64,000 nt of DNA from Chitinophagaceae bacterium (GTDB lineage: Bacteria > Bacteroidota > Bacteroidia > Chitinophagales > Chitinophagaceae): positions 186,001-250,000 of the forward strand of contig JAHBTL010000001.1 of NCBI GenBank assembly GCA_019638615.1, given 5' to 3'. Position numbers and translations under genes: made by a program. Numbering within the stretch: the first letter of the stretch is position 1; each line of letters opens with the position of its first letter. Shown piece by piece: positions 1-64,000 of the stretch. The notes below the pieces were generated by a model. It was not told where the DNA came from and searched no databases. It saw nothing but the letters and a program-made list of their open reading frames with translations.

Positions 1-1291
1 CGTTTGAATTGTATTTGCTGTTCAAAACATTTGCCTTGTTATCTTCCCGTGTATAAGACAACCTGAAAGTACCTATCTCTCCACCACCAGATACTGAAAC
101 ATTATGCTGACTGGTAAATCCATTGGGGAAAAACATTTTCCAGGCGTTTGGATGCCCGCTGTATGGTCTTTCAACACCATCATACCACAAAATAGGCCGG
201 TCATCAAATTTAGGTCCCCACGATAACGCCCCGGGAAACGAGATAAAAGGCCATGCAACTGTTGCATTGTCATAAGGCAGCATACCGTGAGCGCCTTTTG
301 TATACACTCCCACCTGGTCTGGCCCATAATTGGGTATCTGAACACGCTTCCCGTTACCGTTAACATCAAACCTCTTATCATTATCCCCTGTCCATAAAGA
401 AGATATAAACCCGGCTCCATATTCATTTTGAAAATTAAAAAAATCGTTGTACACAGAGCTGAAGCGATCATTAAAAGAATAATCTACGCCCAGACCTTTA
501 CGTTGTGTTCCCTTTTTACGAGTAATTAATATTACGCCATTAGCGCCCCTGTTACCATACAAAGCGGCGGCAGCAGGACCTTTCAATACAGTAATATTAT
601 CAATATCTTCTGAATTGATAAAGTTTAACCCTGTTCCCCAATCGTTATAAGTTGCTATATCTTCATTTAGCTTTGTTCCCAATGTACTCCCGTTTAATGG
701 AGTATTATTTATGGGAACTCCATCCACTACTATTAAGGCGCGGTTGTCGCCGGTTAAATTGGTATTACCCCTGATGACTAATCTTGATGAGCCGCCCTCA
801 ACACCTCCGGACGCCTGACTGATATTCAACCCTGAAACCTTACCCATCAATCCCTGAGCAATCGTAGGTGCCTGAGCAATCGTCAGGTCTTTTCCGTCTA
901 CTTTTTGAGCTGCATATCCAAGCGATCGTGGAGATCGTTTAATTCCAAGCGCAGTAACAACCACTTCGCTCATTTCACCTTCAGATGTTACTAATTCTAC
1001 ATTCAGCTCATTGGCATTACCAACGCTGATTTCTTTTTCCGCAAAACCGATTGAGCTGATTATCAATATAGCATTTTTGCCAGAAACTGTGATGCTGTAA
1101 CGTCCATTCTCATCAGTAACTACCGAAGTTGTAGATCCTTTTGCAGAAACCGTTGCCCCAGCAAGTGAGTTTCCTTTGTCGTCTTTGACGATTCCTGTTA
1201 TGACGCGAGTTTGCTGAGCAAACAGTAGCGTAGTGCTACCAGCCAGCAGAAAAAGCGTCATCAACAAGAATGCTTTTTTTAATTTTTGCAT
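1..1291 (-). CDS. SusC/RagA-like TonB-dependent outer-membrane receptor (N-terminal part, cut by window edge)
   Basis: The frame is open from an ATG at 1291 to the left edge, giving about 430 residues with no stop. It begins with a signal peptide ending LLFAQQ, followed by a carboxypeptidase-regulatory-like beta domain (about residues 30-105) and the SusC plug, with EVVVTALGIKRSPRSLGY, VIRGN, VVDGVPINN and VLKGPAAAALYGNRGANG. That plug signature places it among SusC-type importers, which work with a SusD lipoprotein to bring oligosaccharides or peptides across the outer membrane. It is transcribed away from the SusD at 1453-3177 across a 161-base gap. It is therefore probably the first gene of a second SusC/SusD pair whose SusD lies outside the window. 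The substrate cannot be read from the sequence. Confidence 0.93.
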   Translation of the reverse strand, partial: MQKLKKAFLLMTLFLLAGSTTLLFAQQTRVITGIVKDDKGNSLAGATVSAKGSTTSVVTDENGRYSITVSGKNAILIISSIGFAEKEISVGNANELNVELVTSEGEMSEVVVTALGIKRSPRSLGYAAQKVDGKDLTIAQAPTIAQGLMGKVSGLNISQASGGVEGGSSRLVIRGNTNLTGDNRALIVVDGVPINNTPLNGSTLGTKLNEDIATYNDWGTGLNFINSEDIDNITVLKGPAAAALYGNRGANGVILITRKKGTQRKGLGVDYSFNDRFSSVYNDFFNFQNEYGAGFISSLWTGDNDKRFDVNGNGKRVQIPNYGPDQVGVYTKGAHGMLPYDNATVAWPFISFPGALSWGPKFDDRPILWYDGVERPYSGHPNAWKMFFPNGFTSQHNVSVSGGGEIGTFRLSYTREDNKANVLNSKYNSN

Positions 1292-1351
1292 TGCAGTTGA
1301 ATTTTTAGTTATAAAATATTTAGGGGATATCCGACATACGCTTATCTAAAC

Positions 1352-1381
1352 CGGTTGTGCGTTGTTGCCATCACACAACCG
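1352..1381. other. Hairpin between susD and the second susC
   Basis: CGGTTGTG (1352-1359) and CACAACCG (1374-1381) form a perfect 8-bp inverted repeat with a 14-base loop. It sits between the stop of the SusD gene and the ATG of the next SusC. There is no T-run, so it could be an attenuator, an operator or an mRNA-stability structure rather than a classic terminator. Confidence 0.4.
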
Positions 1382-1452
1382 ATTGCTTCGCTAAATGCGG
1401 CAATGTTTTACATAGATCAGTGTTGAACAATTACCCGTTAAACGTTTACATC

Positions 1453-3177
1453 TTAATTCCCTTCCCCAAATGCAGGGGCGTTTTTGTCGTACCAAATGCG
1501 TTGAGTGCTGAGTGTTGGCAAATCTCTTTGGTTAGGTGTAAACCCTTGCTCCGATAAAGCCGCACTCCAATTTGCCCTGTTTACTTCCCCGGGGTCGTTC
1601 GTCCACCAGCGCCTTGCAATTTGCTCATTGAATGTTTCACGTGCATAATAGCCGGAAGTTTTCTTCGGATAGCCTGTGCGTCTGACAAAAACAAACGCTT
1701 CGTTTGGATTTCTGTACAGGTTAATGTACTGCTGTATGTAAATGCGCTCCAGGTCGTTTACACCATTGAACTTCACTTCAGGATTTTCCAGGTATGCATT
1801 GATAAGCGCATCGCCGTTACCCGAAAAGGCGGTTCCGGACTCAGCTACACTGGCTATATTATTCATAGTTCTTATGGAAGAGGCGATGCCTTTCCTGTAC
1901 CAATCTTCCGCACTTCCTTTGGTATCTACCCCACCTGCATACCCCTTTTCAATAAACTCAGCGATCAATAAACAGGTCTCCGCATAGCTTACCAGCATTT
2001 CTGTATACTCACCTGTGCCGGGGCCTGTTCCATCATTGTATTTTGGATAGAAAAACCTCCTGTTAATGGGCGATATTAAGCGATAGTTGGTTACCTGATT
2101 ACCCGGGTTATTATTTCCCACTACAAAGGGATTGTTGATATAAGTAGCTACTGCCGGATTGGTAGTCCAGTCTGCAGGACCGCCCTGGTATACAATCAAC
2201 GGATCTGCCGGATTGATAAACGCAGGAAGCGTAGCGCCATACTTGGCTAAAGTATCCGTATACTTTCCTGTAAGCTGGTTTTTTTCAAAGTAGATGCCGA
2301 TCCTGGGATCGTTTGACTTTTTCAGGAAGTTGATAATAGAGGTAGTGCCATAACGGGTACTGCGGTAGTTAACGCTTCCGCCGATAGCGTGATAATCTAT
2401 GCTTTCATATTGCAATTGGCCATTGTCAGCGTCAATCGGCCCGGTAGCATCCTGCAAAACCTGCTGAAATAGCTGTTTTGTTTTGGCAACATCCTGGTTT
2501 TCCAACCTGGCGGCTATCCTCAACTTTAACGAATTGGCCAGCTTTATCCATTTTGCCCAGTCACTTTTAAAATATATATCAGCGCTTCCATATTCGAACT
2601 GAGCAGGCAATGAGCCATTGGATAACGTTGCGATAGCATTGTCCAGTTCACTCAGCCAGGTAGTAAATAAAGCTTGCTGATCGTTGTATACAGGATCATA
2701 TTTATCCTCATAACGACCCTTTATTGCCTCCGTATAAGGAATAGATCCATTCATATCCGTTACTTTTAACCCTTCACAAACCTGCAGCACATACGTAACA
2801 GCACCCATTTTCTGATAGGCTTCCTTATCTTCTTTCAAATCAATCTGACGCCTTATTTCAAACAGGTTGGGCAATATCTGCTGATAATAATTGTTGTACC
2901 GGGCATTCACATTGGTAGTGATCTCATAAGGGTCTGTTGTAACATGCTGTGTATACCGGAACAACTGCTCCATGCTTTCCCATACCCATTCCGTACCTCC
3001 ATAACCTGTCACCATTTTATCTTCCGCATAAGAGAGCAGGAACTTTATGTCGGGGTTTATTACAACACTTGGATCCGTATTGATTTCCCCGAAGTTCTTT
3101 TCGCAGGAAGTGGCCGAAAAAACCAGCACCCCTGCTACTGATAGTTGTTTTAATATCTTTATCATGATTTTACTCAC
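1453..3177 (-). CDS. SusD/RagB-family nutrient-binding outer-membrane lipoprotein
   Basis: 574 residues. The N terminus carries a lipoprotein signal ending FSATSC, then EKNFGEINTDPS; the NxDP motif after the lipid-bearing Cys is typical of the SusD-like_2 group. The rest is TPR-like alpha-helical sequence with many aromatic residues, as usual for SusD. It would be a surface lipoprotein that caps the SusC barrel and binds substrate. It starts 22 bases after the stop of the SusC gene at 3200-6625, so the two form a standard SusC-SusD transcription unit. A second ATG at codon 5 (MIKILK) is an equally good start. The ligand is unknown, but the nearby fucosidase and ROK regulator suggest a glycan. 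Confidence 0.93.
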   Translation of the reverse strand: MSKIMIKILKQLSVAGVLVFSATSCEKNFGEINTDPSVVINPDIKFLLSYAEDKMVTGYGGTEWVWESMEQLFRYTQHVTTDPYEITTNVNARYNNYYQQILPNLFEIRRQIDLKEDKEAYQKMGAVTYVLQVCEGLKVTDMNGSIPYTEAIKGRYEDKYDPVYNDQQALFTTWLSELDNAIATLSNGSLPAQFEYGSADIYFKSDWAKWIKLANSLKLRIAARLENQDVAKTKQLFQQVLQDATGPIDADNGQLQYESIDYHAIGGSVNYRSTRYGTTSIINFLKKSNDPRIGIYFEKNQLTGKYTDTLAKYGATLPAFINPADPLIVYQGGPADWTTNPAVATYINNPFVVGNNNPGNQVTNYRLISPINRRFFYPKYNDGTGPGTGEYTEMLVSYAETCLLIAEFIEKGYAGGVDTKGSAEDWYRKGIASSIRTMNNIASVAESGTAFSGNGDALINAYLENPEVKFNGVNDLERIYIQQYINLYRNPNEAFVFVRRTGYPKKTSGYYARETFNEQIARRWWTNDPGEVNRANWSAALSEQGFTPNQRDLPTLSTQRIWYDKNAPAFGEGN

Positions 3178-3199
3178 TTTAGTTGTTATTAAGTTGGGA

Positions 3200-6100
3200 T
3201 TAGAAGGAAGCTCTCAGCGTAAACACCATTGAACGCATTTTAGGCAAGAAGCCATCTTCTCCGGAAAATGCAGTATTGTTTGAATTGTTCGATGCCGGAT
3301 TAAAATTATAAGGCAGGGTTTGATACAGGTAACCCAAATCACGTCCTACTACCGATAACGACAACCCATTTAGTTTAAGCTTTGAATATATTTTGGAAGG
3401 CAAAGCATAACTTAAAGCTACCTGCCTTAAAGCGATCCACGAGTTTTCCAACACCCAAAAATCCGACACACCTGTAGAAGATGAGCCATAACGATAAAAG
3501 AATTGCGGTGTATGCGTCGGCTCTACATAACCGGCATCGTATGCTTCTTTAAACGTCATCCCTCCTACATTTACCTGATCTCCATTGGCCTGGGTTATCA
3601 TCTGTCCCTCCGCAAAAACACCTTCTACAATCCTGCCGTCATCGTATGTTTTTCCATCATAAGCGCTGGTCCATGTAATACCGCCCGATTGTGCATCCCT
3701 TCCAAAAATTGAATTCGGAAAAACGCCCGAGTGGGTACCCCAGCGATAAGTGGCAGCTACGTAGTCGCCGCCGATCTTTGCATCAACCAGCACATTTAAG
3801 CTGAAATTCTTATAGTTAAATGTGTTATCCCAACCAGCCCTGAATTTGGCATTGATATCTCCCACATCCTGCCATACGCCGCTTCTTGCAGGGAAGGCCG
3901 CCCTGGCATCGGAACGCCAGGTAAGAATGGGCAACCCGTTGCGGGGATCCTCTTTAGGGTTACCGCTACCATCTGTAGCCTGGTATGGGGTAGAGTGTAT
4001 AGTTGTACGCAAAATACCATAGGACTTCCCTACAACTGCCCATGTGCTGATTTCAGCAATATTGGCTCCCAGATCCAATTCACTTCTTCCATCGTATAAT
4101 TCAACTATTTTATTACGGTTAACTGCATAATTCACCGCCGTATTCCACGAAAAATTCTTAGTTCTTACAGGAGTGGCATCTATAGCAATTTCAATACCCT
4201 TGTTTTGAATATTGCCCGCGTTGATCAAAAGAGAATTTACCCCTGATTCAACGGTTGTTGTAATGGGTAAAATCTGGTCACGGGTATTATCCTGATAAAG
4301 GCTCACGTCTAACCCTAACCTGTTGTCCAGGAATCGCATTTCCAGTCCCAGCTCTTTCGATATTTTTCTCTGCGGTTTGAGGTTAGGTTGTATTTTACCT
4401 GATGAACTATAAGTGGATTGTGATACGGTTTGTCCATTTGCATTGCTGTAACCGTTAAAAGAGAAGCCCGGATTGACAATAAAGGCAGAGGTTCCTCCGC
4501 CTAATGCGGCAAGATTTCCCCTGAGTTTACCATAGGTAATCCATGCGGGCAATTGAGACTTGAATGTTTCGGTAAATATCCACGATAAGCTTACAGCAGG
4601 ATATGTAAAGAAGTTATTTCCTGTTCCATTTGTATATGTAAGCGTTGAAAGCCAGTCGCCGCGCATGGTCGCCTGCAAAAACAACATATTTTTATAGTCC
4701 AGGTCAACACTGCCGTATAAAGAATTATAAGCCATATTATTGCGGATCCCGCCTCTTGTATAAGGCTGGTTTACTGAATTAGCGATAAAATAAACCCCGG
4801 GATAATTCAATCCATTATTGGTGTAGCTCGAATCGAAGGTTGTTTTATTCCGCTGCGCTTCTCCACCAACATAACCACTGATGCGCAGGTCGGAATTGAT
4901 TTCCTTATCCATCATCAGCATCCATTTCAGCATATGGCCTTCTTTGGTATTAAAGCCCAATGCATACCCGCCTAAAGGCCCTCCAAAGTCAATTCCCTGC
5001 CCCAGCTCTTTGCTTTCTGCTTTTGAATAAATATTATTAATGTTTCCCTCCAGCAGTAATTTGGCCCAACTCGTTAATTTAAGATTCACCGCTATACGAC
5101 TGCGCAATAATTGCTCAGTTTGCATATAATTGTTTTCGTACAACGAAAACCAGAACCTTGATTCAGGCGCAAAATTCGTTTCGTTTCCATTGGGATTTTC
5201 CAGGTCGGGTACCCCGCCAAATTTACTGGTATAGTTCTGCCGTTGCATCCAGTATTTCGTATCATAGTTGCGCGGCAGCATCCAGGTAAACAGTTTTCCG
5301 AAATTGTAAGAAGCAAACGCATCCAGTCCTCCCAGCCGGGGCGGATTCTTACCTTCAAAAGCGGTGTAAGCAGCACTTACATCAATGTCCAGGAAATCGG
5401 TAAACTTGTGGGTAACCCTTAAATCGAATGCATTTTTTTCAAACTTGTTATTGCGAACAATGCCCTCCGCGCTATTGCGATTGTACGATAGCCTGAATGT
5501 AGTTTTATCGGTACCCCCATCAATCGCAACATTTGTATTATACCCGATTCCTGTTTGAAAAGCATCCAAAAAGTTATTGGGTTGCGGAAGATATTTTGTC
5601 ATCGTTCTATCGTAGTTCATCACTTCCTGTCCCAGCATACGGGGACCCCAGTTTTCCAGTTCCCGGTTGATCTGGCGGTCTATATAAGGTAAGCCCGTTG
5701 CAGGATCGGTAGGAAAAACTTTGGTGGTCCAGGCTTCATCTGTTTTATAGTTGGGTTCCCGCCTGTCTGTAAAGAAGGCTCCAACGGTACCTCCGCCAAA
5801 TTCGTTTTGGAAATCAGGTCCTGCATATGGATCATTTACATTTAATGCCTGGCTCACACTTACTCCTATTCCCTTGCGCGCTTTCCCTTTTTTTGTAGTT
5901 ATTAATATCACTCCGTTAACAGCCCTGCTTCCGTACAATGCAGCAGCAGCGGAACCCTTTAACACGGACACACTTTCAAAATCTTCCATATTCAGGTTCT
6001 TCAGGTCATTTCCAAAATCACGGCCTGTGCCACCGAACTGATCGTTGTCCATTATTACCCCGTCTACCACAAAAATGGGCTGGTTATTATTACCCAGGGT

Positions 6101-6625
6101 AGAGTTGCCGCGAATTACTATTTTGGAGTTGGCCATCAAACCGCCGGCGCCTCCCATATCTATCTGCACACCCGCTACCCTGCCCTGCAGCGCATTAATA
6201 GGGTTAATTTCGTTTGTTTTGGCAAGATCTCCACCTTTTACTTCCGTTACCGAAAAACCCAGAGACCTTTTTTGCTTACTCACGCCCAGGGCAGTCACCA
6301 CTACCGCTTCGCTTTCTTTGATATTTGATTTTAAGGTAACAGTAATGGCTGTTTGATTGCCTACCGTTACTTCTGTTGTTTCAAAACCAACATAACTAAA
6401 TACCAACACATTTTGGGTAACTGAAATTGAAACATTGAACTTACCGTCATTGTCGGTAGCGCCAAGGGTGTTACCGCCTTTTACGGCAATGGATACGCCC
6501 GCAAGGGCAGAACCGGATTCATCTAAAACGGTTCCTGAAACATTTTTTCGTTGCTGTGCAAAACTAATCGTGCCTGAAGTGAACAGGCAGAGGATCAAAA
6601 GCAGCCGCATGGTGATCGTTCTCAT
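3200..6625 (-). CDS. SusC/RagA-family TonB-linked outer-membrane receptor
   Basis: 1141 residues, full length for the family. Signal peptide (about 1-23, ending SFAQQ), carboxypeptidase-like regulatory domain (about 27-105), then the plug with VVVTALGVSKQKRSLGFSV, VIRGNSTLG, VVDGVIMDN and VLKGSAAAALYGSRAVNG, then a 22-strand-type barrel ending in an aromatic C terminus (VFTLRASF). It is the TonB-driven pore partner of the SusD that follows. It lies 43 bases downstream of the ROK regulator on the same strand, so regulator, SusC and SusD probably share one transcript. No interruptions were seen. Confidence 0.95.
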   Translation of the reverse strand: MRTITMRLLLILCLFTSGTISFAQQRKNVSGTVLDESGSALAGVSIAVKGGNTLGATDNDGKFNVSISVTQNVLVFSYVGFETTEVTVGNQTAITVTLKSNIKESEAVVVTALGVSKQKRSLGFSVTEVKGGDLAKTNEINPINALQGRVAGVQIDMGGAGGLMANSKIVIRGNSTLGNNNQPIFVVDGVIMDNDQFGGTGRDFGNDLKNLNMEDFESVSVLKGSAAAALYGSRAVNGVILITTKKGKARKGIGVSVSQALNVNDPYAGPDFQNEFGGGTVGAFFTDRREPNYKTDEAWTTKVFPTDPATGLPYIDRQINRELENWGPRMLGQEVMNYDRTMTKYLPQPNNFLDAFQTGIGYNTNVAIDGGTDKTTFRLSYNRNSAEGIVRNNKFEKNAFDLRVTHKFTDFLDIDVSAAYTAFEGKNPPRLGGLDAFASYNFGKLFTWMLPRNYDTKYWMQRQNYTSKFGGVPDLENPNGNETNFAPESRFWFSLYENNYMQTEQLLRSRIAVNLKLTSWAKLLLEGNINNIYSKAESKELGQGIDFGGPLGGYALGFNTKEGHMLKWMLMMDKEINSDLRISGYVGGEAQRNKTTFDSSYTNNGLNYPGVYFIANSVNQPYTRGGIRNNMAYNSLYGSVDLDYKNMLFLQATMRGDWLSTLTYTNGTGNNFFTYPAVSLSWIFTETFKSQLPAWITYGKLRGNLAALGGGTSAFIVNPGFSFNGYSNANGQTVSQSTYSSSGKIQPNLKPQRKISKELGLEMRFLDNRLGLDVSLYQDNTRDQILPITTTVESGVNSLLINAGNIQNKGIEIAIDATPVRTKNFSWNTAVNYAVNRNKIVELYDGRSELDLGANIAEISTWAVVGKSYGILRTTIHSTPYQATDGSGNPKEDPRNGLPILTWRSDARAAFPARSGVWQDVGDINAKFRAGWDNTFNYKNFSLNVLVDAKIGGDYVAATYRWGTHSGVFPNSIFGRDAQSGGITWTSAYDGKTYDDGRIVEGVFAEGQMITQANGDQVNVGGMTFKEAYDAGYVEPTHTPQFFYRYGSSSTGVSDFWVLENSWIALRQVALSYALPSKIYSKLKLNGLSLSVVGRDLGYLYQTLPYNFNPASNNSNNTAFSGEDGFLPKMRSMVFTLRASF

Positions 6626-6668
6626 GCTGAAGAGGTTTTAATTGTTTAAAGTTTGGGATGTGTTTCAC

Positions 6669-7883
6669 TCAGGCAGCTTCCTGGATTTTCTTTTTATTCG
6701 AAAATGATTTTTCTGACTTTTCTACTACCAGCGCGGCACTTCCGATCAGTTGGGCGTCATGCCCCAGCTCCGATATCACGATCTCGGTATTAGCCGCCAG
6801 CCGGGGTATGCAATGTTCATTCAATGCCTGCTGGATAGGCGCCTGCAATATCTTACCCGCCTGCGCTCCTCTTCCACTCAGCACTACCAGCCCGGGGTTC
6901 AGCAAATGAATGAGAATGGCAATGCCCCTGCCTATGTTATAACCTGCTTCCGAAAGCAGCTCCACCGCAAACCTGTCGCCTTTACCTGCTGCCTGTATAA
7001 CAGCAATTCCTGCTTTTTCAGGGTTTTCATCACATAGTTTATCCAGGCTTAATGTAGATGCGCGGCCGTTGGCAAGCCCCAGTTTTGCTTTTTCTACCAC
7101 GGCTCCCAGCGAGGCTTCGGTTTCAAGGCAACCGCTTTTGCCGCAACTGCACAATTTGCCGTTCTGGAACAGCGGAATATGACTCAGTTCACCGGCAAAC
7201 CCATCGTCGCCTCTGAACAGCATTTTGTCCAGGATCATCCCCAGGCCTATTCCCCAGCTTACATTGATCACCATCACATTCCGCTTGTTGCGGGCTGCGC
7301 CAAATTTCAATTCGGCTAATGCTATCAGGCTTGAATCATTGTCTATAAATACGGGAACACCTGTTTTACTTTCTATATACGATGTGATGCTCGTTGCCCC
7401 ATTGTCAAAAAAAGAATAGTTTTTACCACCAATAGCATCTACAAAACCCGGCATACCAATGCCGATCCCTACAATACGAGACTTGTCTATTCCCGACCCT
7501 GCAATGATTTCACTAATTTTACTGCTAACCATTTGCAAAGCGTCGGGATTGTTCGCAAGACTGATATTAATGATCTGCACTTTATCCAGCTGGTTATTAT
7601 GCATATCCATGATAACGATGCGGGTAATAAACTGATCCATAGCAACGGATACGATATACATGATATCCGCCTTCAGGGAATACATCAACGGGCGTCGCCC
7701 GCCACTGGATGGGGCATAACCAATTTCAAGTACATATCCTTCGGCAACAAGTTCATTTAGTATTTTAGTAGTAAGAGAAAGGCTTTTTTCAATCTTTTCG
7801 CTTATTTCAGCGCAAGACAGCATTTTGGAAAAATACAGGTGATTTATGATTCTTTTACGATATAATAAATTTTTACCAGCCAT
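6669..7883 (-). CDS. ROK-family transcriptional regulator (NagC/Mlc/XylR type)
   Basis: 404 residues. The N-terminal ~75 residues form a winged helix-turn-helix (SCAEISEKIEKSLSLTTKIL, then a GGRRP wing). The ROK sugar-kinase fold follows, with a phosphate loop-like VINVSWGIGLGMIL, FIDNDSS, AGELSH and the zinc-binding CSCGKSGCLE. The usual kinase ExGH is seen as GELSH, and the N-terminal DNA-binding domain marks it as a regulator rather than a kinase. ROK repressors release DNA when they bind a sugar or sugar phosphate. It is first in line with SusC and SusD and divergent from the GH29 fucosidase, so it probably controls both from the intervening region. The inducer, perhaps fucose or a fuco-oligosaccharide, is inference. 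Confidence 0.9.
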   Translation of the reverse strand: MAGKNLLYRKRIINHLYFSKMLSCAEISEKIEKSLSLTTKILNELVAEGYVLEIGYAPSSGGRRPLMYSLKADIMYIVSVAMDQFITRIVIMDMHNNQLDKVQIINISLANNPDALQMVSSKISEIIAGSGIDKSRIVGIGIGMPGFVDAIGGKNYSFFDNGATSITSYIESKTGVPVFIDNDSSLIALAELKFGAARNKRNVMVINVSWGIGLGMILDKMLFRGDDGFAGELSHIPLFQNGKLCSCGKSGCLETEASLGAVVEKAKLGLANGRASTLSLDKLCDENPEKAGIAVIQAAGKGDRFAVELLSEAGYNIGRGIAILIHLLNPGLVVLSGRGAQAGKILQAPIQQALNEHCIPRLAANTEIVISELGHDAQLIGSAALVVEKSEKSFSNKKKIQEAA

Positions 7884-7934
7884 TTTGATTAATGTTGCAT
7901 GAACATTTCAATAATAAAACGTTAAAATAACGAA

Positions 7935-7971
7935 ACTTTTTATAAAAAGTAAAAAAGTTTAAAATTTTTAC
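7935..7971. promoter_or_regulatory. Candidate ROK operator: 16-bp palindrome plus adjacent inverted repeat
   Basis: ACTTTTTATAAAAAGT (7935-7950) is a perfect 16-bp palindrome. It overlaps a second inverted repeat, GTAAAAA (7949-7955) with TTTTTAC (7965-7971). Both lie in the 210-base divergent gap between the ROK gene and the fucosidase. NagC/Mlc-type operators are A/T-rich inverted repeats, so these are the natural candidate sites. This part of the gap is A/T-rich overall, so some palindromes are expected by chance. Confidence 0.45.
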
Positions 7972-8093
7972 AGATAATCCTATTAATGATTAATACTTTT
8001 AAAATATTCTCTTATAACCACCAAATAGGTTCTATTGCGGTTGAGACAAACCGCCAAATTGCATAATTAATTGATAATAAATACTATACAATC

Positions 8094-9422
8094 ATGAAAA
8101 GATCACTCCTTATAAGCATGATTTCTTTGTGCTTCGTATATACGAAATCACAAACGGTTACGAACTCCTCCGATGCACGGATGCAATGGTTTAAAGACGC
8201 CAAGCTGGGTATTTTCATTCATTGGGGAATTTATTCTGTAAACGGAGTGGATGAAAGCTGGGCTTTTTACAATAAAAAAATGCCTTATGCCGATTATATG
8301 AAGCAGTTGAACGGCTTTACGGCAAAAAATTACAACCCCGAAGCATGGGCGAACCTGATAAAAGAAACAGGGGCAAAATACGCGGTAGTTACTACCAAGC
8401 ACCACGACGGTATTGCGCTATGGGATACCAAAGCCAATAATATGAGCACGGCCAAGCTTACACCTGCCAGGAAAGATGTGCTTACCCCGCTGTTTGCAGC
8501 TTTCAGGAATGCGGGCTTAAAAACCGGGGCTTATTTTTCGTTGCTGGACTGGAGCCACCAGGATTACCCGGGATTTTTGAAAGACAGCAGCCGCTACCTG
8601 GTAAAAAATGATCCGGCACGCTGGAAGCGCTACCTGGATTTTTACCAGTCGCAGATAAAAGAGATCAGTACGAAATTCAACCCCGACCTGTTCTGGTTCG
8701 ACGGCGACTGGGAACACAGCGCCGAAGAGTGGGAGGCTCCGAAATTGAGGCAAATGATCCTGCAGCACAACCCCAATGCTATTTTAAACGGGCGGCTTAC
8801 GGGCTATGGCGATTATGAGACGCCCGAACAAAATTTTCCGGTTACCCGCCCAACCTTAGGTCCCTGGGAATTGTGCATGACTTCTAATAACAACTGGGGC
8901 TACCATCCGGACGACAGCGCTTACAAAACACCTTACGAGCTCATTACCATTTTCGCTGATGTGATCAGCAACGGCGGTAACCTGTTGTTTGACATAGGCC
9001 CACGGGAAGACGGATGGATACCCACCGAACAGGTACATTTATTGAAAGAGCTGGGCAAATGGACCAACAAGCACTCATCGGCTATTTTTGAAACAATAGC
9101 CGGCTTACCTCCCGGGCATTTTTACGGGGCAAGCACGCTTTCCAAAGACTCTTCCACCCTTTTTCTTTTCGTTCCCGCTCACAATGCCGGGAAACTTGTA
9201 ATAAAAGGGTTGCAGAACAAAATTACCGGCATTAAAGTAATAGGAACGGAGCAATCGCTGGAGTATAAAATAGTAGGTAAAATTTCATGGAGTCCCGTGC
9301 CCGGACTGGTATACATTAACGAAGTCCCTGCTTCCGCTATGGATGAATATATGACGGTGCTGGAAGTTAAGCTGGATGGCCCTTTAAAATTGTATAAAGG
9401 TAAAGGAGGGCTGAAGGATTAA
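8094..9422 (+). CDS. Alpha-L-fucosidase, GH29
   Basis: 442 residues with an N-terminal signal peptide (about 1-19). The catalytic domain opens with the family hallmark WFKDAKLGIFIHWGIYSV, followed by YAVVTTKHHDGIALWDT and SLLDWSH. PDLFWFDGDWEH contains the likely nucleophile Asp203, in the WxDxxW setting used by GH29. A beta-sandwich tail begins near residue 345. The enzyme removes terminal L-fucose from glycans with retention of configuration, in the periplasm or at the cell surface. It is divergent from the ROK regulator and the SusC/SusD genes, which suggests a small fucosylated-glycan utilisation locus. The acid/base residue is not conserved across GH29 and was not assigned. Confidence 0.94.
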   Translation: MKRSLLISMISLCFVYTKSQTVTNSSDARMQWFKDAKLGIFIHWGIYSVNGVDESWAFYNKKMPYADYMKQLNGFTAKNYNPEAWANLIKETGAKYAVVTTKHHDGIALWDTKANNMSTAKLTPARKDVLTPLFAAFRNAGLKTGAYFSLLDWSHQDYPGFLKDSSRYLVKNDPARWKRYLDFYQSQIKEISTKFNPDLFWFDGDWEHSAEEWEAPKLRQMILQHNPNAILNGRLTGYGDYETPEQNFPVTRPTLGPWELCMTSNNNWGYHPDDSAYKTPYELITIFADVISNGGNLLFDIGPREDGWIPTEQVHLLKELGKWTNKHSSAIFETIAGLPPGHFYGASTLSKDSSTLFLFVPAHNAGKLVIKGLQNKITGIKVIGTEQSLEYKIVGKISWSPVPGLVYINEVPASAMDEYMTVLEVKLDGPLKLYKGKGGLKD

Positions 9423-9597
9423 GCGGTCAGCTACCAGCCGTCAGCAAGTTTATGGTTTATGGTTTTTTGTTTATGGTTGCAACCAGGGTGTAGGGTGGAA
9501 GGTATAGGGTATAGGGCAAAACCGTAAACTACAAACTCTAAACCACAAACCCGAAACCTGCACTGACACCGAAAGCTAATGGCTGATAGCTGACTGC
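9423..9597. repeat. Long imperfect inverted repeat between convergent genes
   Basis: GCGGTCAGCTACCAGCC (9423-9439) is complementary at 15 of 17 positions to 9581-9597. Between them lie low-complexity TTTATGG-type repeats facing CCGTAAACTACAAAC-type repeats, so much of the 190-base gap could fold into one long hairpin. It separates the convergent fucosidase and rhodanese genes and may serve as a bidirectional terminator. GTCAGCTATCAGC-type words look like a dispersed intergenic repeat. Confidence 0.5.
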
Positions 9598-9611
9598 TCA
9601 TTGCCCATAGC

Positions 9612-10259
9612 TCAATTCAAAGCGCTTTTTTCCTTTTCAATGGTAAATCCTTTGGTATGTTTGATGGATTCCCAGCCGCCGGTAACATTGCGGATATTAT
9701 CATACCCCTGCTGCTTCAGTAACGAAGCCGCGATGACGCTCCGGTAGCCCCGCGCACAATGAATGTATATGTTCTGGGTTTCTTCAAGGTTCGCAATATT
9801 CCCGGGATCCTTTAATTCATCCAAAGGCAAATTCACCGCGTCTTTAATATGTCCGTCTGCGAACTCAAAAGGCTTCCGCACATCCAGTACCAGCAGTTTT
9901 TCATCAAACGGAATATCCATTGCCAGTTCTCCTGCATCCACATTAATGATCATATCTACCGCCGCGCCCCCTTCTTTCCAGGCATCAAAACCACCGTCTA
10001 AACAACCTGTTACATTAAAACCTTTTCCCGTTAAAATTTCCGCAACATGCTCTTCTTTACCGGCGGGCGCTATTAATAGGATACTTGCTTCCGCAGGCAA
10101 TAAAGCCGACGCCCATTCTGCTATATTCCCTTCATGCCCGATAAAAACAGATCCCGGAACAAAGCCATCGGTAAATTCAGAAGCATTCCGGGTATCTACT
10201 AAAACAACGTTCTCTTCTTTAAGAAGATCTTGCAGTTGCGCTACAGTAAAATATTTCAT
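9612..10259 (-). CDS. Tandem rhodanese-domain protein
   Basis: 215 residues, cytoplasmic, with two rhodanese domains. The first (about 1-100) has VVLVDTRNASEFTDGFVPGS but lacks a catalytic Cys (LIAPAGKEE where the active loop should be). The second (about 110-205) has LLVLDVRKPFEFADGHI and the active loop CARGYRS with a Cys, so it could carry a persulfide. This inactive-active layout is usual in sulfurtransferases and resembles the tail of persulfide dioxygenase-rhodanese fusions. It lies 91 bases downstream of an ArsR-type regulator on the same strand, so a two-gene operon handling sulfane sulfur or a related stress is plausible. Confidence 0.88.
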   Translation of the reverse strand: MKYFTVAQLQDLLKEENVVLVDTRNASEFTDGFVPGSVFIGHEGNIAEWASALLPAEASILLIAPAGKEEHVAEILTGKGFNVTGCLDGGFDAWKEGGAAVDMIINVDAGELAMDIPFDEKLLVLDVRKPFEFADGHIKDAVNLPLDELKDPGNIANLEETQNIYIHCARGYRSVIAASLLKQQGYDNIRNVTGGWESIKHTKGFTIEKEKSALN

Positions 10260-10350
10260 AGTTATAAAATAAAGAGCCGGCAGGTCAACCCCGGGTATAC
10301 AGGATTAAGCTACCGGCTTACCAGATAAAAAAACAATAATCAATTAATTA

Positions 10351-10704
10351 TCAAGCTAACAATTGCTCAACGAAACCATAAATTTCAGCCAGTCTTTTAT
10401 GGTTAACGGAATAATAAATAAATTTCCCTTCGCGGGTGGTTACCACCATACCCGCACGCCTCAATATAGCAAGGTGTTGCGAAGCTACCGATTGTTCCAG
10501 CCTTAACTGCACATATAGTTCCGTAACAGTCATTTTTTTCTTTTCATCCAGCAACTGGATCATTTGCTGACGAAGCTTGTGGTTAAGCGCCCGAAGGATT
10601 AATGCGGCTTTCTTAACATTCAAAAAATCAATACGGAGTTCAGATCCATTCTCCTGAGCTGATCCGCTCAATACCATTGTATAAGGACTTGTTAGGCCTG
10701 TCAT
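10351..10704 (-). CDS. ArsR-family winged-helix regulator
   Basis: 117 residues. A winged helix covers about residues 30-110: LRALNHKLRQQMIQLL, the recognition helix in QSVASQHLAILRRAGMV and the wing TREGKFIYYSV. It contains no Cys at all, so it is not a thiol-switch sensor like BigR/SqrR and lacks the classic CxC metal site. The effector is unknown. It precedes the rhodanese gene on the same strand and probably controls it and itself from the site at 10717-10754. The first ~20 residues before ELRIDFLNV are unlike the family and a later start is possible. Confidence 0.88.
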   Translation of the reverse strand: MTGLTSPYTMVLSGSAQENGSELRIDFLNVKKAALILRALNHKLRQQMIQLLDEKKKMTVTELYVQLRLEQSVASQHLAILRRAGMVVTTREGKFIYYSVNHKRLAEIYGFVEQLLA

Positions 10705-10716
10705 AGGAATAATTAC

Positions 10717-10754
10717 ATTAAAATTTAATCATTAAAATATCAAATGCAAAGATA
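10717..10754 (-). promoter_or_regulatory. Promoter -7 box and operator-like palindrome upstream of arsR-type gene
   Basis: On the minus strand TATCTTTG (10754-10747) fits the Bacteroidota -7 consensus TAnnTTTG, 43 bases before the ATG at 10704. Just downstream, ATTAAA-A-TTTAAT (10717-10729) is a perfect odd palindrome, placed where an autorepressor would block transcription. No convincing -33 element was found. Confidence 0.4.
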
Positions 10755-10816
10755 TAAATGAAAAGACAAATAACATCCCAATAGTTTCTTAAATGATGGT
10801 AAAAAATGATAAAAGG

Positions 10817-11500
10817 TTAGGCTTTGTTTTTATTTGTAGTAAAATGAAAATCTTTGAGGTACAGGGGATCCGTGTATGCCAGGTCGCAAAACTCCTTGTT
10901 TTTAAAGGAGTTAAGAAAATTTGCAGCCAGTTGGGCGCCATTATAATCCGCCTGTTCAAAAAAAGCATTGGCGGACGGATTGATCATTTCCTTCCATTTT
11001 ACAGCACCGTTCCCGGTAAAAAGCACTTTTCCCCGGATCAATTCCTGCTCGAAAGAGTTACCGGCAAGGATCAATGCCTGCGGTTTTTGTATTTCCCTGC
11101 CGCCGATATCATACTGCGCTGTATACACTTCACTCCTGCGGGCATCGATCATCGGGCAATATACATCGTACCCTGGAACATAGGTTATGGCCGCTGCAGC
11201 CATTACTTCGAGTGTTGACGCGGTCAGCAATGGGATATCCAATGCATAGCAAATCCCTTTTGCACTGGCCATTCCCACCCGTAAACCGGTATACGAGCCC
11301 GGTCCTGCCGTTACCCCGACAGCCGCCAGATCATGCAGGGCAATACCGGCTTTTTCCAGCACCTGCTGTACGGCAGGCTGTACAAAAGCGGCATGATCAT
11401 GCTGCCGTTCGTTAAAAAGCTCTGTTACCGGTTGTCCGTCTTTCGACAAGCCGACAATTGCCCTTGAAAGCGCGGTATCTATGTGTAATATCCATGCCAT
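10817..11500 (-). CDS. tsaB: tRNA threonylcarbamoyladenosine biosynthesis protein TsaB
   Basis: 227 residues. It starts WILHIDTALSRAIVGLS and contains the TsaB hallmark GVTAGPGSYTGLRVGMASAKG at about 60-80, then the STLEVMA segment. TsaB is the non-catalytic partner of TsaD in making t6A37 on ANN-decoding tRNAs, in the cytoplasm. Length is normal for the family. It is a single gene here; downstream is the ArsR-type gene on the same strand, 112 bases away. The minus strand carries TATTTTTG at 11526-11519, a fair -7 match 19 bases before the ATG. Confidence 0.95.
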   Translation of the reverse strand: MAWILHIDTALSRAIVGLSKDGQPVTELFNERQHDHAAFVQPAVQQVLEKAGIALHDLAAVGVTAGPGSYTGLRVGMASAKGICYALDIPLLTASTLEVMAAAAITYVPGYDVYCPMIDARRSEVYTAQYDIGGREIQKPQALILAGNSFEQELIRGKVLFTGNGAVKWKEMINPSANAFFEQADYNGAQLAANFLNSFKNKEFCDLAYTDPLYLKDFHFTTNKNKA

Positions 11501-11518
11501 GCTGTTAGATCAATTCGG

Positions 11519-11526
11519 CAAAAATA
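11519..11526 (-). promoter_or_regulatory. Possible -7 promoter box for tsaB
   Basis: The minus strand reads TATTTTTG, matching TAnnTTTG, with about 18 bases to the tsaB ATG at 11500. No clear -33 element was seen, so support is limited. Confidence 0.3.
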
Positions 11527-11577
11527 GGTTGGAAGACTCATGTAAACACAGCAATTTTGCGGCATTAAACTTTGTAT

Positions 11578-11961
11578 ATGAGCAAAACCGTTATCAATAC
11601 CCCCAATGCGCCCGCTCCCATTGGTCCGTACAGCCAGGCTGTGTTTGCAGGTAATTTATTATACGTATCGGGCCAGGTACCTATCAACCCCGCTACCAAC
11701 ACGATTGAAGCCACCAATGCCGCCGAAGAAGCGGAACAGGTAATGAAAAACCTGCAGGCTGTACTATCCGAAGCAGGCCTGGGCTTTGAACATGTAGTAA
11801 AAACAACCATTTTTTTAACTGATATGGCGCTTTTTACCACCGTAAACGAAGTATACGGCAAATATTTTTCGGGTAACTACCCCGCACGCGAAACAGTTGC
11901 GGTAAAGGGATTGCCCCGTAATGTAAATGTAGAGATCAGCGTTATTGCCTTAAAGCCATAG
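11578..11961 (+). CDS. ridA: RidA-family reactive imine/enamine deaminase
   Basis: 127 residues from the ATG at 11578; an in-frame TTG six bases upstream is less likely. The sequence shows the RidA core: APAPIGPYSQAV, LYVSGQVPINP, QVMKNLQAVLSEAG, VKTTIFLTDM, and the C-terminal signature YPARETVAVKGLPRNVNVEI with the Arg and Glu of the active site. RidA hydrolyses 2-aminoacrylate and other enamines made by PLP enzymes, protecting them from damage. It is a cytosolic trimer. It is convergent with prfA, with only seven bases between the two stop codons, and divergent from tsaB. Confidence 0.95.
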   Translation: MSKTVINTPNAPAPIGPYSQAVFAGNLLYVSGQVPINPATNTIEATNAAEEAEQVMKNLQAVLSEAGLGFEHVVKTTIFLTDMALFTTVNEVYGKYFSGNYPARETVAVKGLPRNVNVEISVIALKP

Positions 11962-11968
11962 GAAACAG

Positions 11969-13036
11969 CTATACCTGTTCCTGTGTAAGCTTTTCAGCGT
12001 TTTCGGCAAACTGGAGCGCGTCTATAAATTCCTGCAGGTTGCCATTGATCACATCATCAAGATTGTAAACGGTAAGCCCTATGCGGTGATCCGTTACCCG
12101 CCCCTGCGGAAAATTATAGGTCCGTATTTTAGCAGAGCGGTCGCCCGTGCTCACTAAACTTTTACGGTGCCGGGCAATCTCTTCTTCCTGCTTGCGCACC
12201 TGCTCTTCATACAGGCGCGTGCGCAACATCTGCATCGCTTTTTCGCGGTTGCCCAACTGCGAGCGTTCGGTCTGGCATATTACCACTGTTCCCGTAGGCA
12301 GGTGGGTGAGCATTACTTTGGTTTCCACCTTATTTACATTCTGCCCGCCGGCGCCGCCGCTCCGGGCTGTTTCCATTTTCACGTCGCTTTCTCTCAGCTC
12401 AAAATCCACCTCCTCCGCTTCAGGCATCACGGCCACCGTTGCCGCGCTGGTATGCACACGTCCGCTGGCTTCTGTATCGGGCACCCTTTGTACACGATGC
12501 ACGCCGCTTTCAAACTTTAATGTGCCGTACACGTCTTCCCCCATCACCTCTATCTGCGCTTCCTTATACCCTCCCACCGTTCCTTCACTTTCGCTCAGCA
12601 AAGCCGTTTTCCAGCCGCGCCGCTCGCAATAACGCAGGTACATGCGTACCAGGTCGCCGGCAAACAACGAAGCTTCATCGCCGCCGGTACCTGCACGGAT
12701 TTCAAGTATCGCGTTCTTTTCATCCTGCGGGTCCTTCGGGATCAGCATCTGGCGAATGTCAGCCTCCATTTTCTTCTGCTCTTCCTCCAGTGCGGGCAAT
12801 TCCTGCTTGGCCAGATCCCGCATCTCCTCGTCATCCCCATTCAATACCTCCGTATTGAACGCAATGGTATCCAGCAGTCTTTTATAGGCGGTATATGCCT
12901 GCACTATTTTTTCCAGGCTCCGGTATTCCCGGCTGGTAGCGGTAAACTTTTTATTGTCGTTTACAATCTCGGGGTTGGTTAATGCCACACCCAACTGGTC
13001 GAACCTCGCTTTTATCGCTTCTAGTTTATCTAACAT
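11969..13036 (-). CDS. prfA: Peptide chain release factor 1
   Basis: 355 residues from the ATG at 13036 ([16 protein letters not shown]). The open frame continues 37 codons upstream, but that stretch is unlike RF1. Domain order is normal: N-terminal helices, then [20 protein letters not shown] with the PxT tripeptide (PDT) that reads UAA/UAG, then [16 protein letters not shown] with the GGQ loop that triggers peptidyl-tRNA hydrolysis, and a C-terminal [17 protein letters not shown]. PxT rather than SPF separates it from RF2. There is no neighbouring prmC, so it seems to stand alone, convergent with ridA. Confidence 0.96.
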
Positions 13037-13203
13037 TGCTCTATTGTTTTCCGCCTGTTTGCGGATGTTTTCTTTTATTTGTGCCCCGGCTGGCTCAACA
13101 CCGGTTGTCCGCCCCAACAACCGGTCGGACTGTCTGCCGACAGGCACACTTCAGCGTCCGGTAATCCTGCCCCTCTTTTCAGGGCAGCAAAGTTAATTCA
13201 GCT

Positions 13204-14373
13204 ATGGCGTATAAAAAATTTCAGTCAAACCATTTGTTCACCGGCAAAAAATTGCTTGATCATACCCATGTATTAATTACCGATGAACAGGGGGTTATAC
13301 AGGATATTGTGCAGGAACAAGAGGCAGGCGGCGATGTGCAAAAGCTCGAAGGCATTCTTTCCCCCGGTCTTTTTAATTGTCATTGTCACCTTGAGCTGAG
13401 CCATATGCAGGAACGCATTCCGCCAGGCGGCGGACTTACTTCCTTCATCACCGCTGTTATGAAAACAGCGCCGGCGCCTGAGGCCGACAGGGAAACAGCT
13501 ATGAAAAACGCCGAAAGGGAAATGTATGACAATGGTATTGTTGCAGTAGGCGATATCTCTAACAATACCTCTTCCTTGCAAACTAAAAGTAAAAGCCCTG
13601 TTTACTGGCATAATTTCCTGGAAGTGACCAATCTGGATGACAGCAGGGCGGAAGAGAAAATAGCCTGCTTTCTTACCATGGAAGCTGCATTTAACGAAAC
13701 CATTCCGCCTCCGAGGCAGTCGGCTATAGTGCCGCATGCTTCTTACAGCGTATCTCCCGCAACTTTTCACCTCATCAATGAATATACACAGGGCAAAACC
13801 ATTACCATCCACAACCAGGAAAGCGCGGGCGAAGATGAATTGTTTACGAACGGAACAGGACCCTTCCTTTCTTTTTACAAAGGGATAGGAAGAAGCGCGT
13901 TGCCTATAGCGGTTTCGGGAAAAAGCAGCCTGCAGACATGGCTGCCTTATTTTACAAAAGGACAAACCATTTTGCTGGTACATAATACCTACACAAGCGA
14001 AGAAGATATACTGTACGCCAACGACTATGCGCAAAGATCGGGGATCAGCTTATTTTATTGTCTTTGCCCTAACGCTAACCTGTATATCGAAAATAAGCTT
14101 CCGCCTGTTGACCTGCTGCTGAAACACCAATGCAATATTGTACTGGGTACCGATAGCTACGGCAGTAACCGGCAATTAAGCATGGCAAGCGAGATGTCTG
14201 TACTGCTGCAACATTTTCCCTTCCTGTCGCCGGCGCAGGTTTTACAATGGACCACATCCAATAGCGCCGCGGCGCTTCAGTTACAAAACGAAAAAGGAAG
14301 CTTTGAGAAAGGAAAGAAGCCGGGCGTGGTGCTGATAGCCGACGACTTCAGCGCATCTCAAAGATTGGTTTAA
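13204..14373 (+). CDS. Amidohydrolase-superfamily protein (aminohydrolase/deaminase-like)
   Basis: 389 residues. Metal-binding features of the superfamily are present in order: GLFNCHCHLELSH (HxH, about 57-69), VPHASYSVSP, TIHNQES (His), LLVHNTYT, and VLGTDSYGSN with the catalytic Asp. A small beta-sandwich is formed by the N terminus and the C-terminal KGKKPGVVLIADDF. This layout is that of the ATZ/TRZ and S-adenosylhomocysteine or aminofutalosine deaminase group. Which amine is removed cannot be decided by eye; aminodeoxyfutalosine deaminase of the futalosine menaquinone route is one option. It is divergent from prfA and has no operon partner. Confidence 0.8.
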   Translation: MAYKKFQSNHLFTGKKLLDHTHVLITDEQGVIQDIVQEQEAGGDVQKLEGILSPGLFNCHCHLELSHMQERIPPGGGLTSFITAVMKTAPAPEADRETAMKNAEREMYDNGIVAVGDISNNTSSLQTKSKSPVYWHNFLEVTNLDDSRAEEKIACFLTMEAAFNETIPPPRQSAIVPHASYSVSPATFHLINEYTQGKTITIHNQESAGEDELFTNGTGPFLSFYKGIGRSALPIAVSGKSSLQTWLPYFTKGQTILLVHNTYTSEEDILYANDYAQRSGISLFYCLCPNANLYIENKLPPVDLLLKHQCNIVLGTDSYGSNRQLSMASEMSVLLQHFPFLSPAQVLQWTTSNSAAALQLQNEKGSFEKGKKPGVVLIADDFSASQRLV

Positions 14374-14395
14374 TGCTTTAAGCCTCCCCCTCTTT

Positions 14396-14596
14396 CCCTC
14401 TCCATGCAACGGAGAGGGAGCGGTACTACAAAACAAAACCAATCTCTTTCACTACCACATCATCTATAAATATATCCCGGCAAGGCGTTTTAGTATTTGC
14501 TCATTCTTACATCCACAACCTCCCGTTCACTATATTTTATCAACCAGCTATGAATTTAGGCACCCCTCTCTCCCGAAACTTCGGGATGGAGAGGGG
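14396..14596. repeat. Two C/T-rich hairpins (CCCTCTCC/GGAGAGGG repeat)
   Basis: CCCTCTCC (14396-14403) pairs with GGAGAGGG (14411-14418). A second, longer hairpin pairs CCCCTCTC (14563-14570) with GAGAGGGG (14589-14596) around TCCCGAA/TTCGGGA (14571-14586). They lie between the convergent amidohydrolase and TPR genes. Either could end transcription. The repeated CTCTCCC wording suggests a mobile or amplified palindrome family. Confidence 0.6.
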
Positions 14597-14612
14597 TCGG
14601 GGGTGAGGGGCT

Positions 14613-15398
14613 TTACTTCAAACTCTTATCCAATCCATGCGCTTTTTCATAATACAATTTCGCTTCCTCCTTATTGCCTAACGCTTCCTCGCATCTTCCT
14701 GCATTGTAATAGCCCTCGGCAAACGTGTTGCTCACCTGTATGGATCGTTCAAATACAGCCAGCGCTTCCGCAAATTTTTGTTTGTCGTATAATAGCAATC
14801 CTTTTTCTATATAGGCATCTAAAAAAGTATAGTCATTTTTAAGACATTCATCAAACTGTGCGAGTGCCTTATCCGTTTCGTTGATATTGGAATAGTATAG
14901 TCCTTTAATGAACCGTGCCTGTGATACCGTTCGTGTTTCCTGCGACAAGGCGATGACCCTGTCGGCAATGGTTATCGCACTGGCATCGGGGCGATTGGCG
15001 TAAATAGAGGCCAGTTGCAATTGAGGCTCGGCAAAAGCCGGCGCCACCTCAACCGCCCGTTCTAAAGCATGAATGCCATTAATGGAATCACCGCTTTGCA
15101 ATAGTATATCACCGCGCCTGTACCACAATGCTGCGTTAGCGGTGTCTTCCGTCATTAAAGTATCGTTCTGCAAAAGCGCTTCTTTGTATTTGCCACCCTG
15201 TGCCAGCGCATTCATCAGTTGGTACCGTGTACCCAGCGAATCGGGATTCAACTGTACTTTTTGTTGGAGTTGCGCTATCAATACTGAATTTTCATCCGGT
15301 AAGCTATCGGTATTTGTTTTGTCAGATCCGTTATTACATGCCCAAAGAAAAACCGCGGTAAACAGGCAGATTATGTATAAAGAGGTCTTAAACATCAT
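14613..15398 (-). CDS. TPR-repeat lipoprotein
   Basis: 261 residues. Signal peptide with lipobox LWAC (Cys about 21). Five to six TPR-like helical pairs follow, for example ALWYRRGDILLQSGD, GIHALERAVEVAPAFAEPQL and LDAYIEKGLLLYDKQKFAEALAVFERSIQVSN. TPRs act as protein-protein scaffolds; with a lipid anchor the protein would sit in the periplasm or at the outer membrane. The partner is unknown. It follows the SH3-like gene with only 17 bases between them on the same strand, so the two may be cotranscribed, perhaps from purL. Confidence 0.85.
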   Translation of the reverse strand: MMFKTSLYIICLFTAVFLWACNNGSDKTNTDSLPDENSVLIAQLQQKVQLNPDSLGTRYQLMNALAQGGKYKEALLQNDTLMTEDTANAALWYRRGDILLQSGDSINGIHALERAVEVAPAFAEPQLQLASIYANRPDASAITIADRVIALSQETRTVSQARFIKGLYYSNINETDKALAQFDECLKNDYTFLDAYIEKGLLLYDKQKFAEALAVFERSIQVSNTFAEGYYNAGRCEEALGNKEEAKLYYEKAHGLDKSLK

Positions 15399-15415
15399 CC
15401 TTTAATATTTGATTC

Positions 15416-16102
15416 TCAAAAACCATACGCAATATACCGTTCTTTATAAATTCCATTCTCCACTTTCCAAATAACATGGTATGCTCCGGCTCCATCGCTA
15501 TTCATTGATTGGATATATAATATATTGTTTTCCGCATCAAAATTCACCTCTGTATTATACAGGTTAGGCTCAAATAAATTTTTAAGCGCCTGTTCCGGAA
15601 GCTGAAATATTTCCCTGCCTGTTTTAATTACAATAAAACTGTATTCAATCGCAGGCATGCCGCCATCTGTTCCCCAGTATTTTTTATTGTCAATTAATTC
15701 AATCTGCGTTTTATTTTCCTTAAAGTAGGTATACTTATGGCTGCGCCTATCGAACAATTTTTGAGTAACCACTACTTCAATGCTGTCTTTTGAAAGTGTT
15801 ACGGAATTCGGTTCATTTTTTAGCATCGGAACCGGTGGGTAAGAAGAAATCAGTGTGTATCGGTCCTTGTAAACAAAGCCGTTCAATTCTTTGCCATTTT
15901 TTGAATAATCAATATTCGTCCGGTTCCCTTCATTTTCAAAACAGAAAATGAGATGCCCATTTTTGAGCGTATCTGTTATTTTACTTCCTGTTTCTTTACC
16001 TGTCCTCACATTCACATAACCATCCTGATCGGCTATGATCGCAAACTGGGCATAGGTACTCAGAGAAAGCAGGATAATAAAAAATATCAGGGCATATTTC
16101 AT
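15416..16102 (-). CDS. Secreted protein with bacterial SH3-like domain
   Basis: 228 residues. A signal peptide (about 1-18, ending STYAQ) is followed by IADQDGYVNVRTGKETGSKI and VGHLIF-like sequence, typical of a bacterial SH3 (YgiM/SH3_3) domain. The remaining ~150 residues are not recognised; they are beta-rich with ENNILYIQSMNSDGAGAYHV near the end. Such proteins often bind cell wall or have an unknown periplasmic role. It lies 18 bases downstream of purL and 17 upstream of the TPR lipoprotein, all on the minus strand, which suggests readthrough from purL. Confidence 0.7.
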   Translation of the reverse strand: MKYALIFFIILLSLSTYAQFAIIADQDGYVNVRTGKETGSKITDTLKNGHLIFCFENEGNRTNIDYSKNGKELNGFVYKDRYTLISSYPPVPMLKNEPNSVTLSKDSIEVVVTQKLFDRRSHKYTYFKENKTQIELIDNKKYWGTDGGMPAIEYSFIVIKTGREIFQLPEQALKNLFEPNLYNTEVNFDAENNILYIQSMNSDGAGAYHVIWKVENGIYKERYIAYGF

Positions 16103-16120
16103 GTAGCTTATTGAAGGCTG

Positions 16121-18343
16121 CTATATATACTGCTCCTCACGTTGCATATATCTTTCAATAGCCCCATCATATTTTTCCTTCCAGTCAGCAATATCACCCC
16201 AACCAGCACCATCAACAATCACCTCACCATCCGTAACTTCCCCCACTTTAATAAACGGCACGCCGCTTTCCTTCACTATCTTTTCAAACGCCGCAATATT
16301 ATCTGCACTAACGCTTACCGCTACACGACTCTGCGATTCCCCAAACCAGAAAGCATCCGGCCTTACTTTAGTTGAAGTAGCTGCTTTAAACCCTAACTCA
16401 TTATTAAACCCGCTTTCACAAAGCGTAACAAACAAACCACCTTCGCTTAAATCATGCGCAGAAACAATCGCTTTGCTGCCGATCAGCTTACTAACAGTCT
16501 GCTGTAAACGATATTCTTCTTCCAGGTCAAAATGCGGCACAGGAGAATATTCAACACCATGCAGCTTATGTATATATTCAGACGAATTGATATCATCATT
16601 CACCTCACCCAGCAAATAAATCGTGTCGCCCGCCTGCTTAAAGTCAAGCGTCATCTTCGTATCAATATCTTCCAGCAAACCCACCATGCCAATGGTTGGC
16701 GTGGGGTATACCGCCCCGCCCGGATGCTGGTTATAAAAGCTCACATTACCACCCGTAACAGGCGTATCAAACTTTTTACAAGCCTCACCCATGCCTTTAA
16801 TTGCATATACAAACTGGTAATACACTTCCGGGTCGTAAGGGTTACCGAAGTTCAAACAGTTGGTCACGCCCAGCGGAACGCCACCGCTCACAACAATATT
16901 CCTTGCCGCTTCACTCACCGCTATCATACAACCCGTAAACGGATCGGCAAACACATAGCGACTGTTACAGTCAACCGTAACCGCCAGCCCTTTTTTAGTG
17001 CCCTTCACTTCTACCACCTGCGCATCGCTCGGCGCATTGGTGCTGGTATTGCCCGTGCCCACCATGCTGTCGTACTGCGTATATATCCAGCGCTTGGATG
17101 CTATATTCGGGATAGTGATGATTTTCTCCGCCACCGCTTTCAGATCTTTAGGCACGGGTATCGAAGCCGGGTCAAACTTCTTGATCTCCGCAAAATATTT
17201 CGGTTCCCTGTATTCCCTTTCATACACCGGTGCGCCGCCACCCAGTACTAAGCTTTCTGCCGGCACTTCCGCTTCCAGCTCACCGTGCATATAAAACTGC
17301 AACATACCGCCATCCGTCACTTCACCGATCTGCGAGCAGGGCAGATCCCATTTTTCAAATACTTCCAGCACTTCTTTTTCACGACCCTTTTTTACGATCA
17401 TCAGCATACGCTCCTGGCTTTCGCTCAACAGCAGTTCCCATGCTTTCATGTTTTGCTGGCGCATTGGCACTTTATCTAAGTCAATGCGCATGCCCACGCC
17501 GCCCTTGGCGCTGGTTTCCGCGGTAGAACATATAATGCCCGCGGCACCCATATCCTGCATACCCACCAGTGCGCCTTTCGGTATCAGCTCTAAGCAGGCT
17601 TCTAATAATTTTTTCTCCTGGAAGGGGTCGCCTACCTGCACGGCAGGTAAATCTTCCACGCTGCTTTCCGTAATATCCGCCGACGCGAACGCCGCGCCGC
17701 CCATACCATCCTTACCTGTTGCAGAACCCACAATAAACACCGGGTTGCCTTTGCCCTCGGCGGTGGCGCTCACGGTTTGACCCGCTTTTACCACGCCCAC
17801 GCTCATCGCGTTCACCAGCGGGTTGGTATGATAGCAGTCTTCAAAATAAATTTCGCCACCCACGGTAGGCACGCCAAAGCAGTTGCCGTAATGACCAATG
17901 CCATGCACAATACCATTCATCAGGTGCTGCGTTTTTTCTTCGCTGAGGTTGCCGAAGCGCAGCGAATTCAGCGCCGCTATCGGACGTGCGCCCATCGTAA
18001 AAATATCGCGGTGAATACCACCCACACCGGTTGCCGCACCCTGGAAAGGCTCAATGGCAGACGGGTGGTTATGACTTTCAATCTTAAACACCACGCCCCA
18101 GCCGTCGCCGATATCAGCAAGCCCCGCGTTTTCCTCGCCGGCTTTCACCAGCAGCTTCGCGCCCTCGCGGGGCAACGTTTTCAGCCATTTAATAGAATTT
18201 TTATAGCTGCAATGCTCGCTCCACATTACGGAGTAAGCGCTTAGTTCGGTAAAGTTCGGTGTGCGCCCCAGTATCTTTTTGATCATCTCAAATTCATCCG
18301 GGCGAAGTCCTAATTTTTCGGCTGTTTCAACTGTTATTTCCAT
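16121..18343 (-). CDS. purL: Phosphoribosylformylglycinamidine synthase subunit PurL (small type)
   Basis: 740 residues, the length of the PurL of three-subunit PurLQS enzymes, not the ~1300-residue fused form. Motifs: [11 protein letters not shown] near residue 43, the ATP/substrate segment [30 protein letters not shown]-like [19 protein letters not shown], and the second half repeat [14 protein letters not shown] and [10 protein letters not shown]. It converts FGAR to FGAM with ATP and glutamine-derived ammonia in purine synthesis, needing PurQ and PurS encoded elsewhere. No other pur genes are in the window. Two short unrelated genes follow closely on the same strand. Confidence 0.96.
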
Positions 18344-18403
18344 GTATAATATGTATCAAAGTATAGGAAGCGGCGAAATTACGAAAAGCGACCGGGATTT
18401 AGA

Positions 18404-18425
18404 CCGGGATGATGGGATATTGGGA
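18404..18425. repeat. Dispersed repeat word shared with 29149-29172
   Basis: GGGATGATGGGATATTGGGA occurs here and, in reverse complement, near 29150-29175. It marks one of several short intergenic repeat families in the window. The surrounding stretch 18344-18611 holds no convincing gene; a 62-codon frame at 18409-18597 looks random. Confidence 0.5.
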
Positions 18426-18611
18426 TGTTCGGGATAATGTGTGGAGAAGAAGGGGATTTTTATGGGATGGGCTGTGGTGCTACTATCATCGCCTGTTGTG
18501 TCACTCACTTGTACGTTCGGGGTGCTATTGGGCATGGGACTATATCTTTAATAAATTTTATAAAAGCTATCCCGGGTGCGAGAGGCGCTTCATGTAAGTA
18601 GTCTATACTTT

Positions 18612-18646
18612 CTAAATAAAGCTAAAATAAGTTTAGCTTTATTTAG
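18612..18646. other. Perfect 15-bp inverted repeat upstream of the DUF6934-like gene
   Basis: CTAAATAAAGCTAAA (18612-18626) and TTTAGCTTTATTTAG (18632-18646) are perfectly complementary around the loop ATAAG. It lies 59 bases before the ATG at 18706, at the edge where the A/T-rich island begins. It may be an operator, a strong terminator that shields the island, or an insertion end. Confidence 0.6.
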
Positions 18647-18705
18647 CACTACAGTAAAACATCGCCTAACACTACGACTAACGTCCAACGTATAAATAAA
18701 AGAGA

Positions 18706-19272
18706 ATGGCTTTAAATATAAAAATTAACCTTGAAGATTGCTATGATATTGAAACACTTGCTAATGATTTATCTTTAAGCAGGTTTAATACAGTTTTAAA
18801 AGATGGTAGTCTTGTGTCATTGGGGATTCAAATAAGTAATACAGTTCATCCACATTTACCCGATGTTCACAATCTTGCATTTGGCCCCCTGGTTGATAAC
18901 AATAAAATTGATGATAAAATAAAGCTTCAACATAGTGATCATTCAAAAGTTTTTTCAACAATTATTTTTACAGCTTTAACATTTTTGACAGAAAACAAAG
19001 AAAAATATCTTGGAATAGATGGCTCTAATAATGCACGGGCCTATATGTATTACAGATGCATACAAAATAATTTTGATTACTTATCTCAATTCTTTAATGT
19101 TTATGGTGTAAACTATTATGTAAGAGTTCTTAGAAAGTTAAGGGATGAAGATGGTGGACACCCTATTGATGGTCATGACCTTAAAGCAATACCTCAAAAA
19201 ATTGAAAAGAATGCGGTAATTAGCGCTGACAGGCTATATAATTATTTCATTTTCAACGTAAAAGAAGAATAA
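18706..19272 (+). CDS. DUF6934-like protein of unknown function (long form)
   Basis: 188 residues, no signal peptide. Core features are HNLAFGPL (about 61-68), HSDHSKVFSTIIFTAL (about 84-99), and YLGIDGSNNARAYMYYRCI followed by NN. The pattern GSxxARxxxYxxxIxNN followed by FxxxG is shared with the protein at 21913-22356, which I recognise as DUF6934; so I place this protein in or near that Bacteroidota-specific family. The biochemical role is unknown. The C-terminal third (DGHDLKAIPQKIEKNAVISADRL) is extra relative to the shorter relative. A 56-codon basic gene follows on the same strand, and the same large-then-small order occurs again at 22356-21739. A/T-rich codon use differs from purL upstream. 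Confidence 0.7.
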   Translation: MALNIKINLEDCYDIETLANDLSLSRFNTVLKDGSLVSLGIQISNTVHPHLPDVHNLAFGPLVDNNKIDDKIKLQHSDHSKVFSTIIFTALTFLTENKEKYLGIDGSNNARAYMYYRCIQNNFDYLSQFFNVYGVNYYVRVLRKLRDEDGGHPIDGHDLKAIPQKIEKNAVISADRLYNYFIFNVKEE

Positions 19273-19312
19273 AATAAATATATTTTCGGCTTTTTGTACA
19301 AAGAAAAAAAGT

Positions 19313-19320
19313 TAACTTTG
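19313..19320 (+). promoter_or_regulatory. -7 promoter box for the small gene at 19331
   Basis: TAACTTTG fits the Bacteroidota -7 consensus TAnnTTTG. A TTTTTG element ends about 16 bases upstream, a slightly short spacing for the -33 box. The ATG follows 10 bases later, giving a very short leader. Confidence 0.5.
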
Positions 19321-19330
19321 CATATAGCAA

Positions 19331-19501
19331 ATGAAAGAAACAATATCATACAAGATTAAGCAACTAAGTAGCAAAGCTAAAGGGAGTAACAAGAAAAATA
19401 TAAAAGTTACGCTGACTTCAGGCAATACTACCTCTTTAAATGAAGCTATTAAAACAAAAGAAGAAGCTGACGTTTTTATGAAAATGCTCAGATCTTTATA
19501 A
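19331..19501 (+). CDS. Small basic protein paired with the DUF6934-like gene
   Basis: 56 residues, rich in Lys. It starts MKETISYKIKQLSSKAKG, then KKNIKVTLTSGNTTSLNEAI, then KTKEEADVFMKMLRSL. The sequence suggests two beta strands and a C-terminal helix. No family is recognised. It lies 58 bases after the DUF6934-like stop and has its own promoter-like box. A small basic gene also follows the second DUF6934 gene, so it is probably a functional partner, for example an antitoxin, adaptor or regulator. That role is inference. Confidence 0.6.
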   Translation: MKETISYKIKQLSSKAKGSNKKNIKVTLTSGNTTSLNEAIKTKEEADVFMKMLRSL

Positions 19502-19565
19502 CCAATTCTGCTCCTCCAGGTTTCCAACATTCAAAGTCTGGGTATTAGTACAAAGTTTACGGGAC

Positions 19566-19949
19566 TTATTTTCCTTTAGCATTTACCAAACCACGTAAAA
19601 AAGTGATTTCTTCCTTCAGGTTTTTGATGGAAGCCTCGTAGCTTTCTGCAAGGCGTGCATGAGCATCTTTATTATCCTGGTAGAGGTTGTCAATATGACC
19701 AATAGGCTGCTCGCTATTTTGCTGATTGTAAATATTATTAGGGCTTGTTTCAAAGAAATAATAAACCGGTTTTTCCAGAATTTCAGAAATTTTCAACAGC
19801 TGCTCCACGGTAAGCTTTGATTCGTTTTTTTCTATGTTGGTATATGCTGCCTGGCTTATATCAAGTTCAACCGCCATGTTCTCGTGGCTGAAACCTTTTT
19901 CTTTACGGGCTGTTTTAAGTTTTTCGAGCACTTTATCTATACTTTCCAT
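19566..19949 (-). CDS. XRE-family helix-turn-helix regulator with C-terminal coiled coil
   Basis: 127 residues. A Cro/C1-type HTH covers about residues 6-66: LKTARKEKGFSHENMAVEL, DISQAAYTNIEKNESKLTVE, LLKISEILEKPVYYFF. The tail (about 85-125) is a predicted coiled coil (AESYEASIKNLKEEITFLRG). Bacteroidota chromosomal regulators often have this architecture. It is convergent with the small gene at 19331-19501, 64 bases apart. A 12-bp palindrome lies directly upstream of the start. The target is unknown; location in an accessory island suggests control of an island gene. Confidence 0.88.
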   Translation of the reverse strand: MESIDKVLEKLKTARKEKGFSHENMAVELDISQAAYTNIEKNESKLTVEQLLKISEILEKPVYYFFETSPNNIYNQQNSEQPIGHIDNLYQDNKDAHARLAESYEASIKNLKEEITFLRGLVNAKGK

Positions 19950-19957
19950 TTTTGATG

Positions 19958-19969
19958 AATTATATAATT
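19958..19969. promoter_or_regulatory. Palindrome directly upstream of the XRE gene
   Basis: AATTATATAATT is a perfect 12-bp palindrome 8 bases before the ATG at 19949. It could be an autoregulatory operator, but the sequence around it is very A/T-rich, so chance is possible. Confidence 0.3.
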
Positions 19970-20143
19970 AAAAGTAATAAAAATTTTATAAAAACTAATA
20001 ATAATGCTTTAAAACTGATTGTATAAAGTGTTTTAAAATCAGAGTTTCGCATAACTATTAATCAGTATCTATTATTCAATTTCCGTTTAGCGATACTTCC
20101 ATATCCTGCTCACAATCCGATTTACCCTTACAGCTAATTTCTA

Positions 20144-20368
20144 TTGGCTAATGTAGTTTTTTCAGATGATATGAACCCAATTATGTCACTTGAGGGACAA
20201 AAGACATTTTTTACGGCTGCAGCCTCTACAAGTGTATTTAGTGGTGATTTATATTCATGCAATATGGATGGAATAAATGTTATAAAAATTGTTGACAAAG
20301 GCAGTTCTGGCAACAATATAATTTTAGGTGCTGCCATTAATTTTGGCTATGCTTTACTGTTAATATGA
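20144..20368 (+). pseudogene. Possible remnant of a beta-propeller (TolB/WD-like) protein
   Basis: A 74-codon frame with no ATG at its start, beginning after an in-frame TAA at 20135. It reads FSGDLYSCNMDGINVIKIVD, like the DLYVMNADGxNxxxI strand pattern of TolB-type propeller blades, and ends in a hydrophobic stretch. It has no RBS or promoter and may be a degraded gene tail. It could also be a chance frame. Alternative in-frame ATGs at about 20171 and 20183 would give even shorter products. Confidence 0.3.
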
Positions 20369-20401
20369 GTTTTAATATTTAAGAACCTAAAAAGCCAACC
20401 C

Positions 20402-20839
20402 ATGAGATTTTCTTTGTTTTTTTTAATTTTTGCAACATGCATTTTATTAAGCGCTTGCAAAAAGAGTTCTTCTGATGATTCTTGCGAACTATCTATGAGC
20501 ACATTAAGTGGAGATTATCAAATGATCAGTGTCATTTCTAAAGGATCAAATGGAGAAGTGATTAATCAATTTGATACAGCCGATGAGTGTGTAAAAGATA
20601 ATATGTGGACGTTCGCGCCTAATGGATATTTGTATGTAAAGGATATAGGTATTCAATGTGACGGATTTGATATTAACGTTGAATCATGGAGCCTTTCTGG
20701 CAATGATCTACACTTTTCAAGTGGCGGTGGTGGCGTTGTGAAAATAACGTCTTTTAATTGTAATCAATTTAGCTACGAAGGATCAGATTCATATAATGGA
20801 GTAACATATGTAACAACTGTAACATTTAAGAGATATTAG
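20402..20839 (+). CDS. Lipocalin-like lipoprotein
   Basis: 145 residues. Signal peptide with lipobox LLSACK (Cys about 19). The mature part starts with a Ser/Asp linker, then LSGDYQMISVISKG, MWTFAPNGYLYV, and VESWSLSGNDLHFSSGG. This layout of an 8-strand barrel with 'W.F..NG' and 'W.LSG..L' motifs matches the lipocalin-like lipoproteins common in Bacteroidota. It would sit in the periplasm or at the outer membrane. The ligand is unknown. It stands alone, between a gene remnant and an interrupted gene. Confidence 0.75.
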   Translation: MRFSLFFLIFATCILLSACKKSSSDDSCELSMSTLSGDYQMISVISKGSNGEVINQFDTADECVKDNMWTFAPNGYLYVKDIGIQCDGFDINVESWSLSGNDLHFSSGGGGVVKITSFNCNQFSYEGSDSYNGVTYVTTVTFKRY

Positions 20840-20945
20840 TTGCGTATAGTTTTGAGTTTTGTTGTTAGGCTTGTTTTCAAGCTGTTTTAAATTTTCTACT
20901 AAGCTCGCCCAGATCAATTTAGTATGTAACATTAAATTCTATTTT

Positions 20946-21254
20946 ATGACCGATCAAGCTATGTTATTTGAAAATTTAGTTTTATGTGCTTGGGGTAATA
21001 GATTCAGAAGAACGAATCCCTTCCAGTTAGGAGACGTCGATACTTTTAGGTTATTAAGAAACGATCTCCAAAACAGGGAAGGACATGAAGCAAAGTTTGC
21101 CCTTTCAACTGCTATTGAAAATGAGGAAGCAAAAGAAAAATTGATTGTTCTTGATAAAAAACTATGAAATAGTAAAGATTTCAGCGGTTTTTGTAAAGTT
21201 ATGGAAGAAGTAAAATATGAGTTTGAAGAATTAGGCAGAATCATTATCGAGTAA
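20946..21254 (+). pseudogene. Small gene interrupted by an in-frame TGA
   Basis: From the ATG at 20946 (MTDQAMLFENLVLCAWGNRF) the frame runs 73 codons to TGA at 21165-21167. It then continues in the same frame for 28 sense codons (NSKDFSGFCKVMEEVKYEFE, then ELGRIIIE) to TAA at 21252-21254. Both halves are protein-like with similar composition. The simplest reading is one ~102-residue protein broken by a single substitution, such as TGG to TGA. No family was recognised. A sequencing error, or termination with a shorter functional product, are the alternatives. Confidence 0.5.
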
Positions 21255-21299
21255 TTGGAAGTGATAATTCCTTATCTCCCCACAGGTGCAAGCATATTA

Positions 21300-21735
21300 C
21301 CTAATGAATATAAACCCTGTAAAAAATAGTTAGGAGCCAGGCGCAAGCGTCTCGCTTGTGTCGGTAAAGAAAAACTGTTAGGCTTTTGTACAAATGCTCA
21401 ACATCTGCACTATTGCCCAACGGATTTCTCATCCACCACAACATACATTTAATTCAATACGACCTATGGGCGGGTTCGAAATGACGGCCGCCGGTTCCGT
21501 CATTTCGACCGAGCCAACACGAACACTGTACTTTAATCACTCTTATACGAGGGAGAAATCTGCCGGGCATTGGTACTAATGTTCATCTTTTGTACTACTG
21601 CCTAACAGACCTGCCTGCTGGCAGGCAGGTTTACCTTCGGTGAGAAAAATTCTCACCCGCCGCAACATACATTTAATTCAATACAACTGGTGGTGGGGTT
21701 GAAATGACGGTTGTGGTTCCCGTATAACGACAAGT
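21300..21735. repeat. Two dispersed palindromic repeat copies (CGAAATGACGG family)
   Basis: The first copy contains TCGAAATGACGG (21476-21487) and CCGTCATTTCGA, a perfect 12-bp stem around CCGCCGGTT. It continues into GAGGGAGAAATCTGCCGGGC. The second copy (about 21600-21725) is diverged, with GGTTGAAATGACGGTTG and lacking the partner arm. CTGCCTGCTGGCAGGCAG within it is a further palindrome. The same family recurs at 31960-32660, 34285-34780 and weakly at 56280. No gene was seen here. Confidence 0.8.
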
Positions 21736-21738
21736 AAT

Positions 21739-21900
21739 TTATAATTTAGGAAGCCCTACCGTTTTCAGAATACGGTTTGCCCTTTCAGTCTTATCTTTAA
21801 AAAACGGCTGATCATCATATTTCCCGTTCAGGGTTTTATCAATACTAAAGCCTTTGGGAAGCTTTAATTTCGCCGGTTTTATTTGTTTTTTTGGCTTCAT
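21739..21900 (-). CDS. Small basic protein paired with the DUF6934 gene
   Basis: 53 residues: MKPKKQIKPAKLKLPKGFSI, then DKTLNGKYDDQPFFKDKTER, then ANRILKTVGLPKL. It is strongly basic and proline-containing at the N terminus, with an acidic/aromatic middle. No family is recognised. It starts 12 bases after the stop of the DUF6934 gene, so the two are almost certainly cotranscribed and perhaps coupled. It does not visibly resemble the 56-residue protein at 19331-19501 beyond size, charge and position. Confidence 0.65.
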   Translation of the reverse strand: MKPKKQIKPAKLKLPKGFSIDKTLNGKYDDQPFFKDKTERANRILKTVGLPKL

Positions 21901-21912
21901 AACAAGTCAAAT

Positions 21913-22356
21913 TTACGATTTTCTACGTACTAAAAACGCAATATAGTTTACATTTATGCGAAAAGGCTCCCATCTGTCTTTCCCTAAACCAAATATTAAG
22001 AAATTTTTTTCGATCTGAGCCAGATTATTAGAAATGCCGATCCTGTACAACCTTGTCCTTGCTGCAGTACTGCCTGTGGCAAAGATGGTGGCATCAAGGT
22101 AATTATTGGTAAAAACATATAAGGTTGCAGCTACAGTTGCCAGTACTTTTTTACTGTCGTTGTTATTGGTAACTGTAAGATCAGAAATGAGGCCGGTATA
22201 TGGGTCTTTATCTCCGAAACCAAGATTATAGTAGCCCTTAACATTAATTTCAGTATAACGCACAACCTTTTGTATAGTTCCTTTTGGGCCTTTACTTTCA
22301 AATTCGAAAGAGGTGAGGTCAGCGCTGGCGTTTACATCATAGCGTTCATATAACAT
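21913..22356 (-). CDS. DUF6934-family protein (short form)
   Basis: 147 residues, no signal peptide. It starts MLYERYDVNASADLTSFEFE and has KGYYNLGFGDKDPYTGLISD, VTNNNDSKKVLATVAATLYV, then ATGSTAARTRLYRIGISNN and FLIFGLGKDRWEPF. These are the features I associate with DUF6934, a Bacteroidota family of unknown role. The block GSxxARxxxYxxxIxNN matches the longer protein at 18706-19272. The conserved Gly-Ser and Ala-Arg look like a binding or catalytic loop, but no activity is known. The small gene at 21739-21900 follows at 12 bases. Confidence 0.8.
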   Translation of the reverse strand: MLYERYDVNASADLTSFEFESKGPKGTIQKVVRYTEINVKGYYNLGFGDKDPYTGLISDLTVTNNNDSKKVLATVAATLYVFTNNYLDATIFATGSTAARTRLYRIGISNNLAQIEKNFLIFGLGKDRWEPFRINVNYIAFLVRRKS

Positions 22357-22431
22357 AGCTCAATAAAATTAACAGTAAACTACCACATATACAAACTAAT
22401 AATGATGCCACTCCCCGTCGTGGTTCGTGTC

Positions 22432-23049
22432 TCATGTGCCGGAAAGGGATACCGCCCTGCCATTCTTCAAACATTCACCCACATGCGTTACCTCCCTTAC
22501 ATCAACCAGGTGCGCAGCTTCTACCAGCTTTATCAAATGGATGCACACTGTTAACGGGGCTGTTATAGCAGTAGTATCACTGTTCAGGGCATTCTCCACT
22601 ACCTGCTCCCAGCACTGCAGCCAGCTATTGAGCGGCTGGTAGCTGAAAAACTGCTGAAATGCCCGGTAGGGATCACTGTATTCTTTTTCAGACAGGCAGC
22701 GCGGGAACTCCTTCCATTCATCGGCGCTGATATAATGGCTGCAATAGTATTTTTTATGGAAGAGCTCTTCTTTTTTAATAGTAACCGCGCTGTGCTTTGT
22801 ATGTCTCAAAGCATGGGCGGCTTTTATAAGCGAGCGGATGAGTTTGCTGTATAAAAGTATATCGGCAGGTGAATCTCTTTTATACACACCTGCACCGCTG
22901 GCATGACACACCAGCTTTTTGATGAGCCTGCGAAAATGGTGCACATGCGCTTCGGCAAAGAAGTGGGCAATTACCTGGTAAGGGTCTGTAATGCATTCGC
23001 AGAGCCAGCATTGGGTTGTAAACGGGTCTTTGTGGTGTTTGGTTTTCAT
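22432..23049 (-). CDS. Hypothetical protein downstream of EndoU-like RNase; possible immunity/antitoxin
   Basis: 205 residues, cytoplasmic by appearance, rich in His, Cys and aromatics. Visible features: CWLCECITDPYQVIAHFFAE near the start, HHFRRLIKKLVCHASGAGVY, KKYYCSHYISADEWKEFPRC, and helices near LNSWLQCWEQVVENAL and TVCIHLIKLVEAAHLVDVRE. The several Cys and His (CWLC, HVHH) might bind metal. I do not recognise the family. It lies 51 bases downstream of the EndoU-like gene on the same strand; that order is typical of toxin-immunity or toxin-antitoxin pairs. The role is inference only. Confidence 0.6.
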   Translation of the reverse strand: MKTKHHKDPFTTQCWLCECITDPYQVIAHFFAEAHVHHFRRLIKKLVCHASGAGVYKRDSPADILLYSKLIRSLIKAAHALRHTKHSAVTIKKEELFHKKYYCSHYISADEWKEFPRCLSEKEYSDPYRAFQQFFSYQPLNSWLQCWEQVVENALNSDTTAITAPLTVCIHLIKLVEAAHLVDVREVTHVGECLKNGRAVSLSGT

Positions 23050-23100
23050 CTTTTTATTTTTTGGGTGAGGCTTAGATAGCCCTGTAAGGTTTTAAAAACC

Positions 23101-23583
23101 TTATAGGTCTTGCTGCGGCGGTATTACGCCGGGGAAGGCGGTGATGATCTCCCCGCCGGTGCTGGTAATGACCGTAATGGTGGTTACGGTATTGCCCGAA
23201 GGATCGTGGCCGAGCGGTGTGCCGGTATCCAGTACCCGCTGCAGGTGAGGACTGCACGGCATTGGTTGAGGCGGTTGCTGGCAGGCATCTCTTATGCAGG
23301 CTACAATTTGCGGTATGGGTATGGTAAACTTGCCGGTAAGCGGGTGGCGCGGCACTTTGTAATAATGCCGCTCCAGTATATGCGCCAGGGCTTTGCTGCT
23401 CAGGTATAAACCTTTGCGCAGCAGCTTTTTGCGATGCTTTACGGGCAGTTGCCAGATAAGCCCCTCCTGTAATTGCTGCAGCCAGCTTTGGGTATCTGCC
23501 AGCAAGAACAGGGCCTGCAGCCATTGGGTTTCGTTAAAATGGATGTTGGTGCTTTGCGCAGGTGTGGCAACGGCATTGTTCAT
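23101..23583 (-). CDS. EndoU-like (BECR-fold) ribonuclease
   Basis: 160 residues with no signal peptide. Residues ~65-160 read like a bacterial EndoU nuclease domain: LAHILERHYYKVPRHPLTGK, FTIPIPQIVACIRDA, then PLGHDPSGNTVTTITVITS and the terminal GGEIITAFPG. In that family the HIL..H region supplies catalytic His residues and the final GxIxTAxP strand the Thr/Tyr. The N-terminal ~60 residues (NETQWLQALFLLADTQSWLQ) are helical and unrecognised. EndoU domains cleave RNA and are known as C-terminal toxins of contact-dependent and polymorphic systems. Here the domain stands nearly alone, next to an unknown 205-residue gene. An intracellular toxin or an orphan toxin cassette are both possible. 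Confidence 0.65.
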   Translation of the reverse strand: MNNAVATPAQSTNIHFNETQWLQALFLLADTQSWLQQLQEGLIWQLPVKHRKKLLRKGLYLSSKALAHILERHYYKVPRHPLTGKFTIPIPQIVACIRDACQQPPQPMPCSPHLQRVLDTGTPLGHDPSGNTVTTITVITSTGGEIITAFPGVIPPQQDL

Positions 23584-23692
23584 AATTGCTCATCTTTTAT
23601 TTTAGATGAGTCTTTGGTAGTAAGGCATGAAAAAGTGCGAAGCCCGACTTACCAACCAGCGAGGTCGTAGGAGACCTATAGTACATATAAGA

Positions 23693-23721
23693 GGGCTCGC
23701 ACTATATTAAAAGTACGAGCC
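23693..23721. other. Hairpin upstream of the EndoU-like gene
   Basis: GGCTCGCACT (23694-23703) pairs with AGTACGAGCC (23712-23721) with one mismatch, followed by TTTC. GCGAAGCCC and similar words nearby give weaker repeats. It may end transcription from the left or form part of a leader. The 23584-23869 gap otherwise holds no gene. Confidence 0.4.
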
Positions 23722-23818
23722 TTTCACTTATCGTCTTTGTACTAATTGAAATTTCCTACGTTTCGCTAGTAAGACTCAGTGAATAGCTTGTTTAATGAAT
23801 TCTATTGCTAAGATATGA

Positions 23819-23840
23819 ATTTGGTCGAATTCGACCAAAT
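23819..23840. promoter_or_regulatory. Perfect 22-bp palindrome, likely operator of the downstream XRE gene
   Basis: The half-site ATTTGGTCGAA (23819-23829) is followed immediately by its exact reverse complement (23830-23840), a perfect 22-bp palindrome centred on GAATTC. It ends 29 bases before the ATG at 23870. Its length and symmetry suit a dimeric helix-turn-helix regulator binding its own promoter. Confidence 0.65.
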
Positions 23841-23869
23841 ATTTTTTCATACTATTATGAATTTTAAAT

Positions 23870-24115
23870 ATGGCAAGGAAGACAAAACTCACCGTACAGC
23901 GAGCTTTTGGTGCTTATTTAAAAAAACATCGTGAAGAAGTATTACAGGAAAAAAATCTTTTAAGTTTTTCCTATTCTTCAAAATTGGATAACAGTAAGCT
24001 TGCTAAAATAGAAAAGGGAGAAGTTGATATTCGTTTTAGCACATTAATTGAAATAGCCGAGACTTACAAACTTACTGATAAAAATATTTTGGGGTTTAAA
24101 ATAACTAATCCGTAA
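23870..24115 (+). CDS. Small XRE-type helix-turn-helix protein
   Basis: 81 residues, almost all one HTH domain: RAFGAYLKKHREEVLQEKNL, then DNSKLAKIEKGEVDIRFSTL, then IEIAETYKLTDKNILGF. The recognition segment SKLAKIEKGEVDI is typical of Cro/C1-type proteins. No other domain is present, so it is a minimal DNA-binding protein, perhaps a controller or antitoxin. The 22-bp palindrome upstream is a probable autoregulatory site. It is divergent from the EndoU-like gene and convergent with the HEPN gene at 24252; it may regulate either. Confidence 0.85.
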   Translation: MARKTKLTVQRAFGAYLKKHREEVLQEKNLLSFSYSSKLDNSKLAKIEKGEVDIRFSTLIEIAETYKLTDKNILGFKITNP

Positions 24116-24251
24116 ATGCATTTTTTCAGAGGCTGGTAAGCCATTACAAAAAGCTGCTGGATTTTGACTTTGAGGATTGAATTTATATGTAAAGGATTTA
24201 GAAGTTAGACCGTCTATTGTCTAATAATATGTTACAAATATTGTGCATAGC

Positions 24252-25238
24252 TTATTCTATTCTTTTGTATTCAAATTTGAATTCTGTTTTATTTTCGGCA
24301 ATCAACTTTTTTATTAGTGCTGTTAATATGGATAAAGAAAATTTAGCATAATCCCAATATTCCTTTTCAAAGCCATTGAAGTCACTGCTAAACTTTGGTG
24401 GAAAATTTATGTCGCCATGTACAAATCTAGAACGATAGTTATAAAGTTTTTCTAGCCTCTTTTTAAATTCCTTCGGTTCTCCAAGAACTAATGAAGCTTT
24501 TGTTTTTATTTGAGAGATTATATTATTTGCACCTTCTGCCAATAAACTCTCAATACCTATCATTGTCCAAAACAAGTCAGAAGTATCCTTTTCTCCAAGT
24601 TCAGAAAAGCTATAAGAAAAAGCATTTATAGCTCTTTGCACTTTTGTTTGGCTTATATCATCAGGATGAAAGTCATGACTTATAAACCAATTAATTGTTT
24701 CATTTAATGTAGGTTGTTTAATTGTTGGCCAGTTTATTTTAATAGCATGACCTAATGCCATGTCAATGGTGCTAATAATTATTCCTGTTTTGCCTATTAG
24801 CCGTTGATTATTATTTGTGCTAAAGATTACTCCTGGTAAAAAGTCGACTTTCGTATTATATCCCAAATGAATTAATAAAGAAATTCTTCTAAGGGAATGA
24901 TTGATAATAATTTCTGTAAACTCTTTTAGACAGTGGTTGAAAGTAAAATTCAATTCTAAAAACTCTGCTATCCATTCGGAATGAAAAAATTTATATTTCT
25001 TGGAAATTGATTCAATTTCTGTGTCTACATTTTTATGATATTTTGAACTATATATTACCCTAAATCTAATTTCGTCTATTTTTTTATATTGCTGTTCTTT
25101 ATTGTCTATTAAATGAATAAAAGATTCGTTGGTATTCAATGTTGCAATCTCATCTATGAATTTCTCGTAGTCTAAATCTAAGATCTCTTGTTCTTCTGGC
25201 CCCCGAATCGGGATAATTACTCTAACTTTTGATTGCAT
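24252..25238 (-). CDS. HEPN-domain protein (ApeA-like)
   Basis: 328 residues from the ATG at 25238 (MQSKVRVIIPIRGPEE); an upstream in-frame TTG is less likely. The C-terminal ~130 residues form a HEPN-type helical bundle: FWTMIGIESLLAEGANNIIS, LVLGEPKEFKKRLEKLYNYR, then SRFVHGD. RSRFVH gives the RxxxxH motif of HEPN RNases. The N-terminal half is unrecognised and resembles the region before the HEPN in ApeA-type anti-phage proteins. The likely role is an RNA-cleaving defence or abortive-infection protein. It stands 215 bases downstream of the DUF262/HEPN pair on the same strand. The ApeA link is by pattern only. Confidence 0.65.
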   Translation of the reverse strand: MQSKVRVIIPIRGPEEQEILDLDYEKFIDEIATLNTNESFIHLIDNKEQQYKKIDEIRFRVIYSSKYHKNVDTEIESISKKYKFFHSEWIAEFLELNFTFNHCLKEFTEIIINHSLRRISLLIHLGYNTKVDFLPGVIFSTNNNQRLIGKTGIIISTIDMALGHAIKINWPTIKQPTLNETINWFISHDFHPDDISQTKVQRAINAFSYSFSELGEKDTSDLFWTMIGIESLLAEGANNIISQIKTKASLVLGEPKEFKKRLEKLYNYRSRFVHGDINFPPKFSSDFNGFEKEYWDYAKFSLSILTALIKKLIAENKTEFKFEYKRIE

Positions 25239-25453
25239 GTTTGTGAAAGTTACGCACAACGTTCGAGCAGTTGCGAAGGCATGGAATTCATTGGTTGTTC
25301 ATACCTGTACAAATACCCAATTGAAAATAAGTTGTTGAAGTTATTAATTAAAGCTGAGAATTGAACATCGACACCTGAACCGCTGCTGATACCTGCACAT
25401 AGCCCATGTTATAATGTCCAGTCCTGCCTTTGCACTGAATATTAGCTGCAGAT

Positions 25454-26152
25454 TTATTTCCAATACTTCTGACCGGATATATTGCATATATGCCTATAAG
25501 ATGCTCTATCTAGTTTGTCTAATAAATCAGTAATATTTTTAAAATTTCTTTTTACGTCATCAAAAGTTAAGTCGGTTGATTCTTGATGGGCAATAGTTTC
25601 TCTTACATCTAAGAATGAACGTAAGACTAATTCATAGTTTTTTTTTCCAATTTTGTCGGTTTCATTAAAAATGCTTTTTATTCCGATTCTATTAAATAAA
25701 ATCTTTAAATTTTTGGGAGAGGGGTATTTTTTATCATTAACTATTACTTTAGAATCAATATGGTTCACAAAAGTTTGGGATGAATCAACAACTGAATAAA
25801 GGTGACGGTTTGTAATATTTAATCTTTCAAGTGTTTTAAACTCATCTCTGTTATTAATAAAGCCTTCATAAATTGTTCGTTGCTTATGAAAAAGAGAGAA
25901 TGTTCTTGGATTCACAGGGATTTCTGCGATTGTTGCTGACAAAGATTTGTAGTTGAAGAATAGGTCTTCAACAAATACTCTAAGGTATTCCTCAAGCGAA
26001 GAACACAGTAGGACAATTGTTGATTGAAAAATCAAATTTTTATGCTCATATGATAAAGCAACGTTTTTATATGAGATTTGTCGGGCTAACGAAATAAGTT
26101 CAACAGATTTTCTCTCGAACTCTTGTCTTGCCCTACTTTTTGAATAAGGCAT
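25454..26152 (-). CDS. HEPN-like nuclease (MAE_28990/RiboL-PSP-HEPN type), coupled to DUF262
   Basis: 232 residues. N-terminal helices include FQSTIVLLCSSLEEYLRVFV, typical for this HEPN group. The C-terminal helix has LRSFLDVRETIAHQESTDL, with RETIAH as the RxxxxH catalytic motif. Proteins like this cleave RNA in toxin-antitoxin and anti-phage modules. Its ATG shares its A with the TAA of the DUF262 gene (TAATG), so the two are translationally coupled. The DUF262 + HEPN order is a recurring pair in bacterial genomes, thought to be a defence or toxin-antitoxin unit. Confidence 0.75.
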   Translation of the reverse strand: MPYSKSRARQEFERKSVELISLARQISYKNVALSYEHKNLIFQSTIVLLCSSLEEYLRVFVEDLFFNYKSLSATIAEIPVNPRTFSLFHKQRTIYEGFINNRDEFKTLERLNITNRHLYSVVDSSQTFVNHIDSKVIVNDKKYPSPKNLKILFNRIGIKSIFNETDKIGKKNYELVLRSFLDVRETIAHQESTDLTFDDVKRNFKNITDLLDKLDRASYRHICNISGQKYWK

Positions 26153-27255
26153 TATTGCAGAAGTTTAGAAAGAAATGTTTTGTATTCTGTTATTCTATTA
26201 ATGACTGAATTTTTGTCCGTTGTTCCAGAAGATATATACTTATTGAAATCATCACCTTCAATAAATTCCTGATTTTTCTTAATAAATGAATTTTTTGTAA
26301 GTTTTTTTATTTTTTCTTCAGAAGGATTTAGTTCATAGAATGAAACCATCTGTGCATCATAAAGAGCAGCATTAAACTTTGCATTTCTATTAGTAGAATC
26401 ATAAGTTTTAAATGAGAATTTATCCAGTGCTAAATTAACCTTATTTAAAGTGGTGGTAAACTCTAATTCAATTTCAGTTAATCTTTGTTTGTCAATGTTT
26501 CGGTTAGTTTCACTATAGGTATTAAGAAATGAAACCAGAGGCTTAGCGTAATTGCGCCAGTTATCAGCAAATGAAAGAAAACGTAAAACTAATTCGTCCG
26601 CCTTCATTCTTTTGTCAGTTTTATTTAATGTAAGTTCTCTAAATAGTTTATTGTTCCCTAGCTTTTCTAATTTGTCCATAAACGGACCTGCATGAATTCC
26701 ATGCCGAAGTTCGTGTGCATTTAATTTTACAGACCCTGTATTCAGCCTTTCAAATACATCAAATTTTATTTGCGGATGGGTGTCTTTCAATATGACTATA
26801 CAACGAACAGTTCTATTTTGTATATGACGTTGAAATCTGGGATCTAATGATGAAAAGGTATAGCCATCTAATTCAGGATACGCAGTTAATCCTCTTAACT
26901 CAAATTCATCGGAAGTAAAAAGTTTTATGCTATTAAGTCTTTGATTCCCGTCTATAACTGCAAGTGTTTCATCAGGATTTTGACTTAAAAATATTACTGG
27001 AATAGGGCAATTGATTATTAAAGATTCGATAAGACGAGATGCTTGTGCTCTATTCCAGACATAACCACGTTGAAACTCTGGAATCACTATATGTCCATTA
27101 TTTAAATAGTCTATTAACGTTGAAACTGTAAAGTCATATGTCTCTGTATTTAACCTTCTTTTTTCAGGTGGGATATTTAAAATATCAAGATTTAACTCTT
27201 CTATTTCCGGAAAGAGTTTATCAGCTAGCTTGGTCGATTTATTTCTTTCTATCAT
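26152..27255 (-). CDS. DUF262 (GmrS/ParB-like) domain protein
   Basis: 367 residues. The DUF262 motifs are clear: VSTLIDYLNNGHIVIPEFQRGYVW is represented by the IPEFQRGYVW core (about 58-67), then AVIDGNQRLNSIKLF (DGxQR, about 101), and FDVFERLNTGSVKLNAHELR (about 165-185). In GmrSD-type and BrxU-type restriction proteins this fold binds nucleotide and controls a nuclease. There is no DUF1524 HNH domain here, so the nuclease is probably the coupled HEPN protein. It is first of the two-gene operon; 372 bases upstream contain a repeat and no obvious promoter. Confidence 0.88.
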   Translation of the reverse strand: MIERNKSTKLADKLFPEIEELNLDILNIPPEKRRLNTETYDFTVSTLIDYLNNGHIVIPEFQRGYVWNRAQASRLIESLIINCPIPVIFLSQNPDETLAVIDGNQRLNSIKLFTSDEFELRGLTAYPELDGYTFSSLDPRFQRHIQNRTVRCIVILKDTHPQIKFDVFERLNTGSVKLNAHELRHGIHAGPFMDKLEKLGNNKLFRELTLNKTDKRMKADELVLRFLSFADNWRNYAKPLVSFLNTYSETNRNIDKQRLTEIELEFTTTLNKVNLALDKFSFKTYDSTNRNAKFNAALYDAQMVSFYELNPSEEKIKKLTKNSFIKKNQEFIEGDDFNKYISSGTTDKNSVINRITEYKTFLSKLLQ

Positions 27256-27467
27256 TTTAATATATTAAGGTGCCAAATAAAATTTGCAGCTAATGTTTGT
27301 ATTTACGTTATTATACGGAATAATTAAAATTATCAAACATTAAAAGCAAGCATATTAGTATTATATACTTTACATTGTTAATAGCGCCCATACAATCCCT
27401 GCATCCATCTTAAAACGTTTAAAAGTGTTTCTACACAATAACTCAAACACAGCTTCACCTCACTCAG

Positions 27468-27690
27468 CCACATGCCCCATTTTCGCAGTTTCCTGTAAAA
27501 TCAAGCATATACAAAAACATCACCGCTCCGGCTAATACCGGCCCATGTTTTAAAAGCCACTAAAATTTTTGAAATTGGGTTCGGGTAGTGGCAGGCCCGC
27601 CTAAACGGACGGACAGGCAGTCAAAAGATGGAAGGATTAAAAAAGCACCTTCAAGATAAGAAGTTTTTTGATAATACCAAATATGCTACA
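27468..27690. repeat. Direct repeat R1, left flank of the Rpn gene (copy of 31152-31372)
   Basis: Segments such as CACCGCTCCGGCTAATACCG, CAGGCAGTCAAAAGAT and GGATTAAAAAAGCACCTTCA recur in the same order at 31152-31372 with roughly 80-85 % identity by eye. R1 leads into the Rpn gene; R2 does not. The repeat includes a short coding-like stretch (EGLKKHLQ). R1 may be the end of a transposable unit. The rest of the gap 27256-27467 holds nothing recognisable. Confidence 0.65.
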
Positions 27691-27852
27691 AAGCGGAGCA
27701 GCAATAGATCATCTCACTCCCGCATATTGATTTTGCAGGCGCAGGGCTGGCAGCATTACTTAAATTACTATTATCGCGCCCGGTTCTTTTTCATCTTAAA
27801 ACATTACATTTCTCTTGAATATTATTATTGTTTTTTAGCCAAGAGGAACTCC

Positions 27853-27904
27853 CATAAAATTTTTCATTCATCCATTGTGTATTTTATGAATGAAAAATTT
27901 TATG
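27853..27904. repeat. Perfect 19-bp inverted repeat upstream of the Rpn gene
   Basis: CATAAAATTTTTCATTCAT (27853-27871) and its exact reverse complement (27886-27904) flank a 14-base loop. It ends 80 bases before the likely ATG of the Rpn nuclease. Such a strong hairpin could block readthrough transcription into the gene, a common way for mobile elements to limit expression, or be a recombination site. Confidence 0.7.
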
Positions 27905-27984
27905 TACGTTTGAATCGTTTTAATATAGCACACTACACCATTCCTGCTATGCATAAAAAACCTATAGCTAACCGGGAAAATACC

Positions 27985-28959
27985 ATGCCGCGCAAAAAAG
28001 ACGATGCTCTTTTAAAAGCCGCTTTTGAAGAGCTTTTTCCTCACCTGCTTCGTTTTTGTTTTCCCAATGCAGATAAAGTATTTGACTTTCGTAAAGGTTT
28101 TGTATTTCTTGATAAGGAACTGACCGAACTGTTCCCCGAGCTTAAAAAGCAGGGAGGCAGCAGGTTCGTGGATATGCTGGTAAAAACATTCCGGAAAAAC
28201 GGGAAGGAAGAATGGATACTGGTACATATAGAAATACAGGGTGGTAGCATAAAAGGATTCCCCAAACGCATGTTCCAGTACTGGTACAGGATATACGACC
28301 GCTACGGAGTGGATATAACCGCTTTAGCAATATTTACCGGCAATAAGCGCCAGCAGCACCCCGATATGTTTCATAAAACGTTTATGGGCACTGAAATTAC
28401 TTACCGCTACAATGCCTATCATATATTCAGTCATTCCGAAGCGGAGCTGCTGGCCATGGACAACCCATTTGCCCTGATCGTGCTGGCGGCACAGAAGGCG
28501 CTGTTGCAGGGCAAAGTACCTGAAGAAGCGCTGGCTGATCACCGGCTGACGGTAGCCCGTGCGTTGATACAAAGCAAAAAATTCAGCCATAACAAGATAA
28601 AGAGACTGCTGCTTTTTTTGAAAAACTTCATCTATGTTGGAAACGAGGAAATAAACCGTAAATTTGATAACCAAATTGAACAATTAACAAGAGGAAAAAT
28701 TACTATGGGTATTATAGAAACCATAAAGAAAATAGAACGTGAAGAGGGTATTGAAATAGGGATGAAGAAAGGTATGGAAAAAGGTATAGAAAAGGGCATA
28801 GAGAAAGGAATGGAAAAGGGTATAGAAAAAGGCAAGCAGGAAGTTATTGAAAACCTGATCATCAAGATGGGACTATCAGATAAGCAGGTAGCCGATGTTA
28901 CCGAAATGCCGGTAAGCTTTGTAAAAAAGATCCGTGCCGCACTAAAAAAGAAAAAATAA
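27985..28959 (+). CDS. Rpn-family recombination-promoting nuclease / PD-(D/E)XK transposase-like protein
   Basis: 324 residues from the ATG at 27985 (MPRKKDDALLKAAFEELFPH). The frame is open 119 codons further upstream, but that stretch crosses the hairpin and repeat and is not protein-like; an ATG at 27949 is the main alternative. PD-(D/E)XK features include RFVDMLVKTF (Asp), then EEWILVHIEIQGG with the ExQ/K-type motif, and KRMFQYWYRIYDRYGVDI. Family members such as E. coli RpnA are DNA endonucleases that raise recombination. Near the C terminus is a run of four-residue GMEK/GIEK repeats. A C-terminal HTH-like SDKQVADVTEMPVSFVKKIR ends it. Confidence 0.85.
   Translation: MPRKKDDALLKAAFEELFPHLLRFCFPNADKVFDFRKGFVFLDKELTELFPELKKQGGSRFVDMLVKTFRKNGKEEWILVHIEIQGGSIKGFPKRMFQYWYRIYDRYGVDITALAIFTGNKRQQHPDMFHKTFMGTEITYRYNAYHIFSHSEAELLAMDNPFALIVLAAQKALLQGKVPEEALADHRLTVARALIQSKKFSHNKIKRLLLFLKNFIYVGNEEINRKFDNQIEQLTRGKITMGIIETIKKIEREEGIEIGMKKGMEKGIEKGIEKGMEKGIEKGKQEVIENLIIKMGLSDKQVADVTEMPVSFVKKIRAALKKKK
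28762..28833 (+). repeat. 12-base coding tandem repeat in the Rpn gene
   Basis: About six units of 12 bases, each coding Gly-Met/Ile-Glu-Lys. Because the unit is a multiple of three, slippage would change protein length without breaking the frame. The units vary in DNA (ggtatggaaaaa, ggtatagaaaag, ggcatagagaaa), so they are not freshly expanded. Confidence 0.8.
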
Positions 28960-29272
28960 ACCTGATTAAAATCCAGTTTCATTTTTCCTGCTATATAAAC
29001 TCTATACATATACGTAAGATTGAATTTTTCAAACGCCGTTGCACAATGCCCAACAGTGCTTCAACCGTACAAGAGTGCGACGCAACCACAGCCTAATAGT
29101 AGTACTACAGCCCGACCCATAAAAATCTCCTCATTCTCCCGACATATCCCACAATTCCCAATATCCCATCATCCCACCGCCCTCGCGCAGGTGCTGAAAG
29201 TATGTTTGTCTCTTTATGAGTACTTTTTGCATTCTTCAAAATCCACCAGCTTTACCGGGAATTTGATATAAA
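28960..29272. other. Gene-free stretch with short repeat words
   Basis: No convincing coding region. CAATATCCCATCATCCC near 29160-29175 is the inverse copy of the word at 18404-18425. The short frame at 29020-29271 does not look like protein. Confidence 0.5.
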
Positions 29273-29428
29273 GGAGTATAACTTTTTAAAAGATTTGAGA
29301 GAAGCGTTTTGACCTGCGGTTTTGTGATTCGAGGGCGAAACCATGGCGGCGGGGGTGGTACCAACAAAAAGAAAACAGGCAGCATACTTAACGGGAGCAC
29401 TTATGATGATATGCCTGTGAGGTAATAA

Positions 29429-30082
29429 CTATTCTCTTTTAAACCCGATCATCTCCCTGTTTTTACTCGTTTGAAATTGAATGTTGCATTTGACATCTTC
29501 TATGCTGATCAAATCATCTGTATCGCCTAATACTTCATCAACCAAACCATATTCTTTTGCTTCAACAGCATTAAAAAAATGGTCGCGGCGAAACATCTCT
29601 TCAATTTCATCTTTGGTGTGTCCTGAACATTTTGCCAATCGGGTAAAATATCTGGTTTTGTAATGCTGCTATTCTCTGTAAGCAATGCGAACATCTTCGG
29701 TATAACCTTTGCGCCTGCAGGATGCATGTGAACAGTGGCATAAGGAAGCGCATAACGTTGTTGTCCTTTGGCACCTGCTGCTAAGTAAAACAGTTTGCCA
29801 TGCTGCCGCAAAACCAACCGCAACAGTTGATGCAGGTGATTTTAATTTTCGTATCGTATCATAAATAGCAAAACCTGAATACACAACGCCACCGGGACTA
29901 TTGATGTAAAGCATAATTGGCGCGTGGCTTTTCACTATCGAGGTAAAGCAATTGTGCTACTACAAGATTTGCATATTTTCTTCAATGGCAGTGCCTAAAA
30001 AAACAATTCTTTCTTTTAGCAAAGACTATAAATATCGTAAGCACCTCTTGTGGGTACTGTCTACTACTGTAGGGATGATCAT
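29429..30082 (-). pseudogene. clpP-like pseudogene (copy A)
   Basis: Sequence equals the intact ClpP-like gene at 32818-33474 but is broken by several frameshifts. Compared with copy B there is an extra T near 29630, a loss of about seven bases near 29708 that removes part of the HPAGGGAK loop after the catalytic His, an extra GTT near 29760 and single-base changes near 29785-29815 and 30020. The reading frame is split into at least three pieces, so no active protease can be made. This shows that selection has been lost on this copy. Confidence 0.92.
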
Positions 30083-30083
30083 A

Positions 30084-30344
30084 TCAGGCAAAAATGTTTT
30101 TTAGTTGTTGCGCGAAAGAAGGTTCACGCAGCAGTTGCTGGTAAATTAATTCAACTTATTTCTTTGTTGCCTGCGTGAAGATCGGATAAGTTTATGAACA
30201 TGCTTTTGTGCTTCTACTTTTCAAAAAACAACTTGATCAAGTCAAGCATGCGTGTTTCAAATTGTGCTTTTTTCACCGTTCATTTAAGGTAAATAAATAT
30301 TTTTCTATCTGCTCTGTCTCAATTAAATCGTTCCTCATATACAT
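30084..30344 (-). pseudogene. Anti-sigma-like pseudogene (copy A)
   Basis: Corresponds to the intact 87-codon gene at 33476-33739. Single-base losses (near 30175, 30225 and 30275) and substitutions destroy the frame, including the start of the [14 protein letters not shown] block. It lies between the clpP-like pseudogene and the intact sigma gene, in the same order as copy B. Confidence 0.88.
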
Positions 30345-30825
30345 TTCTTTTTTTTAGCGCTGTGCGAATTTTTTCAATGCATTTATGTTTTTGTACCGTT
30401 GCCGAACGAACGCCATTGAAACCAAAACCTGCAGCGATTTGCTGAAGCGAAAGATTGTCGTAATAAAATGCTTTGAGCATGTGCAAGCATTTTTGTCCTG
30501 CCAGCAATAAGTAGTGAAAAACATTTTTATCTTCATCTGCAGCTTCATTTTCTTCATCAACAAATGCTTCAACATCTTCCGGCAACGGATCGAAGTACTG
30601 ATTTTTAGCATGAAGCCAAAGTATTTTAGCAGTGCCCAGCAAATATGCTTTTGCTGAAGTATGAATTTGCAATGTACCTTTTGCTTCTCTTTCAAGATAT
30701 ATCAATAGCGCATCATGAAAAGCATCATTCGCTTCTTCCGGATTTCCACCCAAACGCTTTATTAAACGCGCTGCTTCGGGAAAGACTTCCCAATATAACG
30801 CAACTAAACTTTCGTGCTCCATCAT
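30319..30825 (-). CDS. ECF-like sigma factor (copy A, intact)
   Basis: 168 residues, about 95 % identical by eye to the copy at 33714-34220; differences include W12 for R, N28 for D, A73 for S, P79 for S, V84 for I and G133 for S. Region 2 (LVALYWEVFPEAARLIKRLG, then ANDAFHDALLIYLERE) and region 4 (CLHMLKAFYYDNLSLQQIAA, then VQKHKCIEKIR) are both present. It would direct RNA polymerase to a specific promoter set. Its operon partners are dead in this copy, so it may be an unrestrained or redundant sigma factor, or simply not yet decayed. Confidence 0.85.
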   Translation of the reverse strand: MMEHESLVALYWEVFPEAARLIKRLGGNPEEANDAFHDALLIYLEREAKGTLQIHTSAKAYLLGTAKILWLHAKNQYFDPLPEDVEAFVDEENEAADEDKNVFHYLLLAGQKCLHMLKAFYYDNLSLQQIAAGFGFNGVRSATVQKHKCIEKIRTALKKRNVYEERFN

Positions 30826-31151
30826 TCCATTTTATTATTAGTGTTCAAAAAGGTAGCATTATCACCTTACATCATGAAATTTTTTTTTCATGTATGAAGT
30901 TGTTTCTAATGCTCACCGTTCATATTTTATTATTTACTCTTGCCGCCAACCCGCATAACAGGATGTTGCAGTAAAATGACGCAAAACACGAATAAATTTA
31001 CGAAATCACGGTTGGGAGTTTTAAAAATGAGTTTTGATTTTCAATAGTTTATCGTCCGCTGAAAAAAATTGTTATTACACCAACACAACTTTTCATATCT
31101 GTGTTCAAACGTTTATAAGCGTTATATATGGGTAATCAGATACAGCCCCAG

Positions 31152-31372
31152 CACTCTTGGCCATATACTCCATTTTTACAATTTCCTGGTAAGATCAAAC
31201 ACATACAAATACATCACCGCACCGGCTAATACCGGCTCATGTTTTTAAATCCACTAAAATTATTGAAATATGGGTTCAGGTAATGGCAGGCAGTCAAAAG
31301 ATTGAAGGATTAAAAAAGCACCTTCAAGGTAAGATGTTTTCCGATAATATCAAATATTTGCCAGTCTCATTG
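31152..31372. repeat. Direct repeat R2, copy of the Rpn left flank
   Basis: Partial copy of 27468-27690, including ACCGGCTAATACCGG, GGCAGGCAGTCAAAAGAT and GGATTAAAAAAGCACCTTCA. No Rpn gene follows. It may be a solo end left by loss of an element, or the second boundary of one. The gap 30889-31151 shows nothing else recognisable. Confidence 0.65.
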
Positions 31373-31470
31373 TGTTATAAAATTTTCCTTAACTTAATGC
31401 AGCCCTGTATTATAAATTTAATTTTTGATTTTCATGTTTTTGTAAAAGGGTTAAATGTAAATCTAAAACC

Positions 31471-31932
31471 ATGACTCTGTTTCCAACTGTTTTCATTATG
31501 CAAAAACTCAAGCGGATTTTTTATTATTTCCTTGGATTAATCATGCTCATAACTGCTATCAGTATGATTATAGTGGGAATAGTTGCAATTTCAGATTTGC
31601 CTTTTTTGAAAGGAGTGACAAACTCTTCAATCTTAATGATAGTGTTGGTTATTGTTTCATTTGTACAAGGCCAAATCAGCAAAAAAGATCTGGCTAAACT
31701 TCAGCATCATGCAGATGCTGAAAGTCTTTTCGGCAAATATGTTCAATATTATAAGAGGAAGCTATTGCTAAACAGCATACCTGTAATTACTTCAGCCGCA
31801 TTATTTGTGCTTACCAACAAAAACATATTTTTCTATATTCTGATCATTCAGATCCCAGTTGCTTTGGTGTTTTTTCCAAGGCAGGCGCAAATACTTAAAG
31901 AGCTGCCTGGCAGGGATATAATATTCCAGTAA
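31471..31932 (+). CDS. Small four-helix membrane protein, unknown function
   Basis: 153 residues, or 144 from the second ATG at 31498 (MQKLKRIFYYFLGLIMLITA), which gives a cleaner start. Four hydrophobic segments are seen, near residues 16-38, 48-65, 98-116 and 119-137, separated by basic and polar loops (SKKDLAKLQHHADAESLFGK). No family is recognised. It would be an inner-membrane protein. It sits alone between repeats R2 and the tandem array, so its neighbours give no clue to its job. Confidence 0.6.
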   Translation: MTLFPTVFIMQKLKRIFYYFLGLIMLITAISMIIVGIVAISDLPFLKGVTNSSILMIVLVIVSFVQGQISKKDLAKLQHHADAESLFGKYVQYYKRKLLLNSIPVITSAALFVLTNKNIFFYILIIQIPVALVFFPRQAQILKELPGRDIIFQ

Positions 31933-31959
31933 ATATAACCTGGTTAAATCCCTTTATGC

Positions 31960-32660
31960 AGGGGAGAAATCTGCCCGGCATTTGTACTAAAGCTCATCAT
32001 CTGTGCTACTGCCCAACGGATTTCTCACCCGCCGCAATATGTTTTAATTCATTAGAACCTGAAGGCGGGTTCGAAATGACGGTTGCGGGTTCCGTCCTTT
32101 CGACTGAGCCAACACGAACGTTATAGTTTAATGCAACTTTTGCGAAGGAGAAATCTGCCTGGCATTTGTACTAATGCTCAACATCTGTGCTACTGCCAAA
32201 CGGATTTCTCACCCGCCGCAATATGTTTTAATTTATTAGAACCTGAAGGCGGGTTCGAAATGACGGGTGTTTGTTCCGTCTTTTCGAATGAGCCAATACG
32301 AACACTATAGTTAAGTGCAACTTTTGCGAAGGAGAAAACTGCCGACTTCTGTACTAATACTCAACATCAGTACTAATGCCAAACAGATTTCTCACCCGCC
32401 GCGAGATGCTTTTAATTTAAACAGCCGGGGGGCGGGTTCGAAATGACGGTTGCGGGTTCCGTCCTTTCGACTGAGCCAACACGAACGTTATAATTTAATG
32501 TAACTTTTGCGAAGGAGAAATCTGCCCACTTCTGTACTAATGCTCAACATCTGTACAACTGCCCAACGGATTTCTCACCCGTCGCATTATACTTTTAATT
32601 CATTACAACCGGTGGGCGGGTTCGAAATGACGGTTGAGGGTTTTTGTCTTTCGACCTCTT
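31960..32660. repeat. Tandem array of four ~184-bp units (CGAAATGACGG repeat family)
   Basis: GGCGGGTTCGAAATGACGG begins at 32064, 32248, 32431 and 32615, spacings of 184, 183 and 184. Each unit reads in order: GGAGAAATCTGCC, a CTCAACATCTGTACTA-type stretch, TGCCAAACGGATTTCTCACCC, CCGCAATATG, a TTTTAATTCATTA stretch, the CGAAATGACGG / CCGTC(A/C)TTTCG hairpin, GAGCCAACACGAAC and TTTAATGCAACTTTTGCGAAG. Single or paired copies occur at 21.4, 34.3 and 34.6 kb. No stable coding region spans the array. Confidence 0.9.
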
Positions 32661-32665
32661 CGCCA

Positions 32666-32777
32666 TGGTTTCGCTCACGAACCACTACCAGAACTTTATA
32701 TGAGGAGTATAACTTTTTAAAAGATTTGGGAAAAGAGTTTTGACCTATAGCGGTTTTGTGGTTCGTGAGCGAAACCA
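32666..32777. repeat. Perfect 20-bp inverted repeat flanking 72 bases
   Basis: TGGTTTCGCTCACGAACCAC (32666-32685) is the exact reverse complement of 32758-32777. The right arm is found, degraded, in copy A near 29322-29350. The left arm is absent there. The layout resembles a tiny inverted-repeat element sitting at the junction of the tandem array and the duplicated operon. Confidence 0.7.
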
Positions 32778-32817
32778 CAGCGGAAGCACTTATGATGATA
32801 TGCCTGCCAGGTAATAA

Positions 32818-33474
32818 CTATTCTCTTTTAAACCCGATCATCTCCCTGTTTTTACCCGCTTGAAATTGAATTTTGCATTTGACATCTTCTATGCTGATCA
32901 AATCATCTGTATCGCCCAATACTTCATCAACCAGGCCATACTCTTTTGCTTCAACAGCATTAAAAAAATGGTCGCGGCGAAACATCTCTTCAATTTCATC
33001 TTTGGTGTGTCCTGAACATTTGCCAATCAGGTAAAATATCTGGTTTTGTAATCGCTCCTGTTCTCTGTAAGCAATGCGAACATCTTCGGTATAACCTTTT
33101 GCACCGCCACCTGCAGGATGCATGTGAACAGTGGCATAAGGAAGCGCATAACGTTGTCCTTTGGCACCTGCTGTAAGTAAAACGGTTGCCATGCTGCCGC
33201 AAAAACCAACCGCAACAGTTGATACAGGTGATTTTAATTTTCGTATCGTATCATAAATAGCAAAACCTGAATACACAACGCCACCGGGACTATTGATGTA
33301 AAGCATAATTGGCGCGTGGCTTTCACTATCGAGGTAAAGCAATTGTGCTACTACAAGATTTGCCATATTTTCTTCAATGGCAGTGCCTAAAAAAACAATT
33401 CTTTCTTTTAGCAAAAGACTATAAATATCGTAAGCACCTCTTGTGGTACTGTCTACTACTGTAGGGATAATCAT
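32818..33474 (-). CDS. ClpP-like serine protease in a sigma-factor operon
   Basis: 218 residues from the ATG at 33474 ([20 protein letters not shown]); a TTG three codons upstream is less likely. It is full-length ClpP with the catalytic triad in place: Ser94 in [14 protein letters not shown], His119 in VHMHPAGGG and Asp168 in [27 protein letters not shown] and LTAGAKGQR are also kept. It differs from housekeeping ClpP around the active Ser (CGSMAT for AASMGA) and His (MHPAGG for IHQPLGG). ClpP forms a barrel that needs a ClpX/ClpC-type unfoldase. There is no clpX or tig next to it, so it is probably a second, specialised ClpP. It follows the anti-sigma-like gene with a single base between stop and start (TGA-T-ATG), which suggests translational coupling. 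Confidence 0.88.
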
Positions 33475-33475
33475 A

Positions 33476-33739
33476 TCAGGCAAAAATATTTTTTAGTTGT
33501 TGCGCGAAAGCAGGTTCAAGCAGCAGTTGCTGGTAAATTAATTCCAGCTTATTTCTTTGTTGCCTGCGTGAAAAGATCCGGATAAGTTTATGAACATGTT
33601 TTTGTGCTTCTACTTTTTCAAACAGCGAATCGTCAAGAAGCATGCGTGTTTCAAATTGTGCTTTTTTTTCGCCGCTCATTTGATGCGATAAATATTTTTC
33701 TATCTGCTCTACCTCAATTAAATCGTTCTTCATATACAT
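33476..33739 (-). CDS. Short anti-sigma-like protein
   Basis: 87 residues (or 85 from the second ATG). [20 protein letters not shown] then [18 protein letters not shown] looks like the N-terminal sigma-binding helices of Bacteroidota anti-sigma factors (IExYLxGxMSxEExxxFExxL). Unlike usual anti-sigmas there is no transmembrane segment or C-terminal periplasmic domain; it ends [12 protein letters not shown]. It would therefore act in the cytoplasm. Its start overlaps the end of the sigma gene by about 26 bases, and the ClpP gene follows one base after its stop. A sigma-binding protein whose removal by ClpP frees the sigma factor is an attractive but untested reading. Confidence 0.6.
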
Positions 33740-34220
33740 TTCTTTTTTTTAGCGCTGTGCGAATTTTTTCAATGCATTTATGCTTTTGTACCGTTGCCGA
33801 ACGAACGCCATTGAAACCAAAACTTGCAGCGATTTGTTGAAGCGAAAGATTGTCGTAATAAAATGCTTTGAGCATATGCAAACATTTTTGTCCTGCCAGC
33901 AATAAGTAATGAAAAACATTTTTATCTTCATCTGCAGCTTCATTTTCTTCATCAACAAATGCTTCAATATCTTCCGGCAACGAATCGAAATATTGGTTTT
34001 TAGAATGAAGCCAAAGTATTTTAGCAGTGCCCAGCAAATATGCCTTTGCTGAAGTATGAATTTGCAATGTACCTTTTGCTTCTCTTTCAAGATATATCAA
34101 TAGCGCATCATGAAAAGCATCATTCGCTTCTTCCGGATCTCCACCCAAACGCTTTATTAAACGCGCTGCTTCGGGAAAAACTTCCCGGTATAACGCAACT
34201 AAACTTTCGTGCTCCATCAT
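33714..34220 (-). CDS. ECF-like sigma factor, first gene of sigma/anti-sigma/clpP operon
   Basis: 168 residues. Region 2 (LVALYREVFPEAARLIKRLG, then DPEEANDAFHDALLIYLERE) binds core polymerase and the -10-type element. An acidic linker follows (DIEAFVDEENEAADEDKN). Region 4 (CLHMLKAFYYDNLSLQQIAA, SFGFNGVRSATVQKHKCIEK) contains the HTH. Length is normal for ECF sigmas. It begins the three-gene minus-strand operon, overlapping the next gene by about 26 bases. TTATTATTAGTGTTC upstream is conserved between the two copies and probably belongs to the promoter. Confidence 0.85.
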   Translation of the reverse strand: MMEHESLVALYREVFPEAARLIKRLGGDPEEANDAFHDALLIYLEREAKGTLQIHTSAKAYLLGTAKILWLHSKNQYFDSLPEDIEAFVDEENEAADEDKNVFHYLLLAGQKCLHMLKAFYYDNLSLQQIAASFGFNGVRSATVQKHKCIEKIRTALKKRNVYEERFN

Positions 34221-34284
34221 TCCATTTTATTATTAGTGTTCAAAAAGGTAGCATTATCACCTTACATCATGAATTTTTTTTAAG

Positions 34285-34780
34285 AAATATCCATTCAGCT
34301 TCAAATCATTTCCCAACAGATTTACCTTCGGTGAGAAAAGTTCTGTCCCGCCGTAATATGTATTAATTCAATACAGTCTACAGGCGGGATCGAAATGACG
34401 GTCTTCGGTTCCGTCATTTCGACCGAGCCAATACGAACACTATAATTTAATGTAACTTCCACGAGGGAGAAATCTGCCGGGTTTTGAACCACAGTTCAAC
34501 ATATATTCTAAAGCAGGAGATGATAGCAGTAATTATAGTATACATTAGAACTAATACCACACCGCTATTTGCCATATCGGGATATAGAAATATCTATTCA
34601 GCTCCAAATCATTTTCCAACAGATTTCTCGCCCGCCGCAATATGCTTTTAATTCATTACCACCTGTAGGCGGGTTCGAAATGACGATTGCGTGTTCCGTC
34701 ATTTCGACCAAACCAACACGAGCAGTATAGTTTAATGCAACTTATGCGAAGGAGAAATCTGCCAGGTATTGTGCTGTTTG
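34285..34780. repeat. Two further copies of the palindromic repeat family
   Basis: Copy one (about 34285-34480) has CGAAATGACGG and CCGTCATTTCG around TCTTCGGTT. Copy two (about 34570-34775) has CGAAATGACG with CGTCATTTCG. Both start with AAATATCCATTCAGCTTCAAATCATTT or a close variant and end in GGGAGAAATCTGCC / GGAGAAATCTGCC. A truncated start of the same unit recurs at 35463-35515. No gene was seen in 34281-34862. Confidence 0.85.
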
Positions 34781-34862
34781 TCATACCGCGCTATCCCATG
34801 AATTATTTCTTCGGCATATACCATTTCTTTCATAACAGCGTTATAATTTCAATTCATTTTTT

Positions 34863-35348
34863 ATGAAATCATTTACAATGAGTAACGGTCTTCAAAAAAC
34901 AGATTTATATCATTCAAATCAAATGGATCGCTGTTTTGAAGGGGACTGCTTCTATGTTGATATTCATACACTGCTGATCAAAACAGAAAAGGAGATGTAC
35001 AGGCTGCTTGATGAGATTTGCGTGAAGGAAAAATTATTTCCTATCGGCAACGGCTGGAGAAAAGTTGATTATGAGCATGGCAAAAAATTGCTTCACGCTG
35101 CATTGACTACTGATCTCGCCTATGGCGGCACAAGGCTTGGAAAGAAAAAAAGTCAAAGGGTAATAAAAATCATGCTGGACAAGATTAACCCGGAGCACAA
35201 CCATTGTTTTACCAACTGGATGGATGATCCATGGAAAGAAGAAGGTGGCAGATCATGGGAGGGCATTACCTCGCATACGTTTGACATAGCTATAGTACTA
35301 CTTGACCAAAATCGGGTAGTGTTTATGTATGCAATCAGTGAAGATTAA
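34863..35348 (+). CDS. Hypothetical protein
   Basis: 161 residues, soluble, no signal peptide. The sequence includes GNGWRKVDYEHGKKLLHAAL, TTDLAYGGTRLGKKKSQRVI and the acidic/aromatic HCFTNWMDDPWKEEGGRSWE, then SHTFDIAIVLLDQNRVVFMY. I recognise no family. The central conserved-looking 'LAYGG' and 'TFDIAIVLLD' segments suggest a folded enzyme-like or sensing domain. It stands alone between repeats, so context says little. A second in-frame ATG at codon 6 is possible. Confidence 0.6.
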   Translation: MKSFTMSNGLQKTDLYHSNQMDRCFEGDCFYVDIHTLLIKTEKEMYRLLDEICVKEKLFPIGNGWRKVDYEHGKKLLHAALTTDLAYGGTRLGKKKSQRVIKIMLDKINPEHNHCFTNWMDDPWKEEGGRSWEGITSHTFDIAIVLLDQNRVVFMYAISED

Positions 35349-35580
35349 TATACCGGTAAATTTATCAGATATACATCGTTCAACATATATTCTAGGAAGA
35401 AGTAACTATTTTGAACAATAGAGCTATTGGCAGGCTTTGCACTGCTGTTTGCTATGCCGTGCTATAGAAATATCCGTTCAGCTTCAAATCATTTCTCAAC
35501 AGATTTACACGGATTTAGTCATATTTGCATTACCGGCTGATAGTCCCGCTTTAATCAACCCAAAATACAGTGTAAAATTT

Positions 35581-36825
35581 ATGAAGTCATTTTTCTCATT
35601 TTCAACCATTGCTGCACTGGCATTTCTCGCCACTTCATATACTCATTCTCCGGGGAAAAAATTAAAGCATGTGAAAGATGCACAACATTCCATCATTTAT
35701 TACCAGCCCGGAAGATTTGCAGGTTGGCCCGCCAACTGCGCCGCATTTATTTTTAACAACGATGAAATTGTTACAGGATTTATTGAAGCGCCCTATAAAA
35801 AGAACAAAGGACATAACGCCGACAGACCTTACTTAAACTGGCTGGCACGCAGCACCGATGGCGGCAAAACATGGACTGCCACCGATCCTGATAACTATGC
35901 CGGCGATTTCGGCGACCGGCCCGAATTAAAAACGATAGACACACCTATCAACTACAAACAACCCGGCTTTGCCATGCGGGTAGTTGGTGAAGGTTATCAT
36001 GGCGCAGCAGACGGGAGAGGCCATTTCTTTTACAGCTACAATGCCGGCAAAACATGGAACGGACCTTACGGTTTCGGGGACGTACTGAGCTGGCCTGAAA
36101 TAACAACAGCAGGCTTTGATGAGCTTACGCCAAGAACAGATTACATTGTAAATGACAGCAACAGTTGTTTGCTGTTTTTTTCTGCAAGAAAGAAAAACAA
36201 ATTTGCTACCGACCGGCTTTTCTGTATCGAAACTACTGACGGCGGAAAATCCTATCATTTTTTGGGATGGGTGGTAGGCCCTGCAGATACTGCAACAGCA
36301 GGTAGCCAGGTAAAAGTAAACTTATTTGAAGATGCAGATAAAAATCCTGATGCCAATGAATGCCGGGCCGTCATGTCACAATCGCAAAAGCTGGCCGATG
36401 GCACGATCATATCGGTGATCCGGAGAAAATTTATCGTAAGCGGAGAAGGTACCGATAAACACTGGATTGACGCTTATGCTTCCACCGATGGCGGCAAAAC
36501 ATGGAACTTCCTGTCAAAAATCGCCGATACAGGAAACGAGAACGGCAACCCGTCGGCCTTTGCCATTACCAAAGACGGCCGCTTATGCGTCGCTTACGGT
36601 GAGCGGAATGAAGGTACCATTCGCGTGGTATATAGTGCAGACAAGGGAAAAACATGGAGCGAACCTCAGATACTTATGGATGGCTTCTGGTCGGAAGATA
36701 TGCAACTGAACGACCTGGGCTATCCCCGTGTGGTGTGCCGTAGCGATGGGAAAATGGTGGCTATGTATTATTATTCAACAAAAGAAAATCCACACCACCT
36801 GAGAGCTACGATCTGGAAGCCTTAA
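35581..36825 (+). CDS. Secreted BNR/Asp-box beta-propeller protein (sialidase-like fold)
   Basis: 414 residues from the ATG at 35581, which gives a signal peptide (FFSFSTIAALAFLATSYTHS); the frame is open 48 codons upstream without protein-like character. Five Asp-box repeats are visible: STDGGKTWTA, SYNAGKTWNG, TTDGGKSYHF, STDGGKTWNF and SADKGKTWSE, the mark of a six-bladed sialidase-type propeller. A clear FRIP/Arg-triad motif was not found, so true sialidase activity is uncertain. It may act on another glycan or be a binding protein. It ends in a strong hairpin at 36836-36867 and appears to be a single-gene unit. Confidence 0.75.
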   Translation: MKSFFSFSTIAALAFLATSYTHSPGKKLKHVKDAQHSIIYYQPGRFAGWPANCAAFIFNNDEIVTGFIEAPYKKNKGHNADRPYLNWLARSTDGGKTWTATDPDNYAGDFGDRPELKTIDTPINYKQPGFAMRVVGEGYHGAADGRGHFFYSYNAGKTWNGPYGFGDVLSWPEITTAGFDELTPRTDYIVNDSNSCLLFFSARKKNKFATDRLFCIETTDGGKSYHFLGWVVGPADTATAGSQVKVNLFEDADKNPDANECRAVMSQSQKLADGTIISVIRRKFIVSGEGTDKHWIDAYASTDGGKTWNFLSKIADTGNENGNPSAFAITKDGRLCVAYGERNEGTIRVVYSADKGKTWSEPQILMDGFWSEDMQLNDLGYPRVVCRSDGKMVAMYYYSTKENPHHLRATIWKP

Positions 36826-36835
36826 CTAACAGGCA

Positions 36836-36867
36836 ATGGTTTCCAACTTCAGAAGGTTGGAAACCAT
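36836..36867 (+). terminator. Hairpin after the Asp-box gene
   Basis: ATGGTTTCCAAC (36836-36847) and GTTGGAAACCAT (36856-36867) form a perfect 12-bp stem with an 8-base loop, 10 bases after the stop codon. There is no T-run, so it may be a terminator of imperfect type or an RNA-stabilising hairpin. Confidence 0.55.
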
Positions 36868-36995
36868 GACAGTGAATTGTCTGTAACCAGAAGTCTGCGT
36901 AAGGATTATTTTGTAGTATTGACGTAACAAGCGGAAGGCTGTGGATTGAGCTTCAACCGCTGTCGCCGAGCCGGGGTACACGATGGATAGCATTT

Positions 36996-38867
36996 TTAAA
37001 AAGTTCTGTACACTATGCTTATTATAATAGTGGTTCCCCGGGGGCTGGTATCAATTCTCATCACGCCATTAAGATAATCCACCCTGGACTTTATATTTTT
37101 CATTCCAATTCCCATGTTGCCATGCTCCGCCATCCCATGCCCATCATCTTCCGCCATTAACTCCAGGTGATCATCATAATACACCAGTTGAATGGTGGCT
37201 TCCCTGCCGCCTGAATGTTTCAAAATATTATTGGTAAGCTCCATAACAATCCGGTATAGCATTAATTCCTCGTCTTTATTAAAATAATGCTCCTCACCTG
37301 AACTGTGAAAATGAAAAGTAATGGCAGTTTCCATATTCAACCTTCTGTAGTAACCCGACAAAAGCGTTTGAAGATCAGTTCCTTCAAATTCCGGAGGCAT
37401 CAGGTTGTGAGCAATATTGCGGGTATTCGCTGAAGCTCTGTCTACAATATCCACAATCTCTTTTAATTCATTTCCCTGCAACTCGGAGTTTTGCAATTTG
37501 AGTTTCAACGTTGCCAGGCTGCTCCCCAGTTCATCATGAAGATCCTCCGCAATACGCTTTTGTTCCCGCTGCTGCATTTTTATTACAGCTTCAGTATGCC
37601 CTACCCGCTCTTTTTCAATAACAAGCAACAGATCCGCATTTTCTTTACGAAACAAATAATATCTATACAGAATGCCAAAAGAGATGACCACTGCCTCAAC
37701 GATCATACCTGCCTGCAACACATTCGGAACCGTTTTACTCATATTGATAAATCCATACATATTTGACAAATACAAAATAGTGCCTGCAAAAAGCATAAAT
37801 GTAGCGCCAATATAAAACCATGCAGGCCTAAAGCCGGCCCAGGCCCTTTGCAGGGAAATGATGGTGACCAAAGATATCCCGGCAATTATATTCAGCCCGA
37901 ATACAAGGAGGAAGTATTGCTTGAGCGTGACATAAGGATAATAATGATATACCGGTAATGACAGCAAAGGTAAAAGAACGCAGCCTGCCTTAACCGCAGT
38001 CAACATCCGCTTAAACAAAACGTTGAGCGGAAATTGTTTATAAAACAATTCCATGACGACAATAAGCAATAAAAGAACAAAACTACCCGACCAGAACCTC
38101 GACACATCTGAAAGTGCAGGTATGTTTGGATAAAGAAACTGAAAGTCCAGCCCTTCGGAGGTCATTAACTGTAGCAGTGTGAGCACCAGGTATATAGAGT
38201 ACCAGAAATGAATTTTATCAAAAGAAATTGAAAAAATAAAAAGGTTGAAAAAGAATACCGCCAACAAAATACCGAAGCAAACACCAAAAGCCAGGTACAA
38301 ATAAGAGGTATGTGACACGAAATCTGACATAAGGAACAATCGTTGCTCAACAAAAAAGTTTTCATTTCGTTTGTCCACAAAAGCCAGAAGCACCGAGGTT
38401 TCTCCGGGAGTCAGCTTAACCGGATAAGTAAAAAGATGAAAATGATAAGGCCGTTGACGAAAGGGAAAATGATCGCCTGTCAGCCCCAAAGACCGAAGCG
38501 TATCCCCGTCTGTCTTAAATACCTCCATCATATTTATAGCGGGATTACTGAATTCCCACATAATAGTGGTATTATCCGCGAGATCATTTTTAATTTCAAA
38601 AACAAACCAGTAATAGTAAGGTGTTATTCCTTTATTTAATATCCCCGAATTCGCTAATTTTATCAACTTCCCTTCATGAAATTGAGACAATACCTCTTTA
38701 GGCTGAAGCGGTATACTATCTTCCAAATAAAAAATATTCAGGTCATGCTTAGGGTTAGACAGTCCGGAAATCTTCATAACCTGAGCGGATAAAGGTTGAA
38801 AAGCAGCAGTTATTGCTATAATAACCAGGGGAATTATCTTAACCAGCCAATACTTAGATGAACGCAT
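36996..38867 (-). CDS. 7TM sensor histidine kinase (NarL/DesK-type)
   Basis: 623 residues from the ATG at 38867 (MRSSKYWLVK), chosen because a signal peptide ending PLSAQ follows directly. Residues ~30-180 form an extracellular 7TMR-DISM-type beta domain; about seven membrane helices follow (190-400); then a coiled linker and a HisKA_3 dimerisation helix with the phospho-acceptor His in RIAEDLHDELGSSLATLKLK. HATPase motifs include VMELTNNILKHSG, EDDGHGM and GIGMKNIKSRVDYL. It should phosphorylate the NarL-type regulator encoded 111 bases upstream on the same strand. The signal is unknown. Confidence 0.92.
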   Translation of the reverse strand: MRSSKYWLVKIIPLVIIAITAAFQPLSAQVMKISGLSNPKHDLNIFYLEDSIPLQPKEVLSQFHEGKLIKLANSGILNKGITPYYYWFVFEIKNDLADNTTIMWEFSNPAINMMEVFKTDGDTLRSLGLTGDHFPFRQRPYHFHLFTYPVKLTPGETSVLLAFVDKRNENFFVEQRLFLMSDFVSHTSYLYLAFGVCFGILLAVFFFNLFIFSISFDKIHFWYSIYLVLTLLQLMTSEGLDFQFLYPNIPALSDVSRFWSGSFVLLLLIVVMELFYKQFPLNVLFKRMLTAVKAGCVLLPLLSLPVYHYYPYVTLKQYFLLVFGLNIIAGISLVTIISLQRAWAGFRPAWFYIGATFMLFAGTILYLSNMYGFINMSKTVPNVLQAGMIVEAVVISFGILYRYYLFRKENADLLLVIEKERVGHTEAVIKMQQREQKRIAEDLHDELGSSLATLKLKLQNSELQGNELKEIVDIVDRASANTRNIAHNLMPPEFEGTDLQTLLSGYYRRLNMETAITFHFHSSGEEHYFNKDEELMLYRIVMELTNNILKHSGGREATIQLVYYDDHLELMAEDDGHGMAEHGNMGIGMKNIKSRVDYLNGVMRIDTSPRGTTIIISIVYRTF

Positions 38868-38978
38868 AATAGAAAGTATACAAAATACCAGATTGAATTT
38901 ACTATAGACCGGACATTTAAAAAATACCATCTACTTTGTATTTATAACTGATAAAAAAGCAATGAGCGGATAACCGGG

Positions 38979-39602
38979 TTACAAGCGATTTTCGATAATA
39001 AACTTCATCAGCAAAGCAGGAGTATTGATCTGTAATTTGTGCATGATGTTTTTTCGATGCGTTTCCACGGTATATACACTCAGAAACAGTTTCTCTGCAA
39101 TTTGCTGATTAGTAAACCCTGCTTTAATATGCTGAAGTACTTCTTTTTCGCGATTTGTAATATTGAACTGCTTCAAAAAATTGTCGGTTTCATCAAATGC
39201 ATCGGCTGTTTTGAGAAACCGGTAAGGGAAACAGGCTTGCCCCTGAGACACCAGCCTTATAGTTTGCAACAGTTCTTCCTTACCGGTGGTTTTCAAGAGG
39301 TATCCGTTGGCGCCCAGCTCTTTCGATCTTTCAATCAGGTGCTCATCATTATAGGTGGAAAGCATAATGATCTTCACCTGCGGATATATTTGTCTGATGT
39401 ATTTTGTTGTGTCCAGCCCGTTCAACAGCGGCATGTTGATGTCCAGCAAAATGATATCCGGACTGACAGAAGAAAGAATAGATAATAATTCTTTCCCGTC
39501 ATTGGCTATATCCATCACATGCATGTCTTTCTCATCCTTCAGCAGAGAGCGCAGTCCGTCAATAAACAGCGTATGATCGTCAGCGATGATCAGTTCAATC
39601 AT
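38979..39602 (-). CDS. NarL/LuxR-type response regulator
   Basis: 207 residues. Receiver domain (1-120) with IADDH acidic pocket, the phospho-acceptor Asp in IILLDINMPLLNG, and Lys in LLKTTGKEEL. C-terminal LuxR HTH: ITNREKEVLQHIKAGFTNQQ, then IAEKLFLSVYTVETHRKNIM. It precedes the histidine kinase on the same strand and forms a two-component system with it. Targets are unknown. An 18-base inverted repeat 29 bases upstream of its ATG is a possible regulatory site. Confidence 0.93.
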   Translation of the reverse strand: MIELIIADDHTLFIDGLRSLLKDEKDMHVMDIANDGKELLSILSSVSPDIILLDINMPLLNGLDTTKYIRQIYPQVKIIMLSTYNDEHLIERSKELGANGYLLKTTGKEELLQTIRLVSQGQACFPYRFLKTADAFDETDNFLKQFNITNREKEVLQHIKAGFTNQQIAEKLFLSVYTVETHRKNIMHKLQINTPALLMKFIIENRL

Positions 39603-39630
39603 TGTTTTCCTTTTTCGGTTTTATAAAGAA

Positions 39631-39648
39631 ATACCAACTGGTTGGTAT
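39631..39648. promoter_or_regulatory. Inverted repeat ATACCAAC-TG-GTTGGTAT
   Basis: Perfect 8-bp arms with a 2-base centre, 29 bases before the response-regulator ATG. It resembles operators of dimeric HTH repressors such as TetR types, but no such gene is near, so the ligand protein is unknown. The remaining gap up to 39992 has GAGAATAGTTCTC (a small hairpin near 39687) and no convincing gene. Confidence 0.45.
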
Positions 39649-39992
39649 AGGCGGTGTTTGGGGTGGTTTTTACTTTTGACGCAATGAGAATAGTTCTCAC
39701 GAAGGTAAATGAACCCAAGGAGGAAGAATAATAAAAAATGACCATTAACAGCTGTTCGGCTCACTGAAGCGAGCCCTTATTTTTGTTTTGCCGCCCGAAA
39801 GCACCGCCCCTATTCAACCTCCATTTGACAAAGCTCCCATGTCCTGTTCTGCCTGGGACTGGCGCAGATTGTAGTGCATGCATTGTGCTAAAATGTCCCG
39901 AATGTCTGCACATGGCACCAGGAGTGGGTCAGGCAATGCTATCGAATCCGTGCCACCAGGTAATGCAGGTACTCACCAGTAAAAAACATTAG

Positions 39993-42900
39993 ATGAAAAA
40001 ACTCTACTTCTTTTTCATAATTTCTTTCCTGCTGTTCAGCAGCCAGGTTCACGCCCAGAGAGAGTATCAATACCCATGTGGAACGTATTTTATTTCGCTT
40101 AACGGCACTTCGGACAAGGGGCTCTGGCAGGGGTGCTATACCAGCGGCGATTTCACACTCTCTGCATGGTTTCAACTGCGCGATGAAGCATGGCAGGGGA
40201 AGGAGATGGATCTATTCCATAGAGAGACATACAAATTCCCGAATATAGACGGATTCTCGCTATTTATTGGAACTGATGGAATATTGGGATTCAGGACATA
40301 TATCAATAAAAATAACAACTCGGTGCTGGAAACCATATCTTCAGGAATCAAACCTGAACCTTTCAAATGGCACCATGTGGCTTTGAGCTTTAAGGCTGGC
40401 GGTAGTTGCCAATTATATTACAACGGCAGATCGGTGGCTTCAGGATCGTTTGAAGGAGGCCGTTTTATTGACTGGAATTTTCCTGATTTTCTCTCGGTCG
40501 GCAGTAAATATATTAATCATGTTGGCGGCGGTCATTTTGCAACTTTTAAAGGCTACCTGGATGAAGTAGCATTTTGTGAAGCGGCTTTAACCCAGTCACA
40601 AATAGATACGCTTGCCGCCGGTCTGGAAGCAGGTGATCCGTTTCTCAGGGAAAATAAGGTCATCATTTACCGGAAAAATGATACTTGGCCCAATACGGTC
40701 AACTCCGGCTATTTGGGTGGAAGCAACGGTACTATTGTAGGGCAGCAATACCAATGTCCTAAAGACAACCAACCTCCTGTGGCTAATGCCGGCCCTGATA
40801 AAGAAATAAACCTTCCTCTTGACTATACTACCTTAGATGGCAGCGGAACAGACCCTGATGGCACAATAAGCAAATATGAGTGGAGACCGATAAGATCACC
40901 TGGAGGAAATTATGGAATGACTGATTTTTCAAATCCGGTGGTTACTGTAAGAAATTTAAAGGAAGGACTTTATGAATTTGAACTAACGGTTACCGATAAT
41001 GCTGGTTTGCAGGGATACGATTCTGTATTGGTGAAGGTAAAACCTGCAACTGAGGAGTTAAAACTTGTCAACCCGTATCCTGCTATGATCGATGATGAAG
41101 GCGAAATTAAAAGTTCGGTGAAGGACATTGATATTACTAAAACTATAAATGGCCTTGGAACAGATGGAATTTCAAAACTGATCTTGTATATAGAGGCCAC
41201 TGATGGCATTAAGTTCACAATTGAGAATCATGATCCCTCACAAGGCTATTTAAGTCCATTGAATCACCCTTCCTTAAAAAATAGCGAAGAAACAGTGTTT
41301 CCGGTTGCTGGGGCTATTGCGTTGTTGTATCATGCTCCCGACGGGTATGGAACGCAGCATCCGTCTTTAACCGGAAGGTATGTACAGATCAATGGCGTGG
41401 GAGTAAACGATGCATCCCGGAAATATTTTGCAAAAATAAGATTAATGCCTCCCCCTATTGTGCTGGTTCATGGCATGTGGTCGAATCCTGCATCATGGGA
41501 TGCAGACGGCTTTAGTCTTTATTTAAAAAATGCAGGATACTTTAATATTCATAAGGCAGATTATGAAGCATACAATCACACAACTTTTGATCCCACCGAT
41601 CCTGAAAGTATTTTTGGAAGGATGGCCGTTTATGATGCAATAAACAGGGGATTAAAACAATATATGGAATCAGGCATTTTTTCTGCTAAAGTTGATGTTG
41701 TAGGTCATAGCCTTGGAGGCCTTATGGCAAGGAGTTTTACGCAAACAAAGCCTAATTTTTCTAAGAGAAATTTTAAACAGGGTTACGTCCACAAACTGAT
41801 TACGATCGGCACCCCCCATTCGGGTAGCCCATTTGGACCAGCGGTGTATAACCTGGGAACGAAAATTCGTATACCCTCACCCCTTTCATTGTCATCAAGT
41901 ATTGCAGCAAGGTTAATAGTTGATATGGCTGTTGGAAAAATCGGATCCTGTCATCGTGACTTTGATCCGGCCAGACCAACACATTTGACGCCAACATTTG
42001 AGAATAAAATTGATATGGTACATGCTGTTGTCGCAAGTTGGGAGGGAGGTGATATTGAGCAGGTTGCGTGGTTTCATGGATTTTCATTGGGTTGTTATTA
42101 CCTGTTTGGCAAAACATACAGCGAAATTTTCAATGGCAATACAAATACCGATTTTATCGTAAAGGTAAAGAGTCAATTGGGAGGCTTGTCTCTTGCCGGT
42201 AAAGGAGTAACATATGTACCAGGTACGGCCCATTCTAGCCCGCCTGGTAATGTTTCGGAGACGAAAAATTCATTTATTTTCCAGGAAGTAAATACACTGC
42301 TTCATACATCTGTTAAAGATCTTTTTGAGGAATATTTTCCTTCACCGCCATTTGTATCTGATCGGGTAATGAATGAAGATGATATAAACAAGAACCGAAA
42401 AATAGAAAATACTGAACCACTCAAAACGTCATCAACAGGAAATGAATTAATTAAAATCAGGGATGGCAGTAAAGGGCAAATACTATCCGGTGCTATAGAA
42501 AATGAAATTGAAATTGCATATGATACGGAGGGGGGCGCAAAAGTTGATAGCGTAGTATGTATTGTGCAGAATGTGGGCTGGTTCATGTTTCCTGTTGGGC
42601 AACAAAATATTAAAGTAAAGGTCCCTGTTTTGGGTAAGATCGGAAGATTTAATTTTTCAATATTAGCAAAGGATATTACCGGCGTAATATTGGGTGACAC
42701 TTCTTCTTTTGTAATTAAGCCTGCAGGTGATTTTGTAAGATTGGCGGTAGACCCTGGCTATATTGCGTTAGACTCTACCATCCGGCAGGTGGCTTTAAAT
42801 CCCGTTGCTGTTTATTTTCTGGGTAACGATACAGTAAGATTTGATGTTAAAAGCATTATACATGGCATTTCGTATCAGTCACAATCAGGTAAAGTAACGA

Positions 42901-44726
42901 TTGATGCCAATGGAATAGTAAAAGCACAGTCACCGGGGCAGGATACCATTGTCATTAATTATTTGCAAGGGAATGTAAAAATTCCTGTTACGGTAGCGAG
43001 TGATTTTTTATTGAGTATAAAGTATTCTTCTGCTATTGACTTTATAGTAACCGACAAGAAATTTAGTGATCAATCATTTTTGCTCCAGTCACATGCGTCT
43101 TCAAGCGAAGATGTACGATATGCATTAGTAAGTGGTCCGGTTAGTTTGGAAAATGACCTGGTTATCTTTCTGGATACCGGCACCGTCACTATCCGCGCCT
43201 CCGCCCCCGGCAACGCTTACTTCAATGCACCACCTGATGTGGTACGTACCTTCCGTGTCCTCCCTAACCTGCAAACCCAAACACTAGCTTTTGATATCAT
43301 TCCAACCCAAACTTTCGGAGATCCACCGGTTCTGCTAAGCGCAATGAGCAACAGTAACCTGCCGGTAACCTATGTTGTTGTTTCAGGCCCGGGTACAATA
43401 AAAGGCGACAGCCTCCTGATCACCGGCGCAGGTGAAATTGTGGTGAAGGCAATACAGGAAGGCAATAACAGTTATGCACCGGCATCTGCCGAACAAACCA
43501 TAGTGGTGGCAAAAGCAAATCAAACGATCACTATCGATTTAATTCCTGCCAAAACTTTCGGAGATCCACCAGTTCCGCTAAGCGCAACGAGCAACAGTAA
43601 CCTGCCGGTAACCTATGTTGTTGTTTCAGGGCCGGGTACAATAAAAGGCGACAGCCTCCTGATCACCGGTGCCGGAGAGATTGTGGTGAAGGCCGTGCAG
43701 GAAGGCAACAGCAACTATACTTCCGCTGCCGACGAGCAAACCATCATTGTCAATAAGGCTTTCCAAACACTTACGTTTGATCCCATACCATCTCAGCCAT
43801 ATACTCAGGAACCGGTAATATTATCGGGCAGCTCCAGCTCAGGCCTACCCGTTGTATATACGGTTGTGAGCGGGCCGGCAACAGTTACAGGAAACAGCCT
43901 GCTGATGACCGGAACCGGCACTGTGGTAGTGCAGGCTGCACTGCCCGGAGATAATAATTACGTTGCTGCCGATACAGTACGACGCACATTTTGTGTAACA
44001 GCTTCACAGTCTGCTGCCATTAACGGCGATACGCTTTCCTGCACCGGAAAGTCCACCTATTTCATCAATGCAAAATGGGGTACCGGTTACCAGTGGGCTG
44101 TTTCAGAAAATGCATCTGTGAAAGTGCTTTCAGACACAAGCGTTGAAATTTCTTACACCCGGCCCGGCTATTACAGTATCACAGCCACTCCCGGCAATAC
44201 CTGCTCCTCCCCGGCAAACACACTTACCGTACATATAACGGAAGGTCCGGCAAAACCGGTAATTACAGTGGTGAATGACGCATTGCTCTCTTCCGGTGCA
44301 GAAAACGGCAACCAGTGGTTCATAAACGGCAATATTATTCCCGGCGCTACCCGGCACCAATATGCTCCTTTACAGACAGGAGATTACACGGTACAGGTAA
44401 ACGTGGATGGCTGCACAAGTCCTGTTTCGGAACCCTATCATTTTACCAGCATTGATCCGCCTTCCGTGTCAGACACCTCTTTACTGGAAGACGCCGTTAA
44501 GCTGTATCCCAATCCGTTCGATCATACGCTGAAAGTCCTTAATAAACGCAATACTCCTATTGGGTTGCGGCTGTATGATATTACGGGAAGGGTGGTTTTA
44601 TATACAGAGATCAGGCCGGGTGTGCAGGATATCTCCACCAGTCACCTGCAACGCGGTATGTATATGGCAATGCTGATCAATCTTAAAGAAGGAACATGGG
44701 CAAGAAAGATGCTGCTAAAGCTGTGA
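39993..44726 (+). CDS. Giant T9SS-secreted protein with LamG, PKD and lipase-like alpha/beta-hydrolase domains
   Basis: 1577 residues. Signal peptide ending QVHAQ; LamG/concanavalin-like domain (about 45-205, with FKWHHVALSF and FKGYLDEVAFCEAAL); PKD-type domain (about 258-350, PPVANAGPDKEINL); alpha/beta hydrolase (about 485-760) with IVLVHGMWSNPASWD and the nucleophile Ser in VVGHSLGGLMARS; then Ig-like and MBG-like repeats (about 1090-1335), two of them nearly identical; and a type A T9SS sorting domain (KLYPNPFDHTLKV to WARKMLLKL). The protein should be exported by the type IX system and anchored or released at the cell surface, where it could hydrolyse esters. The last codon overlaps the ATG of the next gene (TGATG). 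Confidence 0.88.
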   Translation: MKKLYFFFIISFLLFSSQVHAQREYQYPCGTYFISLNGTSDKGLWQGCYTSGDFTLSAWFQLRDEAWQGKEMDLFHRETYKFPNIDGFSLFIGTDGILGFRTYINKNNNSVLETISSGIKPEPFKWHHVALSFKAGGSCQLYYNGRSVASGSFEGGRFIDWNFPDFLSVGSKYINHVGGGHFATFKGYLDEVAFCEAALTQSQIDTLAAGLEAGDPFLRENKVIIYRKNDTWPNTVNSGYLGGSNGTIVGQQYQCPKDNQPPVANAGPDKEINLPLDYTTLDGSGTDPDGTISKYEWRPIRSPGGNYGMTDFSNPVVTVRNLKEGLYEFELTVTDNAGLQGYDSVLVKVKPATEELKLVNPYPAMIDDEGEIKSSVKDIDITKTINGLGTDGISKLILYIEATDGIKFTIENHDPSQGYLSPLNHPSLKNSEETVFPVAGAIALLYHAPDGYGTQHPSLTGRYVQINGVGVNDASRKYFAKIRLMPPPIVLVHGMWSNPASWDADGFSLYLKNAGYFNIHKADYEAYNHTTFDPTDPESIFGRMAVYDAINRGLKQYMESGIFSAKVDVVGHSLGGLMARSFTQTKPNFSKRNFKQGYVHKLITIGTPHSGSPFGPAVYNLGTKIRIPSPLSLSSSIAARLIVDMAVGKIGSCHRDFDPARPTHLTPTFENKIDMVHAVVASWEGGDIEQVAWFHGFSLGCYYLFGKTYSEIFNGNTNTDFIVKVKSQLGGLSLAGKGVTYVPGTAHSSPPGNVSETKNSFIFQEVNTLLHTSVKDLFEEYFPSPPFVSDRVMNEDDINKNRKIENTEPLKTSSTGNELIKIRDGSKGQILSGAIENEIEIAYDTEGGAKVDSVVCIVQNVGWFMFPVGQQNIKVKVPVLGKIGRFNFSILAKDITGVILGDTSSFVIKPAGDFVRLAVDPGYIALDSTIRQVALNPVAVYFLGNDTVRFDVKSIIHGISYQSQSGKVTIDANGIVKAQSPGQDTIVINYLQGNVKIPVTVASDFLLSIKYSSAIDFIVTDKKFSDQSFLLQSHASSSEDVRYALVSGPVSLENDLVIFLDTGTVTIRASAPGNAYFNAPPDVVRTFRVLPNLQTQTLAFDIIPTQTFGDPPVLLSAMSNSNLPVTYVVVSGPGTIKGDSLLITGAGEIVVKAIQEGNNSYAPASAEQTIVVAKANQTITIDLIPAKTFGDPPVPLSATSNSNLPVTYVVVSGPGTIKGDSLLITGAGEIVVKAVQEGNSNYTSAADEQTIIVNKAFQTLTFDPIPSQPYTQEPVILSGSSSSGLPVVYTVVSGPATVTGNSLLMTGTGTVVVQAALPGDNNYVAADTVRRTFCVTASQSAAINGDTLSCTGKSTYFINAKWGTGYQWAVSENASVKVLSDTSVEISYTRPGYYSITATPGNTCSSPANTLTVHITEGPAKPVITVVNDALLSSGAENGNQWFINGNIIPGATRHQYAPLQTGDYTVQVNVDGCTSPVSEPYHFTSIDPPSVSDTSLLEDAVKLYPNPFDHTLKVLNKRNTPIGLRLYDITGRVVLYTEIRPGVQDISTSHLQRGMYMAMLINLKEGTWARKMLLKL
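43311..43700 (+). repeat. Recent tandem duplication of an 80-residue domain inside the T9SS protein
   Basis: ACTTTCGGAGATCCACC starts at 43311 and again at 43551, a 240-base period. About 145 bases of each unit are nearly identical at the DNA level, including NSNLPVTYVVVSGPGTIKGD in both. A third, diverged unit follows from about 43760. Near identity including third codon positions points to recent duplication or gene conversion. Confidence 0.85.
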
Positions 44727-47700
44727 TGTTTACAATAGCAAACCTGCCTAAAAGCGGCATTGTATTGCTGGTGGTTTTGTTTGCATTCAACTACTGCAAT
44801 GCACAATCCACAGATGACGGACTGGTAGCATATTATACTTTTTGTGACTGTGCGGCAAAGGATATCAGCGGAAATCATCGCGATGGAATCATTACCGGCA
44901 ACCCGGTTTGCGCAAAAGGGATACGGGACAAGGGACTGCTGATGAACCAAAACCCCGGCGATAACGGATGTGGGCTGGCAGGCGGTGAATATATCCGGCT
45001 TCCGAAGCTGGACGCTATATGGTCGAAGGGGTTCAGCGTATGTGCGTGGGTGAAGTTTGACCAGGAGAATTTCTATGAAAGAATCGTGGATTTTTCCAAC
45101 GATCACGGACAGGCTGGAGGTATGCCTTTATGGTTTGGAAGGCAGGCTGCTACAAACGACCTGGCCGTTGAGAGCTGGATCAGCAGCGATGGTGACCAGG
45201 CAAGAACAACCGGTAAACTGATAGCGCCGAATGTAATAACAAACGGGAAAATAGAATATTACTGTGCCACCATACATGAAGACACCATGCGTATTTATGT
45301 AAATGGCATCATGGTTGCCGAAAAAAAAGGGAACCCGGTCATGAATGTACCGCGGGTCAATAATTTTATCGGAAGGTCTGCATGGTGCTGGTTCGATCCG
45401 GACTTTAAGGGTTTCCTGGATGAGGTTCGTATTTACAACCGTGCGCTAAGCGCTTCAGAAATTCAGACTTTGTTTAAAACAACCAACGTCAATGACTTTC
45501 AGGTGCAGACTCATTGCAATTCCTCCGAAGCTTCTTTTTTCCTGGATACAAAAGGAATTGATTCCGTAAGATGGAATTTCGGAGATCATTCCAGCAGCAG
45601 CCTGAATACGGCTACAGGATCAAATGTTACACATCACTTCTCCTCTCCCGGCACTTATCCCGTGCAGGCTGTTGCTTATAAATATTGCAGCAACGATACT
45701 ATCACCAGGCAGGTTACGATCAATTTTCCTCTTTTGAGCAAAGACACAGCCATTTGCAGTGGAGGAACGCTGCAATTGCAGGCAATGGCAGGTGCACTTT
45801 CATATCATTGGGTGCCTGCCCAGGGATTAAGCGATCCTGCTATCGCCAATCCTATATTTACAGCGGGCAGTCAAAGTGCAAACCACCAATATGCCGTTTA
45901 CACTAAAACTACCGCCGGCAACCTTGTTAATAATGGTGATTTTGAAAAAGGCAATACCGGGTTTTATACCAACTATACCTTCTGCAATACCGGTAATTGT
46001 TTATACCCCCTTGCTTCCAACGGTTACTCCATTGGCCCGGATGCCAAATTCTATCATGTTCTATTTGATGGCAAAGACCATAGCAGCGGTTCAGGAAATT
46101 TTATGATCATTAATGGCGCCCGGCCCGACCTTGTTGTGTGGAGACAAACCGTTCCTGTAAACCCTAATACAAACTATGCTTTTGGCGCATGGATCAGCAC
46201 CCTGATCGCCAGCAATACGGCATCTATACGATTTTCCATCAATGGCATACAGCTCGGTAATATTTTTTCCGCTCCCGATATTCCCAATCTGTGGGAAAGG
46301 TATTTTACAGAATGGAACAGCGGCTCCAGCACCAGCGCGGAAATTGAAATTGTAAATATCTACCCGGAGGCATCGGGTAATGATTTCGGGATCGATGATA
46401 TCTTCTTTGGAGAAGTTGTTACCTGCTCCGGAACAGTCAATATCAATGTAAATACAATGCTTGTACCGCAGGTCAGTATCGCAACAGCCGGCACTACCAT
46501 TTGCCGGTCTGAAAATATAAGCTTTACAGCTACACCGGTGAACGGAGGTGCTTCTCCTTCTTATCAATGGAAAGTAAATGGCAATAACGCCGGAATCAAT
46601 GACGCCGTATTCAGCAGCAATACCCTTTCTGATAATGATATTGTTACCTGCGTTATGACAAGCGACGCGATATGTTCAGCCCCCGCAAGCGCTACCAGCA
46701 ACAGCATACAGGTTTCGGTGCTGTCGCAAGCCAGTCCCGCAATCAGTATTTCCGCCTCTTCCACCAGCATTTGTGAGGGAGCAGAGGTTAGTTTCACCGC
46801 CCATACAGTTAACGCGGGGGCCAGTCCTGCCTATCAATGGAAAATAAACGGGATGGATACAGGTGCAAATGACCCTGTGTTTGCCACAAGCTCGCTTACA
46901 GATGGCGCTGTTGTTACCTGTACGATATCCGGTAGCATGCCCTGCAGCTCATCGCCGGAAGTTGTTTCCAATCCTGTTGTGATAACGGTACAGCCTATGG
47001 TAACGCCATCAGTTACTATCAACGTCATCGGCAATGCCGTTTGCCCGGGAAGCAGTATCAGCTTCAATGCTATACCTCTCCATGAAGACAATGCGCCCGT
47101 TTATCAATGGTCAATCAACAATGCAGCAACAGGTGGAAACAGTCCCACCTTCAGTAGTGATCAGCTTCAGCCCGGCGATGAGATCAAATGTATCCTTACA
47201 AGCAATGCTTCCTGCATCAGCCAGCCGGATGCCATATCAAATATCCTCACCGCTCCTGTAAAGCCAGCCGTTACCGTTACGGTAGAAAAAAACATTTGTG
47301 AAGGCGACCAATATGAAGGTTATCATAGCAGCGGAACTTATACAGACGTGTTTACCGGAAGCAACGGCTGCGACAGTACAAGAACTCTGAGATTGACGGT
47401 GAAACCAAAATCATATTCACAGACAACTGTCACGATCTGTGAAGGAGAAGATATCTGGGGCCATACAAAAACAGGAACCTATACCGATATATTCAGGGCT
47501 GAAAACGGATGCGACAGTTTGAGAACACTTACCTTAACGGTTAATCCCGTTTCCCGCTCAACCATCAGGCAAACGATCTGTGAGGGCGAAAGCTTTGAGG
47601 GATATACCGTTGCCGGTACTTATTCTGATGCATTTATGACGGCAAACGGCTGCGACAGCATACGCACGCTTGAATTAAGCGTTACACCACTGCCACAACC

Positions 47701-48166
47701 ATTTCTTGGGCCGGATATCAGCATCTGCCCGGGCGAACAGCTTCGTCTTTATCCCGGGCAGTTTTTGACCTACTCCTGGCAGGACGGTTCAACCGAACAA
47801 AGCTTTACAGCCACAAAAGCAGGCTTATATACCGTAACAGTGACGACCGATTGTGGTGAAGCAATGAATGATATCCGCGTTACGGAAAAAAATTGCGAAA
47901 TCTACTTCCCCAATGCATTTACCCCAAACAATGACGGGAGAAATGATGTGTTCAATATCCTGAATGCCCATGATCTTCAGGATTATCATCTGGTTATTTT
48001 TAACCGGTTGGGGCAAAAAATTTTTGAGACAGGCGATTATCGAAAGGGTTGGGATGGAAGGACAAAAGGGATCATGCAGGACAACGGAATTTTTATCTGG
48101 CAATGCCATTTTAAGAAATCAGGTGTAGCATACAGCATGAAAGGAACCGTAACAATTATCCGTTAA
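44726..48166 (+). CDS. Giant T9SS-secreted adhesin-like protein with type B (gliding-associated) C-terminal domain
   Basis: 1146 residues from the ATG at 44726, which overlaps the previous stop as TGATG; a start 30 bases upstream is also open. Signal peptide ending NYCNAQ; LamG domain (about 30-245, ending FKGFLDEVRIYNRALSASEI); PKD-like domain (about 260-335, VRWNFGDHSSSS); a carbohydrate-binding-like module (about 385-560); three Ig-like repeats (CxxxxxxFTAxxxNxGASPxYQW); three NGCDSxRTL repeats (about 850-990); and the type B sorting domain (FPNAFTPNNDGRNDVFNI to KGTVTIIR). It is probably a surface adhesin or cell-surface filament component. Coupling to the lipase-like gene suggests joint export, although the two carry different classes of sorting signal. 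Confidence 0.9.
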   Translation: MFTIANLPKSGIVLLVVLFAFNYCNAQSTDDGLVAYYTFCDCAAKDISGNHRDGIITGNPVCAKGIRDKGLLMNQNPGDNGCGLAGGEYIRLPKLDAIWSKGFSVCAWVKFDQENFYERIVDFSNDHGQAGGMPLWFGRQAATNDLAVESWISSDGDQARTTGKLIAPNVITNGKIEYYCATIHEDTMRIYVNGIMVAEKKGNPVMNVPRVNNFIGRSAWCWFDPDFKGFLDEVRIYNRALSASEIQTLFKTTNVNDFQVQTHCNSSEASFFLDTKGIDSVRWNFGDHSSSSLNTATGSNVTHHFSSPGTYPVQAVAYKYCSNDTITRQVTINFPLLSKDTAICSGGTLQLQAMAGALSYHWVPAQGLSDPAIANPIFTAGSQSANHQYAVYTKTTAGNLVNNGDFEKGNTGFYTNYTFCNTGNCLYPLASNGYSIGPDAKFYHVLFDGKDHSSGSGNFMIINGARPDLVVWRQTVPVNPNTNYAFGAWISTLIASNTASIRFSINGIQLGNIFSAPDIPNLWERYFTEWNSGSSTSAEIEIVNIYPEASGNDFGIDDIFFGEVVTCSGTVNINVNTMLVPQVSIATAGTTICRSENISFTATPVNGGASPSYQWKVNGNNAGINDAVFSSNTLSDNDIVTCVMTSDAICSAPASATSNSIQVSVLSQASPAISISASSTSICEGAEVSFTAHTVNAGASPAYQWKINGMDTGANDPVFATSSLTDGAVVTCTISGSMPCSSSPEVVSNPVVITVQPMVTPSVTINVIGNAVCPGSSISFNAIPLHEDNAPVYQWSINNAATGGNSPTFSSDQLQPGDEIKCILTSNASCISQPDAISNILTAPVKPAVTVTVEKNICEGDQYEGYHSSGTYTDVFTGSNGCDSTRTLRLTVKPKSYSQTTVTICEGEDIWGHTKTGTYTDIFRAENGCDSLRTLTLTVNPVSRSTIRQTICEGESFEGYTVAGTYSDAFMTANGCDSIRTLELSVTPLPQPFLGPDISICPGEQLRLYPGQFLTYSWQDGSTEQSFTATKAGLYTVTVTTDCGEAMNDIRVTEKNCEIYFPNAFTPNNDGRNDVFNILNAHDLQDYHLVIFNRLGQKIFETGDYRKGWDGRTKGIMQDNGIFIWQCHFKKSGVAYSMKGTVTIIR

Positions 48167-48361
48167 AATATAATATGCGGTTTGAATTATTTGTTTCTTT
48201 AATATTTCCTTCATCTTCCAATAGATTTATCTTTGGTAAGAAAGCCCTCAGGCTTACAACAGCATTTTGAATCAACTCACCTTTATATACAAGGAAGCTT
48301 TTGAATACGCTGAGAATTGAATACTTGAGAACATACCTCTCTTTCTAACCGAATAAAAAAA

Positions 48362-48391
48362 GACTGCCTCAGACTTTTGAGACAGCCTCTT
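48362..48391 (-). terminator. Rho-independent terminator of katG
   Basis: On the minus strand AGAGGCTGTCTCA pairs with TGAGGCAGTCT across AAAGTC, followed by seven T (48361-48355). It lies 36 bases after the katG stop. The rest of the gap 48167-48361 contains a weak fragment of the dispersed repeat (CCAATAGATTTATCTTTGGT) and no gene. Confidence 0.8.
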
Positions 48392-48426
48392 ATAGTAGTT
48401 ATAGTATAGGAATGATTGTGTATAAT

Positions 48427-50727
<2,301 letters not shown>

Positions 50728-50801
50728 TTATGTAAACCGGGACTGTATTGCCTAAAAAAATCAATATTTTTTTCAGAATTACAAATGTGTGACAATTCGG
50801 T

Positions 50802-50829
50802 CAATAAATCAAATTGATATAATTTATTG
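50802..50829. promoter_or_regulatory. Inverted repeat in the katG upstream region
   Basis: CAATAAAT (50802-50809) and ATTTATTG (50822-50829) are perfect arms around a 12-base spacer, flanked by GTGAC words on both sides. They lie 93-120 bases before the katG ATG in the 305-base gap 50710-51014, which shows no gene. OxyR or PerR control is possible but the box is not diagnostic. Confidence 0.35.
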
Positions 50830-51014
50830 TGACATAGTTTATATCTATAATTAAAAACCTGCGCTGTAAGCAGGCGCTTTCCGCAGGAACTCTTCGATGC
50901 CTGTCGTGGAATGGCTGCAGGCTAGCTGTGGAGGATCGGTTCTACATAGAGGTAGAAATACTTTATAGACAAAAAGTATTGCAGGTAAATGGGAAGATTT
51001 TCATTGCAGTCTTC

Positions 51015-52034
51015 CTAGCTTCTTATCTCCCTTCGCATAAACAAATAATAGGTAAGGGCAAAACATACTACGGTAGCCGCTATAAGTCCGGTAACCTGTG
51101 GCCAAACGATCATAAAGCTCTCTTTCACTGTTAAAGGCGCAGGAATAGCGCCTGCCATCTGTTCTATTGTTAAGGGGCCGAGGCTTCTTACGGAAGGCAT
51201 TAACAGGGTGGTGACCCCATCCGTATACAATTGCCCGGGAGATATCCGCATTAAATTGAGAAAAAGCTTATTATAGCTCAATGCCTCATCCGGCAGCATA
51301 TTCGACGGATCGGGCGCCATGGAAGTAACCAGCAGGTTAACGATAATATTGTAGAAGACCGTAAAAAACAACCATATGCCTATGGCAGTAATTGCCGAGG
51401 TTGCCGCATGCCTGAATACAACAGATAAGCAAATAGAAAGGCTTAACCAAAAACCCACATATACAATGCTTAGCGCAATAAACCCAAGTATACGCAGCAG
51501 TTCCGAAGGTTCCAGGGGTACGCCGGTAGCGATCATTCCTCCCCCGATCATCAATAAACCCAGGCTCAGGAACAATACGCCTACCACAATCAGCGCCCCG
51601 GCGAATTTGGACAACAAAAGATTATCCCGGTATACAGGTTGCGCCATCAAACGCATCAGGGTTCCATTGTTCTGCTCTGCATTTACCGCGTCAAACCCCA
51701 GGGCGATACCCAGCAATGGTCCCAGGAAACTGACAAATACATGAAAGCCGGGAAGCGTTCCGTCCGAGGTAGTAAGCAGCTTAAGATATATAAAAAGCCG
51801 ATCCGGATCTTTGGCATTGGTCACCACAGACCGAAGACTCTCCATTGATACATACATCGAACCCAGGAATGTGAGCAATACCAACACCAGCAGTATAATA
51901 AAACGCCAACTGCGTATATGATCTGCTACCTCCTTCCGCACCATAACAGAAAAAGGATTTATGGCATATTCAGCTGTATTATGCTTTGTATTTTTTGAAA
52001 AAAGATCTTTGAAATAAACCGCCTGACTTTCCAT
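51015..52034 (-). CDS. ABC-2-type exporter permease
   Basis: 339 residues with six membrane helices (about 43-63, 105-125, 150-175, 180-200, 215-240 and 310-330) in the ABC-2 permease style. VMVRKEVADHIRSWRFIILL is the typical start of the first helix. The ATG at 52034 overlaps the ATPase gene by 56 bases; an ATG at codon 31 (MVRKEVAD) would remove the overlap and begin where the family homology begins. It is the last gene of the operon NEW3 protein - ATPase - permease. The exported substrate is unknown. Confidence 0.87.
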   Translation of the reverse strand: MESQAVYFKDLFSKNTKHNTAEYAINPFSVMVRKEVADHIRSWRFIILLVLVLLTFLGSMYVSMESLRSVVTNAKDPDRLFIYLKLLTTSDGTLPGFHVFVSFLGPLLGIALGFDAVNAEQNNGTLMRLMAQPVYRDNLLLSKFAGALIVVGVLFLSLGLLMIGGGMIATGVPLEPSELLRILGFIALSIVYVGFWLSLSICLSVVFRHAATSAITAIGIWLFFTVFYNIIVNLLVTSMAPDPSNMLPDEALSYNKLFLNLMRISPGQLYTDGVTTLLMPSVRSLGPLTIEQMAGAIPAPLTVKESFMIVWPQVTGLIAATVVCFALTYYLFMRREIRS

Positions 52035-52989
52035 TGGAAACCTGTTCTTTTAAATTGTTTTCAAAATAGCGTTGATATATTTCATCAAGACCAAATTCTT
52101 TTTTCTGAACACCGGTAATATTCAACCCTTTTTCTACAAAAAGCCGGACAACATCCGGCGTAATATCTTCGCTGCAGGATAGCTCCATCGCATTGCCGGA
52201 AATACTTACCTTTTGCACAACGGGGTTGTTATTTAATTCGTTTTCGAATGCAGGAGGAAACTGCTCACGCAGGGTGACCTGCACCACATAAGAAGCTTCT
52301 TTAAATAAATTATGCGAAAGCGATTCAATGTTTCCTTCTACCAGCATGCGCCCCCCTACAAAAATACCCACCCGGTCGCAAACCTGCTGCACCTGGTGCA
52401 GGTGATGGGAAGACAGCATTACTGTTAATCCCTGTTGCCGGCTAAGCGTACGAATGAGCGTAAGAAACGCTCTTACACCGCTGGGATCTATTCCCAGCGT
52501 GGGTTCGTCGAGAATAATTACTTCGGGTTCCCGTATCAATATATCGGCTAGGCCTAACCGCTGTTTCATCCCGCGGGAGTAGGCTGCTGTTTTCTTTTGC
52601 ATTTCATCACCCAGCCCTACTAATTCCATTGTTTCACGCGCCCGTTTTTCTATTTCCTTTTCTCCTATTCCATTTAACATGCCGATGTATTTCAGGTTTT
52701 CGAGCGCTGTCATGCCGTCATAAAAACCAACACTATCGGGCATATACCCCACTTTACGTTTTACCGCAATGGGGTGGGTGGTAGCATTGATACCACACAC
52801 GCGGGCTACTCCTGCGGTAGGTTCCGCCAGTCCCAGCATCATGAGGATCGTCGTGGTTTTACCGGCGCCATTGGGGCCGAGCAATCCAAATATTTCTCCC
52901 TTCCCGACTTCCAGGAAAAGATTATCTACAGCCTTCACGGAACCGTAGCATTTTGTCAATCCCTCCAGTTCAATGACAGGATTTTCCAT
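51979..52989 (-). CDS. ABC transporter ATP-binding protein
   Basis: 336 residues. Walker A in GLLGPNGAGKTTTILMML (about 36-52), Q-loop, signature SRGMKQRLGLADIL, Walker B EVIILDEPTLGID and the switch His in LSSHHLHQVQQVCDRVGIFV. The ~100-residue C-terminal domain is typical of exporters of the CcmA/DrrA group. It follows the NEW3 gene by five bases and overlaps the permease gene by 56, so the three proteins form one transporter complex at the inner membrane. Confidence 0.94.
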   Translation of the reverse strand: MENPVIELEGLTKCYGSVKAVDNLFLEVGKGEIFGLLGPNGAGKTTTILMMLGLAEPTAGVARVCGINATTHPIAVKRKVGYMPDSVGFYDGMTALENLKYIGMLNGIGEKEIEKRARETMELVGLGDEMQKKTAAYSRGMKQRLGLADILIREPEVIILDEPTLGIDPSGVRAFLTLIRTLSRQQGLTVMLSSHHLHQVQQVCDRVGIFVGGRMLVEGNIESLSHNLFKEASYVVQVTLREQFPPAFENELNNNPVVQKVSISGNAMELSCSEDITPDVVRLFVEKGLNITGVQKKEFGLDEIYQRYFENNLKEQVSNGKSGGLFQRSFFKKYKA

Positions 52990-52994
52990 AACGT

Positions 52995-53834
52995 TTATCT
53001 TCTTCCGTATTTACGAATCAGGAGGTAAACCAAACCCAAGGCGAGCAGGATCACCATCATACCAATCCAGCCGGAAAGCAAAGAGGTCTTTACCGTCATA
53101 CGGAAAGCCGCATTGGCATTGGCGCTGTTATGCCTGGCAGAAAAATTAATAACATAATCTCCCGCTATGGTTTTACCGGGCACGCTTACGGTTGTTTTCA
53201 CATCCACCGATTGTCCGGGGTCAAGTCCTTCTATTTTTGACGGATCGAAAACAGTGGTCCATTTAGCAGGCGATTGCGCCGACAGCTCCACTCCGTTTAA
53301 CGGAAGGGTGCCGGTATTCTTTACATTCAGTACAATTGTTTTACTATCATCTTCCGTAACATCATCGCTTAACCTCCCCGTTGGAGTTGTAAGCTCAAGG
53401 GCATAGTTCCCTTTTACCACAGCTTCCAGGTCGAGTTGCAGCGTTTCGCTGGTTGCGGTTGCGGTTACGGGAATGGCATACGTACCCGGCCTTACGCCGG
53501 GAGAAGCTGTAATCTCTATAGAGATGTCCTGCGTTTTTCCTGAATCAATCTTAACAGATGTCACCTGGCTTCCTTCCGTTCGGAAAATGGTCATCCATCC
53601 TTCCGGCGCTGCCGCTTTTAAAGCGTATACCTGCGCACCGCCTGTATTGTTGCGCAAAGAGGTATTGTACCGGAAAGTTTCTTTAGCTGTAGCTTCTATA
53701 TTCATCAAACGGGCCGTAAAAGCAGGACTCTTTTGTTGTGCATGCCCCGACGATGAAAAGCTGAAAAGGAAAAATAAGAAGAAAAGGAAAGTCCTGAAAT
53801 CGTTCTGGTTCAGATAAAAAAATTGCGCTAGCAT
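52995..53834 (-). CDS. NEW3-domain membrane-anchored protein of an ABC exporter operon
   Basis: 279 residues. Signal peptide (about 10-33, ending GHAQQ), then two Ig-like NEW3 (alpha-galactosidase-associated) domains at about 40-140 and 145-245, with NVKNTGTLPLNGVELSA and AGDYVINFSARHNSANAN. A single C-terminal membrane helix (WIGMMVILLALGLVYLLIRK) anchors it with the bulk outside the cytoplasm. Such proteins accompany this ABC-2 type in several bacteria and may act as an extracytoplasmic partner or substrate guide. It is the first gene of the operon; paired TGTTTACA/TGTAAACA sites lie upstream. Confidence 0.85.
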   Translation of the reverse strand: MLAQFFYLNQNDFRTFLFFLFFLFSFSSSGHAQQKSPAFTARLMNIEATAKETFRYNTSLRNNTGGAQVYALKAAAPEGWMTIFRTEGSQVTSVKIDSGKTQDISIEITASPGVRPGTYAIPVTATATSETLQLDLEAVVKGNYALELTTPTGRLSDDVTEDDSKTIVLNVKNTGTLPLNGVELSAQSPAKWTTVFDPSKIEGLDPGQSVDVKTTVSVPGKTIAGDYVINFSARHNSANANAAFRMTVKTSLLSGWIGMMVILLALGLVYLLIRKYGRR

Positions 53835-53844
53835 AGCATTAACA

Positions 53845-53963
53845 AATGTTTACATCCATTAATAAAATAATAGCTCTATTGAATAAGCGTTGCGAAAATA
53901 ATAAGGAGAAAAAAACAAGATTGTTAAAAAAATTTAAATTTTTGTTTTAGAAATGTAAACATT
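53845..53963. promoter_or_regulatory. Two oppositely oriented sites AATGTTTACAT / ATGTAAACATT
   Basis: AATGTTTACAT (53845-53855) and its exact reverse complement (53953-53963) lie 97 bases apart in the region before the NEW3-ABC operon. The nearer one ends 11 bases from the ATG. Paired identical sites suggest a regulator acting by looping or cooperative binding; no local regulator gene is present. Confidence 0.35.
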
Positions 53964-54072
53964 ACCCGATTGTTTAGAGTACCGACCCTGCTAAAACGGT
54001 TTAATGAAGAATAAATTTTATTTTACTGGCAGCATGATCAAAGAAAGCGGCAAGCGGTCAGCAATATGGGTA

Positions 54073-55962
54073 TTATACATTCACTACCAATACAGGGATC
54101 TTAAGATCGTGCCGTACAGAATTAACCGTTTGCCCGTGTACAAAATCTTCTATTCCCTTATGTCCATGTGCGCCTATTACAAGCAAATCAGCCTGCTCTT
54201 CTTTTACAATGCGCACTATCTCACCAGCCCTTTTATAAAACCCTAAACCGGTAACGACCTTATATCCTTTTTCCATTAATGCGTCTTTGTACAACTGTAA
54301 CCTTTTTTCATCCTCCTTGGTTTCAAAATCATCGCTTTCACTTCCCAGCATCCGGGCCGATACGCTCTCCACTACATGTATCAATAAATAAGTGGTGTCT
54401 GTATTCCCCTGCGCTATCGCATGCGAGATCAGCTTTTTGTCATTCTCGCTGAACTCCAGGGCTATCGCCACTTTCTTGTAGGCAGGCACCTGCAGATCCA
54501 ACGGGCCTGCCGGATCGGGATGAATGGCAAGAGAGGGTGTCCTGGTCAGCCTGAACAATACCGGGTGCAGGCTGATGTACAACAATAAGAGAAAGAAAAA
54601 TATTCCCAGAGCCACTACCAATACCTTAATGTACCAATAGCCTTCCTGCAAAAATATTCCGGCTACTTCCTCCCAAACCATCCTGATATTAAGATATACC
54701 AGAACAGCGGCGATACCCCATGCCAGGATTTTAACAACAGGTTTAATGGCAAATGCCCCCATTGTTTTTTTATCGCTCACAAAATGAATGAGCGGAATAA
54801 CGGCAAACCCTAATTGCAAGCTCAGTATCACCTGGCTCAATATCAGCAGGGCATCCAGCTCCTGGTCGCCATAAACGCCTATCACAATCAATGCAGGCAC
54901 AATGGCAATGAGGCGGGTAATCAAACGACGCAGCAATGGGTTGATACGGATACGCAAATATCCTTCCATTACAATTTGCCCCGCAAGCGTTCCGGTAATG
55001 GTAGAGCTTTGTCCGGCTGCAATGAGCGCCACCGCAAAAAGCGTGGAAGCAAGATTGCTTCCGAGCAGGGGAGTCAACAACTGATGCGCTTCTTCTAACT
55101 GTGCCACTTCGGTACGTCCTGTTTTAAAAAATGTAGCAGCCGCTAATACCAGTATGGCGGCATTTACCAAAAAAGCAAGGTTCAGTGCTACCGTGCTGTC
55201 CAGTACGCTCATCTTTAAAGCAAAGCGTATGCTTTTTTCATCACGCTTTATTTTGCGCGTTTGCACAAGCGATGAATGCAGGTATAAATTATGCGGCATA
55301 ACAGTAGCGCCTATAATGCCTATGGCAATATAAAGCGCTTCGTTATTAGGCAGGGTTGGAATAAGTCCTTTTGCCACTTCAGGCAAATGTGGCTTTGCAA
55401 GTATGATTTCAATGAGGAAAGAAACACTGATGACGCCGATCAGCGTAATGATAAAAGCCTCCATCACCCGCATGCCCATGCGTTGCAGAAAAAGCAGCAA
55501 AAAGGTATCCAGCGCCGTTATGGCTACTCCCCACATCAGGGGCAACCCGGTAAGCAGGTGCAACCCGATTGCCATGCCCAGCACTTCTGCCAGGTCGGTA
55601 GCGGCAATCGCAATTTCTGCCAGGAGATATAAAATAAAATTGATGTATGCAGGATAGGTTTCCCGGTTCGCCTGGGCCAGATCGCGCCCTCTTACAATGC
55701 CCAGCCGGGCGGAAAGACTTTGAAGCAGCAATGCCATTATATTGCTCATCAGCAATACCCATATCAGCGTATAGCCGAATTTGCTGCCTCCTGCCAGGTC
55801 GGTAGCCCAGTTACCCGGATCCATATACCCCACACCTACCAGGTAAGCCGGCCCCAGGAAAGCTGCCACCCGTTTCCACCTGGGTTTGCTGTTTCCGCCG
55901 GTTGTATCAATGCTGGAGTGTACCTCGCTCAGGGATGCGTCTGAGTTCAATTTAAGATCCAT
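54073..55962 (-). CDS. Nramp divalent-metal transporter fused to a universal stress protein domain
   Basis: 629 residues from the ATG at 55962 (MDLKLNSDASLSE); a TTG nine bases upstream is less likely. The Nramp domain (about 30-490) has the metal-binding GYMDPGNWATDLAG in helix 1 and GATVMPHNLYLHSS in helix 6, with around 11-12 membrane helices. The last ~150 residues form a UspA-type domain (KVAIALEFSENDKKLISHAI to the G-rich DLLVIGAHGHKGIEDFVHG). Nramp imports Mn(II) or Fe(II) with protons. The UspA domain may bind nucleotide and regulate transport. The gene has an 83-base foldable leader directly upstream and a TTTAG-n6-CTAAA box at the promoter. Confidence 0.93.
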   Translation of the reverse strand: MDLKLNSDASLSEVHSSIDTTGGNSKPRWKRVAAFLGPAYLVGVGYMDPGNWATDLAGGSKFGYTLIWVLLMSNIMALLLQSLSARLGIVRGRDLAQANRETYPAYINFILYLLAEIAIAATDLAEVLGMAIGLHLLTGLPLMWGVAITALDTFLLLFLQRMGMRVMEAFIITLIGVISVSFLIEIILAKPHLPEVAKGLIPTLPNNEALYIAIGIIGATVMPHNLYLHSSLVQTRKIKRDEKSIRFALKMSVLDSTVALNLAFLVNAAILVLAAATFFKTGRTEVAQLEEAHQLLTPLLGSNLASTLFAVALIAAGQSSTITGTLAGQIVMEGYLRIRINPLLRRLITRLIAIVPALIVIGVYGDQELDALLILSQVILSLQLGFAVIPLIHFVSDKKTMGAFAIKPVVKILAWGIAAVLVYLNIRMVWEEVAGIFLQEGYWYIKVLVVALGIFFFLLLLYISLHPVLFRLTRTPSLAIHPDPAGPLDLQVPAYKKVAIALEFSENDKKLISHAIAQGNTDTTYLLIHVVESVSARMLGSESDDFETKEDEKRLQLYKDALMEKGYKVVTGLGFYKRAGEIVRIVKEEQADLLVIGAHGHKGIEDFVHGQTVNSVRHDLKIPVLVVNV

Positions 55963-55969
55963 GTTCAAC

Positions 55970-56052
55970 AAAGATGCTTTTCGCCAGGGGACCGTTAAGA
56001 TATTCTAACAACGGGTAGCGCCGTATCATACCCGGGGCAACCCTGCATCTTT
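55970..56052 (-). promoter_or_regulatory. Structured 5' leader of the Nramp-USP gene (candidate riboswitch or RNA switch)
   Basis: In the mRNA sense, AAAGAUGC (56052-56045) pairs perfectly with GCAUCUUU (55977-55970). Stacked on it CAGGG can pair with CCCUG. Inside are a 6-bp hairpin CGGGUA/UACCCG (loop of 11) and a hairpin GUUAGA/UCUUAAC. The closing stem ends seven bases before the ATG, so it would affect ribosome access. The layout is a junction with two arms. A metal-sensing riboswitch is an obvious idea for an Nramp gene, but I could not match it to yybP-ykoY or another known class. Confidence 0.55.
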
Positions 56053-56126
56053 CAGCATTGAAATGATAAACGGCTTTTAAGGAATTTCCTTCACTAATAG
56101 AAGAATTCATATAATCTAATTAATAT

Positions 56127-56142
56127 TTTAGCCAAATCTAAA
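56127..56142 (-). promoter_or_regulatory. Promoter -7 box overlapping a DtxR/MntR-like inverted repeat
   Basis: TTTAG (56127-56131), CCAAAT, CTAAA (56138-56142) form an inverted repeat of the kind bound by DtxR/MntR-type metal regulators. On the minus strand TAGATTTG (56140-56133) fits the -7 consensus TAnnTTTG. A metal-loaded repressor here would block the Nramp promoter. A start near 56126 would give a leader of about 165 bases containing the folded element. Confidence 0.45.
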
Positions 56143-57058
56143 TAAATATTTTTATAAAATAAAAATTTGCAATACGCCGGCACAGAGAACAGTTCCGGAA
56201 TACATTTCAAATTTTCGTAGGCGGGTGGTGACCCGCCTATCGGCAGGACCATCCGGGCGGCCATCTGCCTGTAGGATAAACTGAACTACAAATGCCTGGC
56301 AGATTTACCTTCTGTGAGAAAGTTCTCCTTCGCGTAAGAACAATTAAAGTATTAGCCTCCCGTTGGCCCAGTCGAAATAACGAAACTCACAAACGTCCCT
56401 GCGAGTTACTAATTAGGCGGCGCCTCCATCATTGCGCCGTGACAAGTTGCATTTGTTTGTCACAGCTTTCTGATTTGTAAGTATCCTAAGTCGGCTAAGT
56501 TATCAGCAAACGTATCAGGGCTCTGTTGCTGAATTCACAGTAGTACTAAAGCTTCATCAGAGCGTTCCGGGAAATTGCGGTAATAATTTCCCGGCGGCTT
56601 TTTGGTTACTTTTTTCCGCAAAAAAGTAACAGAAAAAAGCGGAGGGATTGTAGTTGAAAGGAAAACCGGGTTTGTGGAACAACAAATTGAAGTTCATAAC
56701 CAGTTGATAAATAGCAAACTGGATGATATGTCATTGGCAGTCCGCCACACAGAAGTTTTAGCTAAAAGGATTCTGCGGCGGGAGAAGCAGTTCTCGCAGT
56801 AGGACATCTGCTTTTTCTGCGAGGATGGCTTCTCCCGCCATAATGTTTATTTTGAACCGACGCATAGATAGCGGCGGGCTCGCCATGACAGGTAAGAGGT
56901 TGATGACCCCGTAACCTTCACGATCATTCAGGTTTACAATAATCCATTCTCTTACCAATCCAAAAGGGATATCCCATGTTTTTTGCAGGCACGTCTGCTT
57001 TGCTAATTAGAAATGCGCCTACAGTTCTACTCAAAAAAAGCATATTTTACAGTTTGAA
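56143..57058. other. Long intergenic region with palindromes, no convincing gene
   Basis: TAGGCGGGT-GGTG-ACCCGCCTA (56218-56239) is a perfect 9-bp hairpin. TTACCTTCTGTGAGAAAGTTCTC (about 56304-56326) is a fragment of the dispersed repeat family seen at 21.6 and 34.3 kb. GTTACTTTTTT-CCGC-AAAAAAGTAAC (56605-56630) is a perfect 11-bp hairpin of a common dispersed type. The 66-codon frame at 56602-56802 crosses that hairpin and is not trusted. Confidence 0.6.
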
Positions 57059-58003
57059 ATGCTTTTTATGCGGACGTTTATTTTATTTTTTGCCATGCTT
57101 GCAGTATTGGGCTGCAAAAGCAGGAAGAAAGACCTCCGGGGAGAAGACCCCGTGGACATTGGTGATTTTATTGGGTTTTTCCAGGATGCACCCCTGCCTT
57201 ATGCTATCGCAGATACCCAGATCAATAGAAAGCTTCCCGATTCATTGCTGATCAGCAATAAAATTTTTACACAGTTTGTGCCCGACTCCGTTTACACAAA
57301 AGATTATGGCAAAAATGCCAGCCCCAAGCTATATGCGGTCGGCAAAATTGAAGGCCCCGGAAAAGAAATATACCTGCTGGTAAAGGCCGCCACCCCGGAA
57401 AAACAAGTAGGCTATATTGTATGTTTCGATAAAGAGGAGACTTTCAAAACGGCAATGCCTCTTGTAAGGAACAATCCTGATAAAAGTAAATCGCTGACCG
57501 GAAGCATTGATAAGCGTTTCACCATCACCACCTCCGAAACACGTAAAGCTGCCGACGGGCAACGTTATTACAAGCTTAACGCGTATGTGTACAACAATGC
57601 CGGGGTATTTACACTCATTAAAATCGAATCGAATGAACCGGTAATCCCGAAAGAAGTATACAATCCTATTGACACTTTTCCGCGCAAACACAAGCTGGCG
57701 GGAGATTACGTGAAGGACAAAAAGAACTTTGTAGCCGTACGGGATGGAAAGGACGAAAAACATGTATTGTTTTTTGTACATTTTGACGGGGGGAAAGAGG
57801 AATGCTCCGGAGAATTAAAAGGCGAAGCAAAACTGGTAAAGCCCAACCTGGCATATTACCGGCAGGTGGGAGATGCCTGTGTGCTTGAACTAAACTTCAG
57901 CAACAACAAAGTAGCCTTACGCGAAGAACAGGGATGTGGAAATTACAGGGGCATCAAATGTACATTTTCAGGAACTTATGCACGAAAGAAAAAAGCAAAA
58001 TAA
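57059..58003 (+). CDS. Hypothetical lipoprotein
   Basis: 314 residues, or 311 from the ATG at 57068. Signal peptide with lipobox VLGC followed by KSRKKD. The mature protein has KLYAVGKIEGPGKEIYLLVK, GYIVCFDKEETFKTAMPLVR and a C-terminal domain starting near IDTFPRKHKLAGDYVKDKKN with paired Cys (ECSG, DACVLE, QGCGNYRGIKC). The last ~90 residues look like a small beta barrel with disulfides, but no family is recognised. It would be periplasmic or outer-membrane attached. It is convergent with the DUF3108 gene 14 bases away. Confidence 0.65.
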   Translation: MLFMRTFILFFAMLAVLGCKSRKKDLRGEDPVDIGDFIGFFQDAPLPYAIADTQINRKLPDSLLISNKIFTQFVPDSVYTKDYGKNASPKLYAVGKIEGPGKEIYLLVKAATPEKQVGYIVCFDKEETFKTAMPLVRNNPDKSKSLTGSIDKRFTITTSETRKAADGQRYYKLNAYVYNNAGVFTLIKIESNEPVIPKEVYNPIDTFPRKHKLAGDYVKDKKNFVAVRDGKDEKHVLFFVHFDGGKEECSGELKGEAKLVKPNLAYYRQVGDACVLELNFSNNKVALREEQGCGNYRGIKCTFSGTYARKKKAK

Positions 58004-58017
58004 ACAGCGGGAAGCGG

Positions 58018-58812
58018 TTATCGGAACTTTATCATAGAACTCAACGGATACCTGAGATTACGGTACCCCATCATATCCACTTTTATATTTCCTACAACAA
58101 TCGGGCTTTCTATGCGCAACGGCAGCTTGTTGCCATCATCGCTTACCCATACTGTCATTTTTTCGCCGCCCTCAAAAATAGTTCCTTTGATCAGCAGGGG
58201 CTTAAATTTAATGGTCCTGAATTTACCATAGCGTGTTTTTATGGTTTCTTTACCAATATACCTGATATACATTTCATGTATTTCATCATCCAGGAACAAA
58301 CTAAGGTTTATTTTATCGCCAGGCTTGTATTTTTCAAAATCAATATTACGGGCATAGTAAACCGCACTGATCACATCCTGGACACAGGGCTTGGTTTTAT
58401 ATACACCACTGGTCGTTACAACGGTTTGCGCTTCGTGATTGAAACTCGCATTTTCATATTTCTTGTATCCGCCTTCATCTATATTGCGGATGAAGCGGTA
58501 AGGCTTGAGTGTGGTCGTATCAAGGTAACTTTCATACCTGTCGCGCACTTTAAATATCCAATCGTACGAAGAATTAGACCATCCTTCCCCTACGGCATGG
58601 TACACCGGCTTGCCATTGTAGTTATCAAGCGTAGCGGTAAAAGTAGCGGTGCCTGCATCCACGTAAATACCTACCACATTGTAAAATACTTTCAATGTAA
58701 TTCTTTCCCCTGATGAAAAGCTGGTATTGCGGATACTGCAGAACTCATTGTCTGCCGTAAGATTCGCACTGAGAATGACCAGTAAAAGCGTACTGAAAAT
58801 TTTCCGCCTCAT
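58018..58812 (-). CDS. DUF3108 periplasmic protein
   Basis: 264 residues. Signal peptide (about 1-21), then ERITLKVFYNVVGIYVDAGT, FKVRDRYESYLDTTTLKPYR, VQDVISAVYYARNIDFEKYK and GNKLPLRIESPIVVGNIKVD. These are the hallmarks of DUF3108, an outer-membrane or periplasmic beta-rich family of unknown role. Its ATG overlaps the stop of the upstream flippase gene (ATGA), so the two are translationally coupled. That link suggests a role in cell-envelope lipid or glycan handling, which is inference. Confidence 0.88.
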   Translation of the reverse strand: MRRKIFSTLLLVILSANLTADNEFCSIRNTSFSSGERITLKVFYNVVGIYVDAGTATFTATLDNYNGKPVYHAVGEGWSNSSYDWIFKVRDRYESYLDTTTLKPYRFIRNIDEGGYKKYENASFNHEAQTVVTTSGVYKTKPCVQDVISAVYYARNIDFEKYKPGDKINLSLFLDDEIHEMYIRYIGKETIKTRYGKFRTIKFKPLLIKGTIFEGGEKMTVWVSDDGNKLPLRIESPIVVGNIKVDMMGYRNLRYPLSSMIKFR

Positions 58813-59828
58813 TGCTTTGTATTAAAAATTTTAAGTCCTGCCACCAGCATACTTCCTGCCAGCGCCGGCACAATTAAATTGACCAGCCATATACCTGTAG
58901 ACGCTGTATATATTCCTACAGTATTTGAGCTGAATGCCTGGAATAACAAGATCCCTGCTTTACCCCTCACTCCCAGTTCAAGTAAAGCTACCGTAGGAAT
59001 CACTGCTAAAATAAGATATAATACAGTTATTAACCAGAATGCTACCCCTGTTAAAGTGTCTACATGCATCAATTGGAGTATTAATACGTACTGATAGACG
59101 AATACAAGATACCTGGCGAAAGACAATCCCAGCACTCTTAACAAAATTCTAACATTCAAGTCTTCCAGCACACGCAGGTGTGTCAGGATTTTTTCAGGCA
59201 ATTTTATTTTTTTTAAGCATTTCAGCAACCACCCCGGTCTGAAATAAAAAACAATGGAAGCAACTGTTATTATTACTACCATTACCTGTAATGCGCCCAT
59301 CCAAAAATCACTCACATATTCCTCCGCCATTACAAGCGGATTTTCTAAAATCAACAATCCCGCGACGCCCATTACCATCGTAACAATCAACTGACTTACG
59401 CTCCCCGCAATGGTAAGGGGTACCGACTGCAGGCGTTTGCCTTTTTCAACATACAGCATACGCCCCCCGTATTCGCCGATCCGGTTGGGCGTATTGACGG
59501 CAAAAGCTACTCCGGCTAAAGTAGCTTTAAATGCATTCCAAACTGATATTGGCTGAAGCGAGCTCATTAATACCTGCCATTTTCCTGCTTCAAGCAACCA
59601 GTTAACCACCATCAGGCTCATTACCATCCAAAATTTCCAGGACTGTTCCCCATACAAGGCTTCACCAATATAGTGCAGCGATTGCTTCAGGTCGGGCTGA
59701 CGTATAATTTGCAGGTAAATTGAATAAGTGAGCCAGATGAACACCGCTGGTCCTACAACCCGGTTGAGAAATATTTTGATACTTTTGTTCCATACTATTA
59801 TCCGGTTGTAAATAAATTCAGTTTGCAT
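58809..59828 (-). CDS. Lysylphosphatidylglycerol synthase-type membrane protein (flippase, UPF0104)
   Basis: 339 residues from the ATG at 59828 (MQTEFIYNRIIVWNKS); a TTG 12 bases upstream is less likely. Eight or more membrane helices. The family signature is NTPNRIGEYGGRMLYVEKGK, with the Arg-Ile-Gly-Glu cluster, at about 112-135. ELGVRGKAGILLFQ near residue 285 is the second conserved segment. Such proteins resemble the transmembrane flippase part of MprF and AglD. The substrate is not known. It is followed by DUF3108 with ATGA overlap, and its 5' end overlaps that of ruvC on the other strand by six bases. Confidence 0.87.
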   Translation of the reverse strand: MQTEFIYNRIIVWNKSIKIFLNRVVGPAVFIWLTYSIYLQIIRQPDLKQSLHYIGEALYGEQSWKFWMVMSLMVVNWLLEAGKWQVLMSSLQPISVWNAFKATLAGVAFAVNTPNRIGEYGGRMLYVEKGKRLQSVPLTIAGSVSQLIVTMVMGVAGLLILENPLVMAEEYVSDFWMGALQVMVVIITVASIVFYFRPGWLLKCLKKIKLPEKILTHLRVLEDLNVRILLRVLGLSFARYLVFVYQYVLILQLMHVDTLTGVAFWLITVLYLILAVIPTVALLELGVRGKAGILLFQAFSSNTVGIYTASTGIWLVNLIVPALAGSMLVAGLKIFNTKQ

Positions 59829-60404
59829 ACTAAATCTCAAATCATTTTAGGAATAGATCCAGGCACCCTTGTGATGGGCTATGGCGTTATTGCCGTTAAC
59901 GAACGGACCATCAAATTATTGGAAATGAACGCTATAAAATTATCTGCCCAAAAAGATCATTATGAACGACTTCATATGATACACCAAAAAGTATTGTCTC
60001 TTATACATTCTTTTAAGCCTGACCATTTTGCCATCGAAGCTCCTTTTTTCGGCAAGAATGTGCAAAGTATGCTTAAATTAGGAAGGGCCCAGGGAGTGGC
60101 CATAGCGGTAGCCATGCAGGCAGGTATACCGGTTACCGAATATTCTCCAAGAAAAATAAAACAATCCATTACGGGAAATGGCAATGCTGATAAAGAGCAG
60201 GTTTGGAAAATGCTGCAGCATATCGCCGATGTTTCACAGGTAATACAATCTTTTGATGCGTCCGACGCGCTTGCCGTAGCGGTCTGTCATCAACTGCAGC
60301 TTAGTTCTGTTGTAAAAGAAAGAAAAATAAAACCGGTTAAACGGAACAAAGGTTCATGGCAGGAATTTATAGCCGGTAACCCGCAAAGGGTTGTAATTAA
60401 ATAA
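59823..60404 (+). CDS. ruvC: Holliday junction resolvase RuvC
   Basis: 193 residues from a TTG at 59823; there is no in-frame ATG before the catalytic ILGIDPGT block, so an unusual start codon is likely. Catalytic acidic residues: Asp12 (GIDPGT), Glu72 (FAIEAPFFGKNVQSMLKLGR), and the Asp pair in SFDASDALAVAVCH. RuvC cuts four-way DNA junctions with RuvAB. The start codon overlaps the divergent flippase start (TTGCAT), so each promoter must lie within the other gene's coding region. The C-terminal tail (RKIKPVKRNKGSWQEFIAGN) is longer than in E. coli RuvC. Confidence 0.94.
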   Translation: MHTKSQIILGIDPGTLVMGYGVIAVNERTIKLLEMNAIKLSAQKDHYERLHMIHQKVLSLIHSFKPDHFAIEAPFFGKNVQSMLKLGRAQGVAIAVAMQAGIPVTEYSPRKIKQSITGNGNADKEQVWKMLQHIADVSQVIQSFDASDALAVAVCHQLQLSSVVKERKIKPVKRNKGSWQEFIAGNPQRVVIK

Positions 60405-60488
60405 AAACGAGGGGATATCAAATTTTCGATTGTTATACGGGTAGAGATAGGCATGCCTTGCGCCTACCCCTACCCCCATAATACAACG

Positions 60489-61568
60489 TTATTCCAAATG
60501 TTTCAGCAGCTTTTTAGCCGCCGACCGGATCAGTATCCAGTCTTTATCAATTTCATCCTGCGGCAACAGATCAAAACAGGTAAAAACAGGCCTTTCTATT
60601 CTTTCCATTCCGCGAAAGGGTTGCCCGGCTTTCCAGGTTACATTGGCAAAGCGCTGGAATAACGTTTTATCTTTTGTATCCAGGCTATCACTAACAATAG
60701 CATGCAATATATGGGAAGGAAGCCTGTGTTGTGCCGTGGCAAAATAGCTCAAACCACATTCAAGGGCGTAAAAGCCCGCTATGTTAATAGCAATTTTCTC
60801 GTCTTTCAAACGTATGAACTTCGTAGCCTTTTCATCACCGGGCGCTAAAAAGGAGGGTACCGGCTGATGGAGGGCAGTATAGTACGCTGCCGCTGTATGG
60901 GCTGCCATTTCTTCCGTAAATGGTCTGTCTTTTAGCAGTTCGCCAAGTCGTTGCAACTGTACCTGGCGGGGTGCATCTTTAACCTGCTGCATGGCAGGCA
61001 ACAGCTTCGTTGCGGCCGCGTACAACTGATCATAATCTTTCTGAATTTCTTCTTTCGATAAAAACGAAGAAGACACAAACACTTCTCTTGTTACCCGCTC
61101 CAGCCCCCTGAAAGGCTGTCCCGCTTTCCATGCAGCATTGGCAAACCGGTTGAGCAATAATATTTTGCCGGAATCCAGCTTTTTATCCAGCAGTGCCGTT
61201 ATCCATTCCCAAGGGGTGCCTCCATTTTGTTGCATGATGGCTCCTATGCCACATTCCAATGCATAAAAAGGAGCAATGCTGATGGCTATTTTTTCTTCTT
61301 TTACCAACCGGGCTATTACGGACGTATCCGAACCTTCAGGCAAAAACGCGGGCACAAATCCATTACCGGAAGAGTAGTAAGCAGCTTCCTGGCCGGCAGC
61401 CATTTCCAACGTAAAAGAAGTATCGCGCAGGAGGGCTGTGATCTTCAACAGCTCATTCTGTATCTGTTTTTCATCAGGCACGCTATGTTTATCGGTACTA
61501 TGCATTGTACATGAATATGAAAATAGATACAACAATACCCAGCCGGTACAAAAAGCAGCTATTTTCAT
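60489..61568 (-). CDS. Lipoprotein with internal duplication, unknown function
   Basis: 359 residues. Signal peptide with lipobox YSC (Cys 20). The body is two homologous halves: the first (about 38-190) has FTLEMAAGQEAAYYSSGNGF, EKIAISIAPFYALECGIGAI and RFANAAWKAGQPFRGLERVT; the second (about 205-355) has FTEEMAAHTAAAYYTALHQP, EKIAINIAGFYALECGLSYF and RFANVTWKAGQPFRGMERIE. Each half is mostly helical. The strongly kept WKAGQPFRGxER and FYALECG motifs look like a binding or catalytic site. I recognise no family. It would be attached to a membrane facing the periplasm. It appears to be a single-gene unit. Confidence 0.7.
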   Translation of the reverse strand: MKIAAFCTGWVLLYLFSYSCTMHSTDKHSVPDEKQIQNELLKITALLRDTSFTLEMAAGQEAAYYSSGNGFVPAFLPEGSDTSVIARLVKEEKIAISIAPFYALECGIGAIMQQNGGTPWEWITALLDKKLDSGKILLLNRFANAAWKAGQPFRGLERVTREVFVSSSFLSKEEIQKDYDQLYAAATKLLPAMQQVKDAPRQVQLQRLGELLKDRPFTEEMAAHTAAAYYTALHQPVPSFLAPGDEKATKFIRLKDEKIAINIAGFYALECGLSYFATAQHRLPSHILHAIVSDSLDTKDKTLFQRFANVTWKAGQPFRGMERIERPVFTCFDLLPQDEIDKDWILIRSAAKKLLKHLE

Positions 61569-61624
61569 TGTAGCAGGTTTGATATGCGCGTTAAGTTACT
61601 TCAAACAAAACAGAACCCTATTAT

Positions 61625-62017
61625 CTAATCCATATTAGAAACGATTTTTTCCTGTATTTCTTTTAATTGCCCCGCAGAAAGCTTCAGCTTGCCCCTGGTG
61701 AAATTAAGATCATCAACAGAATTTATAGGAATAAGATGAATATGGGCATGCGGCACTTCCAGTCCTACCACACTTATTCCGCAACGATTGCAATCAAACG
61801 ATCTTTCGATGGCTTTGGCAATGGGCTGGGCAAACTGCATCAATTCCGCAAGATAATCCGGTGGCAGATCAAACAGGTTGTCTACTTCAATTTTAGGAAT
61901 TACCAGCGTATGCCCCTTTACCAGGGGAAAAATATCCAGAAAAGCAAAACACTTTTCGTTTTCTGCTATTTTATACGAAGGAATGTCGCCGACAATAATT
62001 TTAGAAAACAGGGTCAT
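61625..62017 (-). CDS. HIT-family nucleotide hydrolase
   Basis: 130 residues. N-terminal TLFSKIIVGDIPSYKIAENE, then FAFLDIFPLVKGHTLVIPK, and the histidine triad VPHAHIHLIPIN near the C terminus. These place it in the HinT-like branch, which hydrolyses nucleoside phosphoramidates or related bonds; one His acts as nucleophile. It is cytosolic and dimeric in relatives. It lies 27 bases downstream of the AhpD-like gene on the same strand, so the two may be cotranscribed. Confidence 0.94.
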   Translation of the reverse strand: MTLFSKIIVGDIPSYKIAENEKCFAFLDIFPLVKGHTLVIPKIEVDNLFDLPPDYLAELMQFAQPIAKAIERSFDCNRCGISVVGLEVPHAHIHLIPINSVDDLNFTRGKLKLSAGQLKEIQEKIVSNMD

Positions 62018-62044
62018 TGTTTATTTTTTAATGCTATAAGAAAA

Positions 62045-62596
62045 TCATTTATGCAGATCAATGCCCGCATATCCTTCCACGGCGCGCTGAGGCGCCCGGT
62101 TTATGTAAAACTGCCTGTCCTGCGGCGCCCAGGTTCCTAACCCGTCTACATACCGGTTAAACATGCAAAACGCCGCCGCGATCAGCACCGTGTCGTGAAT
62201 TTCCCGGTCGGTGGCGCCCTGCGCCCTGGCATCTTCAACCAGCTCGGTGGTTACGTGTTTGCCGCTTTTTTGAACAGCGCCGGCTATAGCCAGCAACGAT
62301 TTAAGTTTGGCAGATAGCGGCGCAGATAAAAAATCATTTTTAATGGCGTCTATATCCTTCATTTCGCATTGCATATAATGTTGCGCCAACGCGCCATGTA
62401 CATTCTGACAGAAAAAACAATTATTCAGATAGGATACATAGGTTCCGATCAGCTCTCTTTCACCCCTGCTCAATGTACTGTCGTCGCTGCGCAATAATAC
62501 TTCCGCCAGTTGGTTCAGCGGCTTTTCTGTTTCGGGGCGATACGCCATCAGACCGCGAATGCCCGGCAGCTCATTTCCAAGATCAATATGTGCCAT
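62045..62596 (-). CDS. AhpD-like carboxymuconolactone decarboxylase-fold peroxidase-related protein
   Basis: 183 residues, all-helical AhpD fold. The active-site motif NNCFFCQNVHGALAQHY (CxxC and His, about 60) is present, as is the ERELIGTYVSYLN proton-relay region. AhpD-type proteins pass reducing power to peroxiredoxins. The exact partner here is unknown since no ahpC is near. It sits between the PBP4-type gene (42 bases upstream) and the HIT gene on the same strand, so all three may form one transcript. Contrary readings such as a decarboxylase are unlikely because of the CxxC. Confidence 0.87.
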   Translation of the reverse strand: MAHIDLGNELPGIRGLMAYRPETEKPLNQLAEVLLRSDDSTLSRGERELIGTYVSYLNNCFFCQNVHGALAQHYMQCEMKDIDAIKNDFLSAPLSAKLKSLLAIAGAVQKSGKHVTTELVEDARAQGATDREIHDTVLIAAAFCMFNRYVDGLGTWAPQDRQFYINRAPQRAVEGYAGIDLHK

Positions 62597-62638
62597 ACGT
62601 GCGAAGATTTAAAAGAAAACAATACAAACTTATCAATA

Positions 62639-63979
62639 TTATTTTTTACCCGCTATCCTGTTCAAAAACCCTTCTACCTTCCTGCGGATCATCCAGGCAG
62701 GCTGCATGTGATTGTTTACCAGTATCGAAAAAATCAAAGGCTTTCCGGACGAAGTATAGAGATAGCCACTTAAACAAACCACTCCCGACAGGGTACCTGT
62801 TTTAGCATATACATAGGCTGTATCTGCTTTATAATAATTCAGCAAAGTTCCTTTGCCCCCTGCCGGAAATATTTTTTTTAACCTTTCCAGCCCATATTCA
62901 TCTTTCATTTTATGAAGCACCCATATAAAATCATTCGGTGTAAACAGGTTATAGTTGCTCAACCCGCTTCCGTCGGCCCACCGGGGTTTTTGCGGCAGTT
63001 CTTTCATTTCGTTTGCCAGCGCATAAGCTATCAGCGCTTTTTCGTCCATCACGCCCAGCTTTTCGGCAGCAGCCATCAGCAGCACCTGCTCTGCAAAAAA
63101 ATTATCGCTCCGGTACATCATGATCCTGTACAAAGAATCCGCAGGTTGTGAATACAGCACCTTGCCTGACTGTACAGGAGTAGTGGTCACCTCAACTGTC
63201 TTCCCGAGTGAATCTTTCAGCAAATCCAGTCCCGATGCCAGCACATTCGTCATAAAAGGCGATCGTTTTTCTGCATGCACTTCTTTACCCTGGGTGATAA
63301 AGAAAGTATTTGCCGTAAGCGCCCTTTTCACCGAGAACTTTTCAGCGGCAGTATCTGCGCTAAAATTTACTTTCCAGTTAATATCAGGTTCTGAATAAAT
63401 AAACGCCTCCTGCCGCGCCAGGGCATCAATGCTTCCGGAATCGCGGATCTGTACCCATTTTATCACATTGCCATATACAGGGAATGGGCTTCGTTCCACC
63501 TGGTAGCCATCATTATAATCGTCCCACATCCAGCCTTCGCCCAATGCTTCCGTGCGCCAGTTGCCATCGTTGACAGCAATGGGTTTTGAACAATTTTTCA
63601 AAAAACCAAATGCGGGTTGTACGGGAAAATCAGGATGCAGAAAGGTAGGATCGCCCCCGGGCTGAATATATACTGTATCGGCAGTATCGTTGTACCTGAA
63701 GGCAACCAAACTATCACCCAGGTATTTCAATCCTGCATACAAAGTCATAATTTTCATATTGCTGGCCGGCGTGAAATATTTATCTGCCTGGTAGCTATAT
63801 ACAAATTTTTGAGTGGAGGGGTCGTATACAGCGATCCCTGTATGCGCGTCCGCCAGCACGGAGTCGTTAAACAATTCTTTATCCGCGATCTTTTGAATAT
63901 ACCGGTATGAAGAACAGGACGAAAAGCCTGCAACAGCCAGGAATAAAAAAAGAATACAATTGGTAGTAGCATTCAACAT
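62639..63979 (-). CDS. dacB: D-alanyl-D-alanine carboxypeptidase/endopeptidase (PBP4-type, S13)
   Basis: 446 residues. Lipobox-like GFSSC places a lipidated Cys at 22. The three penicillin-binding motifs are in order: SxxK as Ser73-Asn-Met-Lys76 in FTPASNMKIMT, SxN as YRSDNFFAEQ (about 290), and KTG in VYAKTGTLSGV (about 392). PADGSGLS-like WADGSGLSNYN is also typical of S13. It trims or cleaves peptidoglycan cross-links in the periplasm. The large insert between SxxK and SxN is shorter than in E. coli DacB. It is first in a likely three-gene run with the AhpD-like and HIT genes. Confidence 0.92.
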   Translation of the reverse strand: MLNATTNCILFLFLAVAGFSSCSSYRYIQKIADKELFNDSVLADAHTGIAVYDPSTQKFVYSYQADKYFTPASNMKIMTLYAGLKYLGDSLVAFRYNDTADTVYIQPGGDPTFLHPDFPVQPAFGFLKNCSKPIAVNDGNWRTEALGEGWMWDDYNDGYQVERSPFPVYGNVIKWVQIRDSGSIDALARQEAFIYSEPDINWKVNFSADTAAEKFSVKRALTANTFFITQGKEVHAEKRSPFMTNVLASGLDLLKDSLGKTVEVTTTPVQSGKVLYSQPADSLYRIMMYRSDNFFAEQVLLMAAAEKLGVMDEKALIAYALANEMKELPQKPRWADGSGLSNYNLFTPNDFIWVLHKMKDEYGLERLKKIFPAGGKGTLLNYYKADTAYVYAKTGTLSGVVCLSGYLYTSSGKPLIFSILVNNHMQPAWMIRRKVEGFLNRIAGKK

Positions 63980-64000
63980 ATGGAGCTGCTGGTTACAGGT

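Follow-up and report, generated by a model that had tools for sequence, protein, structure and literature searches.

A conserved Bacteroidota operon of an ECF-type sigma factor, a soluble anti-sigma-like protein and an extra ClpP, with a probable role in raising ClpP

Introduction

In regulated intramembrane proteolysis of the RseA type, a membrane-bound anti-sigma factor is finished off by ClpXP, and the ClpP involved is the housekeeping one. The operon described here likewise brings a Clp protease and an anti-sigma-like protein into what would be one pathway, but its anti-sigma-like protein is predicted to be soluble and its ClpP is co-encoded. To our knowledge, little is known about how Bacteroidota set their level of Clp proteolysis.

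Two further systems come close. In Corynebacterium glutamicum, clpP1 and clpP2 had earlier been reported as SigH-dependent among many genes, and they respond weakly in the data of PMC3489674 itself. The SigH/RshA system (clpP1P2, ClgR) resembles the present one in that an ECF sigma factor is co-encoded with an anti-sigma factor; there, however, clpP is one target of many and lies outside the sigma operon, whereas here the operon itself encodes ClpP, and no other target is as readily recognised. For the group ECF115, PMC8999054 describes Clp proteases in the gene neighbourhood, a predicted proteolytic control, and a sigma factor prolonged at its C-terminus by about 70 residues. Compared by this description only, the present operon also has a Clp protease gene nearby, but its sigma factor (168 aa in the window) lacks the extension and its small protein is a separate gene in 20/20 family genomes. 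A relation to ECF115, from which the description sets the present sigma family apart, is possible, and the family may already have an ECF group number. No description of this operon was found in the literature searched, which did not include the main ECF classification, and an earlier mention is possible.

Results

The window, by which we mean the whole stretch of 64,000 nucleotides analysed, carries a three-gene operon preceded by a promoter-like motif (Table 1). The small gene overlaps the sigma gene by 26 bases and the clpP ATG sits one base past the small-gene stop, so that the tight packing described in the sequence-only reading is correct by coordinates; an alternative TTG start of clpP at 33483 would give an overlap with the small gene as well. 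There is no ATPase gene inside the three-gene operon. Repeats of about 184 and about 125 bases around GGCGGGTTCGAAATGACGG flank this copy (copy A) at 31954-32504 and 34273-34770. A gene with EKGIEKGM-type repeats (27628-28959) lies near the operon, and its counterpart at L041, in a relative of the same genus, lies about 1.9-2.6 kb after the sigma start. This gene, which resembles those of Rpn-type nucleases/transposases, is found close to the operon in both species of the genus.

Table 1. Features of the two operon copies, in window coordinates.
Feature	Position	Strand	Basis or remark
Promoter-like motif GGTGATA-N16-CACTA, operon copy A	34234..34261	-	G000:C1:220234-220261; motif shared at one spacing by all 99 regions scored
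ECF-type sigma factor, 168 aa	33714..34220	-	TIGR02937 E 1.6e-7, below curated cut-off; orthologues
87-aa soluble anti-sigma-domain-like protein (putative)	33476..33739	-	AF2 model with four helices; profile match to cousin N-terminal domain
ClpP paralogue, HMHP type, 218 aa from ATG	32818..33474	-	Pfam PF00574, 195 bits; triad; tree
Promoter-like motif before second copy, identical to copy A	30839..30866	-	
Second sigma copy, intact, protein 96% identical	30319..30825	-	
Second small-gene copy, broken by indels	30084..30344	-	
Second clpP copy, broken by indels	29429..30082	-	

A sigma search of 294 family genomes, 293 of them besides the source genome, showed a gap between 20 other genomes with E values below 1e-30 and the next match at about 1e-20. 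All 20 of these genomes with a full sigma orthologue have a separate gene of 68-95 aa overlapping sigma and a ClpP after it, including G293, where the ClpP is apparently frameshifted; the count leaves out one match below the gap, L039 in G033, where a contig end truncates a fragment of 51% identity. Because the same gene order recurs in 20/20 other family genomes, chance is excluded. A contig scan of named genomes gave 469 relatives, and the best 80 of these, from Chitinophagaceae, Sphingobacteriaceae, Haliscomenobacteraceae, Roseivirgaceae and other Bacteroidota, were kept, some of them belonging to the same genomes as the family-search loci. A ClpP match lies downstream in 77 of these best 80, no more than about 406 bp beyond the stop codon of sigma in 76 and at 1335 bp in one, while two of the remaining three are without ClpP and one is on a contig that ends too early. 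The contig of L135 stops 476 bp past sigma, that of L096 stops within clpP, and at L074 the small ORF called by the script was in the wrong frame. The sequence-only reading would have been refuted had the three genes been neighbours in no other genome, which is clearly not the case.

Among the 117 Mucilaginibacter sigma loci read, 104 have clpP in the operon. At L112/L283, in this genus, short open frames alone lie in the 1335 bases between the sigma stop and clpP. A phylum sample of 395 genomes contained 46 that match the sigma factor at E 1e-22, and 30 loci are listed; among those with a ClpP are two divergent loci, L217 and L218 (family code f9), which encode a sigma factor, a small gene product of 94-100 aa and a ClpP in the same order. 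The genes flanking the operon are not conserved, judged by eye among those listed.

TIGR02937 covers the sigma factor colinearly through sigma2 and sigma4, residues 7-157 aligning with model positions 3-165 of 165, at a score of 31.1 against a curated cut-off of 42.9; Sigma70_r2 scores 19.8 against a cut-off of 24, such cut-offs being a convention and not a biological feature. A plasmid search with the sigma factor returned distant sigmas only, and three distant matches (25-29%) carry sigma-factor annotation. The protein belongs to a divergent subgroup and, given scores below the cut-offs, is therefore filed as ECF-type and not under a numbered group. The 12 C-terminal triplets that occur most often in 42 sigmas include no AA-type ending.

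The 87-aa protein has no match to any Pfam or NCBIfam model. Across 21 family members, the best Pfam hits were GerD, at E 0.0086 in four members, and zf-HC2, at E 0.54 in two, and a profile of the small protein gave no anti-sigma match among PDB sequences. Foldseek matches ranged from E 6.4 to 10; anti-sigma complexes take the first two places among the solved structures, though with E values of 6.4 and 8.0 they are not significant. The AF2 model (pLDDT 92.5) has helices at residues 2-17, 23-35, 37-73 and 76-86, which equals the count of four alpha-helices given for class I anti-sigma domains (ASDI) in PMC7406223. Among 194 small proteins, the top 19-residue hydropathy was 1.37, with no transmembrane stretch, and no ssrA-like ending was present among the 25 commonest C-terminal triplets. 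In a covariation analysis of sigma and small protein, the leading inter-protein pairs fall in a variable linker and the overlapping reading frames, so they are not used here.

The source genome also encodes a cousin sigma factor (contig C4, L007), homologous to the present one at about 30% identity, and with it a protein that has an anti-sigma-like domain, then a hydrophobic stretch, then a Trypsin_2 domain. The small-protein profile matches the N-terminal domain of the proteins encoded after cousin sigma factors with a probability of 95.2 and E 2.5e-8 (21 and 8 sequences), and hhalign with larger profiles (32 and 15 sequences) gave 98.0 and E 1.7e-13. The two systems thus have homologous sigma factors and homologous small domains and differ in the membrane anchor (hydropathy 2.24 in the cousin, versus the maximum among the 194 small proteins), in the fused protease, and in that the cousin has no ClpP alongside. 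Similar protease proteins follow the cousin sigma at 18 of the 30 phylum-sample loci listed, where the motif scores no higher than 6-9 of 12. A quick tree of the sigma factors, which carries a long-branch warning, places 26 protease-fusion-linked rows in one clade (support 99), away from 42 ClpP-linked rows. PPAR chains returned by a PDB search with the cousin domain were taken as spurious. Homology to the cousin N-terminus, together with the hydropathy result, supports the view of the small protein as a putative soluble anti-sigma domain, and it is predicted to bind and inhibit the sigma factor. A cytoplasmic anti-sigma had also been presented as a departure from the known regulated proteolysis of anti-sigmas; solubility as such is nothing out of the ordinary, as about 35% of class I anti-sigmas are soluble in the account given in PMC7406223.

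The operon ClpP scores 196.5 on the housekeeping equivalog TIGR00493, below the cut-off of 308.6. Numbered from its ATG, the triad Ser94/His119/Asp168 proposed earlier is right and aligns with solved ClpPs. The window protein falls in a separate HMHP clade. In a tree of 96 ClpPs, from which 20 operon loci close to others were omitted by hand, the 67 operon rows occupy three places: the HMHP clade with 34 (support 100/99), ClpP1-like with 31, and ClpP2-like with two. The operon label needs 3 changes on this tree, at least 2 of them forced by starred branches. Within the HMHP set, IYSLLLK occurs in 32/34 and RGE near the N-terminus is kept in only 2/34, and these altered N-terminal motifs may affect ATPase docking. 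The unusual active-site surroundings pointed out by the sequence-only reading (HMHP) mark one of the three ClpP types found in the slot, and most Sphingobacteriaceae operon ClpPs read have the ordinary HQP motif. Wherever this was checked, the operon ClpP is an additional paralogue: 20/20 genomes in which an operon clpP is visible encode one or more other ClpPs (that of G305 being truncated at a contig end), and the same status was found in further sets of 5 and 6 genomes. In the source genome, two other clpPs adjoin the gene of an ATPase that matches ClpX in size and sequence type.

Upstream of sigma, the motif GGTGATA-N16-CACTT is found in 99/99 regions with scores of 9-12 of 12, always at a single spacing, which was the best of the three that were allowed. 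To 20 family loci and the two copies in the window, this set adds 77 named loci, nine of which are on the same contigs as family loci and so counted twice; L061 (duplicate) and L080 and L087 (too short) were left out. The most frequent dyad was present in 55 regions, and one shuffled set reached at most 4. The motif scores 10-12 in 117/117 Mucilaginibacter loci, and the divergent ClpP-linked L217 and L218 are without it (score 7). The strict motif is nearly private to the operon. There are 5 matches in the source genome (the two operon copies and three inside genes), against 2 for the reversed control, and 10 in 12 other genomes (seven operons and three inside genes), against 5; in five of the 12 the strict pattern does not occur. 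A relaxed version gave 286 matches in 61 Mucilaginibacter genomes versus 135 for the reversed control; it is too permissive to define a regulon, and further sigma targets are possible. We infer that this sigma factor recognises the motif, and it would then be autoregulated.

The window holds the whole operon a second time, about 3.39 kb from the first copy, at 29429-30825 on the minus strand, a duplicate that the sequence-only reading missed. Its sigma gene differs from copy A by 18 substitutions, without an indel in 507 bases, and the codon changes are 12 synonymous and 6 non-synonymous; the approximately 50 bases upstream of the start codon are identical in both copies. Indels amount to 9 bases in the small gene and 19 in clpP. 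Because L041 (G239), from the same genus, has the operon in single copy, this looks like a duplication in which promoter and sigma alone have been kept.

Mucilaginibacter offers a second view of what the promoter may serve. We found 123 sigma loci in 149 genomes of the genus, a name that for genus code g117 rests on contig places common to L091 and L124; 117 loci were read and six were not. In 13/117, clpP is absent from the operon though at least 957 bp follow, and sigma and the small protein are kept in all thirteen. Each of the 13 genomes has a single ClpP-scoring gene, with a ClpX match within 1.5 kb in 13/13, and in 10/13 the motif stands before this clpP at 11-12 of 12, lying 96-164 bases upstream of the start codon; G704 and G795 score 10 and G726 scores 7. 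A score of at least 11 before clpP is reached by 0/9 Mucilaginibacter genomes in which sigma has no match at E 1e-45, one of which reaches 10. Among 14 Mucilaginibacter genomes with an operon clpP, two, out of six entered, read at housekeeping loci and 12 from upstream stretches of 300 and 600 bases, 0/14 reach 10 before the other clpP. Fisher's test gives p 1.1e-6 for the association of the clpP-less state with the motif, ignoring kinship.

On a tree of sigma and small protein, with a long-branch warning for G726 and G704, the clpP-less state needs four changes: nine genomes, all with the site, form one clade, and G731, G795, and G726 with G704 are placed separately. By our own reading of this tree, the site before clpP was probably gained twice, G731 gaining its own. 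Outside Mucilaginibacter, G166 (L143) and G218 (L141), of one genus, score 11 and 10 for the motif before their other clpP, with a ClpP2-type clpP present in the operon; the score of 10 in G218 may be chance. The other non-operon clpPs in this comparison score at most 9, apart from that of G304, one of the 13.

Discussion

We consider it probable that the operon is a self-contained ECF-type switch under autoregulation and that its conserved function is to increase ClpP. In this account the sigma factor would read its own promoter and transcribe the sigma gene, the small gene and clpP together, and the small soluble protein, an anti-sigma domain without the membrane anchor of its cousin, would act as the negative regulator. 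Release of the inhibitor would presumably follow a signal from within the cytoplasm, possibly damaged protein or the load on Clp, and the freed sigma factor would then provide extra ClpP to pair with Clp ATPases encoded elsewhere. We read clpP as the output because the motif precedes it in 10/13 clpP-less genomes versus 0/9 and 0/14 controls, and we take this placement before the remaining clpP as the strongest evidence that the switch serves to raise ClpP. The decayed second copy, with sigma and promoter intact, also counts in its favour. Against it count G726, G704 and G795, which are without a convincing site, the cases of G166/G218 and L217/L218, the excess of relaxed matches, the lack of a significant anti-sigma match and the sub-cut-off sigma scores. 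The functional link between the genes, which had first been drawn from gene order, is supported as real by the conservation of that order, by the three ClpP lineages in one slot, and by the common promoter-like motif.

How Clp might act back on the switch can be pictured in two ways. The sequence-only reading, in which the protease seems to be part of the switch, leads to a positive feedback: together with ClpX or ClpC, the ClpP of the operon would degrade the anti-sigma and so free the sigma factor for more ClpP. Operon order and co-conservation agree with this, a soluble anti-sigma would be within reach of Clp, and the cousin also couples the inhibitor domain to a serine protease, there by fusion. 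We nevertheless think it unlikely: the common endings of the small proteins are not ssrA-like, a dedicated ClpP is not needed since the thirteen clpP-less operons keep sigma and small protein, and the slot is filled by ClpPs of different lineages. Alternatively, Clp could degrade the sigma factor itself, or do so with the small protein as adaptor, such that sigma is released once the protease is saturated, and ClpP production rises. With ClpP as the main recognisable target, such a capacity sensor would be logical, and the ECF sigma factor AntA is under direct ClpXP control according to PMC8999054; as the commonest sigma endings are not of the AA type, this homeostatic loop appears doubtful to us.

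It is also conceivable that the sigma factor controls other stress genes and that clpP merely hitchhikes in an operon of convenience, as the relaxed-motif excess over control in the 61 Mucilaginibacter genomes might suggest. Recruitment of ClpPs from three lineages, the motif before the remaining clpP in most clpP-less genomes, and neighbouring genes that are not conserved all speak against this explanation, which we find very improbable. The ClpP-raising switch remains our preferred account.

A broader interpretation, offered tentatively and at somewhat less than even confidence, is that the operon is a dedicated Clp-capacity regulator of Bacteroidota, built around a single promoter, that measures cytoplasmic Clp load and adjusts the supply of ClpP. 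Such a regulator would have drawn on three ClpP lineages, would have been rewired onto the clpP near clpX where the operon lost its own, and would share a root with the cousin, where a membrane anchor joins this inhibitor domain to a trypsin-like protease in one protein. The cousin provides a matched comparison of the soluble and the membrane-anchored form of one inhibitor domain. It would be unusual for an ECF system to have a protease subunit as its single dominant target, and the motif, the clpP-less genomes and the decayed duplicate make the proposed edge from sigma factor to ClpP testable in cultured Mucilaginibacter and Chitinophaga.
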